NCBI GenBank assembly: GCA_000471925.1
Contig: CP006668.1
Coordinates: 1,116,001 to 1,180,000 of the forward strand
Length of the DNA stretch: 64,000 nt
Reading direction: 5' to 3'
Origin: Ralstonia pickettii DTP0602
Lineage (GTDB): Bacteria; Pseudomonadota; Gammaproteobacteria; Burkholderiales; Burkholderiaceae
Shown: positions 1 to 64,000 of the stretch, one piece after another
Numbering within the stretch: the first letter of the stretch is position 1
How the letters are laid out: each line of letters begins with the position of its first letter
The notes under the pieces: model-generated
Database searches by the model: none
What the model was told of the DNA's origin: nothing
The model's input: the letters and a program-made list of their open reading frames with translations, nothing else
Translations under genes and position numbers: made by a program

Positions 1-280
1 GGCTGGACGTCCGGCTAGGGGCGGGCGGTTCAGAATGAGACTGGCCCAGCCTTGCTTGAGGCTGGGAAAAACGGTCACTGCAGTCGAAGCGCTGGTGAGG
101 CCTGCGTAAGTAAACCCACGGTCGGTGGCGAGCGGACAGGGCGCTGGACTTTCTGTATTCTATTAGTTGATTGACAATGGCGTCGCCAGAGTTGTCACCC
201 CGCAAATCGCTCCATCTCCCGCGCCAGCAAATGCCCTGCGCGGTTGACGGTAAAAGCGACGGTAAGGCCTGAAGTCGATC

Positions 281-718
281 TCAGGCAATCCCTTTAACCA
301 CGTGGATTTGGGCGACCTGTTGATGATTGAGTGGGAAATCGGGGCCAAGGTCAACATACTCAACGTCATCGCAAAGCATGTGGTGAGCGGCGGTGAGCAT
401 GGAGGCGGCCACTGCGAGAATGGCCTTCTTGGCGCGCGGCGGTCCTTGATGCGCAGGATCTGGGCGCGCAGATTGCTGGTTTGACCCGTACCGCAGCCCA
501 GGCAGCCGTCATCAAAGCGATCTTGAGCCAGGTGCCGCTCTTGCGCACCTGCGTGCTGCGCCGCTTGCCGGCGCTCTCGTCGTTGCGCGGGCACAGGCCA
601 TCCCAGGACACCAGGTGGCCGGCATCGGAAAAGCGCGTCATGTCGAGGCCGATCTCCGCCAACAGGGCCTGAGCGGTCAAGTCACTAACACCGAGGATCG
701 TGGTCAGCAGGCGGGCGC
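281..718 (-). pseudogene. IS110-family transposase C-terminal relic
   Basis: Reading the minus strand from about 718, one frame gives the transposase_20 signature of IS110/IS1111 elements (ARLLTTILGVSDLTAQALL, then SWDGLCPRNDESAGKRRS and TWLKIALMTAAWAA). After the AWAAVRVK segment, near 480, the frame shifts. A second frame carries the usual C-terminus (KKAILAVAASMLTAAHHML, then DDVEYVDLGPDF and NHQQVAQIHVVKG) to a stop at 281-283. The N-terminal RuvC-like DEDD catalytic half is absent upstream of 718. The gene is therefore truncated and frameshifted and cannot make an active transposase. I could not define element ends. It marks past insertion activity at this edge of the window. Confidence 0.8.
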
Positions 719-1254
719 CCTATTGGATGGGCACCGATCGGAAAGGTCGGGCTGGAGCGGTACGCCATGGGCAATACTGCGGAAACGAAATGGCTGTCGT
801 TCTCTGTGGCGAAGTCGATTTCCTCTGTCCTGCTTATCCCAGTTTCACCATTCGGGCGTAACACGATGCGCGGGGGGGGCTACAACCTTCTTCTACTGAC
901 TCCTAGTTGGCCCCTGACCGCAAGGTCAAGCCATGAAGCCACGCCTTGGATGCTCGCAAACCGTTGTTGCTATTGACCTTCTGCCCGGGTGTCGTGAGAG
1001 GAATGACTTGACAAAACAGATAGTCAGTCGCACGCCAGCGCAGAGAGTGGTCCCGGGGCGGCAGGTGCATTCCCGGCGCGAGCCGGGGCCAGCTGTGCGG
1101 CGGCTTCGTCGAACTGTTGCCGGCGTGCCGGCATCGACCGGCCTTGGCGAGGGATCAATAGGAAAAGCCCCACTGCGGTGTGACGGCAACGGAGCTTCAT
1201 GATACGGAGGCCACGCGGGCCAGAGGACTTGCCTGTCCGATAGCCGGCAACCGC
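719..1254. other. intergenic stretch with no recognisable gene
   Basis: No reading frame here resembles a known protein on either strand. The short open frames (for example 926-1189 minus and 933-1202 plus) are arginine-rich antisense-type translations without convincing ribosome-binding sites. It is probably decayed sequence next to the IS110 relic. The first 280 bases of the window likewise show only a short hairpin near 48-70 (CCCAGCCT/AGGCTGGG) and no gene. Confidence 0.4.
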
Positions 1255-1539
1255 TTACCCGCCCGATGCGCCTTCGGCGGGCCGCTGGCCAAGGATCTCG
1301 CGGATGCGGGCGAGGTAGGTGTCGCCCACGGTGCGGTGCATGCGCGCCGCCTCGGCGGCGAACTGCTTGCGGCTGGGCGGGCGGATGCCCAGGCTGCGGC
1401 AGATCGTGGACAGGTACGGCTTGCGCTGGCCGCCCAGCCGCAGCGCCGCGGTCTGCAGGGCGGCATCGCCGATGCGCCCGCGCAGCCAGGCCAGCACTTG
1501 GCGGTCATAGTCGTTTTGCACACGGATGAGGTGTTCCAT
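1255..1539 (-). CDS. small uncharacterised protein, predicted SOS-regulated
   Basis: A 94-residue basic protein starting MEHLIRVQNDYDRQVLAWLR, with no family I can name. The middle (about residues 40-58, KPYLSTICRSLGIRPPSRKQ) could form a helix-turn-helix-like pair of helices. There is no signal peptide or membrane segment, so it should be cytosolic. The ATG at 1539 is favoured because GTGGGAG lies about 9 nt upstream. The upstream region holds two tandem LexA boxes (1553-1568 and 1572-1587), so expression is predicted to be DNA-damage inducible. An overlapping longer frame (1197-1553) lies in another phase and looks like a shadow. The role is unknown. A DNA-binding or repair-accessory function would fit the regulation but is inference. 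Confidence 0.7.
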   Translation of the reverse strand: MEHLIRVQNDYDRQVLAWLRGRIGDAALQTAALRLGGQRKPYLSTICRSLGIRPPSRKQFAAEAARMHRTVGDTYLARIREILGQRPAEGASGG

Positions 1540-1552
1540 CGCCGGGCTCCCA

Positions 1553-1568
1553 CTGTTTATCCATACAG
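1553..1568 (-). promoter_or_regulatory. LexA box, gene-proximal copy
   Basis: CTGT-TTATCCAT-ACAG matches the proteobacterial LexA consensus CTGT-N8-ACAG exactly in its half-sites. It ends 14 nt upstream of the ATG of the 94-aa gene. It is the first of two tandem boxes separated by 3 bp. Confidence 0.8.
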
Positions 1569-1571
1569 GTA

Positions 1572-1587
1572 CTGTAAATATATACAG
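1572..1587 (-). promoter_or_regulatory. LexA box, distal near-consensus copy
   Basis: CTGT-AAATATAT-ACAG, extended on both sides to TACTGT...ACAGTA (1570-1589), is almost the ideal SOS box with an AT-only spacer. Together with the adjacent copy it gives a 19-bp centre-to-centre tandem operator, so two LexA dimers could bind the same DNA region. Confidence 0.85.
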
Positions 1588-1644
1588 TATCTTTGGGGAG
1601 GCAAGAAAAGTCCGGCTTAGGTAGCGGAAGATGCCCGTAGGTCG

Positions 1645-3747
1645 CTAGTTGCGTGCTGTGTTCGCCACCTCAATCAGCGCATCCACCACCACGACGCCCT
1701 CGGGCCCGGCCATCACCGGGTTCAGGTCGATCGCGCGGATCGCGCCGCCAGCTTCGTGGATCAGGTTGCCAACCTGTACCGCCAGCCGGCACAGCGCCCC
1801 GATATCCACCGCGGGCTCGTTGCGCACGCCGCGCAGCAGCGGGGCAATGCGCAGGCCTGACAGTGCGCGTTCCACGTCGGCTGGCCGGCAAGGAGCCAGC
1901 AGCACGGCGGTATCGCGCAGCACCTCCACATACTTGCCGCCGTCGCCGATCACCAGCACCGCGCCGAACACCGGGTCCCAGTGTGCGCCAATCATGCATT
2001 CGCGCTGGCCGCGCGACATGCGCGCGACCACGATGCCTTCGCAACTGGCGCCCATGGCCTGCAGCGTGCGCGTCTGCGCGGCGAAGGCGCTGGCGACGGC
2101 CTCGGGGTCGTTACAGTGCAGGGCGACCAGACCGTGCTCGCTCTTGTGCGGCACTTGCGGCGAACTGGCCTTGACCGCCACCGGCGCGCCAATGCGGCGC
2201 CAGGCGGTGACCGCGGCATCGACGTCCTGGCAGAGATAGTGTTCGACTACCGGCATGCCGGCCGCCACCAGGCGCGCCAGGCTGGAGGCTTCGCTGAGCG
2301 TAGCGCCCGGCAATGCGCTGGCCTGCAGGGCAGGCGCCGGAGGCACGGGTGGCTCGCCCTCGGCCGCGATCTGCGTTAGCCGCTGCTGGTGCGACAACAG
2401 TTGCGCAAACGCGGCCAGCGCTTCGGCTGCGCTGGCGTAAGTCGGCACGCCGGCCTCGCGGAAGGCGTCGGCCACCGGCGGCTGCCAGACCGCCACGGCG
2501 ATGGGCTTGCCGGCGCTATCTGCAAAGGCCGCGGCATCGCGGGCGAAGCGCGGCACGTCGTAGCCCATGCCCGAAACCGGGATATCCAGCAGGAACAGGT
2601 CGGCGCTTGGGTCCTGCGCCACCACCGGCAGCACCTCGCCGAACAGCGCGCTGTTGGTCAGCAGCGCGGCGGTGACGTCGACTGGGTTGGCGGTGGCGGC
2701 AAAGCCCGGCAGGCGCTCGGCCAGCGCGGCCTGGGTGGCGTCGGACAGCGGGGCCAGCGACAGGCCGAAGGTCTGCGCCGCATCGGCCGCCATCACGCAG
2801 CTCGCGCCGGAATTGCTGACCACCACCAGCCGGCGTCCGCTCGCCTGCCAGTCGCGCAGGTAGAGCGGCGCGCAGCGCGCCAGCGCGTGTGCGTCATCGA
2901 CGCGCCAGATGCCGTGGCGCGACAGGAAGGCATTGACCGCGCGGTCCTCGTTGGCAATCGCGCCGGTGTGCGAGGCCGCGGCGCGCTGGCCGTCCTGCGA
3001 GCGCCCGGCCTTGACCGCCACCACCGGCACATTGCGCGCGCGCGCCACGCGCGCCGCCTCGGCAAGCACCTCGGGATCGGACAGGCTTTCCAGGTACAGC
3101 AGGATCAGCCGCACATCCGGATCGTGCGCGACCGCCAGCGCCAGTTCGCTGACGGTGATATCGGCCTGGTTGCCGGTGGCATGCATATGGCGCACGCCAA
3201 GGCCCTGCGCGCGCAGCAGCCCGTAGACCATCGCCGCCACGCCGCCGCTCTGGCTGACCACCGCGATCGGCCCGTCCTGCGGCGGCACCTCGATAAACAT
3301 GGTGGAGAAGCTGGCGATCGCGCCGCTGCCGAAGTTGGCCAGCCCCTGGCTGTTGGGGCCGACCAGCCGCAGGCCGCTGGCGCGCGCGGCGCGCACCATC
3401 TCGTCCTGCTGGCGCCGGCCTTCCGCGCCGGCCTCGCCGAAGCCCGAGGCGATCACGATGGCCGCCGCCACGCCCAGCCGCGCGCAGTCGTGCACGGCCT
3501 GCACCGCGGCATCGCCGGCGACGATGATGATGGCCAGCTCGGGCACTTGGGGCAGCGCGTCCAGCGTGGGATAGGCGCGCAGGCCCTGGATGGTGTCGCG
3601 CTGCGGATTGACCGGGTAGAGCGTGCCGGCGTAGCCGTGCGTCTTCATGTAGTGGGTGGGCCGGCCGCCGATCTTGTGGATGTTGTCGGAGGCGCCGATC
3701 ACGGCGATGGAGTGGGGAGCGAGCAGGGGCTGGAGCGTGGCAGTCAT
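1645..3747 (-). CDS. ADP-forming acetate/acyl-CoA ligase, fused alpha-beta
   Basis: 700 aa. Proteins of this family form an acyl-CoA from a carboxylic acid, ATP and CoA through a phosphohistidine. The CoA-binding Rossmann domain is at residues 10-110 (VIGASD at 16-21, YPVNP at 44-48). A succinyl-CoA-ligase-like domain follows at 155-300, with the phosphorylated histidine in ASHTGA near residue 260. The ATP-grasp domain fills the C-terminal part (GAPVAVKASSPQVPHKSEHG and VIGDGGKYVEVL are visible). The frame is open further upstream, but the ATG at 3747 fits the start of the CoA-binding domain. It is the last gene of the leftward operon, 31 bp after tctC. The likely role is activation of the imported acid, with the exact substrate unknown. 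Confidence 0.85.
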   Translation of the reverse strand: MTATLQPLLAPHSIAVIGASDNIHKIGGRPTHYMKTHGYAGTLYPVNPQRDTIQGLRAYPTLDALPQVPELAIIIVAGDAAVQAVHDCARLGVAAAIVIASGFGEAGAEGRRQQDEMVRAARASGLRLVGPNSQGLANFGSGAIASFSTMFIEVPPQDGPIAVVSQSGGVAAMVYGLLRAQGLGVRHMHATGNQADITVSELALAVAHDPDVRLILLYLESLSDPEVLAEAARVARARNVPVVAVKAGRSQDGQRAAASHTGAIANEDRAVNAFLSRHGIWRVDDAHALARCAPLYLRDWQASGRRLVVVSNSGASCVMAADAAQTFGLSLAPLSDATQAALAERLPGFAATANPVDVTAALLTNSALFGEVLPVVAQDPSADLFLLDIPVSGMGYDVPRFARDAAAFADSAGKPIAVAVWQPPVADAFREAGVPTYASAAEALAAFAQLLSHQQRLTQIAAEGEPPVPPAPALQASALPGATLSEASSLARLVAAGMPVVEHYLCQDVDAAVTAWRRIGAPVAVKASSPQVPHKSEHGLVALHCNDPEAVASAFAAQTRTLQAMGASCEGIVVARMSRGQRECMIGAHWDPVFGAVLVIGDGGKYVEVLRDTAVLLAPCRPADVERALSGLRIAPLLRGVRNEPAVDIGALCRLAVQVGNLIHEAGGAIRAIDLNPVMAGPEGVVVVDALIEVANTARN

Positions 3748-3778
3748 GACGAGGCAGGTTGCGGTTGAGCGGGAGGGA

Positions 3779-4771
3779 TCAGTCGATGGTTGCGCCGGAG
3801 GCCTTGACGACCTTGGCCCACTTGTCGATCTCCTGGCCGAGCAACTGCGCAGTCGCGGGCGGCGCCGTCCATTCGGCGGCAAAACCCTGCGTGGCAAAGC
3901 GCGCGCGCACGTCGGCATCGTCCAGTACGGCCTTGAGCGCGGTGCCGAGCGTGTTGAGGACCGCCGGCGGCGTGCCGGCCGGCGCCAGCAGCGCGTTCCA
4001 GGCGCTGGCCTCGTAGCCGGGCAGCCCGGCCTGCGCGACCGTGGGCGTGTCCGGCGCGGCAGGCGAGCGCGCGGCGCCGGTGACCGCCAGTGCCTTGAGC
4101 TTGCCGTCGCGCACGAAGGGCATGGCCGACAGCATGGTGTCGAACATCACCGTGGCCTGGCCGCCCATCACGTCCGTCAGCGCGGGCGCGCTGCCCTTGT
4201 ACGGCACGTGCGTCATGCGGGTGCCGGCCATGCTGTTGAACAGCTCGGCCGCGAGATGGGTGGACTGGCCGTTGCCGGAACTGGCGAAGGTCACCTGGCC
4301 AGGCTTGGCTTTGGCCAGCGCGATCAGCTCGGCGACGTTGCCGGCCGGCGTGGCGGGCGCGGTCACCAACACCAGCGGGCCGCGCGTCAGCAGGCTGACC
4401 GGCGCGAAGTCCTTGCGCGTGTCGTAGCCCGGCTTGCTGAACAGCGTCATGTTGATGGCATGGGCGGTGGTCGCCACCAGCAGCGTGTAGCCGTCGGGCG
4501 CGGCCCTGGCGACGGCCTCGGCGCCGATATTGCCGCCGGCGCCGGGGCGGTTCTCCACCACCAGCGGCTGGCCGAGCTTGTCGGACAGCTTCTGCCCGAC
4601 CACGCGGGCGACGATGTCGGTCGGGCCGCCGGGCGGGTAGGGCACCACCAGGCGGATGGGTTTGCTGGGCCACGCCTGTGCATGTGCCGCGGGGGCAGGA
4701 ACGGACAGGGCGGACAGGGCCAGCCAGGAAAGCAGGGCGAGCGCGTGCCGCCGGGATGGATTCGGTGCCAA
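3779..4771 (-). CDS. TctC/Bug-family periplasmic solute receptor
   Basis: 330 aa, an extracytoplasmic receptor of the tripartite tricarboxylate transporter type that binds a small carboxylate. Signal peptide at residues 1-31 (hydrophobic [13 protein letters not shown], cleavage after AHA). Family marks follow: [41 protein letters not shown] and LKALAVTG. I chose the TTG at 4771, with GGAGA 7 nt upstream, over the ATG at 4831, which adds a poor leader and has no ribosome-binding site. It lies between the DUF35 gene and the acyl-CoA ligase, so it probably captures the operon substrate. No TctA or TctB membrane genes are present. Confidence 0.85.
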
Positions 4772-4841
4772 GGGATGTCTCCGGTTGTGGATGCCGGCAG
4801 AAGTGGCTGAGGGCGCCCGCCGGCCGGGCACCGCGGCCGCG

Positions 4842-5195
4842 CTATTCGCGCAGGAAGCGCAGCAGCGTGCCTTCGCCGAAGCGCAGGAAGCCGGCGCGCA
4901 CGCGGTCGCCGATCGCCACGCCGGGTTCTGCGTGGCCCATTACCCGCGGGCCTTCGTCCAGCGTGGCCAGGACCAGCGTGTAGGGCGCCAGCGCGCGGAA
5001 GGCCTCGGTCGGTGCGCGGCTGATCTCGGTCACCGCGTGGACCGTGGCGAAGCCGCTGGCATCGTGCCAGCGCAGTTGCAGGCTGCCGCAGGCACGGCAG
5101 GCGTGGCGCTCGGGCGGCTGCCACGCGCCGCAGTCGTCGCAGCGCTGGTAGCGCACCACGCCGGCATTGAGGCCATCGGTGTAGGGATGGGTCAT
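4842..5195 (-). CDS. DUF35 OB-fold zinc-ribbon protein
   Basis: 117 aa. The N-terminal rubredoxin-like zinc ribbon has four cysteines (CDDC at 19-22 and CRAC at 33-36). A small OB-fold follows, with the family pattern [18 protein letters not shown]35 proteins are obligate partners of thiolase-like enzymes, for example the ChsH2 domain that supports the Ltp2 aldolase. The ATG overlaps the stop of the thiolase-like gene by 4 bp, so translation is coupled and a 1:1 complex is likely. No catalytic residues are expected. Confidence 0.85.
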
Positions 5196-6337
5196 CGCGC
5201 GCCCTCCAGGACCAGGCTCACATGGGACGACAGCACGCCGCCGTCGGCATGGAACAGCGCGCGGTGGCGCGGCGCCAGTTGTCGTTCGCCGGCACGGCCG
5301 GCCAGCTGCCGCGCGGCTTCCGCGAGATGCATCAGGCCGCCCGCGACGCCGGAATGCCCGAAGGCCAGCAGCCCGCCGTGCGTGTTGAGCGGCAATGCGC
5401 CGCCGCGGCTGAAGTCGCCGGCGCGCAGGCGCGCGTGCGCCTCGCCGCGCGCAGCCAGCCCGAGTTCTTCCAGCAGCATGACCAGGGTGATGGTGAAGGA
5501 GTCGTAGACCGCCAGGTAGTCGATGCCGCCGGCGTCGCCACCGGCTTCGGCAAAGGCCCGCCGTGCAGCATCGGCAGCGCCGGTCTGCATCACGTCGTCG
5601 ATCGCGCTCAGATGCTGGTGCCGGTGCGCCTGCCCGGCGCCGGCGATGCGCACCGGCGTGCCCGCGCCGGGCTCGGCCGACACCACCACCGCCACCGCGC
5701 CGTCGGAGATCGGGCAGCAGTCAGACAGCCGCAGCGGCGTGGCGATCGGGCGCGACGCGCGCGCGTCGGCGGCGGACAGCGGCTCGCGCAGGTGCGCATC
5801 GGGATGCGTGCCGGCATGCTCGCGCATCAGCACGGCAAAGTCCGACAGCGCATCGGCATGCATGCCGGTCTCGTGCAGATAGCGCGAGGCCAGCAGCGCG
5901 TAGTAGGCCGGCACCGAGGCGCCGTTGGGCACCTCTGCATGCGGCTCGCCGACCTGCGCCAGCGTCTGGATAGACTGGTCGCGGCTCTGGCCGCTGAGGC
6001 GATTCTCGCCGGCAGCCACCAGCACGTGGCGGCAGCGGCCGGCACGCACCAGCTCGTGCGCCAGCATCGCCATCACGCCCCCGGTAGCACCGCCTGCGGC
6101 CACGCCGTGTGCGTAGGCCGGCGTGAGCGAGGCGTATTCGCAGAAGCGGTCGGCCAGCATCAGGTGCGGCAGCGTGGTGGCATAGCCGCACAGCACGCCG
6201 TCGATATCGCTGCGGGCCAGGCCTGCATCGGCCAGCGCCGCATCGGCAGCCTGCGCCATCAGCGTCAGCGGCGTGCTGCCCTCGAGGCGGCCGAAGCGGG
6301 TGTTGCCGGTGCCGCGTACGTAGGTCCGGATTGCCAT
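5192..6337 (-). CDS. thiolase-superfamily protein without catalytic cysteines
   Basis: 381 aa with the lipid-transfer/SCP-x thiolase fold. The position of the nucleophilic cysteine in the N-terminal half reads VAAGGATGG (about 79-87), so glycine replaces it. The C-terminal region reads GHSGVAGG and then HADGGVLSSHVS, with the second catalytic cysteine also missing. A conserved tyrosine motif, YDSFTITLVMLLEELG, is present. This pattern is known from Ltp2-type proteins, which with a DUF35 partner carry out retro-aldol cleavage rather than Claisen condensation. The downstream DUF35 gene overlaps by 4 bp. I infer a carbon-carbon lyase acting on a beta-hydroxyacyl-CoA. The alternative is a non-enzymatic thiolase-like scaffold. 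Confidence 0.8.
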   Translation of the reverse strand: MAIRTYVRGTGNTRFGRLEGSTPLTLMAQAADAALADAGLARSDIDGVLCGYATTLPHLMLADRFCEYASLTPAYAHGVAAGGATGGVMAMLAHELVRAGRCRHVLVAAGENRLSGQSRDQSIQTLAQVGEPHAEVPNGASVPAYYALLASRYLHETGMHADALSDFAVLMREHAGTHPDAHLREPLSAADARASRPIATPLRLSDCCPISDGAVAVVVSAEPGAGTPVRIAGAGQAHRHQHLSAIDDVMQTGAADAARRAFAEAGGDAGGIDYLAVYDSFTITLVMLLEELGLAARGEAHARLRAGDFSRGGALPLNTHGGLLAFGHSGVAGGLMHLAEAARQLAGRAGERQLAPRHRALFHADGGVLSSHVSLVLEGAR

Positions 6338-6338
6338 G

Positions 6339-7577
6339 TCAGTGCTTGAGCAGCGCGCACTGCGACTTCGATGCCGGCATGAAGGCCTGGTCGCCCGGCA
6401 CGGTGGCCAGCACCTTGTAGTAGTCCCACGGGTATTTGGATTCCGCCGGCGACTTGACCTCGAACAGGTACATGTCGTGGATCATGCGGCCGTCCTCGCG
6501 AATGCGGCCGTTCTTCGCAAAGAAGTCGTTGATCGGCGTCGACTTCATCTTCTTCATCACCGCCGCGGTCTCGTCGGTGCCGGCTGCCTGCACGGACTTC
6601 AGGTAGTGCATCACCGACGAGTAAGCGCCAGCCTGGCTCATGTTGGGCATCTTCTTCAGCTTGTCGAAGTAGCGGCGCGACCAGGCGCGGGTGGCGTCGT
6701 TCATGTCCCAGTAGAAGGCTTCGGTCAGCACCAGCCCGGCCGCGGTCTTCAGGCCGATTGCGTGGATATCGTTGATGTAGAGCAGCAGGCCGGCCATGCG
6801 CTGGGTGTTGTTGCGCGTGAGGCCGAACTCGGAGGCGGCCTTGATCGCGTTGACGGTGTCGCCGCCGGCGTTGGCCAGGCCGACCACCTGCGCCTTGCTC
6901 GCCTGCGCCTGCAGCAGGTACGAGGCAAAGTCGCTGGCGCCGATGGGATGGCGCGCGGCACCCAGCACCTTGCCGCCGTTTTCGTTGATCACGGCGGTGG
7001 CGGAGTCCTGCAGCGTATGGCCGAAGGCGTAATCCGCCGTCAGGAAGAACCACGACTTGCCGCCACGCTGGACCATGGTGCGCGCGGTGGTGTTGGCGAG
7101 CGCATAGGTGTCATAGGCGTAGTGCACCGACACCGGCGTGCACAGGTCGTTGGTGATGCGCTCGGTGCCCGGCCCGGAGAACACCACGATGTGGTTCTTC
7201 TGCTTTGCGACTTCGAGCACCGCCAGCGCCGGCGCCGAGGCGGCGACATCGAGGATGGCATCGACATTGGCGGTGTCGAACCATTCGCGCGCCTTGTTGG
7301 CGGCGATATCAGCCTTGTTCTGGTGGTCGACCACCACCAGCTCGATCTTCTTGCCCAGCACCTTGCCGCCAAAGTCGTCGATCGCCATCTGCGCGGCGGT
7401 GGCGCTGCCGCGGCCGGTGACGTCGGCATACAGGCCGCTCATGTCGAGCAGCATGCCGATCTTGACCACATCGTCCGAGATCGCGGCCTTTGGCTGCTGC
7501 GCGTGCGCGCTGCCGCAGGCGAGCGCGGCGGCGATGGCAAGGGCACTGGCCGCCCTGCGGCAAATCGAATAGTCCAT
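6339..7577 (-). CDS. ABC transporter substrate-binding protein, Leu/Ile/Val type
   Basis: 412 aa. Signal peptide at 1-27 (AASALAIAAALACGSAHA), followed by a Periplasmic_6 (LivK-like) fold: VVKIGMLLDMSGLYADVTG, VDAILDVAASAPALAV, and ADYAFGHTLQDSA near the middle. Such proteins deliver amino acids, urea or aromatic/aliphatic acids to ABC permeases. None of those permease genes is nearby, so it must share components encoded elsewhere. The ATG at 7577 is preferred to the one at 7619 because GGGGAGA lies 7 nt upstream. It ends 1 bp before the start of the thiolase-like gene, so it belongs to the same operon. Confidence 0.85.
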   Translation of the reverse strand: MDYSICRRAASALAIAAALACGSAHAQQPKAAISDDVVKIGMLLDMSGLYADVTGRGSATAAQMAIDDFGGKVLGKKIELVVVDHQNKADIAANKAREWFDTANVDAILDVAASAPALAVLEVAKQKNHIVVFSGPGTERITNDLCTPVSVHYAYDTYALANTTARTMVQRGGKSWFFLTADYAFGHTLQDSATAVINENGGKVLGAARHPIGASDFASYLLQAQASKAQVVGLANAGGDTVNAIKAASEFGLTRNNTQRMAGLLLYINDIHAIGLKTAAGLVLTEAFYWDMNDATRAWSRRYFDKLKKMPNMSQAGAYSSVMHYLKSVQAAGTDETAAVMKKMKSTPINDFFAKNGRIREDGRMIHDMYLFEVKSPAESKYPWDYYKVLATVPGDQAFMPASKSQCALLKH

Positions 7578-7605
7578 GTAGTCTCCCCTGGCTTGTTGTC
7601 GTTGG

Positions 7606-8661
7606 CTATACCGTGGCAATCGGCGTCACTGGCGAACCCACCGCGCCGGGCAGGCGCAGCGGCGGGGCGGTGAGCTGAAAACGCGTGCGCCCGTTGGCAC
7701 GCAGCCACTCGGCCAGCTCGCGCAGGTACCACAGCTCGCCCAGCGGCAGGCCCAGCTTGAACAGGCAGTGGTGGTGCAGCGGCAGTAGCGGGTGGCTCTT
7801 GTCGCCATCGGGCGCGGGGCGGGCCGGGTAGCGCTCGACCGCGTAGTTGTCGGCGATCAGCGCGGCGATGCCGGCATCGGTGATCCAGTTCAGCAGCTTG
7901 TCGTCGCGGCCGTCGAGCACACTGCAGCTGTGGTGCAGCAGGGCCTCGTCGGGCTGGCGCTGCATCGACAGCACCACCTCGGCAAAGCCGGTGCGCAGCA
8001 GCAGCATGTCGCCTGGCTCGACCGCCACCTTGTCCGCGTCCATCGCGCGCATCAGGTCGTCATAGCCGACGTTGCGGAAGTCCGTGCCGAAGGTGTGCGC
8101 CAGATCGACCAGCACGCCGCGGCCCTGCATGCCCTTGACCGCGAAGTTCTCGATGCCCAGCGCCTGGGCGGCGCTGTGGTCGTGGCCGCAGGGATGGGCG
8201 GCGAAGTGGTCGTCCTCGGCATAGTCCACCGGGCCGACGATATGCTCGTTGGCGCGGTAGCCGTTGTAGTAGACGCGCTCGGGCCGGCCGTCGCCGTCCG
8301 CATCGAACAGCGCGCCCACGTGCGCCAGCGAATCCCATTGCGTGCTGTACTGCAGGCACAGCAGCACCTGGTCGTCGCTGATGACGTCGGTGGCGGCGGG
8401 ATCGACCTTGGCCAGCGGGAAGTTGACGTAGGGGATGTCGTCGCGGAAGGTCGGGCGCAGCACCGGCGGGTGGCGGCGCGGGTTGAGCTTGTTGCCGCCG
8501 GGGTAGTCCAGCGGCAGCGACAGGCAGAAGCTGATGCCGGCCTGCACCTCGCGCGCACCCTTGACCACCTGCTCGGGGCCGATCAGGTTGACGCGGCCAA
8601 GCTGGTCGTCAGGGCCGAAGTCACCCCAGTTGGAACCTTGCGGACGTTGCTTCCAGCGCAT
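7606..8661 (-). CDS. putative cyclase-family metal hydrolase
   Basis: 351 aa, cyclase family (PF04199, related to kynurenine formamidase and isatin hydrolase). These are manganese or zinc enzymes that hydrolyse cyclic or formylated amides or lactones. Visible family segments are GPDDQLGRVNLIGPEQV near the N-terminus, TQWDSLAHVGALFDADGDG in the metal-site region, and GRGVLVDLAH and GDMLLLRTGF later. It is the longer non-KynB subtype. It sits 3 bp from the IclR stop and upstream of the binding protein, so it is probably the first enzyme gene of the operon. The true substrate is unknown. Confidence 0.8.
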   Translation of the reverse strand: MRWKQRPQGSNWGDFGPDDQLGRVNLIGPEQVVKGAREVQAGISFCLSLPLDYPGGNKLNPRRHPPVLRPTFRDDIPYVNFPLAKVDPAATDVISDDQVLLCLQYSTQWDSLAHVGALFDADGDGRPERVYYNGYRANEHIVGPVDYAEDDHFAAHPCGHDHSAAQALGIENFAVKGMQGRGVLVDLAHTFGTDFRNVGYDDLMRAMDADKVAVEPGDMLLLRTGFAEVVLSMQRQPDEALLHHSCSVLDGRDDKLLNWITDAGIAALIADNYAVERYPARPAPDGDKSHPLLPLHHHCLFKLGLPLGELWYLRELAEWLRANGRTRFQLTAPPLRLPGAVGSPVTPIATV

Positions 8662-8664
8662 CGG

Positions 8665-9477
8665 TCATGCCTCCTCTCGCGTGCGTGGCCGGGTGGCCGG
8701 CCGGTCTGTGGTGGAGATGGCGCCCCCGTGGGAGCGCCAGTTGGCGCAGACGGCGTCTGCCTCGCGCCGCAGCGCGCGCGCCATGGCGGCCTCGCGGCCG
8801 GTAATGCGTTCATTGAGGGCGGCGATGCTGAGCGCGCCCAGCGGGTAGCCGTCCGGGCCCGGCAGCGCAATGGCGATGCCGCCCATGCGCTCGACCACCA
8901 CGTCCAGCAGCACCGCGTAGCCGCGCTCGCGCGTGGCCTGCACATGGCCGAGCAGCATCTCGCGGCTGAAGCGGGGGTAGCGGCGCATGGCAGGGGCGAT
9001 GCCGTCGAGCATGGCATCGACCTCCACATCGGGCAGGGCGGCCAGCAGCGCCAGGCTGCCGGCGCCGATGCCGAGCGGCCGGCGGCTGCCGATCTCCAGG
9101 TAATTGGCGCGGATCGGGAAGGTGCCCAGCCGCAGTTCGATGCAGACGGATTCGCAGCCGCTCGGCACGGACAGGATCGCGCTGTCCTCGAAGGCATTGG
9201 CCAGCCGGATCAACGCCGGGCGCACCAGCGGGCGCAGGTCGGTGCGCTGCAGCGTGGCGGCATGCAGGGCCAGCCATTCGGGGCCCGGCGTGAAGGCCTT
9301 GGTGGCGGGGTCGCGCTGCACCAGGCCTTCCGCCGTCAGCGTCTCCAGCAGGCGCAGCGCCGAAGCCTTGTCGACGCCGGCGGCCAGCGCCAGGTCGGTC
9401 AGGCGGCTGTTGCGCACGTCGGTCAGCGCGCGCAACAGGCGGCAGGCCTTCTGCAGCGAGGTGCTCGGGGTGGTCAC
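8665..9477 (-). CDS. IclR-family transcriptional regulator
   Basis: 270 aa. An N-terminal winged HTH (about 5-65, NSRLTDLALAAGVDKASALR) is followed by the IclR effector domain (about 80-245, with ILSVPSGCESVCIE and LGIGAGSLALLAALP). The frame is open to 9702. The GTG at 9477 is the better start because AGGAGA lies about 9 nt upstream and the HTH starts directly after it. It begins the leftward operon ending with the acyl-CoA ligase, so it probably controls that operon and itself. Imperfect GTTT...AAAC dyads lie just upstream (9496-9515, 9571-9587). Confidence 0.85.
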   Translation of the reverse strand: MTTPSTSLQKACRLLRALTDVRNSRLTDLALAAGVDKASALRLLETLTAEGLVQRDPATKAFTPGPEWLALHAATLQRTDLRPLVRPALIRLANAFEDSAILSVPSGCESVCIELRLGTFPIRANYLEIGSRRPLGIGAGSLALLAALPDVEVDAMLDGIAPAMRRYPRFSREMLLGHVQATRERGYAVLLDVVVERMGGIAIALPGPDGYPLGALSIAALNERITGREAAMARALRREADAVCANWRSHGGAISTTDRPATRPRTREEA

Positions 9478-9495
9478 GCGGGTTGTCTCCTGTCC

Positions 9496-9587
9496 GGTTT
9501 TCGTTGCGTGAAACCGGTATGTGCCGTTATAGCCAATGAAATAATGGTTTGCATTCTGCAATGCTATAAAGTTTTGCGGGATGAAAC
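9496..9587. promoter_or_regulatory. candidate IclR operators upstream of the catabolic operon
   Basis: Two imperfect dyads face the IclR start: GGTTT-N10-AAACC at 9496-9515 and GTTTTGCGGGATGAAAC at 9571-9587. Their position fits autoregulation, but the spacing differs from the clean 17-bp sites of the other IclR genes in this window. Confidence 0.35.
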
Positions 9588-9629
9588 CCCAGGTCGGGCA
9601 TCCACGGAGCCGGGAGTAGGTGTCTTGTG

Positions 9630-9644
9630 TGTTGTCGTACAACA
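9630..9644 (+). promoter_or_regulatory. GntR/FadR-type dyad upstream of garD
   Basis: TGTTGT-CGT-ACAACA is a 6-3-6 inverted repeat of the form commonly bound by FadR-subfamily GntR regulators of sugar-acid genes. It lies about 207 bp upstream of the garD ATG. No GntR gene is present in the window, so the regulator would be encoded elsewhere. Confidence 0.4.
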
Positions 9645-9850
9645 TATTTCGCCAGGAAGCCGGGCCGGCGCCCACGCCTCGCGCAAGCGCCGGGTAAGCC
9701 ATTGAACGGCCAGGATTGAGCCTCTTATTTGCCCCGTGTAAGGGAAATCCCCCAGCCAGCCAGCGCCTACACTCGTTAGAATGTCATCAGACAACGTAAC
9801 ACTGCCGATTGCATGGCAGCGCCAGTCCAGCCCGCCCGGAGCAAGGAACA

Positions 9851-11410
9851 ATGAGTGAAGCGAACCCCGCGCAGGCAGCGCGCCCCCTCTACATCACGAT
9901 GCACCCCGACGACAACGTCGCCATCGTGGCCAACGACGGCGGCCTGCCGACCGGCACCACCTTCCCGTGCGGCCTGACGCTGGTCGAAGCTGTCCCACAG
10001 GGCCACAAGGTCGCGCTGGCCGACCTGCGCGAAGGCGATGCGGTGATCCGCTACAACGTGGTGATCGGCTATGCGCTCAAGGACCTGCCGCGCGGCAGCT
10101 GGATCAACGAGCGCGTGATCCGCATGCCGGCTGCGCCGGAACTGCACGACCTGCCGGTCGGCACGCGCGTGACGCCGCTGCCGCCGCTGGAAGGCTATAC
10201 CTTCGAGGGCTACCGCAATGCCGACGGCTCGGTTGGCACGCGCAATATCCTCGGCATCACCACCACCGTGCAGTGCGTCGAGGGCGTGGTTGAGTTCGCG
10301 GTGCGCCGCATCAAGGAAGAGCTGCTGCCCAAGTACCCTAACGTCGACGACGTGGTGGGCCTGGAGCACACCTACGGCTGCGGCGTGGCGATCGACGCGC
10401 CCGATGCCAACATCCCCATCCGCACCATCCGCAATATCGCGCTGAACCCCAATTTCGGCGGCGAGGTGATGATCGTCAGCCTGGGCTGCGAGAAGCTGCA
10501 GCCCACGCGCCTGATCGGCGCCGGCACCATCCCGATCCAGAAGGAAGGCGAGCCCGACGTGGTCTGCCTGCAGGACGAGCAGCACGTGGGCTTCGCCTCG
10601 ATGATCGATTCGATCATGGTCACCGCGGAAAAGCACCTGGAGCGCCTCAACGCGCGCCGGCGCGAGACCTGCCCGGCCTCCGACCTGGTGGTCGGCGTGC
10701 AGTGCGGCGGCAGCGATGCCTTCTCCGGCGTCACGGCCAACCCGGCGGTGGGCTTTGCCACCGACCTGCTGGTGCGCGCCGGCGGCACGGTGATGTTCTC
10801 GGAAGTGACCGAGGTGCGCGACGGCATCGACCAGCTCACCGCGCGCGCGGCCACGCCGGAAGTGGCCGAGGCGCTGGTGAAGCAGATGGCCTGGTACGAC
10901 CAGTACCTGGAGAAGGGCAAGGTCGACCGCAGCGCCAACACCACGCCGGGCAACAAGAAGGGCGGCCTGTCCAATATCGTGGAAAAGGCCATGGGCTCGA
11001 TCGTCAAGTCCGGCACCGGCCCGATCCACGGCGTCAGCGGCCCGGGTGAGAAAGTCACGCAGAAGGGGCTGATCTATGCGGCCACGCCCGCGGGCGACTT
11101 TGTCTGCGGCACGCTGCAGCTCGCCGCCGGCATGAACCTGCACGTGTTCACCACCGGACGCGGCACGCCCTACGGGCTGGCCGAGGTGCCGGTGATCAAG
11201 GTGTCGACCCGCAACGACCTGGCGCGGCGCTGGCACGACCTGATGGATGTCAACGCGGGCCGCATCGCGACCGGCGAAGCCACCATTGAAGAGGTGGGCT
11301 GGGAGCTGTTCCACACGCTGCTGGCGGTGGCCAGCGGCAAGAAGTCATGGGCCGAGCACTGGAAGATCAAGAATGCGCTGGTGCTGTTCAACCCGGCGCC
11401 GGTGACCTGA
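9851..11410 (+). CDS. garD: galactarate dehydratase (UxaA/GarD family)
   Basis: 519 aa. Converts galactarate to 5-dehydro-4-deoxy-glucarate using iron. An N-terminal SAF-like domain (about 15-100: [28 protein letters not shown]) is followed by the large UxaA domain ([63 protein letters not shown]). The cysteines in these motifs are the likely iron ligands. The ATG at 9851 has GGAGCAAGGA upstream, and a more upstream ATG at 9809 lacks one. It converges with a LysR gene and overlaps its end by 23 bp. The length is normal for the family. Confidence 0.85.
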
Positions 11411-12293
11411 GTCCCAGTTGCGCGCTCAGGCGTGGTGGGGGCTCGCGCTGCAGTTCAGACAGGATCTGCTCGGCCAGGAAGTCGCAGGGCGGCCGCTTCG
11501 ACTTTGCGCTGCGCGCGAGCACCAGCTCCAGCGAGGCCAGCTCGGGCAGCCCCTGGGCCTGGCCAAGGATGGTGAAGTGCGCCGGGACCGCGCAGCGCGC
11601 CAGCGGCGCCACCGCCAGTCCCGCTTCGACCATGCTGAGCAGGCCGAGCAGGCTGGGGCTCTCATAAGACATGCGATAGGCGATCCTGGCTTGCTCCAGG
11701 CTGCGAATCGCAATGTCGCGGGCGACGCTGCCCGACTGGAACACGGCGATGGGTAGCGGCCGCTCGTTCCAGATCTCATGCGCGGCCGGCGAGGCGGCCC
11801 ACACCATCGGCTCCAGCCGGATGAACTCGCCGGACAAGCCTTTGACCCGCGTTGCGCAGACCAGGTCGACCGCGCCGTCCTTGACCATGGGCGCCAGCGC
11901 CACGCTCGGCTGCCCGATGACCTGGATCTCGACCTTGGGGTAGGTCGCGGAGAACTTCTTCAGGATCGCGGGCAGCAGTGACGAGGCATAGTCGTCCGGC
12001 ATGCCGAGTACCACGCGCCCGGTCACGTCGGGTCGGACCACCGCGGCCCAGGCCTCATCGCGCAAGGCCAGCATGCGGCGCGCAAAGCCCAGCAGCACTT
12101 CGCCTTCCGGCGTCAGCAGCACGTTCCTCGGCTTGCGCACGAACAGTGGCTTGCCCAGCGCCTGCTCGAGTGCCTTGATCTGCATGCTGACCGCCGACTG
12201 CGACCGATGGACGAGTTCCGCCGCACGAGAAATGCTGCCAGTGTCGGCAACCGCCACCATCATCGTCAGCACATCGAAGTCAAGCGCTTTCAT
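11388..12293 (-). CDS. LysR-family transcriptional regulator
   Basis: 301 aa. N-terminal HTH at 4-63 ([20 protein letters not shown], then [20 protein letters not shown]), followed by a substrate-binding domain from about 90 ([20 protein letters not shown]). This looks like the LrhA/HexA-type branch, whose ligands are mostly unknown. Its 3' end overlaps the end of garD on the opposite strand by 23 bp, so the transcripts may interfere. The divergent neighbour is the DUF3422 gene, 92 bp away, which could be a target. Confidence 0.85.
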
Positions 12294-12385
12294 TGGTATC
12301 AGAAATACTGAAGCAACAGATCAATATTACGCGTTTTTCTTAACCGTCGGCGATCGGCATACTGCTCGGAATCGTTTGAAAACCT

Positions 12386-13696
12386 ATGGCACAGCCGATC
12401 ATGGACCACCCGTTGCGCGACAGCCTTGCGCGTGAATTGCATGCCCGACCCTTCCTGCGCATCGGCGGCTCCGCCTCGCTCGCGCACTTTGCCATCTATG
12501 CCGACGGCGATACCGCGGTCCACCACGCCTTGCTGACCTCCTTGTGCCGGCTGACCGGGCTGGAAGAACCGGCCGATGGCGTGACGCACTATTCAGGGCG
12601 ATGGGGCGATGACAAGCAACTGAAGTGGGAGCGGCACACCGAATTCTCCACCTTTACCTTCGTGGCCCGGCGTGGCGACACCGACTACTTCTCCGACCTC
12701 GCCACCTCCCATATCCCGGCTGACTGGTTCGACAACTTCGCCGGCAAGCGCCTGGTGGCGCTGCGCATGGAACTCGTTTCAGGCGAGGCCGCTGCCTATG
12801 CCCGCGACAACGTGCGGCAATGGATCGACGGTCCCATCCTGGCGGGCAGCCATGTGCTGGGCGGCGGGCAGGTGTTCTGCGACTGGACCATTCCGCCGGA
12901 TGGCTTTTCGCGCTTCCTGGTGATCGACAACGGCTTCCGCGAAGTGCAGGGCGGACGGCTGCTGCAGCGGCTGTACGAGATCGAGACCTACCGGATGATG
13001 GCACTGCTGGCCTTGCCGGTGGCGCGTGAGCTGGGCCGCAGCGTGGACAACCTGCAGCGCTCGCTGGCGCCGCTGATGCGCAGCATGGACACGAGCCAGG
13101 GCGGGCGCCACGATGCCGAGCTGCTGGAGCGGCTGACGCACCTGGCGGTGCGCATCGAGGCGCTGGCTGAATCGGGCAACCGCTTCAGCGCGTCGCGCGC
13201 TTACGAGAAGCTGGTGCTGGCGCGCATCCAGGAACTGCGCGAGGAGCGGATCGAAGGCATCCCGACCATCGCCGAATTCATGGAGCGCCGCTTCGCCCCG
13301 GCGATGGAGACGTGCCGCTCGGTCTGGGCGCGGCACGAGCAGTTTGCCGGCCGCGTGGCGCGCGCACTCGACCTGCTGCGTACGCGCGTCAACCTGGCGC
13401 AGGAGCAGGACACCACGCGCCTGCTCGAGGGCATGGATCAGACCGCGCGCAGCCAGTTGCGCTTGCAGCACGCGGTCGAAGGGCTGTCGGTCGCGGCCAT
13501 TTCCTACTATGTGCTGTCGCTGGCGGGGACCGGGCTCAAGGCGATGCATGCGGTGCATATCCCGATGGACCCGGAACTGATCAAGGGCTTGCTGATCGTG
13601 CCGGTGGTGTTGCTGGTGCTGCGCGCTACAAGGCGCAGCAAGCATGCGGGGCATAAGGCGCCCGCGGCGCAGTCCGCAGCGAATCAAGTCGTGTAG
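12386..13696 (+). CDS. DUF3422-family membrane-anchored protein
   Basis: 436 aa, conserved in many proteobacteria, function unknown. The N-terminal signature is DHPLRDSLARELHARPF, followed by a soluble alpha/beta region (TEFSTFTFVARRG, FAGKRLVALRMELVSGEA). A long helical segment spans about 200-375. Two C-terminal transmembrane helices follow (VAAISYYVLSLAGTGLK and LIKGLLIVPVVLLVLRA), then a basic tail. The topology suggests an inner-membrane protein with a large cytoplasmic part, resembling CorA-like architecture. It is transcribed alone, divergently from the LysR gene. Confidence 0.8.
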   Translation: MAQPIMDHPLRDSLARELHARPFLRIGGSASLAHFAIYADGDTAVHHALLTSLCRLTGLEEPADGVTHYSGRWGDDKQLKWERHTEFSTFTFVARRGDTDYFSDLATSHIPADWFDNFAGKRLVALRMELVSGEAAAYARDNVRQWIDGPILAGSHVLGGGQVFCDWTIPPDGFSRFLVIDNGFREVQGGRLLQRLYEIETYRMMALLALPVARELGRSVDNLQRSLAPLMRSMDTSQGGRHDAELLERLTHLAVRIEALAESGNRFSASRAYEKLVLARIQELREERIEGIPTIAEFMERRFAPAMETCRSVWARHEQFAGRVARALDLLRTRVNLAQEQDTTRLLEGMDQTARSQLRLQHAVEGLSVAAISYYVLSLAGTGLKAMHAVHIPMDPELIKGLLIVPVVLLVLRATRRSKHAGHKAPAAQSAANQVV

Positions 13697-13706
13697 TGGT
13701 TCGGCG

Positions 13707-13931
13707 CTAGGTTCGGCCGCGCAACGGCTTGAGCAGGTGGGACAGCCCGTTATGGTCGAGCTCGTGCATCAGCGCCAGCAGGCCGCCGATTTCCCCAGGC
13801 GGAAAGCCTTCGCGGGCGAACCAGTTCAGGTAGTTTCCAGGCAGGTCGGCGATCACCGTGCCCTTGTGTTTCCCGTAAGGCATGGTGACGGTGACCAGCC
13901 GCTTCAGTGCGTCGGCGTCGAAGGCGGTCAT
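13707..13931 (-). CDS. DUF3820-family small protein
   Basis: 74 aa from the ATG at 13931. An in-frame ATG at 13958 would add nine residues, and neither has a clear ribosome-binding site. The DUF3820 signature is visible: MPYGKHKGTVIADLPGNYL, then WFAREGFPPGEIGGLLALMH. Family members are short cytosolic proteins, some annotated as quorum-sensing-regulated factors, with related folds in DNA-processing proteins. No biochemical role can be assigned. It converges with DUF3422, with only 10 bp between the genes. Confidence 0.75.
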   Translation of the reverse strand: MTAFDADALKRLVTVTMPYGKHKGTVIADLPGNYLNWFAREGFPPGEIGGLLALMHELDHNGLSHLLKPLRGRT

Positions 13932-14122
13932 GGAAAGCGGAAGGTGAGAAGGCGCCACGCTACCACAGTCGGGAATCAGGAACCCATGCTCCCGTAGTCG
14001 GAGGCCGGGTATTCAGGCAAGCGAAAGGGGTCATTCGCAAAATAGAGATTTACGAAGCCCCCAAATCGCGCGGAAATTACGCTCTGGTCATCGCTTGAGA
14101 GTTTCCGGTCTCGCCAAGCAAA

Positions 14123-14599
14123 ATGATGAGGGCACCGGTATCAAAGCGACTCATGAGCAAAATAAAAGCGGCGGCAGCGCGCCCCACGGATGTGATCGAT
14201 CCAGTCGGGGAGGGCGAATTCTGCCTGGATAATCCCGCGCTGGAGAGCATCGGTGTCCGGATCACCCAGTGGCGCCGCGATTACGTAGAGCTTGAACTCC
14301 CTGTCGGGCCTGAAATGCTCAACCGCAGCCGGGTGATCCATGGCGGCACCCTCTGCACGCTGCTCGATGCTGCCACCGGCTACTCAGGCCTTTATTCGGC
14401 GCCGGGCGACACGCCTCTCCATGCCGTCACGCTGTCGCTGACATCGAACTTCCTGAGCAACGGCACGGGTCGCCTGCTGACGGCGAAAGGCTTCGTCGAC
14501 CGGCGCGGCCGTTCCATTTTCTTTTCGCGCGCGGAGGTCTGGCTGGACCATGACTTGCTCGTCGCCACCGGTGTCGCCACGATGAAGTACCTGAAATAG
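14123..14599 (+). CDS. PaaI-family hotdog thioesterase
   Basis: 158 aa (148 if the ATG at 14153 is used; no clear ribosome-binding site decides). The hotdog fold motif NRSRVIHGGTLCTLLDAATG, about residues 67-86, contains the HGG signature of PaaI/YbgC thioesterases, which hydrolyse acyl-CoAs. Strand-rich segments continue to GRSIFFSRAEVWLDHD. The gene converges with the DMT exporter, 12 bp away. The substrate cannot be read from the sequence. Confidence 0.8.
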   Translation: MMRAPVSKRLMSKIKAAAARPTDVIDPVGEGEFCLDNPALESIGVRITQWRRDYVELELPVGPEMLNRSRVIHGGTLCTLLDAATGYSGLYSAPGDTPLHAVTLSLTSNFLSNGTGRLLTAKGFVDRRGRSIFFSRAEVWLDHDLLVATGVATMKYLK

Positions 14600-14611
14600 C
14601 GGCCTAAGCAG

Positions 14612-15568
14612 TCAGCGCCGCTGCGCCAGCCAGATCCCCGCCGCGATCGCGGCCAGCCCGACCGCGTGGTACCAGCGCGGCCAGTCGCCCAGCAGCAGCG
14701 TAGACAGCAGCGCCGCGAACACCGGCGTCAGCGTGATGAAGAACACCGGTAGCTGCGCGCCTGCCCGGGCGATGGCGCGGTCCCAGGCAAAGTAGGCGAG
14801 CAGGGAGGGGATCGTCGCCACATAGAGCAGGATGGCTGCGACCTTGCCGCTCCATTGCAGCGGCTGGTCCAGCGTCATCAGTTCCCACGCCGTCACTGGC
14901 GCGCTCGCCACCAGGCCGGCGACGATCTGCGCGAACAGCAGCACGGGCAGCGGCAAGTCGGGACGCTGCTTGCGCAGCAGCCAAGTATAGGCGCTCCAGG
15001 CGATGGTCGCCGCCAGCATGAACAGGTCGCCAGCGACGAAATCGAGCTGGGCCAGCCGGCCGAGGTCGCCGCGCACCAGTACAAAACACACCCCTACCAA
15101 GCACAACAGCGCGCCGGCGACATGCCATGGCTTTACCCGTTCACGGAAGAAAGTCGCGCCGATCACCAGCAGGAACAGCGGCGTGGAGGCGCCGATCAGC
15201 GTCACATTGATCGGCGTCGAAGTGGTCAGCGCCAGGTACTGCAAGGCGTTATAGCTGGCGATCGACAGCATGCCCATGGCGAAGATCACGCCGGCATGCC
15301 GGCGCAACGTCGCGCGATGCTCGATCACGCCGCGCCAGGCATAGGGGGCCAGCACCAGCCCCGCCAGCAGCCAGCGCACGAAGTTCAGGGTAATGGGCGG
15401 CACCGTGCCGGCGGCGAGGCGGCCGACGATGGCATTCCCGGCCCAGCTCAGCGGCGGGAAGGTCAGCAGGAACAGGGTGGTCCAGTCGATGTGCCTGGCG
15501 CCGTGGATTCTGGCGTGCATGGGAGGTGTTGGTCTTGTTGGTGCCGCATTATCCGCCAGGACCGGCAT
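14612..15568 (-). CDS. EamA/DMT-superfamily transporter
   Basis: 318 aa from the ATG at 15568, or 302 aa from 15520. The frame remains open further up, but that part is arginine-rich and non-conserved. About ten transmembrane helices in two EamA repeats (TLLFLLTFPPLSWAGNAIVG opens the first, MLAATIAWSAYTWLLRKQ the second). The proline- and glycine-rich helix ends typical of drug/metabolite exporters are present. It probably exports or imports a small metabolite across the inner membrane. It lies downstream of the LacI gene on the same strand, 34 bp away, and could be co-transcribed with it. Confidence 0.8.
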   Translation of the reverse strand: MPVLADNAAPTRPTPPMHARIHGARHIDWTTLFLLTFPPLSWAGNAIVGRLAAGTVPPITLNFVRWLLAGLVLAPYAWRGVIEHRATLRRHAGVIFAMGMLSIASYNALQYLALTTSTPINVTLIGASTPLFLLVIGATFFRERVKPWHVAGALLCLVGVCFVLVRGDLGRLAQLDFVAGDLFMLAATIAWSAYTWLLRKQRPDLPLPVLLFAQIVAGLVASAPVTAWELMTLDQPLQWSGKVAAILLYVATIPSLLAYFAWDRAIARAGAQLPVFFITLTPVFAALLSTLLLGDWPRWYHAVGLAAIAAGIWLAQRR

Positions 15569-15602
15569 ATCGCGCGCCAGGGTCTTCAGTAAAGCAAAGG
15601 CC

Positions 15603-16598
15603 CTACGTCGACCCCCGTTCAACGATCCGGAATCCGACATCGACGACCGGCTCGGCAACCGTTTCCCCCCGACACCGGTCCAGCAACATGCGCGCCGCCA
15701 GCTTGCCGATGTGCGCCCCATCGACCTGCACGGTAGTCAGCGACGGTTCCATGTGCGCCGCGAAGTCGGCATCGCCAAATCCGCACACGGCCAGGTCCTG
15801 CGGAATACGCAGGCCGCGTGCCAGGGCTTCCACGATGACGCCTTGCGCGAGCTGGTCGGAACTGCAATAGATCGCTTCGATGCCGGGATCCCTGGCCAGC
15901 AGTTCGGACAATGCCTGCCGGCCCAGCGCCAGGCTGCTCGGCGCCGGCACCACGGCGGTCGGCACCTCATGCCCGACCGTCGACAGGAAGCCTTCGCGGC
16001 GCACGGCCGCGCGCTGGTCGTCGCCGGTCGCGATACCCAGCCTGCGCCATCCCTTGCCGAGGAAGAAGCCGGCAATCGCGCTGCCGACCTTGACGTGGGA
16101 GAACCCCACTGCCATATCGACGGGCCGGTCGGTCAGGTCCCAGGTTTCGACGACGGGGATCCCGGCGCGCCGTAGGCGATCGCGGGACACCTGCGAGTGG
16201 ATCAGGCCGGTGACGATGATGCCGTCGGGGCGGCGGCTGATCATGGTGCCGAGCAGCGCCTCTTCACGGGCATGGTCATAGCCGGTCTGGCCCAGGATCA
16301 GCTGGTAGCCCGCCGCGTCCAGCGCGTCGGTCAGCGCCTTGATGGTCGGCAGGAACTGCGCCACCGCGATGTTCGGCACCAGCGCGGCCACCGTCAGGCT
16401 GCGGCGCGACTTGAGGCCGCCGGCCAGCAGGTTGGGGATGTAGCCGGTGACCTCGACCGCCCGCTGCACGCGCGCAATAGTCTTCTCGGATACGACGCCA
16501 GGATTGCTCAGGGCCCGCGACGCGGTGATCAGGGAGACCCCGGCCTCACGTGCCACGTCATGCAGCGTCACGGACTTGGGGGCGTTGGAGTCGCTCAT
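15603..16598 (-). CDS. LacI-family regulator, GntR-like
   Basis: 331 aa. N-terminal HTH and hinge (VTLHDVAREAGVSLITASRA at about 10-29, IPNLLAGGLKSRRS at 54-67) followed by a periplasmic-binding-protein-like effector domain. This resembles the gluconate-utilisation repressors. The gene diverges from the talarate/galactarate dehydratase. Two palindromic operators with central CG in the 263-bp gap, a normal architecture for such repressors, suggest that it represses both directions until a sugar acid binds. Confidence 0.85.
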   Translation of the reverse strand: MSDSNAPKSVTLHDVAREAGVSLITASRALSNPGVVSEKTIARVQRAVEVTGYIPNLLAGGLKSRRSLTVAALVPNIAVAQFLPTIKALTDALDAAGYQLILGQTGYDHAREEALLGTMISRRPDGIIVTGLIHSQVSRDRLRRAGIPVVETWDLTDRPVDMAVGFSHVKVGSAIAGFFLGKGWRRLGIATGDDQRAAVRREGFLSTVGHEVPTAVVPAPSSLALGRQALSELLARDPGIEAIYCSSDQLAQGVIVEALARGLRIPQDLAVCGFGDADFAAHMEPSLTTVQVDGAHIGKLAARMLLDRCRGETVAEPVVDVGFRIVERGST

Positions 16599-16660
16599 GC
16601 CAGTTCAGACTTAGGGAAAATCGCTATGCCGGTCCCGCAGTTTGCGGTTGACCGTGGTAA

Positions 16661-16676
16661 ATGACAACGTTAGCAT
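16661..16676. promoter_or_regulatory. LacI-type operator O1
   Basis: ATGACAACGTTAGCAT, a 16-bp near-palindrome with the central CG typical of LacI/GalR operators. It lies 63 bp upstream of the LacI gene start. A near-identical copy (O2) is centred exactly 130 bp away. Confidence 0.7.
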
Positions 16677-16790
16677 CCTTCTATCCCGCGCAGCAACGGT
16701 TCCATGCGGGCAGAAAGATCATGGGTTTAGCCTGTCCTGTTCCTCCAGGGGGGCAGTGCATCGCATTATACCCAATCGTCTCGCTCAAAA

Positions 16791-16806
16791 ATGATAACGT
16801 TGTCAT
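16791..16806. promoter_or_regulatory. LacI-type operator O2
   Basis: ATGATAACGTTGTCAT is palindromic except for one mismatched pair. It lies 56 bp upstream of the dehydratase ATG. With O1 it could support DNA looping by a tetrameric repressor, or independent control of the two divergent promoters. Confidence 0.75.
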
Positions 16807-16861
16807 AATCGGGAAGAGGCCCACGGGCCGGCATCGAACCCATCACGTACTTCACGCACAC

Positions 16862-18007
16862 ATGACCCTTTCCAACCGACCCGCCGACACCATCACCCGG
16901 ATCCGGCTTTCTTCCTGCTACCTGCCGCTGGCGACCCCCATCAGCGACGCCAAGGTACTGACGGGCCGGCAGAAGCCGATGACCGAGGTGGCCATCCTGT
17001 TCGCGGAAATCCAGACCGCCAACGGCCACGAGGGCCTGGGCTTCAGCTATTCCAAGCGCGCAGGCGGGCCCGGCCAGTTTGCGCACGCCAGCGAAATCGC
17101 CCCGGCGCTGATCGGCGAAGACCCGAGCGATATCGCCCGGCTGTGGGACAAGCTGTGCTGGGCGGGCGCGTCAGTCGGCCGCAGCGGCTTGTCGACGCAG
17201 GCCATCGGCGCCTTCGACGTGGCGCTGTGGGACCTGAAGGCCAAGCGGGCAGGGCTGTCGCTGGCCAAGCTGCTTGGCGCGCATCGCGATTCCGTACGCT
17301 GCTACAACACCTCGGGCGGCTTCCTGCACACGCCGCTGGACCAACTGCTTGTCAATGCCGCGGCGTCGGTCGCACGCGGCATCGGCGGCATCAAGCTGAA
17401 GGTGGGCCAGCCGGACGGCGCGCTCGATATCAAGCGCGTGGCCGCCGTGCGGGAACACCTGGGCGACGCCGTGCCGGTCATGGTCGATGCCAACCAGCAA
17501 TGGGACCGCCCGACGGCGCAGCGGATGTGCCGCACCTTCGAGTCGTTCAACCTGGTATGGATCGAAGAGCCGCTCGATGCCTACGACCACGAAGGCCATG
17601 CCGCGCTCGCGGCCAAGTTCGACACCCCGATCGCGACCGGTGAAATGCTGACCAGCGCTGCCGAGCACTGGGACCTGATCCGCCACCGCGCCGCCGATTA
17701 CCTGATGCCGGATGCGCCGAGGGTAGGGGGCATCACGCCGTTCCTCAAGGTGGCGGCGCTGGCGGAGCATGCGGGACTGATGATCGCGCCGCATTTTGCG
17801 ATGGAACTGCATGTGCACCTTGCCGCCGCATACCCGCGCGAGCCCTGGGTCGAGCATTTCGACTGGCTGGAGCCGCTGTTCAACGAGCGGCTCGATATCC
17901 GCGATGGCCGCATCACGGTGCCGACAGCGCCCGGGCTCGGAGTCACGATCAGCGAGCAGGCCCGGGCCTGGACGCGCGAGCACGCCGAATTTGGCAACCA
18001 GTCGTAA
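16862..18007 (+). CDS. enolase-superfamily L-talarate/galactarate dehydratase-like enzyme
   Basis: 381 aa, mandelate racemase/muconate lactonising enzyme family. The N-terminal capping domain carries GLGFSYSKRAGGPGQFAHA (about 60-78), a stretch I associate with talarate/galactarate dehydratases. The barrel has the KLKVGQ lysine motif (about 179), metal ligands in MVDANQQWD and WIEEPLDAYDHEG, and the HFAMELHVHLAAA segment at the end. The ATG at 16862 is used. The frame opens earlier, but only across the operator region. It is followed 43 bp later by a TctC receptor, so uptake and first dehydration of an aldarate are paired. Confidence 0.8.
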   Translation: MTLSNRPADTITRIRLSSCYLPLATPISDAKVLTGRQKPMTEVAILFAEIQTANGHEGLGFSYSKRAGGPGQFAHASEIAPALIGEDPSDIARLWDKLCWAGASVGRSGLSTQAIGAFDVALWDLKAKRAGLSLAKLLGAHRDSVRCYNTSGGFLHTPLDQLLVNAAASVARGIGGIKLKVGQPDGALDIKRVAAVREHLGDAVPVMVDANQQWDRPTAQRMCRTFESFNLVWIEEPLDAYDHEGHAALAAKFDTPIATGEMLTSAAEHWDLIRHRAADYLMPDAPRVGGITPFLKVAALAEHAGLMIAPHFAMELHVHLAAAYPREPWVEHFDWLEPLFNERLDIRDGRITVPTAPGLGVTISEQARAWTREHAEFGNQS

Positions 18008-18050
18008 GCAAGCCCGGCACACCGGGTCGTGAGAACACAGGAGACAACCG

Positions 18051-19007
18051 ATGAAAAAGCTGATTGCATCCGTGCTGCTGGGCGCAGCCATGGTTACCGC
18101 GCATGCCGCGTGGCCGGAAAAACCCGTGACACTGCTCGTTCCCTTTCCCGCGGGCGGATCGACCGACAATGTCGCCCGCATCCTCGGGGCCAGGCTGCAG
18201 GCGCAGTTTGGCGGCAGCTTCGTGGTCGACAACAAGCCGGGCGCAGCCGGCATGATCGGCGCCGCAGTGGCCAAGCGCGCACCGGCCGATGGCTACACCG
18301 TGTTCGTGTCGTCGCTGGGGCCGTTCGTGATCGGTCCGCACCTGGTGAAGAATCCCGGCTACGATCCGCTGAAGGACTTTGACTACATCAGCGTCGCGGT
18401 GCAGGCACCCAACGTGCTGGCGATTCCCGTCAATTCGCCGCACAAGAGCCTGCAGGATGTCATCGCTTTCGAGAAGGCCAATCCCAACAAAATGACGTTC
18501 GCCTCTGCCGGCAATGGCACCAGCGACCACCTTACCGCGGAGCTGTTCTGGCAGCAGACCGGCACCACCGGCATCCATGTTCCCTACAAGGGCGGCGCGC
18601 CGGCGATGAATGACCTGCTCGGCGGCCAGGTCGATGCCACCTTCATGAACATCAACACCGCCGTGCCGCATATCAAGGCCGGCAAGCTGCGCGCGCTCGC
18701 CATCACCAGCAACAAGCGCTCGCCGATCCTGCCAGATGTGCCGACCATGGAGGAGTCCGGGTTCAAGGGCGTGACGGTCTACTCCTGGCAGGCCGTGGCC
18801 GCGCCGAAGGGGTTGCCGCCGGAGATCAAGGCCAAGCTGCATGCCGCCGTCGTCGCGGCGCTCAACGACCCGGCGGTCAAGCCCAAGCTGCTCGAGGTGG
18901 GCTTCGAGATCGTCGCCAATACGCCGGAGCAGTTCACGGCGTTCCAGGCGTCGGAGTATGCGCGCTGGAAGAAGGTCATCGAGGTGGGCAAGATCACGGC
19001 GGATTGA
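18051..19007 (+). CDS. TctC/Bug-family receptor, aldarate operon
   Basis: 318 aa. Short signal peptide (KKLIASVLLGAAMVTAHA), then the family marks WPEKPVTLLVPFPAGG, PADGYTVF, HVPYKGGAPAMNDLLGG and LRALAIT. AGGAGA lies about 7 nt before the ATG. It is the second gene of the LacI-controlled pair, so the likely ligand is a hexarate such as galactarate or talarate. It has no TctAB partner genes nearby. Confidence 0.85.
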   Translation: MKKLIASVLLGAAMVTAHAAWPEKPVTLLVPFPAGGSTDNVARILGARLQAQFGGSFVVDNKPGAAGMIGAAVAKRAPADGYTVFVSSLGPFVIGPHLVKNPGYDPLKDFDYISVAVQAPNVLAIPVNSPHKSLQDVIAFEKANPNKMTFASAGNGTSDHLTAELFWQQTGTTGIHVPYKGGAPAMNDLLGGQVDATFMNINTAVPHIKAGKLRALAITSNKRSPILPDVPTMEESGFKGVTVYSWQAVAAPKGLPPEIKAKLHAAVVAALNDPAVKPKLLEVGFEIVANTPEQFTAFQASEYARWKKVIEVGKITAD

Positions 19008-19016
19008 GGCCGGCCA

Positions 19017-19059
19017 GCCCGGACAATGCCATCGACGATCCAAACGGCGTTGTCCGGGC
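19017..19059 (+). terminator. strong hairpin after tctC
   Basis: A 14-bp stem (GCCCGGACAATGCC paired with GGCGTTGTCCGGGC, one T-G wobble) with a 15-nt loop lies 10 bp after the tctC stop and 7 bp before the convergent membrane-protein stop. No T-run follows, so it may be a bidirectional or Rho-assisted terminator. Confidence 0.6.
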
Positions 19060-19065
19060 GTGAGC

Positions 19066-19725
19066 TCAGGTTGCAAGCACCAATGCCAGCCCCCCGACCA
19101 GGATGAGGCTGCAGGCCCAGACCTTATCCAGGTTGAACCAGCTCCGCGACACGAACTTCAGTCCGAGGTAGCGGTAGACCAGCCATGCCAGGACACCGCC
19201 CACCGCGATCATGGCCAGGGTATGCACGACGGCGACCACCAGCGCCATGCCCAGGTTGGCGCTGGCCAGCGCGGAAGCCGCCTGATGTCCCGGGTCGGTA
19301 TCGGCACGGCAAAGTCCCAGATAGATCGGCACCAGCATCAGCCCGGCGCCGTGCGCGATCGCCACGGCAAACGACCATAGCGCGAGCCGCGATGGCGCGA
19401 TGCGCACCAGCGCCCGTGGATGGCGCTGCCAGATCAGCAGCGCGACGCCAAAGCCCATGACGAGCACAGCCGCGCCGATCCGGATCTGCGCTTGCCATGC
19501 GAGCAGCGCGGCAAGCATGCCGAATGGCAGCGTCACCGCAAACACCGCCAGCGCGTGCCCGAAGGCGAGATACCCCAGCGCCGTGATCAGCGCGCGCTGG
19601 CTTTGCGCCAGCAACCCGTTCGACACCGCCAGCGGCCAGCCCATCGCGGGGTTGAGCCCGTGATAGAGGCCGCTTGCCAGGACCGCCGACCAGAGGCCGA
19701 GCTGCTCCCAGGAGTTGCCGATCAA
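19066..19725 (-). CDS. polytopic membrane protein of unknown function
   Basis: 219 aa with about six transmembrane helices. A histidine-containing first loop reads GLYHGLNPAMGWPLAVS, and a second histidine motif, AIAHGAGLMLVPIYLG, lies about midway. I know similar HGLNPAMGW proteins only as conserved hypotheticals. The paired histidines might bind a metal. Its ATG overlaps the stop of the SBP56 gene by 4 bp, so the two are translationally coupled and probably act together. A transport or membrane-anchoring role for the selenium-binding protein is possible but unproven. Confidence 0.7.
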   Translation of the reverse strand: MIGNSWEQLGLWSAVLASGLYHGLNPAMGWPLAVSNGLLAQSQRALITALGYLAFGHALAVFAVTLPFGMLAALLAWQAQIRIGAAVLVMGFGVALLIWQRHPRALVRIAPSRLALWSFAVAIAHGAGLMLVPIYLGLCRADTDPGHQAASALASANLGMALVVAVVHTLAMIAVGGVLAWLVYRYLGLKFVSRSWFNLDKVWACSLILVGGLALVLAT

Positions 19726-21128
19726 GGTCTGACCGACGGATAGCAGAACGAATCGGTCGAGCAGTCCCCGCCTTCCAGCCGGATCTGGTGAGCCCGGTAG
19801 CCTTCCGGGAAATCGACCCAGTAGTCATCGGCCAGCGTCAGGCCGCCGTTGGGACCGGCATGCGCCATTACCTGCGTCCCGGGAACGCCGTCGGGGTAGA
19901 ACTGGTTGTCCCAGGTCGAGTAGAGCGAGTTGGTCCAATAGACGCGCTTGCCGTCGCGGCTGATCTCGACCATCTGCGGACCGCCCGTGAAGGGCTTGCC
20001 ATTCGGATGCGGCGTGCGCCGCGCAATGCCGCCGATATGGACCGATCCGGAGAGCTTCGGCTTGCGCGGGTCCGTCACATCGTACTGGCGCATCTCGCCC
20101 GTGCCCCAGCAGGAGACATAGAGGAACTTGTCGTCGAGGGACAGATCGATGTCGGTCACCAGCGGCGGCACGGCGCCAAATCCCTGCAACAGCGGCGGCA
20201 GCTGATCGGCTGCGGCAGGTTCAGGCGGAATGGTCGCCGTCTTCTCGACGTGGAACTTGCCGCCTTCGCGCCACCAGGTCCAGATCGAGCCTTCCAGGTT
20301 GGTGGTGTCGACCACCACGCCAACGAAGCCGTATTCCCGGATCGGGTCGTGCGCCGGCCTCACTTCCAGGGCCATCTGGTGATTGGCGCCGAGGTCGAGC
20401 GTCTGCACGTTGCGCCGCGCGCGCAGGTCCCAGAAATGCAGCTTGTGGCCGTACTTGTTGGACAACAGGTCCTCGGCCACGATGCCGTTCTCGAATTGCG
20501 GCGGCAGGGCCCATTCGCTGGACACCATGTAGTCGCGCGGCAGGTTCCACCAGAAGTCGTAATGCTTCTCCTGCGCGCCGCGGTCGATCTCCCATCGGCC
20601 GAGGACGTCGAAGGTTTCGCAATCCATGATGAAGATGCCGGGAGGGCCGTCCGTACCATCCTTGCCGCCACCGCCAAGCGTGCTCACGTAGATGCCCTCA
20701 GGTCCGCAATGGATGGTATGGGGCCTTGAGTAGCCTGTCTTGCGGAAGACTTCGTCGGGCTCGATGATCTTGTGGATGCGCGCCTGGGTCGGATGCGGCT
20801 TGGTGTCCACGATGTATATGCGCGAAGAGCGCATGCCCGGAATGACCAGGTAGCGCCGCTCGAGGAAAGCGTGGCCGGTCAGTGGCGACAGCGCCGACGA
20901 GCATGCATTCCACCCGAAGTGATGCAGCTCGTCGCCCGTGTTCGCCATCGGCACGGTGTGCACCACCGTGCTGTAGGTGGGCGAGCCGGGTTTGACATCG
21001 ATCACCGCGAGGGCGTCTGGCTTGGAGGCGTCGGGGCTGAGCAGCAGCGTATAAGCAAATGCTTCCGCTGGCGCGCTCATTGCAAGTTCCGGCGAGGCGT
21101 GAAACGTCGGATCTGGCCGCATGTTCAT
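19722..21128 (-). CDS. SBP56 selenium-binding protein / methanethiol oxidase-like
   Basis: 468 aa, the normal length for the SBP56 beta-propeller family. Bacterial members include MtoX, which oxidises methanethiol to formaldehyde, hydrogen sulfide and hydrogen peroxide and uses copper. Visible family segments: HHFGWNACSSALS (about 87-99), RPHTIHCGPEGIYVS, KHYDFWWNLPRDYMVSSEW, LHFWDLRAR, FLYVSCWGTGEMRQYDV, and the C-terminus GGDCSTDSFCYP. The ATG at 21128 has AGGAGGGC upstream. It has no obvious export signal. The IclR gene upstream runs the same way, so the three genes may share a transcript. Confidence 0.85.
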   Translation of the reverse strand: MNMRPDPTFHASPELAMSAPAEAFAYTLLLSPDASKPDALAVIDVKPGSPTYSTVVHTVPMANTGDELHHFGWNACSSALSPLTGHAFLERRYLVIPGMRSSRIYIVDTKPHPTQARIHKIIEPDEVFRKTGYSRPHTIHCGPEGIYVSTLGGGGKDGTDGPPGIFIMDCETFDVLGRWEIDRGAQEKHYDFWWNLPRDYMVSSEWALPPQFENGIVAEDLLSNKYGHKLHFWDLRARRNVQTLDLGANHQMALEVRPAHDPIREYGFVGVVVDTTNLEGSIWTWWREGGKFHVEKTATIPPEPAAADQLPPLLQGFGAVPPLVTDIDLSLDDKFLYVSCWGTGEMRQYDVTDPRKPKLSGSVHIGGIARRTPHPNGKPFTGGPQMVEISRDGKRVYWTNSLYSTWDNQFYPDGVPGTQVMAHAGPNGGLTLADDYWVDFPEGYRAHQIRLEGGDCSTDSFCYPSVRP

Positions 21129-21309
21129 GGGTGAGCCCTCCTGGTTCTGCCGGATCACACGTCGCAAGCTCACCGCAATATCGCCGAAACGGGCTTCCGA
21201 TGTGCACTTCGAGCCTACTTAGACTAGGACGTTCTCAATTCCTAGTCAACGCGAGAGGCACGGGCGCGCTGGCGCGGCGCGCAGGCTGGCTGCAGAAAAA
21301 ACGCGCTGG

Positions 21310-22134
21310 CTACATCGCTTCCTGAGCGCTGATGGCGCCGCTGCCAATGATCTGCTCCATATGCAGCTTCGAAACACCGGCATCGAAACGGGCGCGATTG
21401 CCGCCGAGAATCTCGGTTGCCTGCCCCGCGACCTTCAGCAGCGTTGCCACGGCCGCGAACATGGTCGGCGCAGCGCTTAGTCTCTGCTTCGGCCCGGACA
21501 ACGTCAGGGCTCCTACCAGTTCTCCCATGGCACCGAATACAGGCGCTGAGGCAGCAGCGGTTTCGGCATCCCGCTCGCCATATGACACTGCCCAAAGGCG
21601 CTCGCGCACCTCGCGCCAGCGCGGGTCGTTGGGCTCGCTGAAGGCGAGCAGCACCTTGCCCGAGGCGCCGCGGTCGATGGGGAATTCATCGCCGACACCG
21701 ATCGACACGCGTACGGCGCGCGCCGGCTCGACGCGATACAGCACGAGTCGCCGATCCCCTTGCCGGACGTAGAACGATGCAGTCTCGCCGAGTTCGCGGC
21801 TGAGCTGCTCCAGCAGGTGCTCGATGACGGGACCGACACGGAACGAGCGCTGATAAATGGCCGCCAGCCGCAGTGGCTGCGGGCCGATCGCATACTGCCC
21901 GTCCTCCAGCTTGCGAATAAAGCCGCCGTGCTCCAGGGCAGCCAGCAGGCGTAACACAGTGCTCTTGTACAGATTCGTGCGGCGGGACAGCTCCGTCAGC
22001 GTCAGGCGCTCATCGGTCGGACCGAATGCGCCAAGGATGGCAAAAGCGCGATCCAGTACGGCCACGCCGCTGGAACCCTCGGATGCAGCGGCGTCGGTAA
22101 CGTCACGCGACGCGGATGTTTGGTTCTCGTCCAT
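21310..22134 (-). CDS. IclR-family transcriptional regulator
   Basis: 274 aa from the ATG at 22134, which has GGAG about 10 nt upstream. HTH at about 25-85 (LTLTELSRRTNLYKSTVLRL), effector domain from about 100 (ETASFYVRQGDRRLVLYRVE, IDRGASGKVLLAF). It diverges from the TctC/CoA-transferase/citryl-CoA lyase operon. The gap holds three GTTCT-N7-AGAAC sites, one just upstream of its own start. It is therefore the best candidate regulator of that operon and of itself. Confidence 0.85.
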   Translation of the reverse strand: MDENQTSASRDVTDAAASEGSSGVAVLDRAFAILGAFGPTDERLTLTELSRRTNLYKSTVLRLLAALEHGGFIRKLEDGQYAIGPQPLRLAAIYQRSFRVGPVIEHLLEQLSRELGETASFYVRQGDRRLVLYRVEPARAVRVSIGVGDEFPIDRGASGKVLLAFSEPNDPRWREVRERLWAVSYGERDAETAAASAPVFGAMGELVGALTLSGPKQRLSAAPTMFAAVATLLKVAGQATEILGGNRARFDAGVSKLHMEQIIGSGAISAQEAM

Positions 22135-22152
22135 GGATTGGATCTCCAGATA

Positions 22153-22169
22153 GTTCTGCCTAGTAGAAC
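22153..22169. promoter_or_regulatory. IclR operator copy 1
   Basis: GTTCTGCCTAGTAGAAC, a 17-bp GTTCT-N7-AGAAC dyad 18 bp upstream of the IclR ATG. It is well placed for autorepression. Confidence 0.7.
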
Positions 22170-22235
22170 ACAACGCCAGAAATGGCGAAAGATAAGGGTA
22201 TACCCTCCTACTCCTCGCATTGGCTTGGCACTAAA

Positions 22236-22272
22236 GTTCTATTCAATAGAACATCGTTCTATCAAGAAGAAC
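22236..22272. promoter_or_regulatory. IclR operator copies 2 and 3 in tandem
   Basis: A perfect 17-bp palindrome, GTTCTATTCAATAGAAC (22236-22252), is followed exactly 20 bp later by GTTCTATCAAGAAGAAC (22256-22272). Same-face tandem spacing of about two helical turns fits cooperative binding of an IclR tetramer upstream of the tctC operon. Confidence 0.75.
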
Positions 22273-22458
22273 AGAAAAAGGGCGATGAGCGCTGGGCAGG
22301 TTCGTCCGTCGAGCCCGTAGACGGCACTGGCAGTCCCCCGGCAAAGCGCATCGCGCTGCCAGCCGACCAACGGCGCAGTGCGCCACCTTCCCGCATTTCT
22401 TAACCAGAGCGACACGCTCGTCGGACGGACACATGCAGCCGTCTGAACAGGAGACGAC

Positions 22459-23478
22459 ATGAATCACAATTTCCCTAATCACCGGATCGCCACGGCGCCT
22501 GGGCAAACCTTTGATCGCGCCCTGCTTGGCTGTGCCTTGTCGGCGTTGCTCGCCGTTGGCGCCACAGGCGCAATTGCGGCCGATGCCTACCCCTCGCAGC
22601 CGGTCCGGCTGATCGTGCCATTCCCACCCGCTGGCGGCACCGACGTGCTGTCGCGGCTGGTGTTCAACAAGATCGGCATGGCCACCAAGTGGAACGTGGT
22701 GGTGGAGAACCGCGCCGGTGCCGGCGGCAATATCGGGCTCGATAGCGTGGCCAAGGCAAAGGCCGACGGCTACACGCTGGGCATGGGACAGACCGCCAAC
22801 CTCGCGATCAATCCCGCGCTGTACCCCAAGATGCCCTACAACGCGCAGAAGGATTTCACGCCGGTGGCGCTCGTGGCAGCACAGCCGGTGGTGCTGATCG
22901 TGCGCAACGACGCGCCCTACAAGAACGTTGCCGAGCTGGTGGCCGCGGCCAAGGCGAAGCAACTGTCGATGGCGTCCGCCGGCACGGGCACGGTCGGACA
23001 CCTGACCGGCGAGATGTTCGCGCGGCGCGCCGGCATCAAGCTGCTGCATGTGCCGTACAAGGGTGCCTCGCCAGCGCTGACCGACCTGATGGGCGGGCAG
23101 ACCGATTTCTATTTCGCCACGCCGCCAATTGCCATGCCCATGATCAAGGCCGGCAAGGTCCGCGCGCTGGCGGTGACCTCGGCCAAGCGCATGCCGTTGC
23201 TGTCGGCGGTGCCTACCATTGCAGAGTCAGGCTACGCCGGCTTCCAGGCGGAAGACTGGAAGGCGCTGGTGGCGCCGGCCGGCACGCCGCCGGAGGTGGT
23301 GGCGCGCCTGAATGCCGAGGTCAACAAGGCGCTGGCGCAGCCGGACACCATCAGCAAGCTGCGTGAAGAAGGCAGCGAGCCGCGCGGCGGCTCGGCCAAG
23401 GACCTGGGCGCCTTTATCCAGAGCGAGAACACGCGCTGGGGCGAAATCGTGCGCCAGTCCGGCGCGCGCGTCGAATAA
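22459..23478 (+). CDS. TctC/Bug-family receptor, citrate-type operon
   Basis: 339 aa with an N-terminal extension before the signal hydrophobic stretch (ALLGCALSALLAVGATGAIA). The mature part shows YPSQPVRLIVPFPPAGGTD, KADGYTLG, HVPYKGASPALTDLMGGQ and VRALAVTS. AGGAGA lies about 7 nt before the ATG. It heads an operon with a class III CoA-transferase and a citryl-CoA-lyase-like enzyme, so the ligand is probably a tricarboxylate or branched hydroxy-acid such as citrate or citramalate. Confidence 0.85.
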   Translation: MNHNFPNHRIATAPGQTFDRALLGCALSALLAVGATGAIAADAYPSQPVRLIVPFPPAGGTDVLSRLVFNKIGMATKWNVVVENRAGAGGNIGLDSVAKAKADGYTLGMGQTANLAINPALYPKMPYNAQKDFTPVALVAAQPVVLIVRNDAPYKNVAELVAAAKAKQLSMASAGTGTVGHLTGEMFARRAGIKLLHVPYKGASPALTDLMGGQTDFYFATPPIAMPMIKAGKVRALAVTSAKRMPLLSAVPTIAESGYAGFQAEDWKALVAPAGTPPEVVARLNAEVNKALAQPDTISKLREEGSEPRGGSAKDLGAFIQSENTRWGEIVRQSGARVE

Positions 23479-23538
23479 TCCATCCAGTCGCGCTACGGCG
23501 GCCGTGCCGTCGTGGCGCCACGCCATCGGAAGCCAGCC

Positions 23539-24738
23539 ATGCAAAAGCCCTTGCGCAATATCCGCGTGCTCGACCTCACCAACGTGCTGGCCGGGCCATT
23601 CTGCTGCCACCAGCTCGCCCATATGGGTGCCGAGGTCATCAAGGTAGAGACCCCCGGCACCGGCGACCTGGCGCGCCAGCTCGGCGCCGATGCCGAGCTG
23701 AACCAGCGCCTGATGGGGGTGTCGTTCCTGGCGCAGAACCCCGGCAAGCAGTCGATCACCATCAACCTCAAGCATGCGCGCGGCAAGGAAGTGTTCCGCA
23801 AGCTGGTACGCAGCGCCGACGTGCTGGTCGAGAACTTCCGCCCCGGCGTGATGGACCGGCTTGGCCTGGGCTACGAAACGCTGAAGCAGGACAACCCGCG
23901 CCTGATCTACTGCGCGATCTCCGGCTTCGGCCAGGACGGTCCGCTGGCGGAGCTGCCGGCCTATGACCAGATCATCCAGGGTATGTCTGGCGTGATGAGC
24001 ATCACCGGCGATCCGCAGACCGCGCCGTACCGGGTCGGCTATCCGGTGTCGGACACCATCGGCGGCCTGACCGCGGCCTTTGCCGTGGCGGCGTCGCTGG
24101 CGGACCACCAGCGCACCGAGGGCTATTTCATCGACGTGTCGATGCTGGAGGCTACGCTTGCCACCATGGGCTGGGTGGTCTCCAACCACCTGATCGCGGG
24201 CAAGACCCCGGCGCCGATGGGCAACGAGAACATGACCGCGAGCCCGTCGGGCACCTTCCGCACCGGCGACGGCCTGCTCAATATCGCCGCCAACAAGCAG
24301 GAGCAGTTCGAGGCCGTGTGTCGCGTGGTGGGCAAGCCCGAGCTGGCCACCGACGAGCGCTTTGCCCAACGCCAGGCACGGCTGGCCAACCGCGCCGCGC
24401 TGACCGCGGCGCTGGAAGCGGAACTGGCAAAGAAGTCGGCCACGGACTGGTGGCCGCTGCTGAACGATGCCGGCGTGCCGGCGGGCCCGGTCCTGAGCGT
24501 GCCCGACACGCTGGCGCATCCGCAAGTGCGCGACCGCGGCATGATCGGTGAATTCGCCAATGCCACTGGCGTCGGCCGCGACATCCGCATTGTGCGTACC
24601 GGCTTCAAGCTCAACCGCGAGGCCCCGGCAGTCGACACGCCGCCGCCCGAACTGGGCCAGCATACCCGCGAGATCCTGGGCAACCTGGGCTATAGCGACG
24701 CAGATATCAACCAACTCAGCGAGGAGCGCGCGATATGA
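23539..24738 (+). CDS. class III (CaiB/BaiF) CoA-transferase
   Basis: 399 aa. It transfers CoA between carboxylates with an aspartyl thioester intermediate. Family marks: IRVLDLTNVLAGPFCCHQLA, GAEVIKVETP, DVLVENFRPGVMDRLGLG and ISGFGQDGP. The probable catalytic aspartate is in PAYDQIIQGMSG (about residue 146). The ATG at 23539 is preferred. An upstream in-frame ATG at 23512 gives a non-conserved leader. Its end overlaps the lyase start by 4 bp (ATGA), so the two enzymes are coupled: the acid is first charged with CoA and then cleaved. Confidence 0.85.
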   Translation: MQKPLRNIRVLDLTNVLAGPFCCHQLAHMGAEVIKVETPGTGDLARQLGADAELNQRLMGVSFLAQNPGKQSITINLKHARGKEVFRKLVRSADVLVENFRPGVMDRLGLGYETLKQDNPRLIYCAISGFGQDGPLAELPAYDQIIQGMSGVMSITGDPQTAPYRVGYPVSDTIGGLTAAFAVAASLADHQRTEGYFIDVSMLEATLATMGWVVSNHLIAGKTPAPMGNENMTASPSGTFRTGDGLLNIAANKQEQFEAVCRVVGKPELATDERFAQRQARLANRAALTAALEAELAKKSATDWWPLLNDAGVPAGPVLSVPDTLAHPQVRDRGMIGEFANATGVGRDIRIVRTGFKLNREAPAVDTPPPELGQHTREILGNLGYSDADINQLSEERAI

Positions 24739-25607
24739 GCAGCATCGACCAGGACGCCAACGCCGGCGATAACACCATGGACCCCGGCCAGCGCCTGTCG
24801 CAGGACTGGTGGCGTACCGAAATCATCGACATGCGCCCGGGCGAGATCCGCTACCGCGGCTATCCCATCGAGCAACTGATCGGCCACGTCTCGTTCGCGC
24901 AGATGATCTGGCTGATGCTGCGCGGCGAGCTGCCCGGCCCGGGCCAGGGCGAGCTGCTCGACGCGGCGCTGATGGCCGCGGTGGACCACGGCCCACAGGC
25001 GCCCAGCATCGCCATCGCACGCATGGCCGCGACCTGTGGGGTGGGGCTCAACAATGCGATGGCCTCCGCCGTCAACGTGCTGGGCGATGTGCATGGTGGC
25101 GCCGGCGAGCAGGCGGTGGCGCTGTACGAAGACGTCGCTGCCCGCGTCGATGCCGGCAACACCATGGACGATGCGGTTGCCGCGGCGTTGCAGCAGTATC
25201 GCGACCATCATGGCAAGTTCGTCTCGGGCTTCGGCCACCGCTTCCACCCCGTCGACCCACGCGCGCCGCGCCTGCTGGCGCTGGTGGACCAGGCCGCGGC
25301 CAACGGCGTGGTCCAGGGGCGCTACGCAGCGATCGCGCGGGCCATCGAACAGGCGCTGGCCGCGGGCCGCAGCAAGCCGATCCCGATGAATATCGACGGC
25401 GCCACTGCCGTCATCTATGCCGAACTCGATTTCCCCGCACCGCTGGCGCGCGGGCTGTTCTGCCTGTCGCGCTCGGTCGGCATCCTGGCGCATGCGTGGG
25501 AGCAGACCAACCAGGGTGGCCGCAACAAGGGGCCCATCCCGCGCCAGTTCCTGTGGACCTATGACGGCACGCCGCAGCGCGACGTGCCGGAGGCGCCGGA
25601 GCGTTGA
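24735..25607 (+). CDS. citryl-CoA lyase-like member of the citrate synthase family
   Basis: 290 aa, shorter than citrate synthase (about 430) and similar to the stand-alone citryl-CoA lyases. Visible core: EIRYRGYPIEQLIGHVSFAQ (about 36-55), LGDVHGGAGEQAV with the catalytic histidine near 120, VSGFGHRFHPVDPRAPRLL with the second histidine, and a conserved C-terminal YAELDFPAPLARGLFCLSRS. It probably cleaves a citryl-CoA-like ester to acetyl-CoA and an oxoacid, following the CoA-transferase. The alternative is a citramalyl- or methylcitryl-CoA substrate. Confidence 0.8.
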   Translation: MSSIDQDANAGDNTMDPGQRLSQDWWRTEIIDMRPGEIRYRGYPIEQLIGHVSFAQMIWLMLRGELPGPGQGELLDAALMAAVDHGPQAPSIAIARMAATCGVGLNNAMASAVNVLGDVHGGAGEQAVALYEDVAARVDAGNTMDDAVAAALQQYRDHHGKFVSGFGHRFHPVDPRAPRLLALVDQAAANGVVQGRYAAIARAIEQALAAGRSKPIPMNIDGATAVIYAELDFPAPLARGLFCLSRSVGILAHAWEQTNQGGRNKGPIPRQFLWTYDGTPQRDVPEAPER

Positions 25608-25618
25608 GGCCTTGATCA

Positions 25619-25639
25619 CGTCTCGCGACGAGCGAGACG
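25619..25639 (+). terminator. hairpin between convergent operons
   Basis: CGTCTCGC and GCGAGACG pair over a 5-nt loop 12 bp after the lyase stop. There is no T-run. It probably separates the lyase operon from the convergent SMP-30 gene. Confidence 0.45.
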
Positions 25640-25668
25640 ATCACTACCGCATTCGATAGCCGTTCGAT

Positions 25669-26589
25669 TTACTCGAATGTCCGATGATTTTTCACGCCTG
25701 GCACCGACATGACAGTTTTCAGAATCTCGCCCGTCGTTGAATCCGTAATGTAAAGCGTGCTTCGATCCGGCCCGCCAAACGCCAGGTTCGTCAGCGAATG
25801 GCCAGCCGTGCCACGGATGACCTCGACCGGCTCGGCACGATGATTGAGGACCCATACGTAGGCGAGCCCCGGGTTGGCGACCAGCAGACGACCATCAGTG
25901 TCCATTGCGAGCCCGTCCGGTCCACTGGGTCCGTAAGACGTGAAGAACTGCCCAGCCTTGGATACGCTGCCGTCCTCCTGCATGGGCATGCGCCAGACGC
26001 AGTTGCCGCGCGTGACGGCAACAAACAGAAAGCGCTCGTCTGGCGACAGTACGATGCCATTCGGGCTCGGCACATTGGCGAGCAGCAGTTCGAGCCGGCC
26101 TTCGCGCGTCAGCCGATAGACCCTGCCTGTGGGGTCATGCAGGCCGGTCTGGCCTTGATCGGTGAAATAAACGTTCCCCCGGGAATCCAACGTCAGGTCA
26201 TTGACGCCTTTGAAGCTTTCGGTATTGCGGCGTGGCAGGTACGGCCGGACATTGCCGGCGCGCAGGTCAACTTCCATCAGCCCGTTGCGGTAGTCCGTGA
26301 CAAGCAGAGACTGAGGACCCAGGAATTTCATCCCATTGGGCTCGCCGTCCCATTCGGCAACCAGATCCCAATCGCCTTTCGGGTCAATCCTGAAGATCCG
26401 CCCATTAGGAATATCGGTGACGTACAGGTTGCCTTCGTCATCGACGACGGGGCCCTCGAGAAAGGAGTCGATTTCACGACCACCCTGGTTTGCCCTTGAC
26501 CATTCGGTTCGCCGCGGACTTCGATAGCGGGCAGGAAGGCTGGAAAACGACTCCGCTTCTCGTATGGTCGGTGGATTCAGCAGAAACAT
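25669..26589 (-). CDS. SMP-30/gluconolactonase-family lactonase
   Basis: 306 aa from the ATG at 26589. The frame is open to 26856, but that part is arginine-rich, overlaps the tctC gene and is not conserved. Beta-propeller signature: FLEGPVVDDEGNLYVTDIPN with the metal-binding glutamate (about 45), DWDLVAEWDGEPNGMKF, FKGVNDLTLDSRGNVYFTD with the asparagine/aspartate ligands, PSPNGIVLSPDE and SGPDGLAMDTDGRLLVANPG. It hydrolyses sugar or other lactones. It follows the tctC gene by 82 bp and is the last gene of the RraA/2-hydroxyacid dehydrogenase/TctC set. Confidence 0.85.
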   Translation of the reverse strand: MFLLNPPTIREAESFSSLPARYRSPRRTEWSRANQGGREIDSFLEGPVVDDEGNLYVTDIPNGRIFRIDPKGDWDLVAEWDGEPNGMKFLGPQSLLVTDYRNGLMEVDLRAGNVRPYLPRRNTESFKGVNDLTLDSRGNVYFTDQGQTGLHDPTGRVYRLTREGRLELLLANVPSPNGIVLSPDERFLFVAVTRGNCVWRMPMQEDGSVSKAGQFFTSYGPSGPDGLAMDTDGRLLVANPGLAYVWVLNHRAEPVEVIRGTAGHSLTNLAFGGPDRSTLYITDSTTGEILKTVMSVPGVKNHRTFE

Positions 26590-26671
26590 GTCCTGACACC
26601 TGTTGTTAGTCTCGATAGCAGTTGATACCTGGAGGCCCACCCGCGGCCGCTCACCGGCAAACAATCGGCCA

Positions 26672-27652
26672 TTACTGCTTTTGAAACCCCGTACCGCGGG
26701 CAACCTTCCCCCAGAATGCGGTTCTGTTGGCCACTTCGGTTCTGAATGTCCCGGCATCCCAATAACCCGGCTCGGCACCGATGCTTTCAGCATAGGTCCG
26801 CATGTCCGACGTGGCCATCGCCTTGCCCACTTCCTTCTGGATGCGATCCAGCACATCGGCGGGTGTGCCCTTGGGTGCCCACAACCCGGTGAAATTCATC
26901 ACACCGTAACCACTGACGCCGGCCTCGGCGAATGTCGGAACGTTGGCCAACGCAGGCAAGCGTTTGGTACCGCTGACGGCCAGCACGGTCAGCTTGTTAC
27001 CCTTGACCTGTCCGATGACGCCCGGGATGGAGGCGATCTGGAAGTCGACAGTACCGCTCAGCAGCGCAACGGTAGCCTCTCCGGCGCCTTTGAACGGCAC
27101 ATGCATGAAGTGCGTGCCCGCGGCGATGCCAAAAGCTTCGCTGGCGAAGTGGGGGGTTGAACCAGGTCCGCCCGACCCATACGAAACCTTGTCATCAGCT
27201 TTCGCCGCGGCAATCAGATCGGCCAGCGTCTTGTATTTGCCACCAGTTTTGACAACCACGCCCATGGGCGCAAACACGTATGCCGCAACCGGCTGCAGGT
27301 CCTTTGCAGGATCAAAGGGCAGCGTCTTGAAGATGTGGGGCAGCAGCGCGTAGGTTGTATCGTTGGCCAACAGCGTGTAACCATCCGGCGCGGCGCGGGC
27401 GACCTGGGAGGTGCCGATCGTTCCCGTCGCGCCGGCCTTGTTTTCCACGTAGAAGCTCTGGCCGGTCTGCTCGGAGAGTCGCTGCGCCATTTTCCGGGTG
27501 ACAGCGTCCACGGCGCCGCCAGGCGGGTAGGGCACGATGATCTTGACGGGCTTGCCAGGCCAGCCTTGCGCTTGAGCGACCATCGACATGGCGGCAAGGG
27601 TGGCGAACGCCAGGCCTCGGAGCTTCCATGCTCCGCCTTCCTTCTTTTTCAT
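26672..27652 (-). CDS. TctC/Bug-family receptor, lactonase-linked
   Basis: 326 aa. Charged N-terminus, then the signal hydrophobic core LRGLAFATLAAMSMVAQAQG. Marks: [52 protein letters not shown] lies about 5 nt before the ATG. This copy has diverged from the other receptors in the region around 90-110 and near the C-terminus (GYWDAGTFRTEV), so it may bind a different ligand. It lies between the 2-hydroxyacid dehydrogenase and the lactonase. Confidence 0.85.
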   Translation of the reverse strand: MKKKEGGAWKLRGLAFATLAAMSMVAQAQGWPGKPVKIIVPYPPGGAVDAVTRKMAQRLSEQTGQSFYVENKAGATGTIGTSQVARAAPDGYTLLANDTTYALLPHIFKTLPFDPAKDLQPVAAYVFAPMGVVVKTGGKYKTLADLIAAAKADDKVSYGSGGPGSTPHFASEAFGIAAGTHFMHVPFKGAGEATVALLSGTVDFQIASIPGVIGQVKGNKLTVLAVSGTKRLPALANVPTFAEAGVSGYGVMNFTGLWAPKGTPADVLDRIQKEVGKAMATSDMRTYAESIGAEPGYWDAGTFRTEVANRTAFWGKVARGTGFQKQ

Positions 27653-27759
27653 GCTGTCTCCATAGTTCTTATATACCGCGTGAAGAGCTGGATAAGCGGT
27701 AGGGCGCGTGCATCATGGGAAAACGAGGCGCGACGCACCGCCAGTCCGGCACCAACACG

Positions 27760-28707
27760 CTACTGCTGTCCGACTGCCGGCTCGCGAACTTTGCTCAGGA
27801 CCGCGATGGTGTTGGTCGCGGCAGCGACACCCATATTGATGTAGGCCGCACTGGTCACGCCCCCGATATGCGGGCTCAGCACAAAGCCAGGCTGCCCGTG
27901 GAAAATATGGGGCGACGACAGCGGCTCGCGCGCAAAGCTATCCAGGCCGGCCGCCGCCACGCGCCCCGACTGAACGGCTTCGAGCAGCGCCGCTTCATCG
28001 ATCAGCCCGCCCCGGGCGGTATTGATGATGATTACGCCGGGCTTGCAACGCGCAAGTGTGCTGGCATTGACCATTTCCTTGTTCTCGGCCGTCAACGGGC
28101 ATTGCAGCGAGATGACATCCGAGGCCTCCCAGATCCTTTCCAGCGGGACAGCTTCTATATAGTCGGGCAGGTCCGTGGCGAACGGATCGAAACCAATCAC
28201 ACGCATGCCGATTGCGTCGCACATCCTGGCGAACCGTCGGCCGATGGCACCCAGGCCGACGAGTCCGACCGTCAGGCCATTCAGTTCCAGGCTCTTGTGC
28301 GTCGCTTTGTCCCAGTGGCCGGCATGCATGCGCGCATCCAGTTGCACCACCGCCTTGGCGCACGCAAGCATCAGCGCCAGCGCATGTTCGGCGACGGCGG
28401 CGGCATTTGCCCCGGCCGCTGCGGTCACCTTGATGCTGCGCGCCTCCGCAGCGGCTTTGTCAATGGTGTCGGTGCCGGTGCCGTGTTTCGAAATCACCTT
28501 CAAGGCGGGTGCTGCGTCCATGACTTCGGCGGTTACGCTGCCGTAGCGCACGATAATGCCGACCGGGTTGTGCTTCCTTGCCAGTGCCACGAGATCGGCG
28601 GTCTGCGGAGTCTTCCCCGCGAATACGATCTTATAGTCGCTCAGCAGCGCGAGGGCTTCCGGCGCGAGGTCGGCACCCGTGACGATAATGACTGGCTTGT
28701 TCGTCAC
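27760..28707 (-). CDS. D-isomer-specific 2-hydroxyacid dehydrogenase
   Basis: 315 aa, NAD(P)-dependent interconversion of a 2-oxoacid and a 2-hydroxyacid. The dinucleotide fold is at about 145-170 (VGLVGLGAIGRRFARMC). The catalytic arginine is in INTARGGLIDEAAL, the glutamate in FAREPLSS and the histidine in LSPHIGGVT. The length fits the hydroxypyruvate/phosphoglycerate reductase group. The ATG overlaps the RraA-like stop by 4 bp, so the two are coupled. An aldolase-derived oxoacid would be a natural substrate. Confidence 0.85.
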   Translation of the reverse strand: MTNKPVIIVTGADLAPEALALLSDYKIVFAGKTPQTADLVALARKHNPVGIIVRYGSVTAEVMDAAPALKVISKHGTGTDTIDKAAAEARSIKVTAAAGANAAAVAEHALALMLACAKAVVQLDARMHAGHWDKATHKSLELNGLTVGLVGLGAIGRRFARMCDAIGMRVIGFDPFATDLPDYIEAVPLERIWEASDVISLQCPLTAENKEMVNASTLARCKPGVIIINTARGGLIDEAALLEAVQSGRVAAAGLDSFAREPLSSPHIFHGQPGFVLSPHIGGVTSAAYINMGVAAATNTIAVLSKVREPAVGQQ

Positions 28708-29387
28708 AGCGCTTCTCCCTGCTTCAGGACGCCCGCCGTCACCAGCGATGCCAGCAGCCAGGGCGCGGTGGTATTGCCCTCCTTGATCTGGGCAATGCGC
28801 CTGGCCTCCGCCTCTTCCTTCTTTGCGGCGGCATCGAGCAAGGCTTCGATCTTTTCGCGCTCCACCACCACCAATCCATCGGCATCGCCGCAGATGAAAT
28901 CGCCGGGATTCACCGTGACGCCACCGACAGAAATGGGATGCCCGATGCGGCCGCCAACTTCCTTGGTCGGGCCATTAGGGTTCGTGCCGACCGAAAAGAC
29001 CGGAAACTGCATCTCCTCTAGTTCGATACTGTCGCGGACGGCGCCATCGAGGACAACGCCGGCCAGGCCGCGTTGGCGAGCGGCATGCATCATGATCGTT
29101 CCCATCAGCGCCGAGGTCTGATCCCCCTTGCCGTCGACGACCAGGACATCACCGGGCTGCGCAAGGGCAAGTGCGGCATGGATCATCAGGTTATCGCCGG
29201 GGCGAACTTCGACGGTGAATGCTGTCCCGGCGACCTTCATGGTGGGCCGCAAAGCCTTGATGCGACCATGCAGCGCGCCGCGGCGTCCGCCGACATCGGA
29301 GAGAATTGCAGGCTGGATTTTGGCGGCCCGCGCCACGATCTCGGCAGGCACGCGCTCAAACGATTTGATGATGTTGGGCAAAGTCAT
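28704..29387 (-). CDS. RraA-like / 4-hydroxy-4-methyl-2-oxoglutarate aldolase-type protein
   Basis: 227 aa. The family includes class II pyruvate aldolases/oxaloacetate decarboxylases and the RNase E inhibitor RraA. Visible: LSDVGGRRGALHGRIKAL (about 30-47), GTAFTVEVRPGDNLMIHAAL, GDVLVVDGKGDQTSALMGTI, and GLAGVVLDGAVRDSIELEEM with the R-D pair used in the aldolases. The length and catabolic context favour the aldolase or decarboxylase role. It is coupled to the downstream 2-hydroxyacid dehydrogenase and preceded by a tctC gene. Confidence 0.8.
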   Translation of the reverse strand: MTLPNIIKSFERVPAEIVARAAKIQPAILSDVGGRRGALHGRIKALRPTMKVAGTAFTVEVRPGDNLMIHAALALAQPGDVLVVDGKGDQTSALMGTIMMHAARQRGLAGVVLDGAVRDSIELEEMQFPVFSVGTNPNGPTKEVGGRIGHPISVGGVTVNPGDFICGDADGLVVVEREKIEALLDAAAKKEEAEARRIAQIKEGNTTAPWLLASLVTAGVLKQGEAL

Positions 29388-29430
29388 GGTTGACTCCAGG
29401 CAATATGAAAGGGATAGGAGGATGCAGGCG

Positions 29431-30411
29431 TCAATCCAGCTTGGTGCCGGACGCCTTGATGACCGATGCCCAGCGGAAGATGTCCTGCTTGACTAGCGCA
29501 CTGAACGCCTCAGGCGTGCCACCCAGCACCGATGCACCTTGTTCATTCAGCTTCTTGGCGAGCTCCGGGGATTTGAGCGCCTTGTTGAACTCGGTGTTGA
29601 GGCGCACCACGATGTCCTTCGGTGTCGCGGCGGGCGCGACGAAGCCGAACCAGGTCGCGGTATCAAAGCCGGGATAGCCCAACTCGGCCACTGTCGGCAC
29701 CTGAGCCAGGTCTTGCAAACGCTTCGGTGACGTCACCGCGAGCGGCCGCAACCTGTTGTTCTTGATATGCCCTAGCAACGTCGGCACGGATGCCATGTAC
29801 AGATCGACTTGTCCGCCCATCAGGTCGTTGACTGCCTGCGCGGCACCCTTGTACGGAACATGGGTGAACTTCACCTTCGCGGTCGTTTGCAGCAGCTCGC
29901 CGCCAAGGTGCGCCACCGTTCCGTTGCCGGGCGACGCGAAATTGATCGCTCCGGGCTTTGCCTTGGCAGCCTGGATCACGTCCTTCATCGTCTTGTAAGG
30001 CGAGTTGACGTGCGTGACCAGCACCAGCGGCGCGGAGGCGACCAGGCTGATGGGCGCCAGATCCTTCAATGGGTCATACGGCAACCGTTCGTACAGCGAG
30101 GGGTTGATGGCAAGGTTGCTGGTCTGCCCCATGACGATGGTGTAGCCATCGGCCGGGGCTTTGGCGGCTGCGTCCACCCCGAGGTTGCCACCGGAGCCTG
30201 GCTTGTTCTCCACCACAAACACCCATCCCGTCGACTTGGCAACCGTATTGGTCACCTCGCGCGCGATGATGTCTGTCCCGCCGCCGGCGGGAAAAGGGAC
30301 GATGACCCTGATGGGCTTGGTCGGGTACTGGGGAGCTGCATGCGTGGTGGCGGATGCCACAACCAGCCCTGCGGCGAGGACCAACATGCAGCGACGGGAA
30401 ATTGCCTTCAT
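29431..30411 (-). CDS. TctC/Bug-family receptor, RraA-linked
   Basis: 326 aa. The signal peptide is RRCMLVLAAGLVVASATTHA. The mature protein starts PQYPTKPIRVIVPFPAGGGTD and carries PADGYTIVMGQTSNLAINPS, HVPYKGAAQAVNDLMGGQ and LRPLAVTS. The MGQTSNLAINP stretch resembles the citrate-type receptor at 22.5 kb. It heads the leftward operon with RraA, the 2-hydroxyacid dehydrogenase, a second tctC and the lactonase. It diverges from an IclR gene with a 17-bp tandem site between them. Confidence 0.85.
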   Translation of the reverse strand: MKAISRRCMLVLAAGLVVASATTHAAPQYPTKPIRVIVPFPAGGGTDIIAREVTNTVAKSTGWVFVVENKPGSGGNLGVDAAAKAPADGYTIVMGQTSNLAINPSLYERLPYDPLKDLAPISLVASAPLVLVTHVNSPYKTMKDVIQAAKAKPGAINFASPGNGTVAHLGGELLQTTAKVKFTHVPYKGAAQAVNDLMGGQVDLYMASVPTLLGHIKNNRLRPLAVTSPKRLQDLAQVPTVAELGYPGFDTATWFGFVAPAATPKDIVVRLNTEFNKALKSPELAKKLNEQGASVLGGTPEAFSALVKQDIFRWASVIKASGTKLD

Positions 30412-30457
30412 TACTGTCTCCGAATCTCGTTTCGTTGTGATTGGATTGTTGTCGATC

Positions 30458-30494
30458 GTTTCACGGCATACAATGGCGTTTCATGCTGTGCAAC
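30458..30494. promoter_or_regulatory. tandem IclR-type sites
   Basis: GTTTCACGGCATACAAT (30458-30474) and GTTTCATGCTGTGCAAC (30478-30494) are direct repeats exactly 20 bp apart. The second is a GTTKCA-N5-TGMAAC dyad. The length and spacing match the tandem operators at 22.24 kb although the half-site sequence differs, as expected for a different IclR protein. Confidence 0.55.
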
Positions 30495-30506
30495 ATGTTC
30501 CGCCTT

Positions 30507-31277
30507 ATGAATCGAAATAGTGAGCTTGGCAGCACTCCTGCGGGCGACGACGCTGCGGGCACCGTGATAGCGGTGACCCGCGCCCTGCGTGTGCTCGAGG
30601 CATTCGGCGTCAATGATCCACAGCTGTCCCTGGCGGAACTGAGCCGGCGGACCGGCATCCACAAAACCACCGTGCTGCGGCTGGCCCGCACGTTGGCGGC
30701 AGATAACTACCTGGTGCAGAAGGAAGATGGGAACTGGCGCCTGGGGCGTGCAGCCGGATGGCTGGGCGCGTGCTACCAGGCAACCTTCAACGTGCAGGAA
30801 GTCGTGGAACCGGTGCTGCGAGAACTGACGATCAGGACCGGGGAAAGCGCTTCGTTCTACGTCCGTGAGGGGCAGCAGCGAACATGTCTTGTCCGCGTCG
30901 AAGGACCGCAGGCCATCCGCCATCACGTCCGAATCGGGGCGGCCCTGCCGCTGGACAGCGGTTCCCCTGGCCGGGTCATTCTGGCGTTCTCGGGAGAGCC
31001 CGGCGAACTCTATGAGATGATCCGCCGCCGCGGTTTCCATCTGTCGCTTGGCGAGCGCGAGCCCGAAGTCTCGAGCGTGTCAGCACCGGTATTTGGGCTG
31101 CACTGGCGGCTGCTGGGCTCGATGTGTATTTCGGGACCGACCTCCCGCTTGAGCGAAGCGCGGTTGTTGGAACTGGCCCAGACCGTTATGGACGCTGCAA
31201 ACAAGCTCTCGTATGCCATGGCGGGCAGCCAACGGCCGGCGATGCACGTTGAGAAGCCGTCGACCTGGCATCCGTGA
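30507..31277 (+). CDS. IclR-family transcriptional regulator
   Basis: 256 aa from the ATG at 30507. In-frame starts at 30483 and 30495 exist. The 30483 start lies inside the putative operator and no site has a good ribosome-binding sequence, so the start is uncertain. HTH at about 20-75 (LSLAELSRRTGIHKTTVLRL), effector domain with GESASFYVREGQQRTCLVRV and LDSGSPGRVILAFSG. It diverges from the tctC-rraA operon, which it probably controls. Confidence 0.8.
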   Translation: MNRNSELGSTPAGDDAAGTVIAVTRALRVLEAFGVNDPQLSLAELSRRTGIHKTTVLRLARTLAADNYLVQKEDGNWRLGRAAGWLGACYQATFNVQEVVEPVLRELTIRTGESASFYVREGQQRTCLVRVEGPQAIRHHVRIGAALPLDSGSPGRVILAFSGEPGELYEMIRRRGFHLSLGEREPEVSSVSAPVFGLHWRLLGSMCISGPTSRLSEARLLELAQTVMDAANKLSYAMAGSQRPAMHVEKPSTWHP

Positions 31278-31299
31278 TATCGGAGAAGAGACTCGATCC

Positions 31300-31463
31300 A
31301 GCTAATTCGGGTTACGCGCACCCCGTGTGAGGAACCGGAATTGGCCGGACTGCGATTGCCAAAAAATCAATCACATAACAGCTAATTCCGTCGCGGCTCG
31401 GCCGTCTCAGAACCTGAATTAGCCGGACTGCCGTGAAAAGAAGCGCGAATTGGCCGGACTGCG
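31300..31463. repeat. cluster of short direct and inverted repeats, IS-end-like
   Basis: A GAATTRGCCGGACTGC core occurs three times in the same orientation (31331-31354, 31410-31432, 31440-31463). Two opposite-orientation partial copies read AGCTAATTCSGKT (near 31300 and 31378). Multiple short terminal repeats of this kind are seen at ends of IS21-family elements. No transposase gene is present, so this may be a solo end or a deletion remnant. It lies where the sequence character changes from core-like to accessory. Confidence 0.5.
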
Positions 31464-31532
31464 CCGCAGGCGCCTCTTGGTGCAAATTAATGACCTTTCA
31501 TCCCAACCTCGAAATGCGACCTGGTTGTCGGT

Positions 31533-32750
31533 TTACTGCGTTGACAGCCGCATGAGCATGCGAGACAGAAGATAAAGGCGAGGTACGACCAAGTTGACGT
31601 CGGCGTACTCTTCCGTGGAATGCGGGTGTGCGCCTACCATGCCGAAACCGTCCAGAGTCGGCGTGCCGACGCCGGCTGTCAGACTTGCATCGGCAGCACC
31701 GCCGCTCATTTCAAGCCCAAGCTTTCTACCGATCTCTGCGTAGATCTCTTGCGCCTGTGCAGCGAGCTTATCGGTCGTGGGCGTTCGAGGCATGGGAGGG
31801 AAACCGCGGACCAGCTTCGCCGTCACTTTGGTGTCAGGTACGAGTGTGGTGCCTGATACGCGCACTAGATCGCGTTCAATCCGGTCAAATTCTTCCGGCA
31901 CCGCAACGCGAACATCTCCGTAAGCGGTGGCGCTATCAGGGATCACGTTCGATACCGTGCCGGCCTTCACCACCGTCACACTCAAAGTAGTGAGCTTTGC
32001 CGGGTCGCCAAGTTTGTTCAGTTCCAGGATTTGGTGTGCCAACTCCGTGACGGCGTTTCGCCCTTTTTCCGGACCGGCCGCGTGCGAAGCCTTGCCCGTC
32101 ACCTCAATGGTGAGAGTGCCGCTACCTTTTCGCTGGACTGTAAGGCCGTCATGTTCTCGTCCCGGCTCCAGGTTGAGCACGACATCATGCTGCTTTGCTT
32201 GCTGTTCGATCAAGGCGCGCGAGCCCTTGGAGCCTGTCTCCTCATTCGTGTTGAGCAGCAGCGTAATCTGGCCGTATTGCTTGAAGTCCAGCCCCTTCAG
32301 GACCTTCATCGCATAGATGCCGAGAACCACGCCGCCTTTGTTGTCGACGACTCCCGGGCCATATGCGCGACCATCGCTGATCCGGAACGGCCGCGTCGAG
32401 GCGGTACCATCGGGAAAGACGGTGTCCAGATGTGCCATCAAAAGTATCCGAGCCTTGCCGGTACCCTTCCAGGTTGCTAGGACATTACTGCCAGCAGCAG
32501 GCTTAGCCGACACTGTTTCGATCTGCGCGTCGGTTCTCTTCAGTTCGTCGACCACAACTGAGCTAACGGACTCGATGCCCGATGTACTCGCAGAACCGGA
32601 ATCGATATTTACAAGGCGTTCCAGGAGGCTGAGTGCTTCCTCGCGATATTGCTCCGATTGTGCTAAAACCGCTTGGTTCGGTTCGGCGCCTCGTGTCGAG
32701 AGCGAAGCGCACAGCAAGAGCAAGGGAAAGGCCAGACGGATAGCGTGCAC
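31533..32750 (-). CDS. M20 zinc peptidase, glutamate carboxypeptidase (CPG2) type
   Basis: 405 aa with an export signal (RLAFPLLLLCASLSTRGA), so it is probably periplasmic. The metal-site motifs of carboxypeptidase G2 are visible: MAHLDTVFPDG (His/Asp, about 105), GPGVVDNKGG with the bridging aspartate, NTNEETGSKGS with the glutamate pair, LNLEPGREHDGL, and a C-terminal GAHPHSTEEY with the last histidine. The dimerisation domain sits between (GKASHAAGPEKGRNA). It removes C-terminal glutamate or similar residues from peptides or N-acyl amino acids. It stands alone, 150 bp downstream of dadA on the same strand. Confidence 0.85.
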   Translation of the reverse strand: MHAIRLAFPLLLLCASLSTRGAEPNQAVLAQSEQYREEALSLLERLVNIDSGSASTSGIESVSSVVVDELKRTDAQIETVSAKPAAGSNVLATWKGTGKARILLMAHLDTVFPDGTASTRPFRISDGRAYGPGVVDNKGGVVLGIYAMKVLKGLDFKQYGQITLLLNTNEETGSKGSRALIEQQAKQHDVVLNLEPGREHDGLTVQRKGSGTLTIEVTGKASHAAGPEKGRNAVTELAHQILELNKLGDPAKLTTLSVTVVKAGTVSNVIPDSATAYGDVRVAVPEEFDRIERDLVRVSGTTLVPDTKVTAKLVRGFPPMPRTPTTDKLAAQAQEIYAEIGRKLGLEMSGGAADASLTAGVGTPTLDGFGMVGAHPHSTEEYADVNLVVPRLYLLSRMLMRLSTQ

Positions 32751-32899
32751 GGGGTTCTCCTCGATTGATTTCGTTTCTTTGCCAAAGGCTGCATGTGAGT
32801 TCGTGGCGCTCCACGGCCCCCATTGGCGGAGGCGACAGACTCATGGAGGGCGTACAACCGGCTGCGGTAAGTGGTCCGTGCAGCAACCGGCAAGGACGC

Positions 32900-34204
32900 T
32901 TAGTTCAGCGCGAGGTTAGGCGAGCCAAGTTTCCGGTAGTCGCGGCGCACGTTCCGACCTGCGAGCTGATATGGCGCCAGATCGAGAGCGGGTGAACGGC
33001 CGCACAAAGTGTCCGCGACGAGCTTGGCGCTGGCACAGGCAAGCGTGAAGCCAAGGGCTCCGTGTCCAGTGTTTAGATGAAGGTTCGACAAATTTGTCTT
33101 ACCAAGGAGAGGCTTGCTGTCCGGCGTGGCCGGACGGGCGCCGGTCCAGACTTGTGCTCCGGAATAATCTCCAGCATTTGGCATCGTGGCCGCGGCTTGG
33201 GACCTGAGAAGCTCGATCCGGGCCGCATCGACGTGGGAGTCGGTGGGCGTCATATCAACCATTCCCGCGATTCGCAGGTGCTGACCGAGCTTGGCATAGA
33301 CGATCTTATGATGCAGGTCTGTTACGCTCAACGCAGGGGCCTGATGTGCCTCCTCCACCGGAACAGTCAAGCTGTAACCCTTGAGCGGATACATCGGAAG
33401 TCGAATGCCGAGGTCGGCTGCCAGCTCTGAGCTGCCATTGCCGAGCGCGAGCACATACAAATCGGCATTGACATCGCCAGAATCGGTGCGCACCGCCACC
33501 ACCTTGCCGCCTTCCCGGATGAGCCCGTGGACTCGATTGTTGAACAGGAAGTCGACTCCATACTTCTCTTTGGCGACACGACCAAGTTCGCGCGTGAAGA
33601 GATAACAATCGCCGGCGTCTTCGGAGGGGGTCAGGATGCCTCCGGCCAACTTGTCGCCCACTGCGTAAAGCGCAGGCTCTGCAAGCACGCACGCCTTCGC
33701 GTCCAGTGCACTTTGTTCGGCGCCAAACTTCGCCTGGAATTCCATCTGCCGTTTCGCACCTTCGAACTCGACAGGATCACGATACACAACAAGCTTGCCG
33801 CTCTTGCTGTGGGCGAAATCGATGCCTTCATCCAGCATGACATCGTTCATGACAGCTTTGCTGTAGGCGCCGAGCAACAGCATTTCCACCGTTGTCTGTC
33901 GACTACGGTCGGTAGTGCAATGACGAAGGAACTGCATGCACCAAGTCCATTGCGCCAGGCTCAGCCTGGGCCGGAAAAGCAATGGTGCTGTCTTACTGAG
34001 CAGCCACGCGGGTAAATGATGAAGGGCCGAGGGGCCGGCGAGCGGCGCGACGTAGCTGTAGCTGAGCTGGCCCCCATTTGCAAAGCTCGTCTCCACGCCG
34101 GCTTCCGGGTGTTGTTCGACGACAGTGACGCGATGACCTTCACGAGCCAGGAAGTAAGCGGTGGTCACGCCGACGACGCCGCCGCCAAGCACACATACAT
34201 GCAT
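32900..34204 (-). CDS. dadA: FAD-dependent D-amino acid dehydrogenase
   Basis: 434 aa, DadA family. It oxidatively deaminates D-amino acids at the inner membrane, passing electrons to quinones. The FAD-binding motif sits at the extreme N-terminus (MHVCVLGGGVVGVTTAYFLA, then VTVVEQ). Other family marks are SYVAPLAGPSALHHLPAWLL, GDCYLFTRELG, YPLKGYSLTVPV and the C-terminal WTGARPATPDSKPLLGKTNL and LNTGHGALGFTLACASA. It diverges from an ornithine cyclodeaminase-like gene, and the gap carries one of the three shared T-N11-A boxes. The symbol is by family and the exact substrate may differ. Confidence 0.85.
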   Translation of the reverse strand: MHVCVLGGGVVGVTTAYFLAREGHRVTVVEQHPEAGVETSFANGGQLSYSYVAPLAGPSALHHLPAWLLSKTAPLLFRPRLSLAQWTWCMQFLRHCTTDRSRQTTVEMLLLGAYSKAVMNDVMLDEGIDFAHSKSGKLVVYRDPVEFEGAKRQMEFQAKFGAEQSALDAKACVLAEPALYAVGDKLAGGILTPSEDAGDCYLFTRELGRVAKEKYGVDFLFNNRVHGLIREGGKVVAVRTDSGDVNADLYVLALGNGSSELAADLGIRLPMYPLKGYSLTVPVEEAHQAPALSVTDLHHKIVYAKLGQHLRIAGMVDMTPTDSHVDAARIELLRSQAAATMPNAGDYSGAQVWTGARPATPDSKPLLGKTNLSNLHLNTGHGALGFTLACASAKLVADTLCGRSPALDLAPYQLAGRNVRRDYRKLGSPNLALN

Positions 34205-34327
34205 AGTTTCGTTTGGGGTTGTTGTCCCAGTTACGTACTGGAGAGAGACGCTCGCTGTTGCAATTTCAGCGCTACACCAGTATGCGAACGTCTGTAAGTC
34301 GGCGCAATTGACAAAACGCTACCGGGT

Positions 34328-34343
34328 ATAACCCTCAGTTAAT
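34328..34343. promoter_or_regulatory. shared ATAACC-N3-AGTTAAT box, copy A
   Basis: ATAACC-CTC-AGTTAAT lies between dadA and the ornithine cyclodeaminase-like gene. It differs from copy B (37470-37485) only in the three central bases. It has the T-N11-A form of LysR-type binding sites. Confidence 0.6.
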
Positions 34344-34573
34344 CCACATTGAGACATCGGCGCGTGCGTCGCACATTCTCGGTGCCACATTCTCGGCGAA
34401 GCGTGCTAGGAGCCACTCCCGATAACTGCCGAAGCCGGTACACCCCTACGACATAGCCTCAGGTTAGACGGGCCAAAGAAAACGCATTAGACGAAGCCGC
34501 GTGATCGGGAAACAATCAGCCTTCTTTCATCACTATATGCAGGCTGCCCTTCGGCAGAAGCAGAAGACGCGAT

Positions 34574-35494
34574 ATGAAACTGATCACTGATGAGCAAGTC
34601 CGCAACGTTCTCACGATGAGCGAGAGCAGCGCGGTTGTGCGCGATGCGTTCATCGCAGCAGCACAGGGCGGCGCCGTAACCTTGCAACGGGCGCGCACCT
34701 ATCATGACCATCTGACACTCAGTGTAATGGGGGGTATCGTCGCGCCCGCGGGAATGTGCGGTGCAAAGGTCTATTCGACCAATGCAGGGCAATTCGACTT
34801 CGTTGTTGTCCTCTTCGATGGCGCTGATGGTCACTACCTGGGTACCATCCAGGGCAACGCGTTGACGGAGTTTCGTACAGCGGCTACTACGCGAGTCGTG
34901 GTCGAGGCTCAAATGCCGCCGAACGCCTCCACACTGACGATTTTCGGGGCAGGGATTCAGGCCAAGGCCCATCTTACGGCGATGCTGGAACTTGGTGTTT
35001 TCCGCCGCGTCTTCATTGTGAGCAAGGGAGATGGCGAGGCACTGGCGACCACCTTTGCGCAAGCGTACCCGAGCGTTGCGTTCCAGACTGCGGAGGCTGT
35101 CAAGGCTGTGCCGGAAGCGGATGTGGTTATCACATGCACTCGCAGCCCCACGCCTTTGTTTGATGGAAAGCTCCTCAAGCCTCATGCATTCGTTGCAGCA
35201 ATCGGCTCGAGTAAGCCACAGACGCGAGAGATCGACGATTCCACGCTGCAGCGCGCTGCCCGGATTATCGTCGAACACAAAGACCAGGCGCGAAAGGAAG
35301 CGGGCGACCTGGTTATGGCGCAAGACGGCGTCGTTGATTGGGATCGCGTTCTGGAGATTGGTGACGTGCTAACCGGAGACGCCTCTGCAAAAACTGCCCA
35401 AGGCATTGGAGTCTACAAATCGGTTGGTGTGGGGCTTGTAGACGTCGCCCTTTCGGCGCTGGTGTACAAGAAGCTCGTAGCAGCGGAATCGTAA
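34574..35494 (+). CDS. ornithine cyclodeaminase / mu-crystallin family protein
   Basis: 306 aa. Members include ornithine cyclodeaminase, alanine dehydrogenase and ketimine reductases, all NAD(P)-dependent. Visible: LITDEQVRNVLTMSESSAVV at the N-terminus, NALTEFRTAATTRVVVEAQM (about 96-115), the Rossmann motif LTIFGAGIQAKAHLTAMLEL, and DVVITCTRSPTPLFDGKLLK. It diverges from dadA, so a D-amino acid or ketimine substrate made by or feeding DadA is plausible. The ATG has AGCAGAAGA about 10 nt upstream. Confidence 0.8.
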   Translation: MKLITDEQVRNVLTMSESSAVVRDAFIAAAQGGAVTLQRARTYHDHLTLSVMGGIVAPAGMCGAKVYSTNAGQFDFVVVLFDGADGHYLGTIQGNALTEFRTAATTRVVVEAQMPPNASTLTIFGAGIQAKAHLTAMLELGVFRRVFIVSKGDGEALATTFAQAYPSVAFQTAEAVKAVPEADVVITCTRSPTPLFDGKLLKPHAFVAAIGSSKPQTREIDDSTLQRAARIIVEHKDQARKEAGDLVMAQDGVVDWDRVLEIGDVLTGDASAKTAQGIGVYKSVGVGLVDVALSALVYKKLVAAES

Positions 35495-35639
35495 GTCCCC
35501 CGCCTAGCATCGCTTCCTCTCTTGCGGTGCTAGTGCTGGCCCTGCCCCGCGTGGGCTAGCCGAATGACGACTCGCATTCGGCGGGGCACCGTGGCCTCGC
35601 GCCGACATGGACGCTTACTGGCACCGTTTCCCCCCCAAG

Positions 35640-35827
35640 GCACTATGGCAACTCTGGTGCCTGACCATTGGCTGTTCATCATCTCGGCAGACTACGCGTT
35701 CTCCAAGCACACCAACGTCTATTTGACCATTGCCCATCCCCGGCAACAAGGACGGATCGGTTCTCGGCACCGGCTGCATTGGAATGACTGTCGCTGGCGA
35801 AAGCCTCGCCTAGCTCAGCCGTACTAG
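35640..35827 (+). pseudogene. outer-membrane porin C-terminal relic
   Basis: The plus frame reads SADYAFSKHTNVYLTIAH, very like the penultimate strands of Gram-negative porins of the Porin_4 type. The next bases no longer give the expected final strand ending in phenylalanine in one frame, so at least one frameshift is present. No N-terminal porin sequence lies upstream. This rests on one short motif. Confidence 0.4.
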
Positions 35828-36025
35828 GGGCGCATCTAAACCGTTGCGCTTTCTTTCGTCCGCTCCGGCTCGTGATCCTGCGGAAGCTTGTACAGGCTCT
35901 ATGGAACCATCTGGGCAAGAGGCCCATGCTTGCACAGCGACATGGGTCATGGGGGCTTTCCAGCCTACTCACTCGGAGTATACCGTGGCTCGTTCCGAAG
36001 GCTATATGGCCTTAAAGCAGTGAGA

Positions 36026-36055
36026 AACGCCCACCGCTCCACGAGCGACGGGCGT
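36026..36055 (-). terminator. intrinsic terminator after the MFS gene
   Basis: On the minus strand ACGCCC...GGGCGT with an inner GCTC/GAGC pair forms a stem and is followed by a short T-rich stretch (TTTCTC). It lies about 37 bp after the MFS stop. Confidence 0.6.
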
Positions 36056-36091
36056 CGATGCCAGCTATAAGACGCTCGTTGCCTTCGGGAC

Positions 36092-37336
36092 TTATCCGCG
36101 CCGAGGCGCGAGATGGTCTCCGAGCAAGCCGTAGACTTCGTCGTCTGCCGGTGCTTTCCACAGCAGCGCTGCCACTATGGAAAGCACGCCAACGCCCACA
36201 AGAAGATAGAAGGCGGAGAAGAACGCGCCCCCGGCCGCGGTGATCAACGCCCCCATGATCGCAGGGAAGATCGAGTTGCCCAGTTGCCCCCCGAAGTTCA
36301 TTAGGCCCGTCGTACTACCGATGAGATGTTCCGGCGCACGACGCAGCGGTGCAGAGAACACCGTCGCGTAGACCAGATTGAACGAGAGGGAGTACAGGGA
36401 CCAGAAGGCGATGAGGAGCCATACCTGATCAGTCGTGATCATCATGACGAAGAACAGCGTGCTAAGTGCTGATCCGACAACCAGGCAGCCCTTTTCAAAG
36501 CGCCGTCCCAGCTTGTCAAGCAGGTAGCCGACCATGTTTGCACCGAAGAACGACAACAGGTTCGGAATGATCATTGCCAGCCCGGCGTGGCTCAAACTGA
36601 TGTGGTAAGTCTTCAGCAAATACGCTGGCATCCAGGAGTTGACGCCCACGTGCAGCGCGCTGGTGAAGAACCAGATGGTCATCAGCTTCCATGCAAGAGG
36701 CATCTTGAGTACTGGGCGCCAGACCATACGCGGACGTTCCGTCTTTACGCCGCGCTTTGAACCCATGCCACTGCGCAGGGAGAACCACAGGAAGATGGCA
36801 ACGAAGAAACCTGCCACGGCCAGGATATGGAAAGCGCCGCGCCAGCCGAGCTTGCTCACGGTGGCGGCGATGATGGCCGAACCCGCGGCACTCCCCAGGA
36901 ATACCGTAGATACGAGAAAGGATTTCGCCCGTGCTCGTTGATTCTTTGGAAAAACCTCCGCTACGGTCACGGAACTCGCAGGCGAGAAGCTGCCTTCTCC
37001 GATCCCGAACAGGAAACGAATCAGCAGCAGCGATGTGAAAGACCATGCGAGGCTTGTCATGCCCGTAAAGATCGACCACATAACGACACAGGCCACCGCG
37101 ACGATGCGCGAGCCCAGTTTGTCGGACAGCCAACCGCCGGCAAGCTGCATGATGGCGTAGCTGACATAGAACGCGCTCAGCAACATGCCGGCCTCGCGCG
37201 CAGACAGTGCGAACTCTTGTGATATCGGTACGAGCGCAACGCTCATTAGAATGCGGTCGGCGTAGCCGACTGCCCATGCGAGGAACAGGCCAGCAATACA
37301 AGCGGTTTTCTGTGCTCGACTAAACCTGCCTTCCAT
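36092..37336 (-). CDS. MFS transporter, anion:cation symporter (ACS) type
   Basis: 414 aa with about twelve transmembrane helices. The first opens AGLFLAWAVGYADRILMSVA, and the loop motif GWLSDKLGSRIVAV follows helix 2. The GIGEGSFSPA segment and the PKNQRARAKSFLVS loop are typical of the anion:cation symporter group, which imports organic acids. The ATG at 37336 has AGGAGAAGAG immediately upstream, while the longer frame to 37471 covers the promoter. The promoter carries box B and a leader like that of the tctC gene at 40.5 kb, so the two are probably co-regulated. Confidence 0.85.
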   Translation of the reverse strand: MEGRFSRAQKTACIAGLFLAWAVGYADRILMSVALVPISQEFALSAREAGMLLSAFYVSYAIMQLAGGWLSDKLGSRIVAVACVVMWSIFTGMTSLAWSFTSLLLIRFLFGIGEGSFSPASSVTVAEVFPKNQRARAKSFLVSTVFLGSAAGSAIIAATVSKLGWRGAFHILAVAGFFVAIFLWFSLRSGMGSKRGVKTERPRMVWRPVLKMPLAWKLMTIWFFTSALHVGVNSWMPAYLLKTYHISLSHAGLAMIIPNLLSFFGANMVGYLLDKLGRRFEKGCLVVGSALSTLFFVMMITTDQVWLLIAFWSLYSLSFNLVYATVFSAPLRRAPEHLIGSTTGLMNFGGQLGNSIFPAIMGALITAAGGAFFSAFYLLVGVGVLSIVAALLWKAPADDEVYGLLGDHLAPRRG

Positions 37337-37400
37337 CACTCTTCTCCTACGAACAGCACGTCCTTTGATGGGGCTCATGGTGCGCGGCCGGGAACCCTGC

Positions 37401-37485
37401 GTCCAATGAAAAGATGAGGGTGGACATAGACTGCGGTTATATGAACTGCTGATCTGCCTGATACGGTGCATAACCGACAGTTAAT
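37401..37485 (-). promoter_or_regulatory. MFS promoter region with shared box, copy B
   Basis: ATAACC-GAC-AGTTAAT (37470-37485), preceded by GGTGC, and the upstream-reading GGTTAT at 37435-37440 are shared with the tctC promoter at 40.65-40.75 kb. So is a GTCYAATGAAAAGAT...GGACATAG block (37401-37428). The whole arrangement is conserved between the two promoters. Confidence 0.6.
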
Positions 37486-37605
37486 CAGCGCGAAATGGTG
37501 CGGCATGGGCGCCGACCTGGTGCGTGGATCTACAAAACATCAAGAGGTGATGTTTCTGAGTCGGCGCAACGAAAGGTTGTCGTAAGGGATCGCTTCCGGG
37601 AGAAA

Positions 37606-37677
37606 AAAGAAAAAAAAGCCCATCTCTCGCGTGCATCCAGTCCGTTGTTGTCAGAAAAGGATGGAGGAGGATGGGCT
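37606..37677 (-). terminator. long-loop terminator after the atuA operon
   Basis: On the minus strand AGCCCATC (37677-37670) pairs with GATGGGCT (37624-37617) and is followed directly by seven T residues. The loop is about 45 nt and contains a smaller CATCC/GGATG stem. It lies 45 bp after the last gene of the operon. Confidence 0.6.
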
Positions 37678-37721
37678 ACGGTGTCCCGCCGGCGGACCTG
37701 GCTGGCCGCAACCGTGATGGC

Positions 37722-38096
37722 TCAGGGCTCGTTGGCGTTCAACGGTGGCCCTGCAAGGCATGGCATCAGATCAATCGGGACCTCAATCGGCAGGGCAAGC
37801 AGGTGAAATGACAGTGCCTTGCCGTGGCTATCCAGATTGAGTGAGTCGTTGACGCCTCCGTCCAAGACCTCATCCAGGACAAAGTTCATTGCCTGCAGGG
37901 TTGGCAGAACATGCCGCACGACGCGAGTCGGCCGGCGGTGCGCAAACTGCGCGGTCACAGCCGACTCAGTCACTTGTTCAACCAGAATGGGCCACAAGTC
38001 TGGATGCCAGGCGATAACGCTGATGTTGGAACGATTGCCCTTGTCCCCCGTACGGCCATGAGCCGCCCGGAACAACGGAACGGTGACAGTTTTCAT
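37722..38096 (-). CDS. AtuA-related C-terminal protein
   Basis: 124 aa matching the small domain usually found at the end of AtuA proteins or as a separate gene after atuA: VPLFRAAHGRTGDKGNRSNI, VIAWHPDLWPILVEQVT, and MNFVLDEVLDGGVNDSLNLD. The function is unknown. It is needed in acyclic terpene and related carboxylate catabolism by association. Its ATG overlaps the atuA stop by 4 bp, so translation depends on atuA being read through. With atuA frameshifted upstream, expression of this gene may be reduced. Confidence 0.75.
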   Translation of the reverse strand: MKTVTVPLFRAAHGRTGDKGNRSNISVIAWHPDLWPILVEQVTESAVTAQFAHRRPTRVVRHVLPTLQAMNFVLDEVLDGGVNDSLNLDSHGKALSFHLLALPIEVPIDLMPCLAGPPLNANEP

Positions 38097-39539
38097 ACCG
38101 CAGCCTCGACAAATTGAAACGAAGTGGGCGCGCGGTCGCGCGACAACGCGCAGGAGACTGTGCCCAATCGCTGGCGAAGCGCCGTGCGAACGCCACCGCC
38201 CCCGGCAGGACCGCAGGTGTAAAGAGCCGTCACCTCGCGGCCGAGCTGTTCTGCGCTCGCGCGTTCGCGGTGGTTCATGGCGACGCGCAGCCGTACGTCT
38301 TCAGCGCCTGAGTCAGGATGGGCGGCCAGCCATTGCCCGGCGTCGTCAGCAAATATGCTGCTGACGCCGATAAGATCCACGCGAAGCTGCCCCAAGCCTG
38401 CCAGTCGCTCTTTCAGCACTTGGGCCGCAAGCCGTGCCCGTCCTTCCGCGCGAGCGCCCGCGTAAGAAATCTCGCCTTCGGCAAGCCATCCGGTGGCGTG
38501 GCAAACATTCACCTTGAGGTTGGCCGGCCTCGGATGCCCGCGGACTCCAGTCAGTCGCACGCGATCCGGCCCCAGTTCGGTAACTTCCGCATCCATAATG
38601 TCTGCAATCACGTCCGGCGTGAAATACGCGGCGGGATCATGCACCTCGTAAAGGAGTTGCTCCTTGACCGTATGCGCGTCGATCCGTCCGCCCGTACCCG
38701 CCGGTTTCGTGATGGTGCAGTTGCCGTCAGCGTCAATTTCGGCGATCGGGTAGCCCAGAGAAGCCAGGCCTGCTACATCCTTATAGCCTGGATCGGCGTA
38801 GTAACCGCCGGTTACCTGCGCGCCGCATTCCAGCAAGTGTCCCGCCATGGTCGCGCGAGCGAGGCGTGTCCAGTCGTTGCGCGACCAGCCAAAATGGGCG
38901 AGTGCCGGCCCGACGGCGAGCGACGGATCGGCTACGCGACCGCAGACCACGATGTCTGCGCCGGCAATCAGGGCGTCCGCGATAGCTTCTGCTCCCTGAT
39001 AGGCGTTCGCCGATACGACATCCAGCGTGGAGAAGCGTTCTCCTACCGCTTGTTCCAACAGCGGCCGATGCGCTGGGCCGGAAACGTCGTCGCCTTGAAC
39101 GATGGCGATACGAGGCGCAGGAAGACCAAGGTCACGCGCGAGAACATGAATTCGCCTGGCGGCGCCTTCCGGATTGGCCGCACCGAAATTACTGACGATG
39201 CGCACTCCGTGGGCAAGGCAACGTCCAAGGACAGGGCGCAGGATGTCCACCAGAAGTGGCTCATAACCAGCGGCCGGGTCCGACCGGGCGCACTCCGTGG
39301 GCAAGGCAACGTCCAAGGACAGGGCGCAGGATGTCCACCAGAAGTGGCTCATAACCAGCGGCCGGGTCCGACCGCCGCGCAAGCTGCGCCAACGCGAGCG
39401 TGCGCTCTGCCAGCGTTTCAAAGATCAGGAAGGCTGGACCACCGGCCGCGATCAGCGCGTCAACGACGGGCCCGGCAGCATCGGTGCGATCGCCAGAGAA
39501 GCCGGCGGCACACCCGATGCGCAAGAGGTCATTCTTCAT
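38093..39539 (-). pseudogene. AtuA-family (DUF1446) gene frameshifted by an 88-bp tandem duplication
   Basis: The N-terminus starts MKNDLLRIGCAAGFSGDRTD at 39539 and the body continues IVSNFGAANPEGAARRIHV, then VVSANAYQGAEAIADALIAG and IVVCGRVADPSLAVGPALAH. The two parts are in different frames. An 87-bp segment, 39200-39286, is repeated exactly at 39288-39374 (offset 88 bp, not a multiple of three), which creates the shift. Removing one unit restores a 452-residue protein of normal family length. It lies between tctC and the AtuA-tail gene. The duplication could be real and reversible or an assembly error. Confidence 0.85.
39200..39374. repeat. perfect 88-bp tandem duplication inside atuA
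   Basis: Copy 1 at 39200-39286 and copy 2 at 39288-39374 are identical base for base as far as I can read, separated by one base. The segment encodes the DPAAGYEPLLVDILRPVLGR region of AtuA. The perfect identity suggests a recent event. Confidence 0.9.
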
Positions 39540-39582
39540 AGTGCAAGACTTGTGCGAGGGAACGTTTTGCGGGCCAGCCCGG

Positions 39583-40551
39583 TCATTCGACCTTTGCACC
39601 GCTCTTGCGTACTACTTCACCCCATTTCGCACGTTCGGCCTTGATGTGCTTCCGGGCATCGTCCGGGGTGCCACCCACAGGCGTGGAGCCCAGCTTCTGA
39701 AGCTGGGCCTGGACGTTCTTGTCCTGCATGACCTCATTGAATGCCTTGTTGAGCTTCGTGACGATCTCCGCCGGTGTGCCGGGAGGAGCGATGATGGCAC
39801 CCCAGGCAGTCATTTCGAAGGCCTTGACGCCTGCCTCATCCATCGTCGGGACGTCAGGGAAGAGTGGCGTTCGCGCTTTGGACGTGACTGCCAATGCGCG
39901 GACCTTACCTGCCTTCACATTTGGCCCGATGGCGCCGAAGTTGTCGAACATGAACTGGACATTGCCGGCCATCAGGTCATTCTGAGCTTGAGGAGCCCCT
40001 TTGTACGGTACATGCACTGCCTTGATACCAGTCATGGTCTTGAAGAGCTCGGCACCAATGTGTGCCGACGTTCCGATACCTGCCGAGCCGAAGGAAACCT
40101 TGTCGCCGTGTTGCTTGCAGTACTGGACGAGTTCCTGCACGTTTTTCACCGGCAGATTGTTGTTCACGACCAGTACGCTCGCGGTCTTGGTCAGAAGGAC
40201 AACCGGCTCTAACTTGTTGGGGTCATATGGCAGCTTCGTGAACAAGAATTCGTTCGTCGTCAACGTAGCGTTGTTGCCATAGCCGATCGTGTAACCATCA
40301 GGCTGCGCAGTCATGACGGCCTGCATGCCGATGTTGCCGGCGGCGCCGGGCCGATTGTCGACCACGAGCGATTGACCGAGCTTCTTGCCGATCTCGTTGC
40401 TAAAAATCCGTACGACGATGTCCGGGCTGCCGCCAGCGGCTGACGGCACAACGACGCGGATAGGGCGATCAGGATAGGCCGCGTGGGCAGCACCGATGGA
40501 CATGGCAAAGGCCGAGGCGACGAAGATTTTGCGAAGCAAAGAGTGGCTCAT
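39583..40551 (-). CDS. TctC/Bug-family receptor, AtuA-linked
   Basis: 322 aa. Signal peptide LLRKIFVASAFAMSIGAAHA, then YPDRPIRVVVPSAAGGSPD, QPDGYTIGYGNNATLTTNEF, HVPYKGAPQAQNDLMAGN and VRALAVTS. The ATG at 40551 has GGATG about 7 nt upstream, while the longer frame to 40668 covers the promoter leader. It is the first gene of the operon tctC-atuA-atuA tail and diverges from the M81 peptidase. The ligand is probably a carboxylate handled by AtuA-type enzymes. Confidence 0.85.
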   Translation of the reverse strand: MSHSLLRKIFVASAFAMSIGAAHAAYPDRPIRVVVPSAAGGSPDIVVRIFSNEIGKKLGQSLVVDNRPGAAGNIGMQAVMTAQPDGYTIGYGNNATLTTNEFLFTKLPYDPNKLEPVVLLTKTASVLVVNNNLPVKNVQELVQYCKQHGDKVSFGSAGIGTSAHIGAELFKTMTGIKAVHVPYKGAPQAQNDLMAGNVQFMFDNFGAIGPNVKAGKVRALAVTSKARTPLFPDVPTMDEAGVKAFEMTAWGAIIAPPGTPAEIVTKLNKAFNEVMQDKNVQAQLQKLGSTPVGGTPDDARKHIKAERAKWGEVVRKSGAKVE

Positions 40552-40642
40552 GGTTTCATCCAGTGAAAAAATGCGCGATCGTGTCGGACCGCCGCAAGCG
40601 CGGCTGGGAGCGATGTCATATTGATGTGACATGCGGCCCCCG

Positions 40643-40746
40643 TCTAATGAAAAGATAGAGGGGGACATAGTTTTTGGTTATGTCGTAGGGTTTTCTCTAC
40701 CCCCCATTCCCATCTTCGCTATGATGGTGCATAACCACCGGTTAAG
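40643..40746. promoter_or_regulatory. divergent promoter region with shared box, copy C
   Basis: ATAACC-ACC-GGTTAAG (40731-40746) is a TAACC-N3-GGTTA dyad of T-N11-A form, preceded by GGTGC as in copy B. The GTCTAATGAAAAGAT and GGACATAG blocks (40642-40670) and a GGTTAT at 40676-40681 repeat the MFS promoter layout. It serves tctC leftward and probably the M81 peptidase rightward. Confidence 0.65.
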
Positions 40747-40866
40747 GCGGCCCGCTTTTTTTCATTTGTCATGTACAAGCGCGCGCGCCAAACTTTCCCC
40801 ATCCTGACGCTTTTGCGTCACTTTTCCGGACTTGCCGCGGCCTGCGGCGAACCATAGGGGTAAGCA

Positions 40867-42315
40867 ATGCGTGTATTCAGCGCCGGCATTGGCACCGAAA
40901 CCAACACTTTTTCTCCGTTGCCCACGGGCCTCGATGCTTTCAAGGCGGGGGGGTACTACCCGGCAGGCAAGCATCCGGAGCAGATGACGCGTTACGCTGC
41001 GCCACTGATCATTGCACGCGAGCGTGCGCGCACAGAGGGGTGGACAGTCCTAGAGGGACTTTATGCGCAGGCGCAGCCGGCCGGCCTGGTAACTCGGGCG
41101 GCGTACGAGACGCTCCGGGACGAGTTGCTTTCCGATCTAAAGAAAGCACTGCCGGTCGACATGGTTCTCCTCGGTCTACACGGCGCCATGGTCGCCGATG
41201 GTTATGATGATTGCGAAGGCGACCTGATCGAGCGTGTCCGCGCGATTGTTGGACCGGAAGCGATTATCGGTTGTGAGTTGGACCCGCATGCGCACCTCAG
41301 CGAAGAGATGGTCTCCAACGCAAACATACTGATCGCGTACAAGGAGTATCCGCACACCGATATCAGGGAGCGAGCTATCGAACTCGTTGATCTGTGTGCT
41401 CGCACTTATGCGGGGGATATCCATCCCGTGGCTGCAGTGGTGGACACAAATATGGTCGTGCCGATTCACACTTCAAGGGATCCGGGCAGAGCGTTCGTGG
41501 ACAAGCTTGCTGGGTTGGAAGGCAAGAATCGCGTTCTGACCATTTCGGCTGTTCAGGGATTCGCGACGGGCGATGTGCCGGCCATGGGGACGAAAGTTCT
41601 TGTGTATACCGACGGTGATGCGGTTGCGGCCCAGACGCTCGCTCAAAGCCTGGCGGATGAACTCATAGCACTTCGTGAGCAGCTTCGACCGAATTACCTG
41701 ACTATCGACGAGGCGCTTGACGACGCGTTGGAAGCGGGACAAACGCCAGCAATTCTCGCTGACCGGTCCGACAATCCCGGTAGTGGCGCGGCTGGCGATT
41801 CGACCTTCATTCTCGGGCGACTCATCGAGCGCGGTATTACTGACGTCGCCGTGGGGCCGCTATGGGATCCCGTTGCGGTGCAGATGGCATTCGCAGCGGG
41901 CGAAGGCGCGCGCGTCGAACTTCGGATCGGCGGAAAGATCAGCCCTGTTTCCGGAGATCCGCTGGACGTTACCTGCCTTGTCAAGACGCTCCGTCACAAC
42001 CACATCATGACCGGCCAAGCTGGCGAACCGCTTTCAGTGGGCGACGCCGCCCTCATTGAGTTCGACGGTATCGAGTGTGTATTGATCTCGAATCGGTGCC
42101 AGGCGTTGAACGTGGACCTGTTCACAGGTATCGGCTGCGATATCGCCAAGAAGAGGATCGTGGTAGTCAAGTCGGCCCAGCACTTCTACGCATCCTATTC
42201 CAAGGTGTCAGAACGAGTCCTTTACGTAGGCGCTCCTGGTTCGGCTACGCCGCGCTACGACTTGCTGACTTACAAAAAGGCAAAGCTGCCAAAATGGCCG
42301 ATTACCCCGAGCTAA
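40867..42315 (+). CDS. M81-family metallopeptidase (MlrC-like)
   Basis: 482 aa. The family founder MlrC cleaves linearised microcystin, and most homologues have unknown substrates. Visible: MRVFSAGIGTETNTFSPLPT at the N-terminus, LLGLHGAMVADGYDDCEGDL (about 101-120, metal ligand region), GCELDPHAHLSEEM with Asp and His ligands, YKEYPHTDIRERA, and the C-terminal domain with ADRSDNPGSGAAGDSTFIL. Zinc is expected. It diverges from tctC and is followed by a LysR gene on the same strand 137 bp on. In this cluster it may open an amide bond in an imported N-acyl or peptide-like compound. Confidence 0.85.
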   Translation: MRVFSAGIGTETNTFSPLPTGLDAFKAGGYYPAGKHPEQMTRYAAPLIIARERARTEGWTVLEGLYAQAQPAGLVTRAAYETLRDELLSDLKKALPVDMVLLGLHGAMVADGYDDCEGDLIERVRAIVGPEAIIGCELDPHAHLSEEMVSNANILIAYKEYPHTDIRERAIELVDLCARTYAGDIHPVAAVVDTNMVVPIHTSRDPGRAFVDKLAGLEGKNRVLTISAVQGFATGDVPAMGTKVLVYTDGDAVAAQTLAQSLADELIALREQLRPNYLTIDEALDDALEAGQTPAILADRSDNPGSGAAGDSTFILGRLIERGITDVAVGPLWDPVAVQMAFAAGEGARVELRIGGKISPVSGDPLDVTCLVKTLRHNHIMTGQAGEPLSVGDAALIEFDGIECVLISNRCQALNVDLFTGIGCDIAKKRIVVVKSAQHFYASYSKVSERVLYVGAPGSATPRYDLLTYKKAKLPKWPITPS

Positions 42316-42451
42316 TATCGTCGCCACCGCATGGAACTGGCATTACGTGTTTGTGCACGCGGAGCCGGATCATTTGGCATGGCCACCTAATGGTGGATTG
42401 GTGCAATGAACATTTCGGCACCGTCGGTGCGCGACTAACATTGGAGCTGGC

Positions 42452-43327
42452 ATGCGGCTACGTCATATTGAAGTATTCCACGCAGTCATGCAGGCAGGCT
42501 CGCTGTCGAGCGCGGCTGAATTTCTGAACATCTCGCAGCCTGCGGCGAGCAAGATGCTTGCGCAGGCAGAGCAGAGTCTGGGGATTGCGCTATTCAAGAG
42601 ATTGCCGGGGGGGCTTAAGCCCACCCCCGAGGCCACAGTTCTGTTTCAGGAAACCAAGCATCTCCACTCGAGTCTGGAGCGCGTTCGCCAGCTAGCCCGC
42701 AATCTCACCGCGCATCCGGGAGGAATTCTGAGGATCGGATGTATCCCCAGTCTCGGATTGAGCCTCGTCCCCCAAGCGGTGGCCGAGTTCATTCGCCTGT
42801 GTCCGGATGTCTCGATCAACATCCGTACCGAAAATAATGAAGTGCTGTCGGCGCTCTTGTTGGCGCGAGAGATCGACATTGGCATCGCATTTGAACCGTC
42901 AGCGCCACCCGGAATCACCGTCGAGGAATTGGGGCGAGCCCGGGCCGTTTTTTTCGGCCCTGAGAGCGTTCGCCGCGGACGAGGCGTCGTTCATCTCGAT
43001 GACCTGGAACGTTCCCAGTGGATTCGTCTTGACTCGGCTGATCCCCTGGGGTCGCGCATCGAAGAGGTGCTTCCCGCCATCAACGATGGCAGCGCGACTA
43101 TTGAGGTCAAGACCTATTATCTTGCGCGGGCACTTGTGGAAAGGGGCGTAGGCTTTTCGATTATCGACGAGTACACGGCTCAGTCCACGAGCGACACAAA
43201 GCAACTGATATTCGTTGAGCCGCCGTTGTCCGTGGGCGTTTGCATCATGACTGCCGCCAGCAACGTTGGGACCCACGCGCTGAAAGTCTTCATCGAGCAA
43301 GTCACGAAGCGTTTGAGCGCAAAGTAA
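42452..43327 (+). CDS. LysR-family transcriptional regulator
   Basis: 291 aa. HTH at about 3-60 (RHIEVFHAVMQAGSLSSAAE, then SQPAASKMLAQAEQSLGIAL) and an effector domain from about 90 (LRIGCIPSLGLSLVPQAV). It follows the M81 peptidase gene on the same strand and is the nearest candidate for the regulator that recognises the three ATAACC-N3-RGTTAA boxes. That link is inference. It converges with the next LysR gene, 31 bp away. Confidence 0.85.
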   Translation: MRLRHIEVFHAVMQAGSLSSAAEFLNISQPAASKMLAQAEQSLGIALFKRLPGGLKPTPEATVLFQETKHLHSSLERVRQLARNLTAHPGGILRIGCIPSLGLSLVPQAVAEFIRLCPDVSINIRTENNEVLSALLLAREIDIGIAFEPSAPPGITVEELGRARAVFFGPESVRRGRGVVHLDDLERSQWIRLDSADPLGSRIEEVLPAINDGSATIEVKTYYLARALVERGVGFSIIDEYTAQSTSDTKQLIFVEPPLSVGVCIMTAASNVGTHALKVFIEQVTKRLSAK

Positions 43328-43358
43328 GCGTGGTCGGCCGGTTGTGGCTGACAGCTAC

Positions 43359-44318
43359 TCAAATCTCTGACGGTTCGTCCGGTGTCTCGCTTGGCAGAGC
43401 GCTCAGCCAGGCGGAGAAGCGTTTGAGCGCATCAAGGTCGGAACGCCACTCGGGCCAACGAAGATAGTACCCACGAGCAGCGATCCACGGCACTCTGCTA
43501 AGGCAGACCAACTGCCGCGATTGCACGGCATTGCTCACGATGAAGTGGGGAAGTAGGGCAATACCCAGGCCCTCGATGGCGCCCGCCAATGCCATCGAAA
43601 GAAGCGCATAACGTGGCCCACCTTGCAGATTGGACTCCGGAAGAGCACCCGACAGGCCCACCTCCTGCAGCCACCCGGGCCACGCTTCTGGGACTGTCAC
43701 TCGCCGAATCAACGCAAAAGACTTCAGCAGGTCCAGGAGTTGGTCCTTCGATAACGAGACCCCTCGTATCTTTCGCTCCGCCTTAAAGCGCTCATACTCT
43801 TCCCGAGACATGAAGGGGTATAGCACTAGTGGCGAGACGAGGCTCGCATCGATGCCTGGTGTAGGCCCGGTACAGAATTCAATCGACGCATCGTCCTGGC
43901 TCGCTGCAAAGTCCACCGGACCGACGCGGGTCGATAGATTGAGCGTGATGTCCGGGTTGGCTCGTACAAACGCGGGCAAGCGGGGCATCAGCCAGTAGTT
44001 TGCGAAGCTCGACGAAACGGACAGATTGAGCGTTCCACCACGTCCTCCTGTCGTCGCAATGCTTTCCGTGGCGCGCTCGAGCAACCGCAGGACTGCCACA
44101 ACATCGTTCCAGTATTTCTGCCCCGCCAGCGTGAGTTCCAGGCCCGCTCTCCTTCGAGTAAAGAACTGCACTCCGAGCTGCTTTTCAAGTTGAAGTATGT
44201 GGTGACTCACCGCCCCCTGCGTGAGGTGCATTTCCTCTGCTGCCTTGGTGAAGCTCAATAGGCGCGCGCTCGCGTCCAGGCAACGCAGGGCGGTCATGGA
44301 AGGAAGATAGTTAGACAT
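43359..44318 (-). CDS. LysR-family regulator, GcvA-like
   Basis: 319 aa. HTH MTALRCLDASARLLSFTKAA (8-27), then TQGAVSHHILQLEKQLGVQ, as in the GcvA branch. Effector domain from about 95 (LNLSVSSSFANYWLMPRLPA). It diverges from the tctC-MmgE/PrpD-M20 operon, with a 215-bp AT-richer gap between them, and is its likely regulator. The ATTAATTAGATT stretch just upstream of its ATG (44317-44329) could be part of a T-N11-A site. Confidence 0.85.
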   Translation of the reverse strand: MSNYLPSMTALRCLDASARLLSFTKAAEEMHLTQGAVSHHILQLEKQLGVQFFTRRRAGLELTLAGQKYWNDVVAVLRLLERATESIATTGGRGGTLNLSVSSSFANYWLMPRLPAFVRANPDITLNLSTRVGPVDFAASQDDASIEFCTGPTPGIDASLVSPLVLYPFMSREEYERFKAERKIRGVSLSKDQLLDLLKSFALIRRVTVPEAWPGWLQEVGLSGALPESNLQGGPRYALLSMALAGAIEGLGIALLPHFIVSNAVQSRQLVCLSRVPWIAARGYYLRWPEWRSDLDALKRFSAWLSALPSETPDEPSEI

Positions 44319-44533
44319 TAATTAGATTGATGCTAGACCCAAAAACATTCGTTTGCGTAGGGCTCGCTCGCGTCTTAATAATATGGACATGATTGCATGG
44401 CTAGGTGATTCATGCCAAGAGCGATCAACGACGGTGCATCAGAAATTCTGATGCAACTTTTCGAGGCAAAAGCTCGCGTCGGTGCACAGGTTAGATGCGC
44501 GGTGCGGCATTCTTTGTGGTAAGAGGCGTCTAG

Positions 44534-45517
44534 ATGTTCACTTTTCTGTCCCGCAAGCCCTTCCAATGTCTTCTTGCCGGCGTGGTCGCGGCGGTGGCAG
44601 TAGTTCCACACGCGCGCGCTGAGTATCCCGACAAGCCCATTAAGTATGTCTTGAGCGCTGGCGCGGGATCAGGGCCCGATTCGCTGATGCGACTAGTACT
44701 GCAAGACGTGGGCAAGCGACTTGGGCAGACGATTGTTGTCGACAATCGCCCAGGGGGAGGAGGCCTTATCGCGATGCAGTCGATCGCAAATGCGGCCCCC
44801 GATGGTTACACGATCGGCCATGGCAATACGCAGACTCTGGGCATCAACCCGAGTATGAATAAGGCCTCCAAGACGGCTGCCGATCATGTGCAACTGATTG
44901 TCCAGGTGGGATACACCCCGAACCTTCTGTCAGTCTCGCCGAAGCTTCCCGTCAACTCGGTGAAGGATCTGGTTGCATACGGCAAATCCCGTCCGGGCAA
45001 GCTGATGTTTGCCTCTGCAGGAAACGGCACTTCCGGTCACCTGAGCGGCGAGCTCTTCAAAAAGATGACCGGCATCGAAATGATCCATGTGCCGTACAAG
45101 ACTGCGCCGGCTGGCGTCAATGACGTAATGGCAGGTCACGTTGACCTGGTGTTCGACAACCTGGCGGGGAGCCTTGCCGCAGCGAAGAGTGGAAAGCTAA
45201 AAGCCCTGGCTGTGACAGGACCCAAGCGCTCGCCGCTAATGCCTGATCTCCCGACTGTATCGGAAGCCGGTGTTCCCCAGTTCGAAGTTGTTGCATGGTC
45301 GGGTGTCATTGCGCCGGAAGGTTTGCCACCAGCCATTGCGCAAAAGATCAACACGGCAGTGAATCAAACGCTGAAGGACCCTCACGTTATCGAAGGGATG
45401 CGCGATCTGGGCTATGTCATCGTAGGCGGTACCGCGGCAGACTTTTCGACCGTTGTGAAGAAAGAACGCGCCAAATGGGGCGACATCGTTAAGCGCTCCG
45501 GCGCGGCGACTGACTAA
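44534..45517 (+). CDS. TctC/Bug-family receptor, MmgE/PrpD-linked
   Basis: 327 aa. Signal stretch QCLLAGVVAAVAVVPHARA, then YPDKPIKYVLSAGAGSGPD in place of the usual VPF-GG wording, APDGYTIGHGNTQTLGINPS, HVPYKTAPAGVNDVMAGH and LKALAVTG. The altered N-terminal binding loop suggests a ligand different from the other receptors. It is the first gene of an operon with an MmgE/PrpD enzyme and an M20 peptidase. Confidence 0.85.
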   Translation: MFTFLSRKPFQCLLAGVVAAVAVVPHARAEYPDKPIKYVLSAGAGSGPDSLMRLVLQDVGKRLGQTIVVDNRPGGGGLIAMQSIANAAPDGYTIGHGNTQTLGINPSMNKASKTAADHVQLIVQVGYTPNLLSVSPKLPVNSVKDLVAYGKSRPGKLMFASAGNGTSGHLSGELFKKMTGIEMIHVPYKTAPAGVNDVMAGHVDLVFDNLAGSLAAAKSGKLKALAVTGPKRSPLMPDLPTVSEAGVPQFEVVAWSGVIAPEGLPPAIAQKINTAVNQTLKDPHVIEGMRDLGYVIVGGTAADFSTVVKKERAKWGDIVKRSGAATD

Positions 45518-45628
45518 TCGGCGCACAACAACATGCCCGTCCCCATGAGTGGCGATGGGCAACTCTCCTGCTTCTCTTTCCCAGTCCACCAACTTAAGTT
45601 GAGGCCTCCTGCCTCGGAGAACACTCGT

Positions 45629-47002
45629 ATGTCCGTTTTGGAAACTCTGGCCGATTGGATCACCACCCGAAATAGTGAGTGGCCCGAAAGCTGTTTGTCG
45701 CGCGCCAGTCATGCCTTTAGCGACACAATTGCCTGCATCGTCGCGGGAAGTGCGGACCCCGTAAGCACCAAGGTTGGAGCGGGCGTCAGCCTCTGGGGCA
45801 CTGGTGCTGCCACGATCATCGGCACAAAAAAGAAAGCCCCAGCACCCTGGGCCGCAATGGTCAACGGGACCGCTGCGCACGTACTTGAAATCGACGACAA
45901 CTACTACCCGGCACTGACTCACGCATCCGCCATCTTGGTGCCCGCCTTGATCGCCTTGGGTGACGAAGTTGACGCAAGTGGTGCCGATCTTCTGGACGCA
46001 TTTATCGTTGGTCTGGAACTTCATGCGGTCCTGGGGCGTGGCGTCAATCGGTCGCACTACTTCGCCGGCTGGCATCCGACCGCTACCGTCGGCTGCATCG
46101 GGACAGCGGGTGCTTGCGCGCGACTTCTGAAGGTGGACAAGGCGGCCACGGTCGCCACAATGAGCCTCGCAGTAAGCATGGCATCTGGCAACAAGGCTCA
46201 ATTCGGAACGGAGGCGAAATCGTTCCAATGCGGCATGGGCGCTTCAAATGCAATCGTTGCCGCACGGCTCGGACAAGCCGGGGTACAGGGCAATCCTGAA
46301 GTACTGGAAGACCCGCAAGGATTTCTCGCCCTGTACGGTGGTCCCGCACCTCGTGGCTGGGAGGAGCCGCTGAAGAAGCTCGACAACCCGCTTGCGCTGG
46401 AAGAGTTCGGACTCGCCCCAAAGCGCCACGCATGCTGCGGCTCCGCCCACAATTCCATCGACTGTGTCCTCGATCTGAAGCGGCAGCATGGCTTCTCGGC
46501 CGAGGACGTCGAGTCTATCGATATTCTGGTCGGTGCGAGCAACAAGAAGAATCTGCGCTACGACGACCCGCAGGACGAATTCCAGGCGCGATTCTCAATG
46601 CAATACAACATCGCGCTTGCCCTTTTGCAAGGGAAGGTCACGCTTTCCGATTTCACGGCAGATGCGGTAAAGCGTAAAGAGGTTCGCAAGCTTTTCAGTC
46701 TGGTAACGCTGAATGCCAGAAAGTTCGAAGACGAACCGAAGGACCCGGATCAGCGGCCTCCCCATATCGTCAAGATTGTCCTGAAGGACGGGACGGTGTT
46801 GGAAACGCAACGTGTCTACGCGCGAGGACTAATCCAAGACCCGTTCAATGACGCAGAGCGTCTCGAGAAAGTGCTTGAGTGCTGCGAGCCCGTGATGAAC
46901 GAGGGTGATCTTGGGGAACTCGTGTCGCAACTTTCGTCGCTTCGCTCGCTGCCGTCGATTCGTACGTTGACTGAAGTGTTGGGGGGAAAGACGAATGACT
47001 AA
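45629..47002 (+). CDS. MmgE/PrpD-family protein
   Basis: 457 aa. The family includes 2-methylcitrate dehydratase, cis-aconitate decarboxylase and iminodisuccinate epimerase, all acting on polycarboxylates. Visible: SRASHAFSDTIACIVAGSAD at the N-terminus, AAMVNGTAAHVLEIDDNYYP with the conserved D-D pair (about 80-99), RSHYFAGWHPTATVGCIGTA, GTEAKSFQCGMGASNAIVAA, and LAPKRHACCGSAHNSIDCVL. The ATG at 45629 has GGAGA about 11 nt upstream, and the frame opens earlier. It overlaps the M20 gene by 8 bp. With a TctC receptor and a peptidase it may work on an amino-polycarboxylate. Confidence 0.8.
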   Translation: MSVLETLADWITTRNSEWPESCLSRASHAFSDTIACIVAGSADPVSTKVGAGVSLWGTGAATIIGTKKKAPAPWAAMVNGTAAHVLEIDDNYYPALTHASAILVPALIALGDEVDASGADLLDAFIVGLELHAVLGRGVNRSHYFAGWHPTATVGCIGTAGACARLLKVDKAATVATMSLAVSMASGNKAQFGTEAKSFQCGMGASNAIVAARLGQAGVQGNPEVLEDPQGFLALYGGPAPRGWEEPLKKLDNPLALEEFGLAPKRHACCGSAHNSIDCVLDLKRQHGFSAEDVESIDILVGASNKKNLRYDDPQDEFQARFSMQYNIALALLQGKVTLSDFTADAVKRKEVRKLFSLVTLNARKFEDEPKDPDQRPPHIVKIVLKDGTVLETQRVYARGLIQDPFNDAERLEKVLECCEPVMNEGDLGELVSQLSSLRSLPSIRTLTEVLGGKTND

Positions 47003-47925
47003 AGCTCGGGCCCTTGCGGAGGTGAGGAAGTACTTCGAGGAAGGCCATTTCAGAGGTGATCTCGCACGCAGGGTGGCATACCGCTCAGTCAGTGGGGCCG
47101 ATGCAAATGATGCCGACCTCCTCCCGTATTATGCCGAGGTGTTGGAACCGGACCTGACGGCAATGGGGTTCTCCTGTCGAACGATCGATAATCCAGTCCC
47201 TGGCGGGTCTCCATTCTTATTTGCCGAGCGCGTGGAGAATCCCGACTTCGTCACTATGCTGACGTACGGGCACGGCGACGTGGTTCCCGGCATGGATGAG
47301 CAGTGGGACGCAGGACTGTCCCCATGGCAACTGGTGGACCGCAATGATGCGTGGTACGGCCGAGGCGTTGCCGATAACAAGGGGCAGCACCTCGTCAATC
47401 TGACCGCGCTTCGTGAAGTGATAAAGGCTCGCAACGGGAAGCTTGGATTCAATGTCAAGGCGCTCTTCGAACTGGGAGAGGAGCGCAGCTCGCCCGGGCT
47501 CCGACAGGTGTGTCGCCAACATGCGGACATCTTGAGCGCGGACGTGTTCATCGCCTCTGACGGTCCGCGCGTGAGCAAGGAACAGCCCACCATGTTCCTT
47601 GGTTCGCGTGGCTCTGCGATTTTTGAACTCACCTGCTCGTTGCGAAGCGGTGCGCTTCATTCAGGAAACTGGGGCGGAATCATGAAGAACCCGGCGGTAG
47701 TCCTCTCTGGTGCGATCTCGTCTCTCGTCGACGGGAAGGGTCGCATTCAGGTGGCGGGCCTGTTGCCGCCTCCCATTCCCTTCCCGGTCCGGGATGCGCT
47801 GTCCAAACTTAAGATTGACAGCGAAAGTCTTGGCCGAAAGATCGACGAAGATTGGGGTGACCCGACTCTCTCCGCTGCAGAGCGCCTGCTGGGTTGGAAC
47901 TCCCTGGAGGTGCTCACTGTAGTGG

Positions 47926-49103
<1,178 letters not shown>

Positions 49104-49737
49104 CTAGCTCTTTCCTCGTCGATTCCGGATTGTCCTCCTATCGACCTGTCCGAGGAAATTAGACCACTACACACCCTAAAAGCCGGCAATCCCGAGAAGC
49201 CCGCCAATGCTATTCCGCCGGCAGCAAGCGCGTTCTTGCAGCTTCGGTTCGTAGTAGGGACCGCATGGGAATCCATTGAAGAGGTCGTTCGCCAACACCT
49301 GGACCAAGCCGGCTATACAGATGTCCAAGTGCGATTGCTGAGAGGATCGCCGGCAACACGTTTGGACCCTGCGAGTCCATGGGTCGAATGGGCCAACGAG
49401 GCGTTCCGCAGCGTCAGTGTACGGGAACCTGCAGTCGTTCCGAATCTTGGCGGCACTGTTCCCAACGACGCATTCTCCGACATTCTGGGCTTACCAACGA
49501 TTTGGATTCCTCACTCATATCCAGGCTGCAAGCAACACGCACCGAATGAACACCTACCCATTGCGATCGCCGCTCAGGGCTTGGCCATCATGACTTCAGT
49601 ATTTTGGGAACTCGGCGAGCCAGCCGCACGGTTGGCCCGCACACGCCAGCAAGCATCGGCGTGACCGCATCGGCGCCTAATCTCCTGGACGTAGGCTAAA
49701 AACTGTCATGTAGGTGCCAGCCGTTGGCAACGCAACT

Positions 49738-49773
49738 GGCCGAAGCGGAGTACCGCTTCGGCCATTCGTCTTT
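49738..49773 (+). terminator. intrinsic terminator after the M20 gene
   Basis: A perfect 11-bp stem GGCCGAAGCGG/CCGCTTCGGCC with a 4-nt loop, followed by ATTCGTCTTT, lies 74 bp downstream of the M20 stop. Confidence 0.8.
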
Positions 49774-50039
49774 AAGCTACCGATCGTCGCAGAATGGCTC
49801 AGGTCGAATGAGAGGGTGGGGTCTTCCACATGCTGCACTAAGCGTTGAAATTTTTTCAGCGGGTAGGCCGCGTTTCGCGGCTTTTCCGCGCATTCGGGAC
49901 TTGCGCGGCAGCGACCGCTGCCGCTCGGAGGACTGCAGGAAGTCTGTCTCCCCCCGAATCGCAGATGCCGTTTTCCCGTTTCAGTCAGCCTCGAATTGAT
50001 GCGTCAATCCACGCAGGCGAGTACTGTCCGGAGCTACCC

Positions 50040-50228
50040 TCAAGTGTCCAGGGTCACGCTGGAACAGACCCAAAGAACCTTCGCATCCTGATCCCCGGCA
50101 GAAATGCAGGCATGGCCCATAGCGCTGTCGAAGTAGCAGGAGTCGCCAACGGAAAGAGTCAGGGGAGCGTAGAAGTCAGTATGGCCGCTGAATTCTCCGC
50201 CAAGAACAGTAATGGCAGGGCCATCCAT
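50040..50228 (-). pseudogene. C-terminal cupin domain relic of an XRE-cupin regulator
   Basis: The minus frame reads GEFSGHTDFYAPLTLSVGD, then SCYFDSAMGHACISAGDQDAKVLWV, which closely resembles the C-terminal cupin domain of HTH-XRE/cupin_2 transcription factors. A stop codon lies 4 codons upstream of the ATG (50241-50243), and no HTH domain is found in a continuous frame. The gene is therefore truncated or frameshifted. Confidence 0.5.
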
Positions 50229-51069
50229 TCGGCGCTTGCGTTAGGCGCAGCCCGCCATCCCCGTTCTCAGAGTGTTGATATGAAGCCCGAAGTCAACTTG
50301 GGGTCGCGGTCGATACGGCCCTGAGCACCAAGGTCGCATTCGCCGCAAAGCAACTTGGCTGTTCGACCGACCTTATCGAAGGGCTGGCCACTCGACAAGG
50401 CTACCGTGAAGCGCTGAACCGAAGCCACGTATGGCACCTCGAATGTGGCCACGTCCTCCGGTGCCGGTGGCTGGCTTGTTCGGCCCTGACGACTCTTGCC
50501 GGACCTATTGCGGTCACGATTCCAGCGTCTGCCGACGCTGACGGGCAATCAAGCAGTCTCGGTCGAGAGTGTCGTAGCCCCGGTGCGGGCCCTTTTTATC
50601 GATCGTGCGACGGCATCCGCCATGTCGGAATGCCGTCCTCGAAACTATCGAACCACTCCCGGATCGCGTCGGCCACAAAGCTTGGATCACAAGTAGCGAC
50701 ATCCGGGACGCATGCGTGAATGAGGCCTTCCACGTCAAAACGTCGTTCCGCCTGAGCCCGCCAGGCGTCGCGGTCGCGGGCAAGTATAGCGAGATGCTGG
50801 TCTCGGAGCGGGGTGTAACGCATGGCTCAGACGGGGAATGGAGTTGCCCGGTATTGACGGCCACGTCGCCGATTTCTTGAACAGCTCGCTGCTTACGTCG
50901 ACCAACGGAAACCGGAAACGCCCAGGTCTTGGCTCAGCGTCACGGGATTGCACGCCAGTCCGCCTAATTCCGGATTTCCAGTCCAGCAAAAGCGCACGTA
51001 GTCCGGCTTCCGGTTTCCTACACACCCCGCGCCACCCTGCGTCGCTACCCCTTGCGCTCACCACCGATA

Positions 51070-51085
51070 CTGTATAAATATACAG
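51070..51085 (+). promoter_or_regulatory. LexA box of the imuA operon
   Basis: CTGT-ATAAATAT-ACAG, extended TACTGT...ACAGGTA, matches the SOS consensus and lies 52 bp upstream of the imuA ATG. LexA repression of imuA-imuB-dnaE2 is established in related proteobacteria. Confidence 0.9.
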
Positions 51086-51137
51086 GTATCGTAAACATCC
51101 TAAATCCTCGCCCACTGGCGAGCGATGCCAACTTCAC

Positions 51138-52022
51138 ATGACTGCGCAATCGTACGCAGCCCCACCCACGGCGGCGGAGGGATTTCTCTTCCCTGCGCCG
51201 ACCCCAGCCGCGCCAGTCCCGGCCACGCGCCAGCAGGCGCTGTCGGCGCTCGAGCAGCGCTACCCCGGGCTCTGGCGGGCCGGCCAGCTGGGCCGTGCCG
51301 GCAGCGAGTCGGTATGCCCGACCGGGTATGACGCGCTGTCGGCGGAGCTGCCGGGCGGCGGCTGGCCGGCGGGTGGGCTGACCGAGCTGCTGACCACGCA
51401 GGGCGGGGCGGGCGAGCTGCGCCTGCTGCTGCCGGCGTTGCGCACGCTGGCCGGAGCAGGGCGCCGCATCGCGCTGGTGGCGCCGCCGTACCTGCCCAAT
51501 GCGATGGGGCTGGCGGCGGCCGGGCTGCCGGCGCGCCAACTCTACTGGGTGCGCCCACCCGCCGGCACCGCCAGGGCCGCGCAGGCCGACATGCTGTGGG
51601 CGGCCGAGCAGGTGCTGCGCAGCCAGGCCTTCGGTGGCGTGCTGGTATGGCTGCCGACGGCCCGGCCCGAGGCGCTGCGCCGGCTGCAGGTGCTGGCGCA
51701 GGGCGGCGACGCGGTGGTCTGGGCGCTGCGCCCGGCCGCGGCGCTGCGCGAGTCGTCGCCGGCGGTGCTGCGGCTGCTGCTGGCGCCGCAGCCCGGCAAT
51801 AGGCTGTCGATCACCTTCCACAAGCGGCGCGGGCCGGTGCGGGATACCCCCTTGCTGCTGCGCCTGGACGGGATGGAAGCGGCCACGCGCACGGCCGCCT
51901 GGCCGTCGCCTGCGCGGGCGCCTTCGTCCTTGTCCTCTTCTCCGTCTTCTTCCGATGCCGTACTGGATCGCGGTGCACCTGCCGCGCCTGCCCCTGGACG
52001 CACTGCAGCCCACCTGGCCTGA
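51138..52022 (+). CDS. imuA: ImuA, SOS mutagenesis RecA-like protein
   Basis: 294 aa. ImuA is a RecA/SulA-related protein that works with ImuB and DnaE2 in damage-induced mutagenesis. Visible: ALEQRYPGLWRAGQLGR, GYDALSAELPGGGWPAGGLTELL (about 58-80, the RecA-like entry), GAGELRLLLPALRTLAGAGR, RRIALVAPPYLPNAMGLAA and QAFGGVLVWLPTARPEALRR. The Walker A motif is degenerate, as is usual for ImuA. It heads the SOS operon. The ATG at 51138 lies in the expected place after the LexA box, and the 3' end overlaps imuB by 68 bp. Confidence 0.85.
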   Translation: MTAQSYAAPPTAAEGFLFPAPTPAAPVPATRQQALSALEQRYPGLWRAGQLGRAGSESVCPTGYDALSAELPGGGWPAGGLTELLTTQGGAGELRLLLPALRTLAGAGRRIALVAPPYLPNAMGLAAAGLPARQLYWVRPPAGTARAAQADMLWAAEQVLRSQAFGGVLVWLPTARPEALRRLQVLAQGGDAVVWALRPAAALRESSPAVLRLLLAPQPGNRLSITFHKRRGPVRDTPLLLRLDGMEAATRTAAWPSPARAPSSLSSSPSSSDAVLDRGAPAAPAPGRTAAHLA

Positions 52023-53529
52023 GCCGGCGCCCGCCCCGGGTCCGTCCTCCGCCACCGGCACGCTGCACCATGCGCTGCCGGTGGCGGTGATGGCGCAGGA
52101 GCAGGTGGTGCTGGCCAACGGCCCGGCGCTGCAGCTCGGCGTGCGCTACGGCATGCGCCGCGGCGGCGTGCAGGCGCTGTCGGCGGATATCGTGCAACTG
52201 GAGCGCGAGCCGAACGCCGAGGCCGCGCTGATGGAGGCGGTGGCGCTGGCGCTGCTGCGTTTCACGCCGGCCGTGACCTTCGACGAGGAGCCGGAATCGG
52301 CCACGGTGATGCTGGACGTCACGGCCAGCCTGCGCCTGTTCGGCGGCCATCGCGCGCTGTGCCGCGCGGTGCGCGCCTGCGTGCGCCAGCTCGGCACCAT
52401 TGCGCAAGTGGGTTCCGGCCCGACCGCGCACGGTGCCGCGTGGCTCGCGCGCCAGCCGCTGCGGCGCACGCGGCGCGGCGTGGTGCGGCCCGCGCGCCGG
52501 GCGGTGGGCATGGCACGCCTGCACCGGCTGCTCGACGACCTGCCGGTGCAGGCCCTGCATACGCTGGCCGACCCGGCCTGGCTGGACGGCATCGGCTGCC
52601 GCACGCTAGGCCAGGTGCGGCGCCTGCCGCGCGCGGGCCTGACGCGGCGGCTGGGCCCCGCGCTGCTGGCGCGGCTGGACCAGGCCTATGGCGACGCCCC
52701 GGTGCGCTTTGCCTGGTATGCGGCGCCGCCCGCGTTCGCGCAGCGCATGGACCTGCCCGGGCGCATCGAATCGGCCGAAGGCGTGCTGGCCGGCGCGCAG
52801 CGCCTGTTGCTGGCGCTGGCCGGCTGGCTGGCGGTGCAGCAGGCCGGCGTCACGCGCTGCGTGCTGGTGCTGGAGCACGAACGCTACCGGCGCGGCGTCG
52901 ATACCGAGGGCACGCCCGTGCTGCTGGGCCTGGCCCAGCCCAGCCGCGATCCCACGCACCTGTCACGGCTGCTGCGCGAAAAGCTCGAAAAGCTCAACTT
53001 CCACGCCCCGGTCACCGGCCTGGCGCTGCGGGTGGAGGCAATGGCCGCCTGCGTGCCGCAAAGCGATGCGCTCTTTCCCGAGCCCGGCGGCACGCCCGAA
53101 GACCTGGGCCGCCTGCTCGATACGCTGATGGCCCGCCTCGGTCGCGACAACGTGCTGCAGCCCCGGCCGCTGGCCGACCACCGTCCCGAGCGCGCCAACC
53201 GCTGGGGCCCGGTCGACGAGCCGCAGCCGGGCGGCAAGGCAGGCGCGCTGCCCGGCGCGCTGCCGGAGCGCCCGCTGTGGCTGCTGCCGCAACCGTTGCC
53301 GCTGCCGGTGCAGCAGCACCGCCCCTGCCACGGCGGGCCGCTGGCGCTGCTGAGCCGGCCCGAGCGCATCGAGGCCGGCTGGTGGGACGGCGCGCTGGCC
53401 ACGCGCGACTACTTTATCGCCGAGCGCGCCGACGGCCTGCGCTGCTGGATCTTCCGCGAGCGCCCCGGTCATGCGGCGCAGGACGATGGCGGCGAATATC
53501 GCTGGTTCCTGCATGGGTTGTTCGCATGA
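51955..53529 (+). CDS. imuB: ImuB, Y-family polymerase-like mutagenesis factor
   Basis: 524 aa from the ATG at 51955 (MPYWIAVHLPRLPLDALQPT). The frame is open further up across imuA, but that part is not conserved. Y-family polymerase folds are visible (QLGVRYGMRRGGVQALSADI, ESATVMLDVTASLRLFGGHR). The acidic catalytic residues of true Pol IV/V are not obvious, as expected for ImuB, which acts as an adaptor. A QSDALF stretch near 364 could bind the beta clamp. The stop overlaps the dnaE2 start by 4 bp. Confidence 0.85.
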   Translation: MPYWIAVHLPRLPLDALQPTWPEPAPAPGPSSATGTLHHALPVAVMAQEQVVLANGPALQLGVRYGMRRGGVQALSADIVQLEREPNAEAALMEAVALALLRFTPAVTFDEEPESATVMLDVTASLRLFGGHRALCRAVRACVRQLGTIAQVGSGPTAHGAAWLARQPLRRTRRGVVRPARRAVGMARLHRLLDDLPVQALHTLADPAWLDGIGCRTLGQVRRLPRAGLTRRLGPALLARLDQAYGDAPVRFAWYAAPPAFAQRMDLPGRIESAEGVLAGAQRLLLALAGWLAVQQAGVTRCVLVLEHERYRRGVDTEGTPVLLGLAQPSRDPTHLSRLLREKLEKLNFHAPVTGLALRVEAMAACVPQSDALFPEPGGTPEDLGRLLDTLMARLGRDNVLQPRPLADHRPERANRWGPVDEPQPGGKAGALPGALPERPLWLLPQPLPLPVQQHRPCHGGPLALLSRPERIEAGWWDGALATRDYFIAERADGLRCWIFRERPGHAAQDDGGEYRWFLHGLFA

Positions 53530-56500
53530 CGGTCCTGCCATCGCTGCCCGGCTTGCTGCCGGGTTTGCTTCCATCCCTGCCCGACTATGTCGAGCTGCAC
53601 TGCATCTCCAACTTCACCTTCCTGACCGGCGCCTCGCACCCGGGCGAGTTGATCGAGCGCGCCTTTGAACTGGGCTACCGCGGGCTGGCACTGACCGATG
53701 AATGCTCGGTGGCCGGCACCGCGCGCGCGCACGATGCGATCCAGACGCTGCGCAAGCGCCTGCACGATGCGGTGGCGCGCAGCGCGGCACGCGGGGAGGA
53801 GGGCGTGGACGATCCGCTGCTCGACAACGATGACGAGGCCGCCGAGGACCACGATGATCCCCACGCGCACGCCAGCCGCCACCAGCGGCTGCAGGTGCTG
53901 GCCGCAGCCGCCGATGCCTTCTCGCTGCTGATCGGCAGCCGCTTCAGCCTGACCCCGGCCGATGGCTCGGAACGCCCGCCGCTGCGGCTGGTGCTGATCG
54001 CCCAGCACCGCGACGGCTTCGGCAACCTGAGCGAGCTGATCACGCTGGGTCGGCGGCGCGCGCAGAAGGGCACCTACCGCCTGCATCCCGAAGACCTGTC
54101 CGCGCCCGCGCCCGCCGAGGCGCACCTGCGTGGCATGCCCGGCTGCCTGGCGTTGCTGCTGCCCGACTATTGCGCCGATCCCGAGTTGCTGCGCGAACAG
54201 GCGCAGTGGTGCCGCGAGGTCTTCGGCGACCGCGCCTGGATCGCGCTGGAACAGCTGCAGGGCCACGCCGATGCGCTGCACCGCGCGCGCCTGGAGGCGG
54301 TCTCGGCGCAGACCGGCGTGCCGCTGGCCGCGGCCGGCGCGGTCACCATGCACGTGCGCTCGCGCAAGCCGCTGTCCGATGTGCTGACCGCGATCCGGCT
54401 GGGCCAGCCGCTGGCCGAATGCGGCATGGCGCTGGCGCCCAATGCCGAGCAGCACCTGCGCATGCGCCAGGTGCTGTCGCGCCTGTACCCGCGCGAGGCG
54501 CTGGCGCAGACGCTGAAGATCGCCGCGCAGTGCGATTTCTCGCTCGGGATGCTGCGCTATGAATATCCTGAAGAGCTGGTTCCGCCCGGCGAGACGCCGA
54601 TCTCCTACCTGCGCAAGGAAGTCGAGCGCGGCATGCACGAGCGCTTTCCCAACGGCATGCAGCAAGAGTGGAAAGACCAGCTCAAAGAGGAGCTGGCGCT
54701 GATCGAGGAAAAGCAGTACGAACCCTTCTTCCTCACCGTGCACGACATCGTGCGCTTTGCGCGCGCCAACGGCATCCTGTGCCAGGGGCGCGGCTCGGCC
54801 GCCAATTCGCTGGTCTGCTTCTGCCTGTACGTGACCGAGGTCAGCCCCGAGCAGGCCAACCTGCTGTTCGGCCGATTCCTGTCGCGCGAGCGCGATGAGC
54901 CGCCCGATATCGACGTGGACTTCGAGCACCAGCGGCGCGAGGAAGTCATCCAGTACATCTACGAGAAATACGGCCGCCACCGCGCCGCGCTGGCGGCGTC
55001 GCTGATCACCTACCGCTCGCGCAGCGCCTTGCGCGACGTGGGCCGCGCGCTGGGCATCGATGCCAGCGTGGTTGAGCAGGTGGTCAAGGGCCAGGCCTGG
55101 TGGGATGGCGGCAAGGGCTTTGTCGAGAAGATCGCCCGCTATGGGCTCGATCCCGATTCGCCGGCGGTGCAGCAGTGGGCCAGCCTGACCGCGCAACTGC
55201 GCGGCTTTCCGCGCCACCTGTCGCAGCACGTCGGCGGCTTCGTGATCGCGCGCCACAAGCTGTCGCGGCTGGTGCCGATCGAGAACGCGGCCATGGCCGA
55301 CCGCAGCGTGATCCAGTGGGACAAGGACGACCTGGAGTCGCTCGGCCTGCTCAAGGTCGACGTGCTGGCGCTGGGCATGCTGTCGGCGATCCGGCGCGCG
55401 CTGGAGATGATCCCCAACCCGGATCCCGAACGCGCCGCATTACCGACGCGGATGGAAGACATCCCCAAGGAAGACAAGCAAACCTACGACATGATCTGCA
55501 AGGCCGACACCATCGGCGTGTTCCAGATCGAGTCGCGCGCGCAGCAGTCGATGCTGCCGCGGCTGCAGCCGCGCAAGTACTACGACCTGGTGGTCGAGGT
55601 GGCGATCGTGCGCCCCGGGCCGATCCAGGGTGGCATGGTGCATCCCTACCTGAAGCGGCGCGAGGCCTTCCGCCGCACCGGCAAGCCACCGGTCTACTTC
55701 AACAGTGTCATCGAGAAGGTGCTGGGCCGCACGCTGGGCGTGCCGATCTTCCAGGAGCAGGTGATGCAGCTGGCCATCGACGCGGCCGGTTTCTCGCCGG
55801 GGCAGGCCGACCAGTTGCGCCGTTCGATGGCGGCCTGGCGCCGGCGCGGCGATCTGCGCCAGCACCAGGATGCGCTGGTGCGCGCGCTCACCGCCAACGG
55901 CTATCCGGAGTCCTTTGCGCTGGCGATCTGCAAGCAGATCGAGGGGTTTGGCGAGTACGGCTTCCCCGAGAGCCATGCGGCCAGCTTTGCCAAGCTGGTG
56001 TATGTCAGTTCCTGGCTCAAGTGCCACCATCCGTCGGCGTTCCTGTGCGCGCTGCTGAACAGCCAGCCGATGGGGTTCTATTCACCGTCGCAGCTGGTGC
56101 AGGACGCGAGCCGGCATGGCGTGCGGGTGCTGCCGGTGGATGTCACAGTGAGCCAGTGGGAGAGCACGCTGGAGCCGGCGGCGGAGGTCGATGTCGCGGA
56201 CGCGCAGGCCCGCACCCGGCCACGCCAGCCGCAGCACCCGCTGGTGCGCCTCGGCCTGAGCCGGGTCAAGGGCATGCGAGAAGAGGCCGCGCTGCGTATC
56301 GAGGAGGCACGGGCGCAGCGCCCGTTCGACAGCGTGGAAGACCTGGCGCTGCGCGCCGCGCTGGACCGGCACGATATCGATGTGCTGGCCGCGTCCGACG
56401 CACTGGCGCCGCTGGCCGGTCACCGCCGCCAGGCCCGCTGGCAGGCGCGCGCTGCGGCGAGTCATGCCGCGCATCGCGACCTGCTGTATGAAGCGCCGCC

Positions 56501-56951
56501 CGCCGAGGACGCGTTGGCACTGCCCGCGCCCCGGCTGGGTGAAGACGTGGCGGCGGACTACGCGAGCCTGGGCCTGTCGCTCAAGTCGCACCCGCTGGCG
56601 CTGCTGCGCCACAAGCTGGCGGCGATGCGCTTTGCCACCGCCAGTCAGCTCCAGCGCTGCGCCAATGGCCGCCGCGTGCGCGCCTGCGGCATCGTTACCG
56701 TGCGCCAGCGGCCGTCCACGGCCAGCGGCACCATCTTCGCGACTATCGAGGACGAGACCGGCACCGTGAACCTGATCCTGTGGCCCGATCTGGTGGAGCG
56801 CCAGCGCAAGGAGGTGCTGGGTGCCACGCTGCTGGGCGTGGTCGGCACCTGGCAGCGCCAGGGCGAGGTGCGCCACCTGGTGGCCAAGGAGCTGGTGGAC
56901 CTGAGCCCGATGCTGGGCCGGCTGATGGTGGGGAGCCGGGACTTCCACTAA
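53526..56951 (+). CDS. dnaE2: error-prone DNA polymerase III alpha subunit DnaE2
   Basis: 1141 aa, C-family polymerase specialised for translesion synthesis. PHP domain at the N-terminus (YVELHCISNFTFLTGASHPG, then GYRGLALTDECSVAGTARA). The polymerase core has the catalytic aspartates in PPDIDVDFEHQRREEVIQY (about 458-476) and the GRGSAANSLVCFCLYVTEV motif before it. The helix-hairpin and OB-fold parts lie C-terminal (RQRPSTASGTIFATIEDETG). Length and domain order are normal. Translation begins at ATGA overlapping imuB. A long in-frame extension upstream (to 52359) overlaps imuB and is not used. Confidence 0.9.
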   Translation: MTVLPSLPGLLPGLLPSLPDYVELHCISNFTFLTGASHPGELIERAFELGYRGLALTDECSVAGTARAHDAIQTLRKRLHDAVARSAARGEEGVDDPLLDNDDEAAEDHDDPHAHASRHQRLQVLAAAADAFSLLIGSRFSLTPADGSERPPLRLVLIAQHRDGFGNLSELITLGRRRAQKGTYRLHPEDLSAPAPAEAHLRGMPGCLALLLPDYCADPELLREQAQWCREVFGDRAWIALEQLQGHADALHRARLEAVSAQTGVPLAAAGAVTMHVRSRKPLSDVLTAIRLGQPLAECGMALAPNAEQHLRMRQVLSRLYPREALAQTLKIAAQCDFSLGMLRYEYPEELVPPGETPISYLRKEVERGMHERFPNGMQQEWKDQLKEELALIEEKQYEPFFLTVHDIVRFARANGILCQGRGSAANSLVCFCLYVTEVSPEQANLLFGRFLSRERDEPPDIDVDFEHQRREEVIQYIYEKYGRHRAALAASLITYRSRSALRDVGRALGIDASVVEQVVKGQAWWDGGKGFVEKIARYGLDPDSPAVQQWASLTAQLRGFPRHLSQHVGGFVIARHKLSRLVPIENAAMADRSVIQWDKDDLESLGLLKVDVLALGMLSAIRRALEMIPNPDPERAALPTRMEDIPKEDKQTYDMICKADTIGVFQIESRAQQSMLPRLQPRKYYDLVVEVAIVRPGPIQGGMVHPYLKRREAFRRTGKPPVYFNSVIEKVLGRTLGVPIFQEQVMQLAIDAAGFSPGQADQLRRSMAAWRRRGDLRQHQDALVRALTANGYPESFALAICKQIEGFGEYGFPESHAASFAKLVYVSSWLKCHHPSAFLCALLNSQPMGFYSPSQLVQDASRHGVRVLPVDVTVSQWESTLEPAAEVDVADAQARTRPRQPQHPLVRLGLSRVKGMREEAALRIEEARAQRPFDSVEDLALRAALDRHDIDVLAASDALAPLAGHRRQARWQARAAASHAAHRDLLYEAPPAEDALALPAPRLGEDVAADYASLGLSLKSHPLALLRHKLAAMRFATASQLQRCANGRRVRACGIVTVRQRPSTASGTIFATIEDETGTVNLILWPDLVERQRKEVLGATLLGVVGTWQRQGEVRHLVAKELVDLSPMLGRLMVGSRDFH

Positions 56952-56990
56952 CGGTGTCCGGGCCGCTGGCACGGGGCTGCCCGCACCCGC

Positions 56991-57577
56991 TCAGAATTCG
57001 TAGTTGACCGAGAAATCGAACACACCGTTGGTCTTTTTGCGCGTGCTTGGCCTCCGGCGCCGGGTTGATATTGCCCATGCCGTCCAGGTGCGGCGAGTCG
57101 TTGTGCCCGCGCCGCCGCAGCCTCCATGCTGCACTTGGTGCCCAGCGCATTGATATGCGGATCGTCCTCGTCCACCACGCTGACGTCGATGGTGCCGATG
57201 TCGGCATTGACCGGCATGTGGTACTCGGCCAGGTTGGCGTTGGCGACGCGCCCGGTGGCCGGGTCCAGCTCGCTCTTCTCATGCAGCGCCATGCCGATGC
57301 CCCAGACAATGCCGCCCATCAGCTGGTTGTGCGCGGTCTTGCGGTTCAGCAGCCGGCGCCCGTCCGACAGCACCGTGCAGGCGCCGCACTGGCCGCGGTC
57401 GCAGCCTTTCTTGGTGCCGGTCAGGTGCATTACTTCGCGCAGTGCGTCGAGCAGGGTGGTGCGTGGTTCCAGTGGCAGGGTGTAGGGGTTGCCGTTGACC
57501 TGCAAGGTGACCGGGCGTGCTGCGGCGCCAGGGGGCAGGGCGGTGCTGCCGGGGGCAGGGGCCTGGTTCTCGGACAT
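56991..57577 (-). pseudogene. deletion-fused aldehyde dehydrogenase (PaoA/PaoC-type) relic
   Basis: From the ATG at 57577 the first about 75 residues match the two-iron-two-sulfur subunit (LQVNGNPYTLPLEPRTTLLD, then GTKKGCDRGQCGACTVLSDG). After GRRLLN the same frame switches to the C-terminal part of the molybdenum subunit (NQLMGGIVWGIGMALHEKSE, then RVANANLAEYHMPVNADI and DDPHINALGTK). The sequence then degenerates. In another frame it ends TNGVFDFSVNYEF at 56991, which looks like an outer-membrane protein tail. Everything between, including the FAD subunit and most of the molybdenum subunit, is missing. Confidence 0.75.
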
Positions 57578-57744
57578 GCGCTGGCCTTTTGTGGAAGCTT
57601 CGGCACGGGAGGACGATGCCGGGGATGTCAAAAGGCAGCAAGTTCGATGCAGGGCACCGCGCGGAGCGCGCGGCGAGGTGGGCGCCTGGTGGGCGCGTCA
57701 AAACTCCACGGGCTTGTAGAAATTACGCTGCTGAGGGCGGCGCG

Positions 57745-57780
57745 TTGGAAAACAAAAAGCGGCGCACAATGGCGCCGCTT
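57745..57780 (-). terminator. intrinsic terminator of tyrB
   Basis: On the minus strand AAGCGGCGC pairs with GCGCCGCTT over a 6-nt loop, followed by TTTGTTTTCC. It lies about 28 bp after the tyrB stop and ends the leftward tyrosine-catabolism transcript. Confidence 0.85.
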
Positions 57781-57807
57781 GGATGCGGAAGACGTCTGGA
57801 GGCCGGC

Positions 57808-59004
57808 TCAGCCCTTCAGCACGCTCCCAATCGCCTTTGCCACGATCCCCACATTGCGCTCGTTCAACCCCGCCACGCACATACGGCCCGAGCGCAGCAG
57901 GTACACGCCATGCTCTTCGCGCAGGCGGTCGGCCTGGCCGGCGGTGAGGCCAGTGTAGGTGAACATCCCGCGCTGGGTCAGGTAGCGCGACAGCGCCTCG
58001 CCGCTGACATGCTCACGCAGGTGACCGTGGATCGCTTCACGCATGCGCGCGATGCGGCCGCACATCTGGGCCAGTTCCTCTTCCCACAGCTGACGCAGCT
58101 CGGGCGTGGTCAGCACCTTGGCCACCACGCGCGCGCCGTGCGTCGGCGGGTTGCTGTAGTTGGCGCGCACCGCGCCGGTCAGCTGGCCCAGCACGTTGGC
58201 GGCTTCGCCGGCGGTGTTGCAGAACACGCTCAGGCCGCCGCAACGCTCACCGTACAGCGAGAAGTTCTTGGAGAACGAGTTGGCCACCAGGCAGGGCACG
58301 TCCTGCGCCACCAGTTCGCGGATGGCAAAGGCATCGTCTTCCAGCCCGGCGCCGAAGCCCTGGTAAGCCATGTCGACGAACGGCAGCAGCTCGTTGGCCT
58401 TGAGCAGCGCGATCAGCTGGCGCCACTGGTCCTGGTTCAGGTCCACGCCGGTCGGATTGTGGCAGCAGGCGTGCAGCAGCACGATGCTGCGCGCGGGGAT
58501 GGCGCGCAGCGCGTCCATCATCGCGTCGAACTTGAGACCGCCGGTGGCGTCGTCGTAGTACGGGTAGGTGTTGACGGTGAAGCCCGCGCGCTCGAACACC
58601 ACGCGGTGGTTCTCCCAGCTCGGGTCGCTGATCCACACCTGCGACTGCGGGTAGTAGCGCTTGAGGAAATCCGCACCCACGCGCAGCGCGCCCGAACCGC
58701 CCAGGGTCTGCAGCGTGGCGATGCGGCCGGCGGCGCGCGCCGGCGAGTCTTCGCCGAACACCAGCGCCTGCACCGCGCTGCGGTAGCCCACCAGGCCCGA
58801 CATCGGCAGGTAGGGGCGCGGGCCCATGTCGGCCAGCAGCTCTGCTTCAGCCTTGGCCACGGCCTGCATCACCGGCAGGCGGCCTTCATCGTCAAAGTAG
58901 ATGCCGATGCTCAGGTTGACCTTGTCGGTGCGCGGGTCCCGCTGGAAGTCCTCATTGAGCGAGAGGATCGGATCGCCGGGAAACGCTTCGATATGTGCAA
59001 ACAT
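57808..59004 (-). CDS. tyrB: aromatic amino acid aminotransferase
   Basis: 398 aa, the standard length of class I AspC/TyrB enzymes. PLP lysine in ANSFSKNFSLYGERCG at residue 246, substrate arginine in the C-terminal SGRMCVAGLNERNV. It opens MFAHIEAFPGDPILSLNEDF, and ACCHNPTGVDLNQDQW carries the conserved Asn. It converts tyrosine or phenylalanine plus 2-oxoglutarate to the arylpyruvate and glutamate, which feeds Hpd. It is the third gene of the hpd-permease-tyrB row, all leftward. Confidence 0.9.
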   Translation of the reverse strand: MFAHIEAFPGDPILSLNEDFQRDPRTDKVNLSIGIYFDDEGRLPVMQAVAKAEAELLADMGPRPYLPMSGLVGYRSAVQALVFGEDSPARAAGRIATLQTLGGSGALRVGADFLKRYYPQSQVWISDPSWENHRVVFERAGFTVNTYPYYDDATGGLKFDAMMDALRAIPARSIVLLHACCHNPTGVDLNQDQWRQLIALLKANELLPFVDMAYQGFGAGLEDDAFAIRELVAQDVPCLVANSFSKNFSLYGERCGGLSVFCNTAGEAANVLGQLTGAVRANYSNPPTHGARVVAKVLTTPELRQLWEEELAQMCGRIARMREAIHGHLREHVSGEALSRYLTQRGMFTYTGLTAGQADRLREEHGVYLLRSGRMCVAGLNERNVGIVAKAIGSVLKG

Positions 59005-59111
59005 GGGATGCGATGGAATTGGGTCGGGGGGGCTGCTGCCGCGGCACGGGGCGCCGCGCAGCCTGGATTCTAACCGGCGGCGCCCGCAACCTGCAGGCGC
59101 CGCCTTGCCGT

Positions 59112-60506
59112 TCAGCGCAGTTGCTGGGCGGCCACGCCGCTCTGCAGCGCGGCGGCGCCCTTCTTCTGGCGCAGCACGTAGCTCACGGCGAGCACGACCA
59201 GCCACACCGGGATCAGGTACACCGACAGGCGCAGGCCCGGCGTCAGGTACATCACCACCAGGATGCCGGCCAGGAACACCAGGCACAGGTAATTGGTCAG
59301 CGGATAGCCCCAGCTCTGGAAGCGGGTGGCCTGGCCGGCCTTGCGCTTGTCGGCGCGGAACTTCAGGTGGATCAGGCTGATCATGGCCCAGTTGATGATC
59401 AGCGCCGACACCACCAAGCCCATTAGCATCTCGAAGGCCTTGCCCGGCATGAAGTAGTTGATCACCACGCACGCCGCGGTGGCCAGCGCCGACAGCCCCA
59501 GTGCCGTCAGCGGGATGCCGCGCTTGCTGACCTTGAGCAGCGCCTTGGGGGCGTTGCCTTGCTGCGCCAGGCCGTACAGCATGCGGCTGTTGCAGTACAC
59601 GCCGCTGTTGTAGACCGACAGCGCCGCGGTCAGCACCACTACGTTCAGCACGTTGGCGACCCAGTTGCTGTTCAGCGCGTGGAAGATCAGCACGAAGGGG
59701 CTGCCGCCGGTGACCACGTTTTCCCACGGGTACAGCGACAGCAGCACCGCCAGCGCGCCCACGTAGAAGATCAGGATACGGTAGATCACCTGGTTGGTGG
59801 CCTTGGGGATGGTCTTCTCGGGCGAATCCGCCTCGGCCGCGGTGATGCCCACCAGCTCCAGCCCGCCGAACGAGAACATGATCACCGCCATGGCCATCAC
59901 CAGCCCGCCCATGCCGTTGGGGAAGAAGCCGCCGTGCTGCCACAGGTTGGCCACGCTTGCTTGCGGGCCGGCGTCGCCGGACATGAGCAGGTAGCCGCCA
60001 AAGCCGATCATGCCGATGATGGCCGCGACCTTGATGATCGAGAACCAGAACTCCATCTCGCCGAAGGACTTCACGCTCGACAGGTTGATCGCGTTGATGA
60101 TCAGGAAGAAGGCCAGCGCCGACACCCAGGTCGGCATTTCCGGCCACCAGTACTGCATGTAGATGCCCACGGCTGAGAGTTCGGCCATGCTCACCAGGAT
60201 GTACAGCACCCAGTAGTTCCAGCCCGAGATAAAGCCGGCGAAGTGGCCGCAGTACTTGTCCGCGAAGTAGCTGAAGGAGCCGGCGACGGGCTCGTCCACC
60301 ACCATTTCGCCGAGCTGGCGCATGATGAAGAACGCCACGATGCCGGCGATCGCATAGCCCAGCAGGACCGAGGGGCCCGCCATCTTGATGGTCTGGGCGA
60401 TGCCCAGGAAAAGGCCGGTGCCGATGGCGCCGCCCAGGGCGATCAGCTGGATATGCCGGTTCTTCAGGCCGCGCTTGAGCGTGCCGTCATTGCTGCTTGA
60501 ATGCAT
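59112..60506 (-). CDS. amino acid permease, AAT family (aromatic type)
   Basis: 464 aa, twelve transmembrane helices. Signature KNRHIQLIALGGAIGTGLFL (15-34) with the conserved GGAIGTGLF, VAGSFSYFADKYCGHFAGF, GWNYWVLYILVSMAELSAVG, and IPKATNQVIYRILIFYVGAL. It is an APC-superfamily proton symporter of the AroP/PheP/ProY group. Its place between hpd and tyrB points to tyrosine or phenylalanine uptake. Confidence 0.85.
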   Translation of the reverse strand: MHSSSNDGTLKRGLKNRHIQLIALGGAIGTGLFLGIAQTIKMAGPSVLLGYAIAGIVAFFIMRQLGEMVVDEPVAGSFSYFADKYCGHFAGFISGWNYWVLYILVSMAELSAVGIYMQYWWPEMPTWVSALAFFLIINAINLSSVKSFGEMEFWFSIIKVAAIIGMIGFGGYLLMSGDAGPQASVANLWQHGGFFPNGMGGLVMAMAVIMFSFGGLELVGITAAEADSPEKTIPKATNQVIYRILIFYVGALAVLLSLYPWENVVTGGSPFVLIFHALNSNWVANVLNVVVLTAALSVYNSGVYCNSRMLYGLAQQGNAPKALLKVSKRGIPLTALGLSALATAACVVINYFMPGKAFEMLMGLVVSALIINWAMISLIHLKFRADKRKAGQATRFQSWGYPLTNYLCLVFLAGILVVMYLTPGLRLSVYLIPVWLVVLAVSYVLRQKKGAAALQSGVAAQQLR

Positions 60507-60692
60507 TCAGTTGTTTCCTCTACCCATTCTCATGGAATGCGGGCCCGCGCCTCTGGCTGTTTGGAGTCGGACGCTTGGGCCGGGGACGTCACCGCCCCGC
60601 GCGGCAGGGTCACTGCCGCGAAGGAGGTGTGCGCGTTTCCGGAACCGGCTGGTGCCTGCAAGAGGCGGCCGGTCAGGGAAGGCCGATGCCGG

Positions 60693-61772
60693 TCAGGCCT
60701 CGACCTTGAGCGTGCCGCGTTGGATCTGGTCGCGTTCCAGCGACTCGAACAGCGCCTTGAAGTTGCCTTCGCCGAAGCCTTCGTCGCCGCGGCGCTGGAT
60801 GAACTCGAAGAACACCGGGCCGAGCGCGGTCTTGGAGAAGATCTGCAGCAGCAGGCGGGGCTTGCCGCCTTCCGTGGTGCCGTCCAGCAGGATGCCGCGC
60901 GACTTCAGTTGCTCGACGGGCTGGCCGTGGCCGGGCAGGCGCGTTTCCAGCGCTTCGTAGTAGTAGTCGTTCGGCGCGGTCATCAGCGGCACGCCTGCCA
61001 GTTGCAGGTTGTCGATGACTTCGATCAGGTTGTCGGTCAGGAAGGCGATGTGCTGGATGCCCTCGCCGTTGAAGGCCATCAGGAACTCTTCGATCTGGCC
61101 GGCGCCCTTGGACGATTCCTCGTTCAGCGGAATGCGGATTTTACCATCCGGTGCGGTCATGGCCTTGGAGGTCAGGCCGGTGTATTCGCCCTGGATGTCG
61201 AAGTAGCGGATTTCGCGGAAGTTGAACAGTTTTTCGTAGAAGTTGGCCCAGTAAGCCATGCGGCCACGGTAGACGTTGTGGGTCAGGTGGTCGATCAGCT
61301 TGAGGCCGTGGCCGACCGGGTGGCGGTCGACGCCCTCGATGAACTCGAAGTCGATGTCATAGATCGACTTGCCTTCCTCGAAGCGGTCGATCAGGTACAG
61401 CGGAGCGCCGCCGATGCCCTTGATCGCGGGCAGGCGCAGTTCCATCGGGCCGGTCGGGATCTCCACCGGCTGCGCGCCCAGTTCCAGCGCGCGGGCGTAG
61501 GCCTTGTGCGAATCCTTGACGCGGAAAGCCATGCCGCAGGCGCTCGGGCCGTGCTCGGCGGAAAAGTAGGCGGCGTGGCTGTTCGGCTCGCGGTTGACGA
61601 TGAAGTTCACGTCGCCCTGGCGGAACAGCACCACGTCCTTAGAGCGGTGCTTTGCCACCAGCGTGAAGCCCATCTGCTCGAACAGCGGCTCCAGCACGTT
61701 GGGGGTGGGCGAGGCGAATTCCACAAATTCGAAGCCCATCAGCTGCATCGGGTTGTCAAACAGGTCGGCCAT
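60693..61772 (-). CDS. hpd: 4-hydroxyphenylpyruvate dioxygenase
   Basis: 359 aa, iron-dependent conversion of 4-hydroxyphenylpyruvate to homogentisate. The iron ligands are the histidine in [17 protein letters not shown] (about 165), the histidine in [13 protein letters not shown] and the glutamate in [20 protein letters not shown]. The C-terminal helix [13 protein letters not shown] closes the site. The ATG at 61772 ([20 protein letters not shown]) has GTGAGAAAG just upstream. An in-frame start at 61895 adds a non-conserved leader. It diverges from an Lrp regulator across a 403-bp gap. Confidence 0.9.
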
Positions 61773-61975
61773 GGCTTTCTCACTAAAGGGGGAGGTTAAG
61801 TGATTGGATCGATGCGAGGCGGGCGGAGTTGCCGGGTGGGGCGACGGGCGGGCTCGCATCGGATATCGGGTATCCGGTTCAGCGTCCCGCGCCATCAGGG
61901 CTGGCGCCTGGAACGGAAGGCGGGGGCGGCAGGTTCGTGGTCATGGGGGCGTTCGGAACCGGTCAGTCGGGAAAT

Positions 61976-62003
61976 ATTATTGCAGTGGCGACATCGCAAT
62001 AAT
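61976..62003. promoter_or_regulatory. inverted repeat, candidate Lrp-type site
   Basis: ATTATTGC at 61976-61983 and GCAATAAT at 61996-62003 form an 8-bp inverted repeat with a 12-nt spacer between hpd and the lrp-like gene. The AT-rich arms and position fit a site for the divergent Lrp/AsnC regulator. Confidence 0.5.
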
Positions 62004-62175
62004 GTGGTGCCACCGTCAGTCGTCGCAGCACAAAGCTATTGTCTGTCGTGCTGCTTTCCGCTGGCTTGGCATGCAGTGTATATTCTTGGCAGCAAAATTG
62101 GATTTCGTAAGCAACGCAGGGAAACCCTATATTATGAAATTTAATTTCGTGTAAATCTCAGAAGAGGAAATCGAC

Positions 62176-62649
62176 ATGCCTTCGATCGAGCTGGACCGTA
62201 CCGATCGCCGCCTGCTGGGGGTCTTGCAGGAGCACGGGCGCGCTTCCAACCTGGAGTTGGCCGAGGCCATCGCGCTGTCGCCGGCGCAGACTTTGCGGCG
62301 CCACCGCCGCCTGGAAGAGGCCGGCCTGGTCAAGCGCTATGAGGCGCGACTCGACGCCGCCGCGCTGGGCCTGGGCGTGGTCGCCTTTATCCATGTGACG
62401 ATGGAGCGGGGCCATATCCGCGACCTGTCCAACTTCAAGCGGCTGGTGGCGGAACTGGCGCAGATCCAGGAGTGCTTCTCGGTGACCGGGGATATCGACT
62501 ACGTGCTGAAGGTGGTCGCCAAGGACCTGAAGTCGCTGTCGGACTTCCTGCTCGATACGCTGATGCGGATCCCGGGCGTCAGTGGCGTGAAGTCGAGCGT
62601 GTGCCTGGACGAGATCAAGTGCACCAGTGCCGTGCCGCTGGAGACGTAA
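62176..62649 (+). CDS. Lrp/AsnC-family transcriptional regulator
   Basis: 157 aa. HTH at 5-62 (LDRTDRRLLGVLQEHGRASN, then LSPAQTLRRHRRLEEAGLV), effector RAM domain from 66 (AALGLGVVAFIHVTMERGHI, then EECFSVTGDIDYVLKV in the form IQECFSVTGDIDYVLKV). AGAGGAAA lies about 8 nt before the ATG. It diverges from hpd, and a role in control of tyrosine/phenylalanine catabolism is likely. Confidence 0.85.
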   Translation: MPSIELDRTDRRLLGVLQEHGRASNLELAEAIALSPAQTLRRHRRLEEAGLVKRYEARLDAAALGLGVVAFIHVTMERGHIRDLSNFKRLVAELAQIQECFSVTGDIDYVLKVVAKDLKSLSDFLLDTLMRIPGVSGVKSSVCLDEIKCTSAVPLET

Positions 62650-62666
62650 GCGGCGAATAGCCCGAT

Positions 62667-64000
62667 TTAGTGCGAAGCCTCCGGGTCCTGCCGGTCGCAC
62701 TGGACGTTCATTTCGCGGCACACCGCGCACCAGGACGGTCGCGAACCCGGCTTGGCGCGGCAGCGGGCAGCATCGTCACCCTCGGGCGCTGCCGCCAGCA
62801 CTGGCACGGCCACCCGGTACAGCGGAAACCCGCCGGCGCAAGCCCGTGCCACCGCTTCATCCAGCGCCTGGAGACCGACCGGCTTGACGATCACGGCATT
62901 CATGCCGGCGTCCAGTGCCGCCTGGTGGTCTTCCGCCACGGCACTGGCGGTGCAGCCGATCACCGGCACGCAGCAGACCGCGTCCTCGCGCGCCCGCACG
63001 GCGCGCGTAAAGGCGAGGCCGTCCATCACCGGCATGGCGCAGTCGCACACGATCACGTCGAACCTGTCGGCGTCCAGCCTGGCCAGCGCTTCGCGGCCGC
63101 CGCAGGCGGTAGCCACCTGGTGGCCCAGGTGTTCCAGCTGGCGTTGCATTAGCAGTGCCGTGGTCGGTAAAGCGCACCGCATTGGAAACCAGGTTGGCCA
63201 GGATCTGCCGGAAGCGCAGCCCGTCGACTTGGTGCAGCGGCGCCAGGCCCGCACCCAGGTCGCTGCCAAGCGACAAGCCTTTCTGCGCAGCCACGGGGCC
63301 GAAGATCAACAGCGTGTCCTGCACCAGTCTCGCCAGCGCGGCCGGCGCGGGCTGGATGCGGAACTTGCCGGCCTCCATCTTGGACAGGTCCAGGATGTCG
63401 TCGATCAGCCCCAGCAGGCCCAGCGCCGACTTGTGCGCCGTGACCAGCTGCAGGCGTTCGTCCTCCGACAGCCGGCAGCGCGCCAGCGTCAGTTCCAGCA
63501 TGCCGGTGATAGCGTTCATCGGCGTGCGGATCTCATGGCTGACCGAGGCGAGGAAGGTGGACTTGGCCCGGTTGGCGGCCTCGGCCTCCGCCTTGGCCTG
63601 CGCCAGTTCGGTCAGCATCTCGTGGCGTTCGGTCAGGTCCACGCAGCCGCCGGCCAGCCCCTTGACGGTGCCGTCGGCACCGCGCAGCGGCGTCAGCCAG
63701 TTGAGCACATGGTGGTTGCGATCGCCCAGCCGCAGGCACCGGTCCTTGTGCAGCGGCGCGCCGTCTTCGAGCACCTTGCGATAGTCGCGCGCCACCTCGG
63801 CCATGTCGGTGACGATGGGGTGCACATGGCCCGGTGCGTCCAGCCCCTGACCGCGCAGCGTCTCGCGCGTGGCACCGACCAGTTCCTCATAGCTGCGGTT
63901 GCAGGTGATGAGCCGCAGCGAGGCATCGCGCAGGTAGACCGGTTGCGGAATGCCGTCGAGCAGCGCCGACTGGATCGCGGCCTGGTCTTTGAGCGCGATC
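62667..64000 (-). pseudogene. hybrid sensor histidine kinase with internal deletion, cut by the window edge
   Basis: From the window end the minus strand reads a PAS domain (LLDGIPQPVYLRDASLRLIT), a second conserved stretch ending GCVDLTERHEML, a coiled linker, and HisKA with the phosphoacceptor in FLASVSHEIRTPMNAITG. The start of HATPase_c follows (LRFRQILANLVSNAVRFTDH). Near 63150-63165 the frame breaks. A receiver domain resumes in another frame (TALLMQRQLEHLGHQVA, FDVIVCDCAMPVMDGLAF, VIVKPVG). The G1, F and G2 ATP-lid boxes are missing, so the product cannot be an active kinase. The architecture resembles BvgS/EvgS hybrids. The 5' end is outside the window. Confidence 0.8.

Follow-up and report, generated by a model that had tools for sequence, protein, structure and literature searches.

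In this study, the 94-aa frame at 1255-1539 of the window (the whole 64,000-nucleotide stretch of DNA that was analysed) was identified as a CppA-family protein gene behind tandem LexA boxes. Sequence comparison established that its product is homologous to CppA of Neisseria-type plasmids, that the boxes are conserved with the gene among relatives, and that a QxSLF peptide is conserved in particular lineages of the family. We propose that the gene encodes an SOS-induced, DNA-binding protein acting at replication forks, a reading to which we give a probability of roughly 0.45.

The 94-aa gene and its LexA boxes

The gene lies on the minus strand (1255..1539) on replicon C2 (2.9 Mb), starts with ATG, and encodes a protein of 10.5 kDa with a computed pI of 11.05. 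An initial annotation of this DNA had listed a 94-aa gene with a basic product at this position, and both the open frame and the basic character were borne out. Comparison of the frame with 8 relatives gave a dN/dS of 0.09-0.31, which indicates that it is coding; judged by these ratios, the gene is under purifying selection. It adjoins a large CoA-binding-synthetase-like frame and transposase-like remnants, both named by eye. The transposase-like fragments are broken, lie downstream of the gene within window positions 1-1000, and look IS110-like.

Read toward the gene on the minus strand, the upstream region holds a -35-like hexamer TTGCCT (1599..1604), 16 bases, a -10-like hexamer TATATT (1577..1582) under LexA box 1 (1570..1589), LexA box 2 (1553..1568), a GGGAG (1547..1551) that probably serves as ribosome-binding site 7 bases ahead of the start, and the ATG at 1539. 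Box 1, distal from the ATG, is a perfect TACTGT-N8-ACAGTA whose inner CTGT-N8-ACAG (1572-1587) reads CTGTAAATATATACAG. Box 2, which ends 13 bases before the ATG, is an exact CTGT-N8-ACAG with the sequence CTGTTTATCCATACAG. Both boxes are conserved in relatives. The two CTGT-N8-ACAG copies and the extension of the distal one to a palindrome had been described in the initial annotation and were found exactly so. The count of exact CTGT-N8-ACAG in the window (3 observed vs 0.79 expected; the third is the imuA box at 51070-51085) is only modestly unusual, since 2 of 100 shuffles also reached 3, and the 20-base pattern with up to 3 mismatches is no commoner in the window than chance (6 vs 5.07 expected).

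The initial annotation had raised the question of whether tandem boxes occur upstream of Burkholderiaceae homologues. Eighty related loci were examined: 30 Cupriavidus-type loci (L032-L061; titles mostly Cupriavidus, with one 'Ralstonia sp.', one 'Burkholderiaceae bacterium', and one MAG called Rhodoferax) and 50 others from Burkholderia, Paraburkholderia, and one Caballeronia. Two exact boxes were present within 150 bp upstream of the start in all 30 Cupriavidus-type loci, and a tandem with at most one mismatch per box was kept in 44 of the 50 others. In the same 150 bp, 43 of these 50 hold at least one exact box and six hold two exact boxes; the sole Caballeronia locus, L111, has one. Of the 74 tandems, 64 show a spacing of 18 or 19 bp. 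The rest of the same 80 loci, mostly coding, contains 2 exact boxes in 630,580 bases.

The boxes sit on the promoter. TTGNNN stands at an equal distance in all 30 Cupriavidus-type loci, and box 1 covers the -10 of TTGNNN-N16-TATATT in 29 of them, L044 having TATCCT instead. The search pattern places no constraint on the eight spacer bases of a box; over these 30 loci their mean column identity is 0.98 in box 1 and 0.78 in box 2; the identity of 0.99 obtained for box 1 when rows are anchored on the exact box is inflated. The MAFFT-aligned upstream flank of the same loci mostly stays at about 0.3-0.4, reaches 0.50 and 0.55 in a pair of short, gap-rich blocks, and is 0.35 without gaps.

A wider set of 214 loci gave a similar picture for the 203 that could be parsed: a tandem was found in 186 and at least one exact box in 183, or in 131 and 128 of 145, respectively, after 58 duplicates were removed. 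In the 11 loci outside the parsed set, tblastn finds family members throughout. A tandem is missing in 17 of the 203 parsed loci, and several loci have one box only. L104, L147, and L244 hold no box with up to one mismatch within 170 bp; the same is true of L098 and L235, whose boxes sit further up. Paraburkholderia humisilvae has two family members, L076 and L104, one with LexA boxes and one without. The surroundings of the gene are variable. Its upstream neighbour (1645-3918) is near the gene in 3 of the 80 loci, and, gene-overlapping frames aside, no frame of window positions 1-9000 was matched in more than 15 of the 80 when flanks of up to 4 kb were considered. On this comparison, the gene travels alone with its boxes. 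The boxes persist beside the gene in loci whose flanks and neighbours differ, which supports LexA control, and from these alignments the 94-aa frame is almost certainly a real, LexA-controlled gene.

The motif is also placed in front of known SOS genes of this genome. The strict pattern TACTGT-N8-ACAG has 13 distinct sites in 8.1 Mb (18 rows, palindromes being listed twice), and the reversed control pattern gave 2 + 2 rows in the same genome. The lexA gene, recognized by its LexA DNA-binding domain at C1:2851465, is preceded by tandem boxes at 2851318 and 2851338, 20 bp apart. The recA gene (L119, named by eye) has one strict-pattern site in front. The imuA-imuB-dnaE2 operon begins with an imuA-like frame on the plus strand (51138..52022), 49.5 kb from the 94-aa gene, and has one strict-pattern box (51070..51085, no strand), which supports the use of the motif in this genome; imuA and imuB were named by eye, and the dnaE2 frame matches DNA_pol3_alpha. 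Since sites of this pattern precede lexA, recA, the imuA operon, and a helicase-type frame, the pattern is in use in the genome. The initial annotation had named a LexA-controlled imuA operon 49.5 kb away and had deduced that LexA of this type is active here; the operon and its own box were found, and the lexA tandem with the recA and imuA boxes points the same way. The tandem of the 94-aa gene resembles that of lexA itself.

Several other boxes were observed in the course of this search. The LexA box at L132 (C2:1382396) separates a gene for a KfrA_N protein from the helicase-type frame, which was named by eye and agrees with the 'Helicase c2' LexA prediction in the available text of PMC3323433. 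At L135 (C3:413132), on the third replicon, a short imuA-like frame named by eye (1151-1501, minus strand) carries a LexA box of its own; it seems to be a second copy that has been truncated. At L123/L125 (C1:1420363 and 1421357), two perfect LexA palindromes are separated by about 1 kb, one of them adjoining an 85-aa zinc-ribbon-like frame that is another candidate SOS gene. At L134 (C2:2860378), a 127-aa frame (1535-1918, plus strand) starts directly after a LexA box.

LexA regulation of such a gene may have been predicted before. In the available text of PMC3323433 (Sanchez-Alberola et al. 2012), a hypothetical gene 'hypA' is predicted to be LexA-regulated and is described as having no homologues outside multi-chromosome beta-proteobacteria. 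The 94-aa gene is likewise a hypothetical gene with predicted LexA sites, and the beta-proteobacterial restriction fits; hypA is probably this gene. That text gives no family, structure, clamp motif, or function for hypA. The initial annotation had proposed an undescribed SOS gene. The candidate SOS gene stands, and its regulation is doubtful as a novelty, given the fit to the hypA prediction. The available text of PMC10944698, which deals with SOS mutants of B. cenocepacia, does not mention such a gene, and our literature search found no expression or phenotype report for the 94-aa gene in the texts available.

Relationship to CppA and distribution

The initial annotation had also stated that the protein matches no family, which did not hold. 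A search at E <= 0.001 returned 69 homologues of the 94-aa protein, all labelled PF25860.1, and a plasmid search matched 29 records, of which four distant ones are annotated 'cryptic plasmid protein A' (CppA). The window protein shares 36% identity with CppA of Deefgea (E 2e-8) and 36% with CppA of N. lactamica (E 7e-4). Deefgea CppA bridges to gonococcal CppA (43%, E 3e-13), and 143 of the 170 records matched by a search with it are from Neisseria. The CppA proteins of pJD1, pNL01, and related plasmids are similar in length to the window protein (80-85 aa in four) and have with it a common pattern, N.RD.R...WL...G...........G.R.PY.SN..K.LG....P. In an alignment of 14 sequences, M1, N9, D12, W18, L19, G24, P41, S44, L50, P55, and L83 are invariant. 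By these comparisons, the 94-aa protein is homologous to CppA of Neisseria-type plasmids over most of its length.

Other searches with the family gave little. Pfam, PHROGs, and NCBIfam searched with the window protein returned no match, and family members scanned one by one against libraries drew scattered weak names. Type IV Cas11 (PADLOC), matched by 8 of 78 members with a best E of 5.7e-4, was set aside as weak. A phage origin was rejected as well: searched with the window protein by tblastn, 50,697 phage records yielded matches at E 0.4 and 1 only. A KfrA_N likeness was seen by eye and is not claimed.

The plasmid copies differ from the chromosomal gene. Unlike the latter, the CppA-type copies L112-L116 have no LexA box (at up to one mismatch) in the 200 bp upstream, and in L112-L115 the C47-R48 pair of the window protein is missing and the C-terminal part is shorter. 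The plasmid copies L117 (Caballeronia) and L118 (Paraburkholderia) carry one and two exact LexA boxes, respectively. Five of the seven plasmid contexts adjoin replication-initiator, ParA/ParB, or toxin-antitoxin genes: L112 adjoins a replication initiator; L113, on a plasmid that also bears rep and mob genes, adjoins a RelE/ParE-type toxin; L114 Xre/RES genes; L117 VapC, with ParB 2 kb off; and L118 ParA. No rep, par, or toxin-antitoxin neighbour was found for L115 and L116. The window copy has no plasmid location beside rep, par, mob, or toxin-antitoxin genes, which is a common, not strictly defining, feature of CppA.

A CppA-like N-terminal domain joined to a T5orf172/GIY-YIG-type domain was observed in Chitinivorax, Chromobacterium, and others (L148, P0149-P0155). 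The family profile is matched by the N-terminal part of L148 (E 1.1e-5), and the remainder matches a T5orf172 domain (21.1 bits, cut-off 20). L148 has 7 homologues, three labelled PF25860.1, one labelled T5orf172, and one named GIY-YIG nuclease family protein. Such a fusion is consistent with a DNA-related core. As far as the available texts go, the gonococcal cryptic plasmid occurs in about 96% of gonococcal strains and genes of CppA's plasmid are induced anaerobically (PMC3032703), and a frame with 39% homology to gonococcal CppA lies near ccdAB in Burkholderia terrae (PMC4122924). The available literature on CppA, PF25860, and Cupriavidus LexA with the sliding clamp gives no function for the CppA family.

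Within the family Burkholderiaceae, matches at E <= 0.001 were obtained in 200 of 398 sampled genomes and in 10 of 25 genera, a count that includes a few weak, uninspected matches (down to E 4.7e-4). Among the matches listed, 57 of the 59 genomes of the organism's own genus are represented. The order-level figure of 11 of 300 genomes overstates the range, because only five of these matches are members; L146 is interrupted by a stop, and L147 alone lies outside Burkholderiaceae. The remaining order-level matches are the fusion-like frame L148 and L149-L153, which were rejected as members because they are LuxR-type response regulators (L149 alone was domain-scanned). Genomes G379 and G386 have up to four family matches, suggesting extra plasmid or island copies. 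The gene could be a selfish passenger, a damage-induced maintenance gene that helps a plasmid or integrated element and has no host role on chromosomes. Plasmid homologues, several copies in some genomes, and neighbours that are not conserved agree with such an origin, but the gene is matched in nearly every listed genome of its own genus, is under purifying selection, and maintains its boxes, and we consider the passenger explanation very improbable.

The helical core and the terminal peptide

The AlphaFold2 model of the window protein (mean pLDDT 88.1) has helices at residues 10-23, 25-35, and 43-50, followed by a long helix at 57-84. The predicted three-helix, perhaps HTH-like core corresponds to codons 10-50 (1390..1512, minus strand), in which family alignments show the conserved residues DR..L.WLR, GD, and KPY.S..CR. 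The initial annotation had suggested a possible HTH, for which weak profile matches were obtained and no Pfam or Foldseek match. Searches with the family profile bring up LuxR-type HTHs at E 1.1e-4 to 6.2e-4, residues 11-54 or 11-55 covering the LuxR-type helices with weak scores, and phrog_2440 ('transcriptional regulator') is matched weakly by 18 of 78 members (best E 0.0026). No solved fold matches the model. Solved structures searched by sequence gave none that was convincing (two at E 1.1-1.2), Foldseek of the model against the PDB gave no match at E <= 0.001 (one at E 7.5), VIA-align gave no convincing structure match, and the best of the viral structure models had an E of 3.3, none being convincing. 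In the model, helices 1-3 with KPY.S..CR may weakly resemble an HTH.

A second feature of the family is a terminal peptide. The 59 closest homologues (P0001-P0059) were split by the closeness of their cores to P0042 or to the window protein into metallidurans-type and window-type sequences. Q-x-x-L-F is present in 20 of the 22 metallidurans-type homologues, in 18 of them at the very C-terminus, vs 1 of the 37 window-type homologues. The two metallidurans-type homologues lacking it have foreign-looking tails, and the window protein has no QL[S/D]LF-like peptide. In the 20 motif-bearing proteins, position 2 is G in 11, A in 7, and T in 2, and position 3 is Ser in 15. The tail is disordered in the P0042 model. 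Over 228 homologue rows (P0001-P0148 and 80 locus frames, partly overlapping), 32 carry Q-x-x-L-F on tails of varied length, 28 of them at the very C-terminus, and shuffling the tails of these 32 rows gave 0.021 terminal matches on average. These rows were found by searching for Q..LF itself, so only the recurrence of Gln, Leu, and Phe and not their identity counts as evidence, and the count over all 22 metallidurans-type rows is the fairer one. The motif codons vary synonymously in 11 loci; therefore the peptide itself is what is kept.

The peptide is not confined to one end. Among the 203 parsed loci, it stands at the C-terminus in 27 and at the N-terminus in three. In L098 (Burkholderia paludis), L235, and L238, the latter two placed in Burkholderia's genus group, the protein starts M-Q/H-QGSLFK ahead of the usual EHLVR. 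The leader of these three is longer, and tandem LexA-like sites with 1-2 mismatches each are set back from the start codon by about 110 bp more than in related loci. L103/L232 have a decayed form of the N-terminal QGSLF. A tree was built from 192 rows; L147, locus frames above 140 aa, identical cores, and any row in which the core pattern was missing were left out. It has few columns and is poorly resolved, and was for that reason not used to date gains; in it, the C-terminal motif needs four changes, two of them forced by well-supported branches.

The Q-x-x-L-F end resembles, by its sequence, the beta-sliding-clamp docking peptide, whose consensus is QL[S/D]LF and typically lies at the extreme terminus (available texts of PMC3716654 and PMC4549789). 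Homologues of clamp binders in the same genome have comparable peptides: a DinB-type frame ends QLELFD, a Pol II-type frame ends QMALFPQ, and DnaE holds QVSLF. Position 2 is L, M, or V in these known-type binders, in contrast to G, A, or T in the CppA-family peptide, and the small residue may weaken clamp binding. The family has LexA control in common with Pol IV/DinB, UmuC, and ImuB, as well as, in some lineages, a terminal Q-x-S-L-F. It differs from them in that the protein has no polymerase domain, and in that the motif is missing in the window lineage and most Burkholderia-type loci. Clamp docking is no general requirement, since the window protein, 36 of the 37 window-type homologues, and most parsed loci have no such motif.

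SOS proteins are often short-lived, and the QxSLF end might be a degradation tag (e.g., for ClpXP) that clears the protein after the SOS response instead of docking it to the clamp. Terminal hydrophobic residues behind a disordered tail would suit a degron. However, the Gln, the L-F pair, the Ser preference (15 of 20), and the use of either terminus or a slightly internal position fit the QL[S/D]LF consensus better, as given in the available part of PMC3716654, which leaves the degron improbable.

A role in transcription was also considered. CppA may be a small transcription or copy-control repressor, and the 94-aa protein a plasmid-type DNA-binding regulator domesticated on the second chromosome under LexA, acting on a few promoters with no role at the fork. 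The location of five of the seven plasmid copies beside rep, par, or toxin-antitoxin genes, the weak HTH-like matches, and the strong conservation of KPY.S..CR are consistent with it. Such a regulator leaves the conservation of QxSLF at either end unexplained, however, and the region past helix 3 varies in length and sequence and is ill-suited to hold a recognition helix. We regard this explanation as unlikely.

Small stand-alone SOS proteins elsewhere are often cell-division inhibitors, and the protein might do SulA's job. No SulA (PF03846) match was found in the genome by a search whose control found E. coli, which leaves room for such a role. The window protein itself has no Pfam match, PF03846 included. 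Homology to a plasmid protein with no known division link, the very basic composition, the absence of an obvious membrane segment (judged by eye), and the clamp-like motif in some relatives all speak against an inhibitor of division, and we hold it to be quite improbable.

Proposed role at the replication fork

Returning to the reading preferred here, an SOS-induced protein acting at replication forks, the gene would be a stand-alone member of the LexA (SOS) regulon. LexA bound on the -10 and directly downstream of it would shut the gene off, and DNA damage would switch it on. The product would be a small, basic CppA-family protein with a compact and probably DNA-binding helical core, through which it would act on DNA, most likely at or near replication forks during damage. 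In lineages with a QxSLF tail or head, the beta sliding clamp would hold the protein at the fork; the window lineage has no docking peptide, and therefore the core would have to act there without it. Once at the fork, the protein could retard the replicative polymerase or push it off, or else help ImuB/DnaE2 to gain access.

More tentatively, and with odds we put at about one in three, a plasmid DNA-binding protein of CppA type may have become, in Burkholderiaceae, a core SOS effector at the fork, to which separate lineages added a clamp peptide at opposite ends. Small replication modulators of this kind, under LexA control and tethered to the clamp, would then form a new class.

In sum, there is a good case for regarding the 94-aa gene as a candidate new helper in the bacterial response to DNA damage. 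If the proposed role is true, a large and important bacterial family keeps in its SOS regulon a conserved gene of no known function, whose product likely works at the sliding clamp. With docking peptides at its two ends in different lineages, this small protein would clearly illustrate how recruitment to the replication machinery can occur repeatedly, and the finding would offer a first functional clue to CppA of the gonococcal cryptic plasmid.
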